A DNA stretch of 12,254 nucleotides, from positions 1 through 12,254 of the forward strand of contig JAUVEG010000013.1 in NCBI GenBank assembly GCA_030594925.1, in the 5' to 3' direction. The stretch is from Gammaproteobacteria bacterium. GTDB taxonomy: Bacteria > Pseudomonadota > Gammaproteobacteria > Chromatiales > Chromatiaceae. The translations under genes and the position numbers were made by a program. This document shows, one piece after another, positions 1 to 12,254 of this stretch. The notes under the pieces are model-generated. The model was not told where the DNA came from and did no database searches. It worked only from the letters and a program-made list of their open reading frames with translations. Each line of letters opens with the position of its first letter. Position 1 is the stretch's first letter.

Positions 1-293
1 ACTTTTTCGGCGGCAATCACGGGGATAGCGGCATTCAATGCCTCGATGCGCTCTCTACCCCATTCGTCATCGATTTCAGCCACCACAGCAACGCATCCGG
101 CATCAACCGCCTGTTGCAGATAATCGAGTCCATGCTCACGGGTTCCCGTGAGCGCAATGAACAGCGATCCTGGAGTCAGCCTGCGGCTGTCCAGTGATAG
201 AGCAGTGACCGCAAGCTGCGCCAGTTCCGGCTGCAATCCATCAAGCAGTTCTCCAAGCCGGGTGGTGTTTGACAGCTGTGTCGCCGGCATCAT
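1..293 (-). CDS. murE: UDP-MurNAc-tripeptide synthetase MurE, N-terminal fragment
   Basis: MurE is the cytoplasmic ligase that adds the third stem-peptide residue (meso-diaminopimelate in most Gram-negatives) to UDP-MurNAc-L-Ala-D-Glu. Only the first 97 codons are present; the gene runs off the window's left edge. The translation begins MMPATQLSNTTRLGELLDGL and contains a LSLDSRRLTPGSLFIAL stretch, the typical N-terminal uridine-nucleotide-binding region of MurE, followed by GTREHGLDYLQQAVDAG. The ATP-binding and catalytic domains lie outside. The start is the first of two adjacent ATG codons. It overlaps the ftsI stop as ATGA, and a strong GGAGGT Shine-Dalgarno sits six bases upstream. This is the usual dcw order, so the gene should be co-transcribed and translationally coupled with ftsI. 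The identification rests on the N-terminal pattern plus position. Confidence 0.93.
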   Translation of the reverse strand, partial: MMPATQLSNTTRLGELLDGLQPELAQLAVTALSLDSRRLTPGSLFIALTGTREHGLDYLQQAVDAGCVAVVAEIDDEWGRERIEALNAAIPVIAAEK

Positions 294-2065
294 TGCACAC
301 CTCCGGCACTCGCCACCTGCAGCTCTGCTTTGGCGTGTTTTTTGTCAGGAGCAACATTCAACAGTCTCAACGCATGCCCCATCACTTCAGAGAAGACGGG
401 GGCTGCTACCTGCCCCCCGTAAAATCCATTTTTACGCGGCTCATCGAATACAATCACCATCACCAGTTTCGGGGCTGTCGCCGGCGCCATTCCCGCAAAC
501 AGGGCACGATATTTCTTCTTCTTGTCTTTATACCCCTGCGCCCCCAGCTTGATTACCGTTCCGGTTTTACCGGCAACCCGGTAACCACTCACAGCCGCCT
601 TTGGCGCCGTTCCCTGTGCAGAAACAACTCCCTCCATCATCCTGCGCAATGATCTCGCCGTCTCGACGGACAGCACCCGCTCTCCCTCGGCCGGTTTATC
701 GACACGCAACAGGGAGAGTGGACGCCGGATACCATCTGCAGCAAGAATTGAATAGGCCTGCGCAAGTTGCAACGTTGATACGGAGAGACCGTAACCAAAC
801 GCAAGGGTTGCCTGATCGATGCGCCTCCATAATCCGTAGTCACGCAAAATCCCACTCGCTTCGCCGGGAAAATCAATCATCACCTGCTGTCCGAAGCCAT
901 AGCGATCCAGCATTTTCCAATGATCTTTTTCGGGCATTTTCAAAGCGATGGTTGCTGACCCCACATTACTGGAGCGGCGCAGCACTCCGGCAGGGTCGAG
1001 CACACCATAGCGTTTTGGATCGGCCACCTTATTCCTGCCAATCTTGATAAATCCTTTACCGGTATCAATTTTCGTACTTTCGGTGATGTACCCAAGCTCC
1101 ATAGCAGCAGCAAGCGTCAGCGGTTTCATCGTGGAACCAGGCTCAAAAGTATCGATGATAGGACGATTGCGCACTTTCCCTCCGAGGTTGCCTCGACTGG
1201 CATTCGGGTTATAGGAGGGCTGGCTCACCATCGCCAGCACTTCTCCGCTATCGACGTCCAGCATCACCAGTGATGCCGATTTGGCCTGATGTTTGACGAC
1301 CGCTTTTTTCAACGCCCGATAGGCGTAGAACTGCAAACGGCGATCCAGGCTCAGCACAATATCCTTGCCACCCTGCGGCTTGCGAATACTTGCAACATTT
1401 GCCAACAGATGCCGCCTGGCGTCTTTTAATACCAGCTTTCGCCCTGCCTCGGCATTCAACTCTTCATCATATTGAAACTCCAGTCCCTCCAGCCCTCTTT
1501 CATCACGCCCGGAAAAACCGATCACATGAGAAAAATATTCGCCTGCAGGGTAGTAGCGGCGGTATTCACGTTGCAAGCCAACTCCTTTGACTCCTTTCTC
1601 TTTCAGTATCGCCATCACCTTGCGTGCATGAGCTGGATTCATCCAGCGGGCCAGATAAAAAAAATGTTTGTTGCGGTAACGCGAGAGTTTCTGACGCAGA
1701 TCATCGGCATTCTTTTTTAATGCTTGCGCAAGGATTTTGACAGTCTCATTATCCTGGGGCAGGATTCTCGGATCGGCCCATACAGAGTCTACCGGGTTAC
1801 TTACAGCCAGCACCTCATCGTTGCGATCAAGGATTCTGCCGCGTCGCGCCGGCACATCCATATAACTGATGTGCTTGTAATCCCCCTTCTTCTGTAAAAA
1901 ATCCGTGCGCAAAATTTGCTGGTACCAGGCGCCGGCAATTAACATAACGGCAGCGCACAGCAAGCCCCCGATCATCAAACGGCGACGCGCAGCAAAGCAG
2001 GGGGCAGCCGTCTTTTTTGTCCGCCGCGCCTGCCTGCCTTTATTATGTCGCTGTTTCCCCGCCAT
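290..2065 (-). CDS. ftsI: Peptidoglycan D,D-transpeptidase FtsI (PBP3)
   Basis: FtsI is the class B penicillin-binding protein that cross-links septal peptidoglycan in the divisome. The 591-residue protein matches the usual length. It has a basic cytoplasmic tail, one membrane segment at about residues 30-48, and a pedestal domain with the conserved VPARRGRILDRN motif near 71-82. The transpeptidase domain carries all three active-site motifs: S311-T-M-K314 (nucleophile Ser311, in FEPGSTMKP), S365-S-N367, and K500-T-G502. FGYGLSVSTLQL near 423-434 is another family signature. The ATG overlaps the ftsL stop by one base (TAATG), and the stop overlaps murE (ATGA), so translation is probably coupled along ftsL-ftsI-murE. 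No active-site residue is missing. The C-terminal tail after about residue 572 is hydrophilic and poorly conserved, as is common in this family. Confidence 0.98.
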   Translation of the reverse strand: MAGKQRHNKGRQARRTKKTAAPCFAARRRLMIGGLLCAAVMLIAGAWYQQILRTDFLQKKGDYKHISYMDVPARRGRILDRNDEVLAVSNPVDSVWADPRILPQDNETVKILAQALKKNADDLRQKLSRYRNKHFFYLARWMNPAHARKVMAILKEKGVKGVGLQREYRRYYPAGEYFSHVIGFSGRDERGLEGLEFQYDEELNAEAGRKLVLKDARRHLLANVASIRKPQGGKDIVLSLDRRLQFYAYRALKKAVVKHQAKSASLVMLDVDSGEVLAMVSQPSYNPNASRGNLGGKVRNRPIIDTFEPGSTMKPLTLAAAMELGYITESTKIDTGKGFIKIGRNKVADPKRYGVLDPAGVLRRSSNVGSATIALKMPEKDHWKMLDRYGFGQQVMIDFPGEASGILRDYGLWRRIDQATLAFGYGLSVSTLQLAQAYSILAADGIRRPLSLLRVDKPAEGERVLSVETARSLRRMMEGVVSAQGTAPKAAVSGYRVAGKTGTVIKLGAQGYKDKKKKYRALFAGMAPATAPKLVMVIVFDEPRKNGFYGGQVAAPVFSEVMGHALRLLNVAPDKKHAKAELQVASAGGVQ

Positions 2066-2340
2066 TACTCTATTTCCAAAACCTCTATCTCTTGCATACC
2101 AGGTGTACGCATTTGCAACTTGTTTCGTGCACTTTTCTCGATACGCCCATAATCAGCAAAGGTCGCCAACTCGACCTGCAACTGCCCCTGCGTCACACTC
2201 AATTTATCAGCCTCGGTGCGCAATGCTTCACGCAGCGCAAACAGTTGGCGTGTTTGCTGCTTTGACTCGACAACCTTTAACGCCGTCCACACAACGACCA
2301 CCAGCAAACCGGTGATCAGCAGCATACGGCTGCCGCTCAC
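2065..2340 (-). CDS. ftsL: Cell division protein FtsL
   Basis: FtsL is a bitopic membrane protein that joins FtsB and FtsQ and helps activate FtsWI at the septum. The 91-residue product has a very short cytoplasmic end, a hydrophobic membrane segment at about residues 6-23 (LLITGLLVVVVWTAL), and a charged, heptad-like coiled-coil region at about 25-75. It is shorter than E. coli FtsL (121 residues), mainly at the cytoplasmic N-terminus. The start codon is GTG and overlaps the rsmH stop as GTGA. A GGAG Shine-Dalgarno at 2349-2352 with an 8-base spacer supports this start. The primary sequence is weakly conserved in this family, so the call relies on size, topology and its place between rsmH and ftsI. 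Confidence 0.93.
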   Translation of the reverse strand: MSGSRMLLITGLLVVVVWTALKVVESKQQTRQLFALREALRTEADKLSVTQGQLQVELATFADYGRIEKSARNKLQMRTPGMQEIEVLEIE

Positions 2341-3275
2341 GCAGATTTCTCCGCGACTCTCAAACGGGAGCTGCGCGCACGCGGGTTCACCCGGACCTCC
2401 TCAAGCGAAGGCGTCACCGCCTTACCCACCAGATTCAGTTGAGGCGGTTGCAATTGCGAAGCCATCACGGGGACACCTCTTGGCAACGTATCGACACGTG
2501 AGTGAGCACGCAGGAAGCGTTTCACAATCCTATCCTCAAGCGAATGAAAACTGATTACTGACAATCGCCCCCCTGGTCCAAGTATTGATAAAGCCTGTTC
2601 AAGCACAGCCGAGAGTTGCTGCAGCTCCTGGTTGATGCGTATCCTTATTGCCTGAAAAGTGCGTGTAGCCGGATGCTTTCCCGGCTCTTTTCCCGGCACG
2701 GCCTGCTCGATCAACTCTGCAAGCTCTCTTGTTGTCATCAACGGCCTCTCTTGCCGCTGCGCCACGATGGCGGTCGCAATGCGCCCGGAGAATCTCTCCT
2801 CACCATATTCGCTCAAAACCTGCTTGATCTCCTTTTGTGATGCCTCCAGCAGCCATGATGCTGCTGACAGCTCATCATCTGGATTCATGCGCATATCCAG
2901 CGGTCCATCGCGCATGAAACTAAAGCCCCGCTGCGCATCCTCCAGTTGCGGAGATGAAACCCCAAGATCCAGCAGCACACCATCGATCTCCCCCTTAATC
3001 CCCAGCTTCACGGAAATATTCTCAAGCGCGTCAAAGGATGCATGCTCAATCGAAAAACGCGGGTCATCTCCAATCACTACAGCAGCGCTCCTGATTGCAT
3101 CCGGATCACGATCCAGCGCCACTAAACGCCCATCGGCGCCAAGTCGCTGCAGAATCAACGAGCTATGCCCGCCGCGGCCAAAAGTCGCATCCACATAGAT
3201 TCCGTCTGGCTTGATTGAGAGTGCATCGACTGCCTCATGCAGCAACACAGGGCGATGATTGAATAATTCCGTCAC
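2337..3275 (-). CDS. rsmH: 16S rRNA (cytosine(1402)-N(4))-methyltransferase RsmH
   Basis: RsmH (MraW) uses S-adenosylmethionine to methylate N4 of C1402 in the 16S rRNA P-site. The 312-residue protein has the full family pattern: HRPVLLHEAV at the start, the SAM-binding motif DATFGRGGHS (29-38), LLDLGVSSPQL (101-111), RGFSFMRDGPLDMRM (116-130), HPATRTFQAIRIRIN (201-215), SFHSLEDRIVKRF (242-254) and a C-terminal NPRARSSRLR. The start is a GTG four bases after the mraZ stop. Its Shine-Dalgarno is poor, which suggests translational coupling to mraZ. The stop overlaps ftsL. RsmI, which adds the 2'-O-methyl group to the same nucleotide, is encoded about 5 kb away in this window. Confidence 0.98.
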   Translation of the reverse strand: MTELFNHRPVLLHEAVDALSIKPDGIYVDATFGRGGHSSLILQRLGADGRLVALDRDPDAIRSAAVVIGDDPRFSIEHASFDALENISVKLGIKGEIDGVLLDLGVSSPQLEDAQRGFSFMRDGPLDMRMNPDDELSAASWLLEASQKEIKQVLSEYGEERFSGRIATAIVAQRQERPLMTTRELAELIEQAVPGKEPGKHPATRTFQAIRIRINQELQQLSAVLEQALSILGPGGRLSVISFHSLEDRIVKRFLRAHSRVDTLPRGVPVMASQLQPPQLNLVGKAVTPSLEEVRVNPRARSSRLRVAEKSA

Positions 3276-3279
3276 CCTG

Positions 3280-3747
3280 TTACAGATTCAGGTTTTCAAT
3301 TTCTGCCGAGACTTCCGAGTCAGGATCCTGCAAGGCCAACATATTCTCCTCTTCAACCTGCTGCGCCATCTGCTGCGACCAGATCTCAAGCCTGCGCCCC
3401 TTGCCAATAATCGCGATCTGCTCGCCAGCCACCAGCCCCGCATGCTCACGATGTTTCTGCGGCAGCAGAATCCGCCCCTGTCCATCAAGATCCAGTTCGT
3501 AGAGATTGGAGAATAGAATATGTTGAATTTGTGAATAATGCTTATTCAGTGCAGGCAGATTACCCACCACCTCGGCAGTCTTCTCCCACTCATCCCAGGG
3601 GTACATCCACAAACTTTTTTCCCCCCTCGGATGGATCGTCACTGCAACCCGGGAACCGCCACTGTTACGCAAACCTTCACGGTGACGCGCAGGAATGGCA
3701 GCACGCCCCTTGGTATCCAGTTTGACAAGATTGGTTCCGAAGTACAT
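3280..3747 (-). CDS. mraZ: Transcriptional regulator MraZ
   Basis: MraZ is a ring-forming DNA-binding protein with two AbrB-like halves that represses the dcw operon it heads. I choose the ATG at 3747, giving 155 residues beginning MYFGTNLVKLDTKGR, which matches the family's usual start; an in-frame ATG 15 codons upstream would add an atypical tail from inside a repeat element. The two conserved DxxGR motifs are visible: D11-T-K-G-R15 and D88-G-Q-G-R92 (followed by ILLP). The acidic C-terminal extension (about residues 129-155) is a little longer than in E. coli. No strong Shine-Dalgarno is visible. Tandem TGGGG boxes of the kind MraZ binds lie just past the predicted transcription start, so autoregulation is likely. 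Confidence 0.96.
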   Translation of the reverse strand: MYFGTNLVKLDTKGRAAIPARHREGLRNSGGSRVAVTIHPRGEKSLWMYPWDEWEKTAEVVGNLPALNKHYSQIQHILFSNLYELDLDGQGRILLPQKHREHAGLVAGEQIAIIGKGRRLEIWSQQMAQQVEEENMLALQDPDSEVSAEIENLNL

Positions 3748-3774
3748 GGGTGACTCAGTTGGTGTTTTCTTTAT

Positions 3775-3931
3775 TAAGGAAACTCTGGTCAAGTCGCTTC
3801 GCGCCTCGAACAGAGCATTCCTACAAGTTTTTCTACGGGGGAATGGCCAGCGATCAATGAGTTATAAAGGGGTCGTTCGCTTTCCCCTTCCCCCGAACCC
3901 CCATCCTATGAGCTTATTCAGAGGCTCCTTA
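3775..3931 (+). repeat. Dispersed inverted-repeat element, copy 1 (in mraZ leader)
   Basis: This 157-bp block matches 8414-8569 at both ends: by eye about 85-90% over the first ~69 bp and the last ~50 bp, with an unrelated core of roughly 37 bp. Its ends form an imperfect inverted repeat of about 18 bp (AAGGAAACTCTGGTCAAG against AAGGAGCCTCTGAATAAG), flanked by TA on both sides. Inside is a perfect 8-bp stem, CGGGGGAA (3836-3843) with TTCCCCCG (3888-3895). It carries no ORF with coding character. It lies between the mraZ promoter and the mraZ start, so it should be transcribed in antisense orientation as part of the dcw leader. The TA flanks and terminal repeats resemble a MITE-like non-autonomous element, but the family is not identified. 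Confidence 0.85.
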
Positions 3932-3964
3932 GTTTGTTATTAAAAGGCGGGAAGCACCTAAATT

Positions 3965-3979
3965 CCCCACTTTCCCCCA
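3965..3979 (-). promoter_or_regulatory. Tandem MraZ operator boxes
   Basis: On the minus strand there are two TGGGG pentamers (3979-3975 and 3969-3965) with a 5-base spacer, followed one period later by a degenerate AGGTG (3959-3955). MraZ is known to bind direct TGGGN repeats spaced by five bases upstream of mraZ. The boxes begin about 3-4 bases after the predicted transcription start, which fits autorepression of the dcw operon. Confidence 0.8.
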
Positions 3980-3989
3980 CTTAATGGGA

Positions 3990-4018
3990 ATAATAGATGC
4001 TATACCCGCATTGGTCAA
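3990..4018 (-). promoter_or_regulatory. Sigma70-type promoter of mraZ and the dcw operon
   Basis: The minus strand reads TTGACC (4018-4013), a 17-base spacer, then TATTAT (3995-3990), a near-consensus sigma70 promoter. Transcription should start near 3983, giving a leader of about 235 bases that contains the MraZ boxes and repeat copy 1. The remaining stretch up to rnpB (4019-4187) is AT-rich, with no gene or clear hairpin terminator that I can see. Confidence 0.8.
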
Positions 4019-4187
4019 GGTAAAAGCAGAAAAAATTGATAATTAACAATAACTTAGAATAGAATAATCATCTGTATAAAAAACAGGGTGATGAGGAGTT
4101 AAGTTAAAGTTGATTATGAAGAAATGGGCGGGAAAAACGGATAAAACAGGGAGAATAACGCGGAAAGCATGAAAAGTGGGGAGAGGT

Positions 4188-4547
4188 GGGAGCCAGCCTG
4201 TAAGCCGGGTTCTGTCGTGGATAATCATTCATCTGGGTAATGCGTCACCGCATACCTCAAGCGACCTACCCGGAAGCCACCTGCGGACCACAGGCTGTGC
4301 GTACACAAGCTTCCCTATTTGGTCTTGCTCCGAGTGGGGTTTACCATGCCACTACTGTTGCCAGCAGCGCGGTGCGCTCTTACCGCACCATTTCAACCTT
4401 ACCGGCAGTCACAGACTGCTTAGGCGGTATATTTTCTGCTGCACTTGCCGTCGGATCACTCCGCCCAGGCGTTACCTGGCACCCTGCCCTGCGGAGCCCG
4501 GACTTTCCTCCATCAGTAAACTGACAGCGATTAACCGGCCAACTCCC
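4188..4547 (-). ncRNA. rnpB: RNase P RNA, bacterial class A
   Basis: This is the catalytic RNA of ribonuclease P, which removes the 5' leader from pre-tRNAs with the RnpA protein. On the minus strand the conserved blocks occur in order: GAGGAAAGTCCGGGCTCC, AGGGTGCCAGGTAACGCCTG, GCGGTAAGAGCGCACCG, GGCAACAGTAGTGGCA, GGTAAACCCCACTCGGAGCA, AGACCAAATAGG, CCGGGTAGGTCGCTTGAG, AGATGAATGATTATCCACGA and CAGAACCCGGCTTA. The ends were set from helix P1: GGGAGTTGGCC at the 5' end pairs over 11 bp, with G-U pairs, with GGCTGGCTCCC at the 3' end. The length of about 360 nt is normal for type A. The 3' end is approximate because processing cannot be seen. Its place just upstream of mraZ matches Pseudomonas-type genomes. 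Confidence 0.97.
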
Positions 4548-4553
4548 ATAAAG

Positions 4554-4582
4554 AAAATAGCTGTTGGGGGATGAAAAATCAA
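4554..4582 (-). promoter_or_regulatory. Sigma70-type promoter of rnpB
   Basis: The minus strand reads TTGATT (4582-4577), a 17-base spacer, then TATTTT (4559-4554). The first G of helix P1 (4547) lies seven bases past the -10 box, so the promoter position and the structurally inferred 5' end of the RNA agree. Confidence 0.72.
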
Positions 4583-4597
4583 GGGGAGAGTTACTAA

Positions 4598-4654
4598 GGT
4601 TTTAGGTTTTAGGTTTTAGGTTTGCTGCCTACTGCCAACTGACGGCTGCCAACT
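4598..4654. repeat. In-phase heptamer repeat array between rnpB and the HerA-type gene
   Basis: Eight consecutive 7-base units can be read without a phase break. First come three perfect GGTTTTA units (4598-4618), then a transitional GGTTTGC, then TGCCTAC, TGCCAAC, TGACGGC and TGCCAAC (4626-4653). The first half resembles a telomere-type repeat; the second half is a different, degenerate unit with the same period. It lies upstream of the rnpB promoter and just past the HerA-type gene's stop. It has no coding potential and no known function. Confidence 0.8.
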
Positions 4655-4659
4655 CTCTT

Positions 4660-6327
4660 TCACTTATGGTTTTGCGTGCGCCACAGATTGACAATCTCCT
4701 CCACATCCAGATCATCGGGACCTTCGCGCCAGCTGGTATAGTAGTCGACATCGGTGTTTCTGGGCGGCGGGTCGGGCCGGTAAACCTGGACACGCGTCGG
4801 CATTGGAGCCGCCTCGCCCAGCACCAGCGCCTCACCCCGCCCCAGGGAGGCCAGCATATCCGTCAAATCGCCCTCGGCCTCCGGCACCATTGCCCGGATA
4901 TACTCCTGGTCATCGGGGTTTGTTGTGCGCAGGCAGATAAATGAACTGCACTGCGAGAGCATGGTCTCGGAGAGTTCGGTCGGACGCTGGCTGACCACCC
5001 CGATGGAGACGCCATATTTGCGCCCCTCCTTGGCTATCCTCTCCATCATTTTTTTGGTCCCCTCGAACTGCCCGCCTTTCTCCCGGGGAATATAGGCATG
5101 CGCCTCTTCACAGATCAGGGTGATGGGAAAATCATGGCGCCTCGGGTTCCAGTAGTTGAACTCATACGCCAGACGCCCCACCTGTGCTGAAATTGCCGGG
5201 CGAATATCGGTCGGCACAGAGCTTAAATCAATAATGGTGATATTCGCCTTGTTGCTGCCCAGACCGATGAAATCACGCATCAGTTCACTCAAGCTGGCAG
5301 AGCTGGTGCGTTTTTTAGGCTTGAGTAAAAAATCATAGCGAACATCATTGAAGCGGCTCTCCATTCTGACCAGGAGTTCATCAAATTCACCAAACAATGC
5401 CCCCTTGACCTTGCCAAACTCCTTTCTCTCCCCGTTGGCGCTCTTGAAGAGCTGATAGAGATCGGCCAGGGAAAAATAGATGGGCGTGTCAACAGATACC
5501 CCCTTCAAACCAATCGCTTTCGCCTCCTTGGCCCTGAGTGTTTGCAACACCTGGCGCATAAATGCCATTTGCGTCGATGCGCCGGGGTCCGATCGATCGA
5601 TAAACAGGTCGATGAGCTCTGCATAACTCATCATCCAATAAGGCATTTCAAGTTCGAGAGCATCGACATAATTGACTTTGCCTTTGGCGAAAGCTGTCTG
5701 CCTGACCCCCTGCTCATCTTCCCAGCAATACTCCCCGTGCAGATCCAGGATGATCATATGGGATTTTGGCATGGCTTTGAGTGTATGTTGAAGCAGGCTG
5801 GTCACCGTCCAGGATTTACCTGCACCGGATTGGCCTATGATCGCAAAATGGCGCCCGAAGAGTGCGCGAGGATCAAGACTGACGTGGTAATCTTTCTTCG
5901 CCGCCAGTTGGCCAATATAGAATCCATACTCCCTGAATGTCGAGAAAATCGAATTGATCTCGTCGAAACCAACCGCAAAGACCTTTGCACCCGGCGTCGG
6001 ATAATGCCTGACGCCACGGATAAACTTGCCGTCCTCCTGAATTTCACCGACTGGAATCAAGGAGATATAGCGGGCCGTATAACTCCCTCCATTGCGATCC
6101 AAACGATCCCTCTCCCACATCTTGTGAACCAACGCCAGGATACTAATGTCAGACTGGCGGATCGCAACATACGACCCCAGGTGGCCGGCCAGAGTCTCCT
6201 CATTACCTATTTTGATGAGAGGATTGTTATTGGCATACTCATCAACGACACGGGCATCCATTCCATCCCCCCTGACATCGGTCAGAGAGGCAATCTGGAT
6301 AACCGGGGACTGGGATTCGGAGATCAT
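4660..6327 (-). CDS. HerA-type (FtsK/HerA superfamily) P-loop ATPase
   Basis: This 555-residue protein looks like a HerA-family hexameric DNA-translocating ATPase. Residues about 10-145 resemble a HAS-barrel (G-rich beta segments such as GNEETLAGHLGSYVAI and YISLIPVGEI). The ATPase core follows: Walker A G165-QSGAGK-S172, DLHGEY at 195-200, Walker B ITLICEEAHAYIP (402-414, acidic E407-E408), basic stretch AKEGRKYGVSIGVVSQRP (432-449) containing the sensor S446-Q447-R448, then the C-terminal region with CLRTTNPDDQEYI. HerA proteins act with the NurA nuclease in end resection, or with SIR2 or DUF4297 effectors in phage defence; no such partner is encoded here. The only same-strand neighbour is a small unknown gene 54 bases upstream. 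The ATG has a GGGAAG six bases upstream. The fold is confident; the role and substrate are unknown. Confidence 0.88.
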   Translation of the reverse strand: MISESQSPVIQIASLTDVRGDGMDARVVDEYANNNPLIKIGNEETLAGHLGSYVAIRQSDISILALVHKMWERDRLDRNGGSYTARYISLIPVGEIQEDGKFIRGVRHYPTPGAKVFAVGFDEINSIFSTFREYGFYIGQLAAKKDYHVSLDPRALFGRHFAIIGQSGAGKSWTVTSLLQHTLKAMPKSHMIILDLHGEYCWEDEQGVRQTAFAKGKVNYVDALELEMPYWMMSYAELIDLFIDRSDPGASTQMAFMRQVLQTLRAKEAKAIGLKGVSVDTPIYFSLADLYQLFKSANGERKEFGKVKGALFGEFDELLVRMESRFNDVRYDFLLKPKKRTSSASLSELMRDFIGLGSNKANITIIDLSSVPTDIRPAISAQVGRLAYEFNYWNPRRHDFPITLICEEAHAYIPREKGGQFEGTKKMMERIAKEGRKYGVSIGVVSQRPTELSETMLSQCSSFICLRTTNPDDQEYIRAMVPEAEGDLTDMLASLGRGEALVLGEAAPMPTRVQVYRPDPPPRNTDVDYYTSWREGPDDLDVEEIVNLWRTQNHK

Positions 6328-6381
6328 ATGACTTCCCGATAAAAGTGTAAGTTCTCAAAAAAAGCCGTACATCGCTCGATG

Positions 6382-6771
6382 CTATACTGGTGGAGATTCA
6401 TGAACAGCTTCACTCCCCATGACGCCAATAATCGGTTCGAATGAAACAACATCCCGCTGCAGCGAGGCGACAACAGGACGAAGTCCTGCAAGAGAGACCT
6501 TGAGTTCATCACTCAACGGACACTTCAGGATATTCTGCTCCCGCGCCTCCATAATCTCCGTGAACTCGGCGTAGAGAGAGTCAAACATTGTCAAATATGC
6601 ATCCATCCCTGCATCATTTTCTCCCGTCAGTTGCTTTTTAGCGAGAGCAACACTACCAATCTTCATCAGCACTGCTACGCGTTCGGCTAGTGAGCTATTC
6701 ATATTTGAACACTTCGCCTTGTGCTCACAGTTGAATAGCTTGCTTTTGATGGAGCGAAATAGTTTATACAT
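6382..6771 (-). CDS. Small helical protein of unknown function
   Basis: I do not recognise this 129-residue protein. It has a basic N-terminus (MYKLFRSIKSKLF), a C15-x5-C21 pair with a His between (CEHKAKC), a third cysteine at 84, and long predicted amphipathic helices between about 26 and 110, with a proline-rich end. There is no signal peptide or convincing membrane segment. The ATG at 6771 has a poor Shine-Dalgarno; an in-frame ATG at 6702 (MNSSLAERVAVL) would remove the Cys pair and is an alternative. It ends 54 bases before the HerA-type ATPase on the same strand, so the two may be co-transcribed and functionally linked, but that is inference from position only. Codon use looks like that of real genes here, and no better ORF covers the stretch. 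Confidence 0.6.
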   Translation of the reverse strand: MYKLFRSIKSKLFNCEHKAKCSNMNSSLAERVAVLMKIGSVALAKKQLTGENDAGMDAYLTMFDSLYAEFTEIMEAREQNILKCPLSDELKVSLAGLRPVVASLQRDVVSFEPIIGVMGSEAVHESPPV

Positions 6772-6908
6772 TCTAGTCTATCCGATATTGAGTTGATACG
6801 GGAAGCAGATAACAAGCGGCAGCAACCTCGGTGGTCAGCAGAAGAACCCGGCATCCTTGTCCGGGGTCAATCACCCATATAATACCCCATGCCTGCTGAT
6901 ATCTGCCT

Positions 6909-6936
6909 CTTGATTTTACAAAATTCCACTCTATAT
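6909..6936 (+). promoter_or_regulatory. Sigma32-like heat-shock promoter of the small heat-shock gene
   Basis: CTTGATT (6909-6915), a 13-base spacer and CTCTATAT (6929-6936) fit the sigma32 pattern CTTGAAA / CCCCATNT. An overlapping sigma70 reading (TTGATT, 16 bases, TATATC) is possible. The leader would be about 30 bases. The rest of the gap (6772-6908) has no gene; it contains a second TATAAT at 6883-6888 with a poorly spaced TTGTCC. Confidence 0.55.
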
Positions 6937-6975
6937 CATCATTAACAAGACAAGAGATTAGATTGGAGAAATGAA

Positions 6976-7416
6976 ATGAATATGCTTGTACGAAACCCCT
7001 GGAACCTGCTCGACCAGTGGCACAATGAGATGGGGCAGTTGCTGAACACCCCCGCAGGGCGTGATGACACCAGCCTGGTCGAAGGCAGCGACTGGTCTCC
7101 TGCCGTTGACATCAAAGAGGAAGAGGAACGTTTTCTGATTCATGCCGATATCCCCGGAGTCAGCGCAGATGACATCGAAGTCTCGATGGACCAGGGCGTA
7201 CTGACTATCAAGGGAGAGCGCAAACACGAATCCACCGAGAGTGGAAAAGATTACAAACGCCTGGAGCGCTCTCACGGGGTCTTCATACGGCGCTTCTCTC
7301 TACCGGATACTGTCAATGCCGACAACATCAGCGCATCCAGTCAGGACGGCGTACTTGAAATCGTCCTGCCCAAGTCGGCGCCGCAGATGCCGCGCCGCAT
7401 AGAGGTTAACAGCTGA
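6976..7416 (+). CDS. Hsp20-family small heat-shock protein
   Basis: Small heat-shock proteins are ATP-independent chaperones that hold unfolding proteins in the cytoplasm as large oligomers. The 146-residue product has an N-terminal arm with the MNMLVRNPWNLLDQW start common in proteobacterial Hsp20s, then an alpha-crystallin domain at about 40-133 (WSPAVDIKEEEERFLIHADI, PGVSADDIEVSMDQGVLTIKG, and the GVLEIVLPK hallmark at 125-133). A short tail carries an I142-E-V144 oligomerisation motif. The ATG at 6976 has GGAG seven bases upstream; an ATG at 6971 is out of frame and stops at once. The gene is monocistronic, with a sigma32-like promoter upstream and a hairpin downstream. It stands apart functionally from its envelope and rRNA neighbours. 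Confidence 0.96.
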   Translation: MNMLVRNPWNLLDQWHNEMGQLLNTPAGRDDTSLVEGSDWSPAVDIKEEEERFLIHADIPGVSADDIEVSMDQGVLTIKGERKHESTESGKDYKRLERSHGVFIRRFSLPDTVNADNISASSQDGVLEIVLPKSAPQMPRRIEVNS

Positions 7417-7423
7417 TAAAGAT

Positions 7424-7458
7424 GCCCTGATCGAATCGTCATGCTCTTCGATCAGGGC
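7424..7458. terminator. Hairpin terminator between convergent hsp20 and rsmI
   Basis: A perfect 12-bp stem, GCCCTGATCGAA (7424-7435) with TTCGATCAGGGC (7447-7458), encloses an 11-base loop and starts eight bases after the hsp20 stop. A T-run (7469-7473) follows about 10 bases later on the plus strand; the minus side lacks a good T-tract. As it lies between converging genes it may serve both, though it is not a textbook intrinsic terminator in either direction. Confidence 0.7.
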
Positions 7459-7465
7459 TATATCC

Positions 7466-7498
7466 AGGTTTTTCTATTCCCCCAAACCCCCATCTCAT
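7466..7498 (+). repeat. Possible degraded third copy of the dispersed element
   Basis: The stretch AGGTTTTTCTATT followed by CCCCCAAACCCCCATCT closely resembles two conserved parts of the 157-bp element (AAGTTTTTCTAC and TTCCCCCGAACCCCCATCC) joined with the core missing. The following bases to about 7513 vaguely match the right end. The left end is absent. It looks like an internally deleted relic, but the match is short and C-rich. Confidence 0.4.
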
Positions 7499-7519
7499 CA
7501 ATTCATATCAGGATGGTGG

Positions 7520-8362
7520 TCACTTCTCTTTCATCTTCAACAGCAACTGATAGAGTTCCCGCTTTGGCTGGCCACTGATGCGGGCAGCGACTCTTGCAGC
7601 CTGGTTGGGCGGCATTTCATCGGCCAGTATCTGCAGCACTCTCTCGACAGAGCCCGGCAGCGTAACCCGGTTCTCACTCGCAGCAACCATGACCACAAAT
7701 TCACCGCGCTGCTGATTATTGTCCGCAGTCATCGTTTGCAGCAATCGGCCGAGCGGCTGATCGATAATGGTTTCATATCGCTTGGTCAACTCACGCGCCA
7801 CCACCACACGGCGATCCTCGCCAAACAGCGACCGCATATCATCCAAACAGTGCAGAATGCGGTGAGGTGATTCATAAAACACCAGCGTCGATGGAAAATC
7901 AATCAACTGCTGCAGACGCTTGCGGCGCTTTACCTGCGTACGAGGCAGGAAGCCCTCAAACAGAAATCGGTCCGTCGGCAATCCTGACGCCGACAATGCG
8001 GCAATAACAGCACTTGCCCCGGGCAGCGGGATAACATCCACCCCTCTCTCCCTGCAGGCGCTGACAATACGATAGCCCGGATCGCAAATCAGGGGCGTTC
8101 CCGCATCACTCACCAGGGCAATCTCTTTCCCGGCAAGCAGTAACTCGACAAGTTGCTGTGATCGTTGCCGCTCATTATGCTCATGAAAAGAGAGTGTTTT
8201 AGCGTCAATCCCCAGGTGAGAGAGCAATCCTGCAGTGTGCCGTGTATCTTCGGCGGCAATCAAATCAACCCGTTTCAGCACCTCGACAGCGCGCAGGGTG
8301 ATGTCCCCAAGATTACCGATAGGGGTGGCAACAACATAAAGCCTGCCTGTTTGCATTGACAT
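7520..8362 (-). CDS. rsmI: 16S rRNA (cytidine(1402)-2'-O)-methyltransferase RsmI
   Basis: RsmI (YraL) transfers a methyl group from SAM to the 2'-OH of C1402 in 16S rRNA, completing m4Cm1402 with RsmH. With the ATG at 8362 it has 280 residues, close to the family norm. It shows the tetrapyrrole-methylase-type fold motifs: LYVVATPIGNLGDIT (8-22), AAEDTRHT (36-43), SDAGTPLICDPG (85-96), PLPGASA (112-118), FLFEGFLPR (133-141), and VFYESPHR further on. An upstream in-frame TTG at 8389 would add nine atypical residues; AAGGG just before 8362 favours the ATG (or the one two codons later). The gene is divergent from lpoA, from which it is separated by repeat copy 2, and convergent with hsp20. Confidence 0.97.
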   Translation of the reverse strand: MSMQTGRLYVVATPIGNLGDITLRAVEVLKRVDLIAAEDTRHTAGLLSHLGIDAKTLSFHEHNERQRSQQLVELLLAGKEIALVSDAGTPLICDPGYRIVSACRERGVDVIPLPGASAVIAALSASGLPTDRFLFEGFLPRTQVKRRKRLQQLIDFPSTLVFYESPHRILHCLDDMRSLFGEDRRVVVARELTKRYETIIDQPLGRLLQTMTADNNQQRGEFVVMVAASENRVTLPGSVERVLQILADEMPPNQAARVAARISGQPKRELYQLLLKMKEK

Positions 8363-8413
8363 CTTGCCCTTCACTCCCGATACTTGCAACGGTATTTTAA
8401 TCTATTCTGGTGT

Positions 8414-8569
8414 TGAGGAAGCTCTGATCAAGTCGCTTCGCGTCTCGGGCAGAGCATCCCTGCAAGTTTTTCTACGGGGGAAGGGTTATCTATTATTGGT
8501 TTTTAATGGGAAATTCGGAACACCCTTCCCCCGAACCCCCATCCCATAGACTTATTCAGAGGTTCCTTA
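8414..8569 (+). repeat. Dispersed inverted-repeat element, copy 2 (upstream of lpoA)
   Basis: This is the second copy of the element at 3775-3931, in the same orientation relative to the plus strand. The left end GAGGAAGCTCTGATCAAG and the right end (reverse complement AAGGAACCTCTGAATAAG) form an imperfect terminal inverted repeat of 18 bp. An 11-bp perfect internal stem pairs CGGGGGAAGGG (8475-8485) with CCCTTCCCCCG (8523-8533). The right flank is TA; the left flank reads TG where copy 1 has TA. It fills most of the gap between divergent rsmI and lpoA and ends five bases before the lpoA ATG. An ORF reading through it in frame into lpoA appears to be accidental. Confidence 0.85.
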
Positions 8570-8574
8570 GTATT

Positions 8575-9876
8575 ATGCTACCACTTAAAAAACTTTTTCC
8601 GGCTTTTGCTCTTGCCCTTTCTCTTGCCATGTCAGGATGTACCTCCATGGGGCTGGATACCTTTGGAATCGGTGTCAATCAAGCCCGTGCAGATCGCGCC
8701 GAGACATTGGCAAACAAGGGAGACTACGCAGGCGCCGCCTACCTGTATGAGAACCTGGCGCGCTCAAATAAAGGCAGTAAGCGGCGTACCTACCTGCAGA
8801 AAGCCCTGAACTATTATGAGAGAGCAGGAGACAATGCTTCCGCTGCGCGTATCAGGATGGGAATTGCCAACGAAGCAATCACCACCTCGAATATCACGAC
8901 TGGTGAAATCGCTGTTCTACTCCCCTCATCCGGTGTCTACGCCAAAGCCGCCAATGCTGTTCGCCGGGGAATGGAGTCAGTGCATGCACGTCAGCCCGAG
9001 GGGAAACGCCCGACACTGCGCTATATCGACAGCAGCGACAGCAAACTCGCCGGCGCCATTGGAGAGGCTGATTCGGCAGCCATGATCATCGGCCCTCTCA
9101 GCAAGGCTTCCGTAAAACATGTTGTCTCCAAAGGCAAACCCAACTCCACCACCATCACTCTCAACCAGGTGAGTGATTACTCGCCAAAGGGGGTCTATCA
9201 ATTCGGCCTCTCCCCCATAGCGGAGGGGGAGATGATCGCTGAGAAAGCCTGGACAGACGGGCATCGCACAACAGCCATCATCTACCCGGATACAAGTTGG
9301 GGAAGCCGTTATGAAAAAGGCTTTCGGCGGAGCTGGAAATCCCTTGGCGGCGCTGTTGCAGGCAGTGTGCGTTACGCACAGAATAGCACCAGTTTCGGCG
9401 ATAAGGTCAAAGAGCTGATGAAAAACCCGGCGGATGCCGTATTTATCGTTGCCAAACCCAGCAAGGCGCGTCAAATTCGTGCTCAATTACTGCTCGCAGG
9501 CGGTAAAAGCCCAGCGGCTTACGCCTCCTCAACCGCCTATGACAGACGCCTTTATGGCCACAAGGATACTAATTTCGAGAATGTCTGGATACCGGTATTG
9601 CGCTGGACAGTGCCTGGAGCAACGTCTGCATCCATCCCCTCGTACCAGGAACTTGAGTCAGGCGGCGCCATTAATCCCGGCCTGGCAAAATTTTATGCTT
9701 TCGGCATTGATGCAATGCTGCTGGCGCTGAACGCAGGGGATATCAGCCGGGGAAAAGTTCTCAAAGGAGCGACCGGTGATCTGAGCCTCGACAGTAATGG
9801 TGTCGTCAGACGCAATATGCTATGGCTCCATTATCATAACGGCACTTTGACTCAACACCAGCCTCGCAGCAGCTAG
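8575..9876 (+). CDS. lpoA: Penicillin-binding protein activator LpoA, short form (outer-membrane lipoprotein)
   Basis: LpoA is an outer-membrane lipoprotein that reaches through the periplasm to stimulate PBP1A. The product starts MLPLKKLFPAFALALSLA and has a lipoprotein signal ending M-S-G-C22. A short helical, TPR-like region follows (about 36-100: ADRAETLANKGDYAGAAYLY, then YLQKALNYYERAGD). From about residue 111 there is a periplasmic-binding-protein-like domain (GEIAVLLPSSGVYAKAANAV, AAMIIGPLSKASV, VYQFGLSPIAEGE, TTAIIYPDTSWGSRY). At 433 residues it is much shorter than E. coli LpoA (678), with most of the difference in the N-terminal TPR domain. I start at 8575 because the lipoprotein signal begins there; the 23 extra upstream codons come from the repeat element. 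AGAGG at 8558-8562, 12 bases upstream, is a weak ribosome site inside the element's terminal repeat. yraN follows after 16 bases. Confidence 0.92.
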   Translation: MLPLKKLFPAFALALSLAMSGCTSMGLDTFGIGVNQARADRAETLANKGDYAGAAYLYENLARSNKGSKRRTYLQKALNYYERAGDNASAARIRMGIANEAITTSNITTGEIAVLLPSSGVYAKAANAVRRGMESVHARQPEGKRPTLRYIDSSDSKLAGAIGEADSAAMIIGPLSKASVKHVVSKGKPNSTTITLNQVSDYSPKGVYQFGLSPIAEGEMIAEKAWTDGHRTTAIIYPDTSWGSRYEKGFRRSWKSLGGAVAGSVRYAQNSTSFGDKVKELMKNPADAVFIVAKPSKARQIRAQLLLAGGKSPAAYASSTAYDRRLYGHKDTNFENVWIPVLRWTVPGATSASIPSYQELESGGAINPGLAKFYAFGIDAMLLALNAGDISRGKVLKGATGDLSLDSNGVVRRNMLWLHYHNGTLTQHQPRSS

Positions 9877-9892
9877 TGTTCCCCTCAGGAAA

Positions 9893-10249
9893 GTGAGCAG
9901 CAGGGAGACAGGAGGGCGCGCCGAGCAGTATGCGCTTGATTATCTGCGATCGCAGGGACTCAAGCTGGTCACACGCAACTTCCTGTGCCGCATGGGGGAG
10001 ATTGACCTCATCATGACGCACAAAAAACATCTCGTTTTTGTTGAGGTTCGCTACCGGAAAAACAGCAATTACGGAACCCCGGCGGCAACGATCAGCCGCA
10101 CCAAACAGAGCCGCTTGACGCGAACCGCAAATTTCTATCTGCAACGACAGGGGCATAACGCACCCTGCCGCTTTGACGTCGTTGCCATCGTCTCGCAACC
10201 GCAAGTAAAAATCGAGTGGATTCAAAATGCCTTTGAAGCAGTCGCCTAG
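9893..10249 (+). CDS. yraN: UPF0102 / YraN-family nuclease-fold protein
   Basis: YraN proteins have a restriction-endonuclease-like fold and no firmly established role. The 118-residue product carries the family pattern: RAEQYALDYLRSQGL (9-23), G35-E-I-D-L-I (acidic E36 and D38), VFVEVRYR (48-55, E51), TISRTKQSRL (66-75) and PCRFDVVAIV (91-100), ending IEWIQNAF. The metal-site pattern is E/D...E-x-R, as is common in this family. The start is GTG at 9893; AGGA lies only two bases upstream, a tight spacing, but no other start fits the conserved N-terminus. The gene follows lpoA by 16 bases and overlaps dolP by 23 bases. In E. coli and Pseudomonas diaA sits between yraN and dolP; here it is missing. 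Confidence 0.94.
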   Translation: MSSRETGGRAEQYALDYLRSQGLKLVTRNFLCRMGEIDLIMTHKKHLVFVEVRYRKNSNYGTPAATISRTKQSRLTRTANFYLQRQGHNAPCRFDVVAIVSQPQVKIEWIQNAFEAVA

Positions 10250-10832
10250 AAGCCTGCTGAGCATCTGCCTTAGCGTACTCATCCTGCTTCCGCTGCTGGG
10301 AGGTTGTACTGCTGCTGTTGTAGCAACCACCGCGACAGTTGCATCTACCATGCACGACAGGCGCACTACCGCCACCGTCATGGATGATCAGGAGATCAAA
10401 CTGCGCGCAAGAGCTACGCTAAGCGAGCATCCTGAAATCTCCGAACATTCACGCATACATGTCACCAGCTTTAACCGCCGCGTATTGATTTTCGGACAGG
10501 CCGAGAGCAGGGAGCTGGCGGATAAATTTGCACACCTGGTCAGCCGCCAGCCAAAACTCAAATCCGTCTACAACGAAGTTGAAGTAAGAGCGCGGGCTGA
10601 CAACCTGGATATCAGCAAGGACTCCGCCCTAACCAGCAAAGTCAAGGGATCACTGTGGCAGATCAGCATCAAGGGCTTTAACCCGACACGAGTCAAGGTC
10701 TCCACCACCCTGGGAAATGTCTATCTGCTCGGCCTGGTAACTCATGAAGAGGGACCTGCTGTCATCGAACATGTGCGCGGCATCAGCGGTGTAAAAAAGG
10801 TCATTGAGATCTTTGAATACCTTGAAGAGTAA
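10227..10832 (+). CDS. dolP: BON-domain outer-membrane lipoprotein, DolP (YraP)-like
   Basis: DolP is an outer-membrane lipoprotein with two BON domains; in E. coli it binds anionic phospholipid, gathers at division sites and supports envelope integrity. This 201-residue product has a lipoprotein signal ending L24-G-G-C27, then an Ala/Thr/Val-rich linker (AAVVATTATVASTMHDRRTT) also typical of YraP. Two BON domains follow, at about 54-122 (KLRARATLSEHPEI through VYNEVEVRA) and 130-198 (SKVKGSLWQI through VKKVIEIFEYL). Length is close to E. coli's 191. The ATG at 10227 lies inside the end of yraN, with no strong Shine-Dalgarno, so translation may be coupled to yraN. Together with lpoA it forms an envelope-lipoprotein operon. 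Confidence 0.93.
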   Translation: MPLKQSPRSLLSICLSVLILLPLLGGCTAAVVATTATVASTMHDRRTTATVMDDQEIKLRARATLSEHPEISEHSRIHVTSFNRRVLIFGQAESRELADKFAHLVSRQPKLKSVYNEVEVRARADNLDISKDSALTSKVKGSLWQISIKGFNPTRVKVSTTLGNVYLLGLVTHEEGPAVIEHVRGISGVKKVIEIFEYLEE

Positions 10833-10906
10833 CGGCTATCTCCAACAAAAACATCTCAACCACCTTTCTCCACAAGCTCGCTACAGCAGCTGGCAGAGAC
10901 AACCTG

Positions 10907-12238
10907 TTGACCGAAGCGTCCGACTGCTGGCCCTACGGCTATGACAACAGCCGTATACAGGCACAACCCGGAGCAGTTGTATTTGCATCTTCGCACGGTC
11001 AGATCAGGGAGATCATCGAGGTCTGCAGTCAAGCCGGTGCGCCGCTGGTGTGCCGTGGCAGCGGCACGGGGACAACAGGAGCGACAGTCCCCCTTGAGCA
11101 TGCCGTTGTGCTCTCATTCGAACGCATGCAGGAGATCATCGACATCGACCCTGCCAATCGTACCGCCACTGTTCAGCCCGGCGTCACTAACGCCGCGCTA
11201 CAGCAGGCCGTATCGCAATATCGGTTTTTCTGGCCACCCGACCCAACCAGTGCTGAAATCTGCACCATCGGAGGAAATCTCGCCTACAACTCTGCCGGCC
11301 CACGCGCCGTGAAATACGGCACCCCGAGAGAAAACACACTCGCCCTGAAAGCGATAACCGGTGATGCAAAAAGCTTTCACACAGGAACCCTCACCACCAA
11401 GGGAGTGGTTGGCTATGACCTGACACGCCTGCTGATCGGTTCGGAGGGAACCCTCGCGGTGATTACAGAGGCCACCCTGAAACTTACACCGCAGGCCGAA
11501 AGCAGACGCACCATGCGAGCCAGCTACCGGGATATCCACGCAGCAGCGCATGCTGTAGCCGCCATCATGTCGCAGCCTGTGACACCCTGCACGCTGGAGT
11601 TCATGGATCATTCTGCGTTGCAAATGGTGCGCAACTTCTCGGATCTGCAGCTGGATGCCGATGTTGGCGCCATGCTGATGATCGAGGTCGACGCCATGGA
11701 GCATGCCATCGATGAGGCCGCCGCACAGGTAGCCGCCGCCGCCAGAGTCGATGGCTGCAGCGAAATCCGCATCGCTAGCACACAGCAGGAGGTGGATCAG
11801 CTGTGGAAAACACGCAAGGCGCTCTCACCGGCATTGCGCAATATCGCACCAAAAAAAATCAACGAGGATGTCGTAGTTCCAATCTCACAACTGCCGCGTC
11901 TGATCGAAGGGCTTGAAAAACTCTCGCTGCAGCACCGCATACAAATCGTCAACTTTGGTCATGCGGGAAACGGCAACATCCACGTCAACCTGCTGACGAA
12001 CCCGGATGACCACGAGGAGACGGTGCGTGCCGAAGCCTGTCTGTCAGACATCTTCTCACTGGTGCTGGAACTGCAGGGAACCCTCTCCGGAGAACATGGC
12101 GTCGGACTTGTAAAACGTGATCACATCGCACGCGAACTTGATCCGGTTGCACTGCAGTTGATGCATCAAATCAAACGCCAGTTCGATCCAAACAACATCC
12201 TGAACCCCGGCAAGACCTTGCCGGAGACAGTAGATTAG
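10907..12238 (+). CDS. FAD-linked oxidase, GlcD / D-lactate dehydrogenase type (N-terminus probably longer)
   Basis: This is a VAO/PCMH-type flavoprotein of the GlcD/Dld family, which oxidises 2-hydroxy acids such as D-lactate or glycolate. From the TTG at 10907, 443 residues show the FAD-binding region (VVFASSHGQIREII, CRGSGTGTTG at 49-58, IGGNLAYNSAGPRAVKYG at 121-138, GYDLTRLLIGSEGTLAVITE at 169-188). The C-terminal cap has NFGHAGNGNIHVNLL (349-363), GTLSGEHGVG (391-400) and FDPNNILNPGK (426-436). No GlcE, GlcF or 4Fe-4S partner is visible before the window ends. Family-like sequence continues upstream in frame to about 10862 (FLHKLATAAGRDNLL), yet no ATG, GTG or TTG occurs there before an in-frame stop at 10823. 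TTG 10907 is therefore only the first conventional start. The substrate cannot be assigned. Confidence 0.9.
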   Translation: MTEASDCWPYGYDNSRIQAQPGAVVFASSHGQIREIIEVCSQAGAPLVCRGSGTGTTGATVPLEHAVVLSFERMQEIIDIDPANRTATVQPGVTNAALQQAVSQYRFFWPPDPTSAEICTIGGNLAYNSAGPRAVKYGTPRENTLALKAITGDAKSFHTGTLTTKGVVGYDLTRLLIGSEGTLAVITEATLKLTPQAESRRTMRASYRDIHAAAHAVAAIMSQPVTPCTLEFMDHSALQMVRNFSDLQLDADVGAMLMIEVDAMEHAIDEAAAQVAAAARVDGCSEIRIASTQQEVDQLWKTRKALSPALRNIAPKKINEDVVVPISQLPRLIEGLEKLSLQHRIQIVNFGHAGNGNIHVNLLTNPDDHEETVRAEACLSDIFSLVLELQGTLSGEHGVGLVKRDHIARELDPVALQLMHQIKRQFDPNNILNPGKTLPETVD

Positions 12239-12254
12239 TATCTATTTCTGAAAT

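Follow-up and report, generated by a model that had tools for sequence, protein, structure and literature searches.

What is the block that recurs beside mraZ and lpoA in this window, by which we mean the whole analysed stretch of 12,254 nucleotides? A first-pass annotation had proposed either a non-autonomous MITE-like element or a mobile regulatory RNA cassette co-opted at promoters. The evidence favours the former, and we put at about 0.8 the probability that the blocks are copies of a ~150-bp MITE whose termini and target preference are those of the IS5 group.

Structure of the repeated blocks

The two blocks are a real repeat, with BLASTN from copy 1 recovering copy 2 at 80% identity (E = 1.6e-33), and both lie where the first-pass annotation had placed them, at refined limits of 3778-3928 and 8417-8566. 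It had also recognised the terminal inverted repeats, the GC stem and a CTCTG with two possible pairing partners, all of which are present; a third, decayed copy without most of stem 2 and the core had been overlooked.

3774-3777, + strand: left target-site copy TTAA of copy 1
3778-3928, + strand: copy 1, upstream of mraZ; model score 143.5 bits
3778-3795, + strand: left terminal inverted repeat (TIR-L) of copy 1
3804-3821, − strand: TIR-M of copy 1, an internal inverse copy of the terminal repeat
3836-3846, + strand: 5' arm of stem 2 of copy 1, CGGGGGAATGG
3885-3895, + strand: 3' arm of stem 2 of copy 1, CCCTTCCCCCG
3896-3906, + strand: AACCCCCATCC of copy 1
3910-3928, − strand: right terminal inverted repeat (TIR-R) of copy 1
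3929-3932, + strand: right target-site copy TTAG of copy 1
7419-7521, + strand: third, decayed copy, between hsp20 and rsmI; 53.5 bits, E 1.9e-13
8413-8416, + strand: left target-site copy TTGA of copy 2
8417-8566, + strand: copy 2, directly upstream of lpoA; model score 159.1 bits
8475-8485, + strand: 5' arm of stem 2 of copy 2, CGGGGGAAGGG
8523-8533, + strand: 3' arm of stem 2 of copy 2, CCCTTCCCCCG
8534-8544, + strand: AACCCCCATCC of copy 2
8548-8566, − strand: right terminal inverted repeat of copy 2, with AGAGG 5' of the lpoA ATG
8567-8570, + strand: right target-site copy TTAG of copy 2

The mraZ gene is on the minus strand with copy 1 antisense in its leader, and the right duplication of copy 2 stops four bases short of the lpoA ATG at 8575. 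In line with the first claim that the copies hold no ORF, none of at least 80 aa is contained in copy 1 or copy 2; an 82-aa ORF (3695-3943) spans across copy 1, and the lpoA ORF is readable from within copy 2.

The element measures ~150 bp and runs from GGAAGCTCTG to CAGAGGTTCC. TIR-L and TIR-M of copy 1 form hairpin 1 in the computed fold, and across the family TIR-L and TIR-R make standard pairs in 75.8% of cells. The best conserved part is an internal G5A2G3/C3T2C5 hairpin together with AACCCCCATCC, not the ends, and AACCCCCATCC, at 99% mean majority identity over 44 copies, is the most conserved stretch of the family. The cores, initially taken to be unrelated, have ~62% majority identity across 44 copies and a recognisable ATCAATGGGTTATA. 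Short, non-coding and bounded by terminal inverted repeats, the element has the build of a MITE.

Dispersal, empty sites and target duplication

The MITE-like reading had been staked beforehand on further copies in the genome, and a covariance model finds 76 matches in the incomplete genome of the window itself (G000; 48 places by BLASTN) and 32, 45, 90, 68 and 0 in five genus-mates (G001 to G005, respectively). Searches with copy 2 gave no match in plasmids and phages, and the hairpin pattern had 0 matches in viral contigs. Empty orthologous sites, likewise called for, are found for both window copies and for other loci. Copy 1 is missing at the orthologous site in G001-G004, the empty site in G004 reading CTTTATTAATTCG, and copy 2 is shared with G003, its site being empty in G001, G002 and G004. 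At loci L002, L005, L006, L013, L016, L023 and L030 the element is absent from the site in at least one relative each. The L023 locus exists in three states, empty in G001, full in G000 and, with the same TTAA/CTAA flanks, a solo hairpin in G004. Dozens of dispersed copies with empty sites in relatives again characterise a MITE, as does the duplication of the target site.

This duplication is 4 bp long and mostly YTAR. It is exact in 12 of 47 genus copies (shuffled mean 3.06), in 12 of 18 copies in G441, a 98% complete genome of another family whose copies are up to 97% alike (shuffled mean 3.17), and in 28 of all 79 copies (shuffled mean 6.23), and in each set 0 of 5000 shuffles reach the count; in an Arenicellales MAG 2 of 6 duplications are exact, which is not beyond shuffles. 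Among the 35 genus copies without an exact duplication, 14 differ by one base, and the next four outward bases match exactly in no copy. YTAR stands at the left of 47 and the right of 35 of the 79 copies, some others having CTTA, TTCA or TTAT, and the exact pairs include ATAG, CCAA, TTTA, CTTA, TTCA and TTAT. The TA that had been noticed at three of four edges is there, but as the centre of the 4-bp YTAR duplication; a TA-only duplication is rejected because the outer bases of the 4-mers match too. One copy at a contig edge (L027) is left out of the duplication and stop-codon counts, and a 47-bp palindrome in G369 is not counted as a member, its flanks prolonging the palindrome rather than repeating.

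Stop codons, neighbouring genes and decay

Of the 47 genus copies, 18 have a stop codon as their target, 17 of them at the left end. In a like-for-like comparison, stop codons coincide with 16 of the 31 copies whose duplication is YTAR, versus 36 of 242 YTAR sites elsewhere in non-coding DNA (Fisher P 1.2e-5). Gene calls for neighbours and stop codons come from a crude longest-ORF script, and 16 of the 17 left-end genes, which contain one orthologous pair (L008, L086), match Pfam families. They include TruB, GatB, HemN, YbeY, SecB, GTP cyclohydrolase I and TrkA-like proteins, and the envelope-gene neighbours of the window copies do not generalise. For L002, L005, L016 and L023 the empty relatives share the codon at which the gene terminates, the relatives' TGA is TAA at the filled site in L008 and L030, and the gene end differs in the relative for L006 and L007. 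What the data bear out is placement at the stop codons of genes lying upstream, mostly in the sense direction, and not the suggested co-option at promoters; the enrichment may reflect survivorship instead of targeting. Some decayed copies retain the right end just before a start codon, which together with the stop-codon association hints at possible influences on 3' UTRs and the start of translation.

In the mechanism that we propose, an IS5-group transposase acting in trans would cut at the two GGAA...TTCC ends, and the element would be joined to a target cut with a 4-bp stagger, YTAR being the preferred site, with duplication of the four bases. The stop codons in Y-TAA and Y-TAG are such YTAR sites, and because the duplicated site beside the element preserves the stop codon, proteins stay intact and these insertions are over-represented. 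Since TIR-M repeats the right end in direct orientation, deletion between the two would leave a 43-bp hairpin; other copies have decayed to a right end alone just before a start codon, where its AGAGG may be used as a ribosome-binding site. Stop-codon placement would in this way let a YTAR-target element spread in compact operons with the proteins undamaged, and the element may donate translation-start and 3'-end signals.

Origin of the element and of its internal hairpin

Comparison with E. coli IS5A points to a source for the ends. The majority ends GGAACCTCTGAATAAG (right) and GGAAGCTCTGATCAAG (left) each agree with one IS5A end at 12 of 16 bases (binomial P 3.8e-5). The best-of-two IS5A score averages 9.88 over 158 ends against 4.50 (sd 1.81) over 7802 shifted windows, and 71 of the 158 ends score at least 11 compared with 15 of the 7802 windows. 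Judged by these bases, the terminal sequence is of IS5 type, and the 4-bp duplication with its YTAR preference is that of an IS5-group derivative; IS5 duplicates YTAR in the account given in the consulted part of PMC10359306. Unlike IS5A, the element is 150 bp long, has no transposase gene and carries an internal third copy of the terminal repeat, and no autonomous relative was found.

A parent transposase with matching ends, which the first-pass annotation had proposed to look for, was not found, each family having been sought in six genomes, mostly incomplete. The PF05598 domain, carried by IS5 InsH, occurs in one of six as a single broken gene in G002, and we rejected an IS5/IS1182 parent by this route: the gene is broken and its ends are of another type. 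A control search with PF05598 gave matches in 3 of 14 genomes and none in E. coli, for a strain whose IS5 content is unstated. PF01609 is present as three genes in three of six genomes (G003, G004, G240, G325, G369 and G441 searched; none in G441), and none of the three has the element ends in the stretches examined nearby. No terminal-repeat pair flanking a gene-sized stretch was noticed among the matches listed for G441. One candidate lead (L244) is a truncated left end, and a 1-kb gap between element halves (L179, in G003) holds an ORF between two separate remnants. A cognate autonomous element is not required of every accepted MITE.

The window viewed alone, with copies beside mraZ and lpoA only, might suggest a lineage-old duplicated regulatory region and not mobile DNA; the 76 genome matches, empty sites and target duplications refute this, and we give it virtually no chance. 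It is unlikely that the element is MITE-like but owes its movement to a different transposase whose target is 4 bp long or centred on TA (IS701-like, IS630/Tc1-like or IS427-like), its likeness to IS5 ends being chance or convergence. IS701 has a 4-bp YTAR target. The failure to find an IS5-type transposase favours such an origin, as does IS711, which is reported to target YTAR while duplicating only TA (PMC2266754, in the part consulted); against it, the outer bases of the 4-mers match (ATAG/ATAG, CCAA/CCAA, CTTA/CTTA), so TA alone does not fit, and the ends fit IS5A far better than shifted windows do. The IS630 domain PF13358 occurs in 0 of 6 genus genomes, and on this and the 4-bp duplication an IS630/Tc1-derived MITE of the Correia or RUP kind, the marks of which are a TA duplication and a DDE_3 transposase, was rejected.

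Rather improbable is the alternative that selection maintains the element as a mobile RNA cassette. It would lie in sense at gene 3' ends, where its two hairpins would influence the stability or processing of the mRNA, and mobility would be no more than the source of the copies. Stop codons coincide with 19 ends of 18 copies, one copy having them at both ends; 17 of these are left ends, hence in sense (binomial P 7e-4), but this count is biased, with left stop-codon duplications under selection and right ones decaying; overall, the element is in sense with the upstream gene in only 27 of 43 cases by the crude ORF caller, and copy 1 runs against mraZ. Stem 2 and AACCCCCATCC are conserved at 0.95-0.99 versus 0.77-0.81 for the ends, although stem 2 might be important as an inverted repeat at the DNA level and no T-tract follows it. 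Its closing pair, C-G in 33 of the 44 copies, is U-A in 10 others, yet the number of pair types is not above shuffles (272 and 393 of 500), and the covariation anticipated in the stems exists but mainly tracks two or three subfamilies. The fold of copy 2 has a z-score of -3.27, whereas that of copy 1 is less striking (z -2.24; 4 of 200 shuffles equally good). Rfam covariance models run on the window at E up to 1 report RNase P RNA only, with no known RNA family at the element.

As a MITE, the element resembles ERIC, Correia elements and QMITE2 in being short and mostly intergenic, with terminal inverted repeats and tens of copies, and QMITE2 is likewise mostly in 3' untranslated regions, according to the review PMC10969869, in which the term 'stop codon' does not appear. 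The 4-bp YTAR duplication, the conserved G/C stem interior and placement exactly in stop codons set it apart from these three. ERIC duplicates TA. REP/BIME sequences with RAYT transposases are also palindromes after genes in many copies, but they are marked by a RAYT (Y1) transposase, a GTAG signature and no duplication, and REPs are not known to have target duplications or full terminal repeats. The present element has both, and its duplications speak against membership. Element strings have no occurrence in the literature searched, to which this statement is confined; the AACCCCCATCC string returned only papers with unrelated titles, as far as their accessible parts go, and the family is undescribed in the accessible parts of the matches listed for Chromatiales MITEs, IS5/YTAR, stop codons and extragenic repeats. 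The result is a further MITE family, traceable base by base, as at the three-state L023 locus, in a genus that is represented here by metagenome assemblies alone.

The G5A2G3/C3T2C5 hairpin with AACCCCCATCC also occurs in unrelated hairpins of other phyla. A module of the form G5A2G3-loop-C3T2C5-RAA-C5ATCC is found in Desulfovibrionaceae, Lentisphaerae, Clostridia and others, apparently downstream of genes, and this sharing of hairpin and C-tract raises a specific question that is open to test. Rfam searches of 17 cross-phylum hairpin loci returned only tRNA, SRP and RNase P RNA at gathering level, one cross-phylum stretch had only matches far under gathering scores, and 'skipping-rope' RNA proved to be a wrong identity. 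We regard as a long shot the idea that the module is older and wider than the element, the MITE being a vehicle that spreads a 3'-end signal of triplex-like kind, so far unrecognised, and delivers it in the sense orientation precisely at stop codons. In the modules outside the element, the tail goes on to mirror the hairpin arm, which is what a nucleic-acid triplex would need.

Copies, distribution and mobility of the element

The two repeat blocks beside mraZ and lpoA are real: a BLASTN search with copy 1 recovered copy 2 at E = 1.6e-33 and, in line with the dispersed element proposed in the first-pass annotation, matched 48 places in the window's own genome, G000 (1.78 Mb, 72% complete). A covariance model built from 44 full copies (153 positions) found both copies and a third, decayed copy in the window, where genes are named after Pfam matches (MraZ, RsmI, HSP20 and LppC, which we take to be LpoA).

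3747, minus strand: ATG of mraZ
3778-3928: copy 1 of the ~150-bp element
3966-3980: GTGGGGGAAAGTGGG, exact match to the MraZ-box motif
4176-4190, strand opposite to GTGGGGGAAAGTGGG: second exact match
4185-4546: RNase P RNA
7419-7521: third, decayed copy, between convergent hsp20 and rsmI
8417-8566: copy 2, between divergent rsmI and lpoA

The target of copy 1 is 26 nt from the mraZ ATG on its upstream side, between the ATG and GTGGGGGAAAGTGGG, a sequence that resembles MraZ operator boxes, and the element now separates GTGGGGGAAAGTGGG from mraZ; if mraZ is transcribed from the GTGGGGGAAAGTGGG side, the element lies reversed in the mraZ leader. A relaxed MraZ-box pattern was no more frequent than chance.

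At E <= 0.01 the model gave 76 matches in G000 and 32, 45, 90 and 68 in its genus-mates G001 to G004, partial copies included, and none in a fifth genus-mate, G005 (56% complete). A class-wide model search with stricter filters and eight candidates scored per genome matched 4 of 369 genomes: G000; G441 and G325, which both belong to one other family; and, weakly, G369. Within the order, a 20-mer pattern matched 5 of 210 genomes, all in the genus and G000 among them. In public species genomes it matched at least 105 stretches; among the matches listed, the element occurs in Sva-25, SG_15_bin39, CSMAG_134, CSMAG_2860 and the Arenicellales MAG MAG_Ve_Sed_14. Because copies in G441 are 85-97% alike (11 copies) and those in G000 average 72% with a maximum of 89% (23 copies), amplification looks more recent in G441.

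Empty orthologous sites, the expected trace of a mobile element, were found when the region 3000-9200 was searched in the genus: near-contiguous flanks without the element show copy 1 missing in G001-G004 and copy 2 missing in G001, G002 and G004 and present in G003, with some other sequence also differing close to these sites in G002 and G003. Searches with the joined flanks of 12 more copies, together with fetched loci, identified element-free sites for L002 (three genomes), L005, L006, L013, L016, L023 and L030, some holding short unrelated DNA; in further relatives these sites are occupied by the element or by parts of it. The L023 site exists in three states, empty as GTG-TTAA-GGCGAA (G001), full (G000) and as a 43-bp solo hairpin with the full copy's flanks, TTAA/CTAA (G004). 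Such solo hairpins, formed by the left and internal repeats TIR-L and TIR-M, include L269 in G441 (CTAA/CTAA) and L214 in G004 (TTAA/CTAA). As TIR-M and the right repeat TIR-R are direct repeats, deletion between them would explain the solo hairpin.

Target duplication and likeness to IS5

We read targets at 80 distinct near-full copies and kept 79, leaving out one that lies at a contig edge. The flanking 4-mers are identical in 28 of the 79: in the genus 12 of 47 (one base different in 14 more) against a shuffled mean of 3.06, never reached in 5000 shuffles; in G441 12 of 18 against 3.17 expected (0/5000); and in the Arenicellales MAG 2 of 6, equalled by 1711 of 5000 shuffles. A passage of PMC10359306 gives the IS5 target duplication as YTAR, and one of PMC2266754 describes IS711 as using YTAR with only TA duplicated. 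A TA-only duplication is ruled out for the element, because exact pairs include ATAG, CCAA, TTTA, CTTA, TTCA and TTAT, which it cannot give.

The ends likewise resemble those of E. coli IS5A (GGAAGGTGCGAATAAG and GGAAGGTGCGAACAAG), as the majority right end GGAACCTCTGAATAAG equals GGAAGGTGCGAATAAG at 12 of 16 positions and the majority left end GGAAGCTCTGATCAAG equals GGAAGGTGCGAACAAG at 12 of 16. Taking the higher of the two IS5A scores for each of 158 ends gives an average of 9.88, compared with 4.50 (sd 1.81) in 7802 shifted windows; the ends of copy 1 score 10 and 11, and those of copy 2 score 12 and 12. We consider it likely, at a probability of about 0.8, that the blocks belong to a new MITE family with IS5-like ends and target choice, one that is unusual in its tripartite repeats, conserved interior and landing in stop codons.

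The parent transposase with matching ends that the first-pass annotation suggested looking for did not emerge from Pfam searches of six genomes per family. PF13358 was found in none of six genomes, PF01609 in three of six (G003, G004, G240, G325, G369 and G441 searched; none in G441) and never with element ends, and a PF05598 gene in one of six was broken and had other ends. The PF05598 profile matched 3 of 14 control genomes and missed E. coli, although the IS5 transposase InsH carries PF05598; MAGs often lose insertion sequences. One G003 locus (L275:1253-3598) encodes a 781-aa protein with an N-terminal DruA domain (PF14236) and a C-terminal DDE transposase domain (PF01609).

Repeat architecture and placement at gene boundaries

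From left to right the element comprises TIR-L and its internal inverse copy TIR-M, which pair as hairpin 1, then CAAGTTTTTCTA, stem 2 with its core, AACCCCCATCC and TIR-R, with stem-2 arms YGGGGGAAGGG and CCCTTCCCCCR enclosing a core of ~36 nt. Mean majority identity is 0.81, 0.77 and 0.78 in TIR-L, TIR-M and TIR-R, 0.95 and 0.97 in the stem-2 arms, 0.99 in AACCCCCATCC and 0.62 in the core. The two alternative folds suggested earlier are indeed possible, TIR-L pairing with TIR-M or with TIR-R: the computed folds differ, with TIR-L closed on TIR-R in copy 2 (z -3.27) and hairpin 1 present in copy 1 (z -2.24; 4 of 200 shuffles equally good), with standard pairs in 88.1% of cells for hairpin 1 and 83.6% for TIR-L/TIR-R. 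Stem covariation held in part, its score exceeding all 500 shuffles in both pairings and its number of pair types being reached by 272 of 500 shuffles for hairpin 1 and 393 of 500 for TIR-L/TIR-R, where 268 of 500 also equalled the count of pairs with both sides changed. Pair 21-33 is GC in 20, AU in 18 and UA in 3 copies, and pair 21-148 AU in 21, GC in 18 and UA in 3; since the three repeats vary jointly in two main subfamilies, few independent events lie behind this covariation.

A ~45-bp stretch like CTACATGGACGTAGGTGAGGGGCGTGAGCAGGGAGCGG occupies the hairpin 1 loop of L010, L011, L015, L031, L058, L092 and L098 as a second dispersed module, with a related insert in L076 and L083. In L196 (G000 contig 36) another palindromic repeat (TCATTTCGACCAAAGGGAGAAATC...) is nested in the core.

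With ORFs of 100 aa or longer considered, a duplication contains the ORF's stop codon in 18 of 47 genus copies, at the left end in 17 and at the right in 2, one copy having both; elsewhere the count is 4 of 18 in G441 and 3 among the remaining 14 copies. Copies with a YTAR duplication sit at stop codons in 16 of 31 cases, compared with 36 of the 242 remaining non-coding YTAR sites at the same loci (Fisher P 1.2e-5), where a further 532 YTAR sites were coding. The left-end genes are real, as 16 of 17 match Pfam families, and include TruB, GatB, HemN, GTP cyclohydrolase I, YbeY, SecB and a TrkA-like protein; two of the 17, L008 and L086, are one site in two genomes. Empty relatives end the gene at the same codon at L002 (TAT/CAT-TAA), L023 (TGT-TAA), L016 (GAT-TAG) and L005 (ACA-TAA/TAG); at L008 and L030 relatives end in TGA, and at L006 and L007 the relative's gene end differs. 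A YTAR beside GGAA preserves TAA or TAG, so this placement could result from tolerance alone, without targeting. At the other end, 7 of 25 copies with a sense downstream ORF (two sites entering twice, from two genomes each) lie 2-9 nt from the start codon, and right-end-only remnants L189, L190, L192, L194 and L195 lie 0-7 nt before an ATG opening at least 118 codons, a placement absent at L186. The right-end AGAGG is a putative ribosome-binding site.

A hairpin motif in other phyla

The exact 20-mer CTTCCCCCRAACCCCCATCC occurs, among the matches listed, in Desulfovibrio, Mailhella, Lentisphaerae, Clostridia, Sumerlaeota and others. We counted it with at most two mismatches in 14 genomes picked for holding the motif, and found 18 in G231 and 17 in G232 (Desulfovibrionaceae), 15 in G242 and 37 in G234 (Lentisphaerae), where the reversed pattern gave 1, 1, 0 and 9; it did no better than the reversed pattern in G236 (23 vs 30), G237 (4 vs 3), G241 (1 vs 1) and G244 (3 vs 2). 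In these genomes CTTCCCCCRAACCCCCATCC is preceded by a long hairpin, and the tail beyond CCCCCATCC mirrors the hairpin arm; the interior of the element may be this module itself or may resemble it by convergence. Hairpins of the form GGGGGAAGGG...CCCTTCCCCC-RAA-CCCCCATCC, whose position after genes was judged by eye, occur in Desulfovibrionaceae, Lentisphaerae and Clostridia (L049, L109, L038, L055, L095 and others), and no Rfam family matched them at gathering level in the 17 loci searched.

For 42 of 73 hairpins, after exclusion of family members and of poor or long stems, the parallel complement of the arm matched its own tail at a mean of 16.1, compared with 11.24 (sd 0.46) for permuted tails (0/5000), in a test that is not clean because related loci were kept unthinned. 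Smaller excesses were observed for the reversed relation (13.98 vs 11.91, 0/5000), the reverse complement (12.21 vs 10.30, 0/5000) and the same strand (12.05 vs 10.91, 4/5000). Judged from sequence, the hairpin and its mirror tail may possibly form a triplex. One example of a mirror-image (parallel complement) 3′ tail pairs the arm AGGAAACTTTCT with the tail TCCTTCAAAGA.
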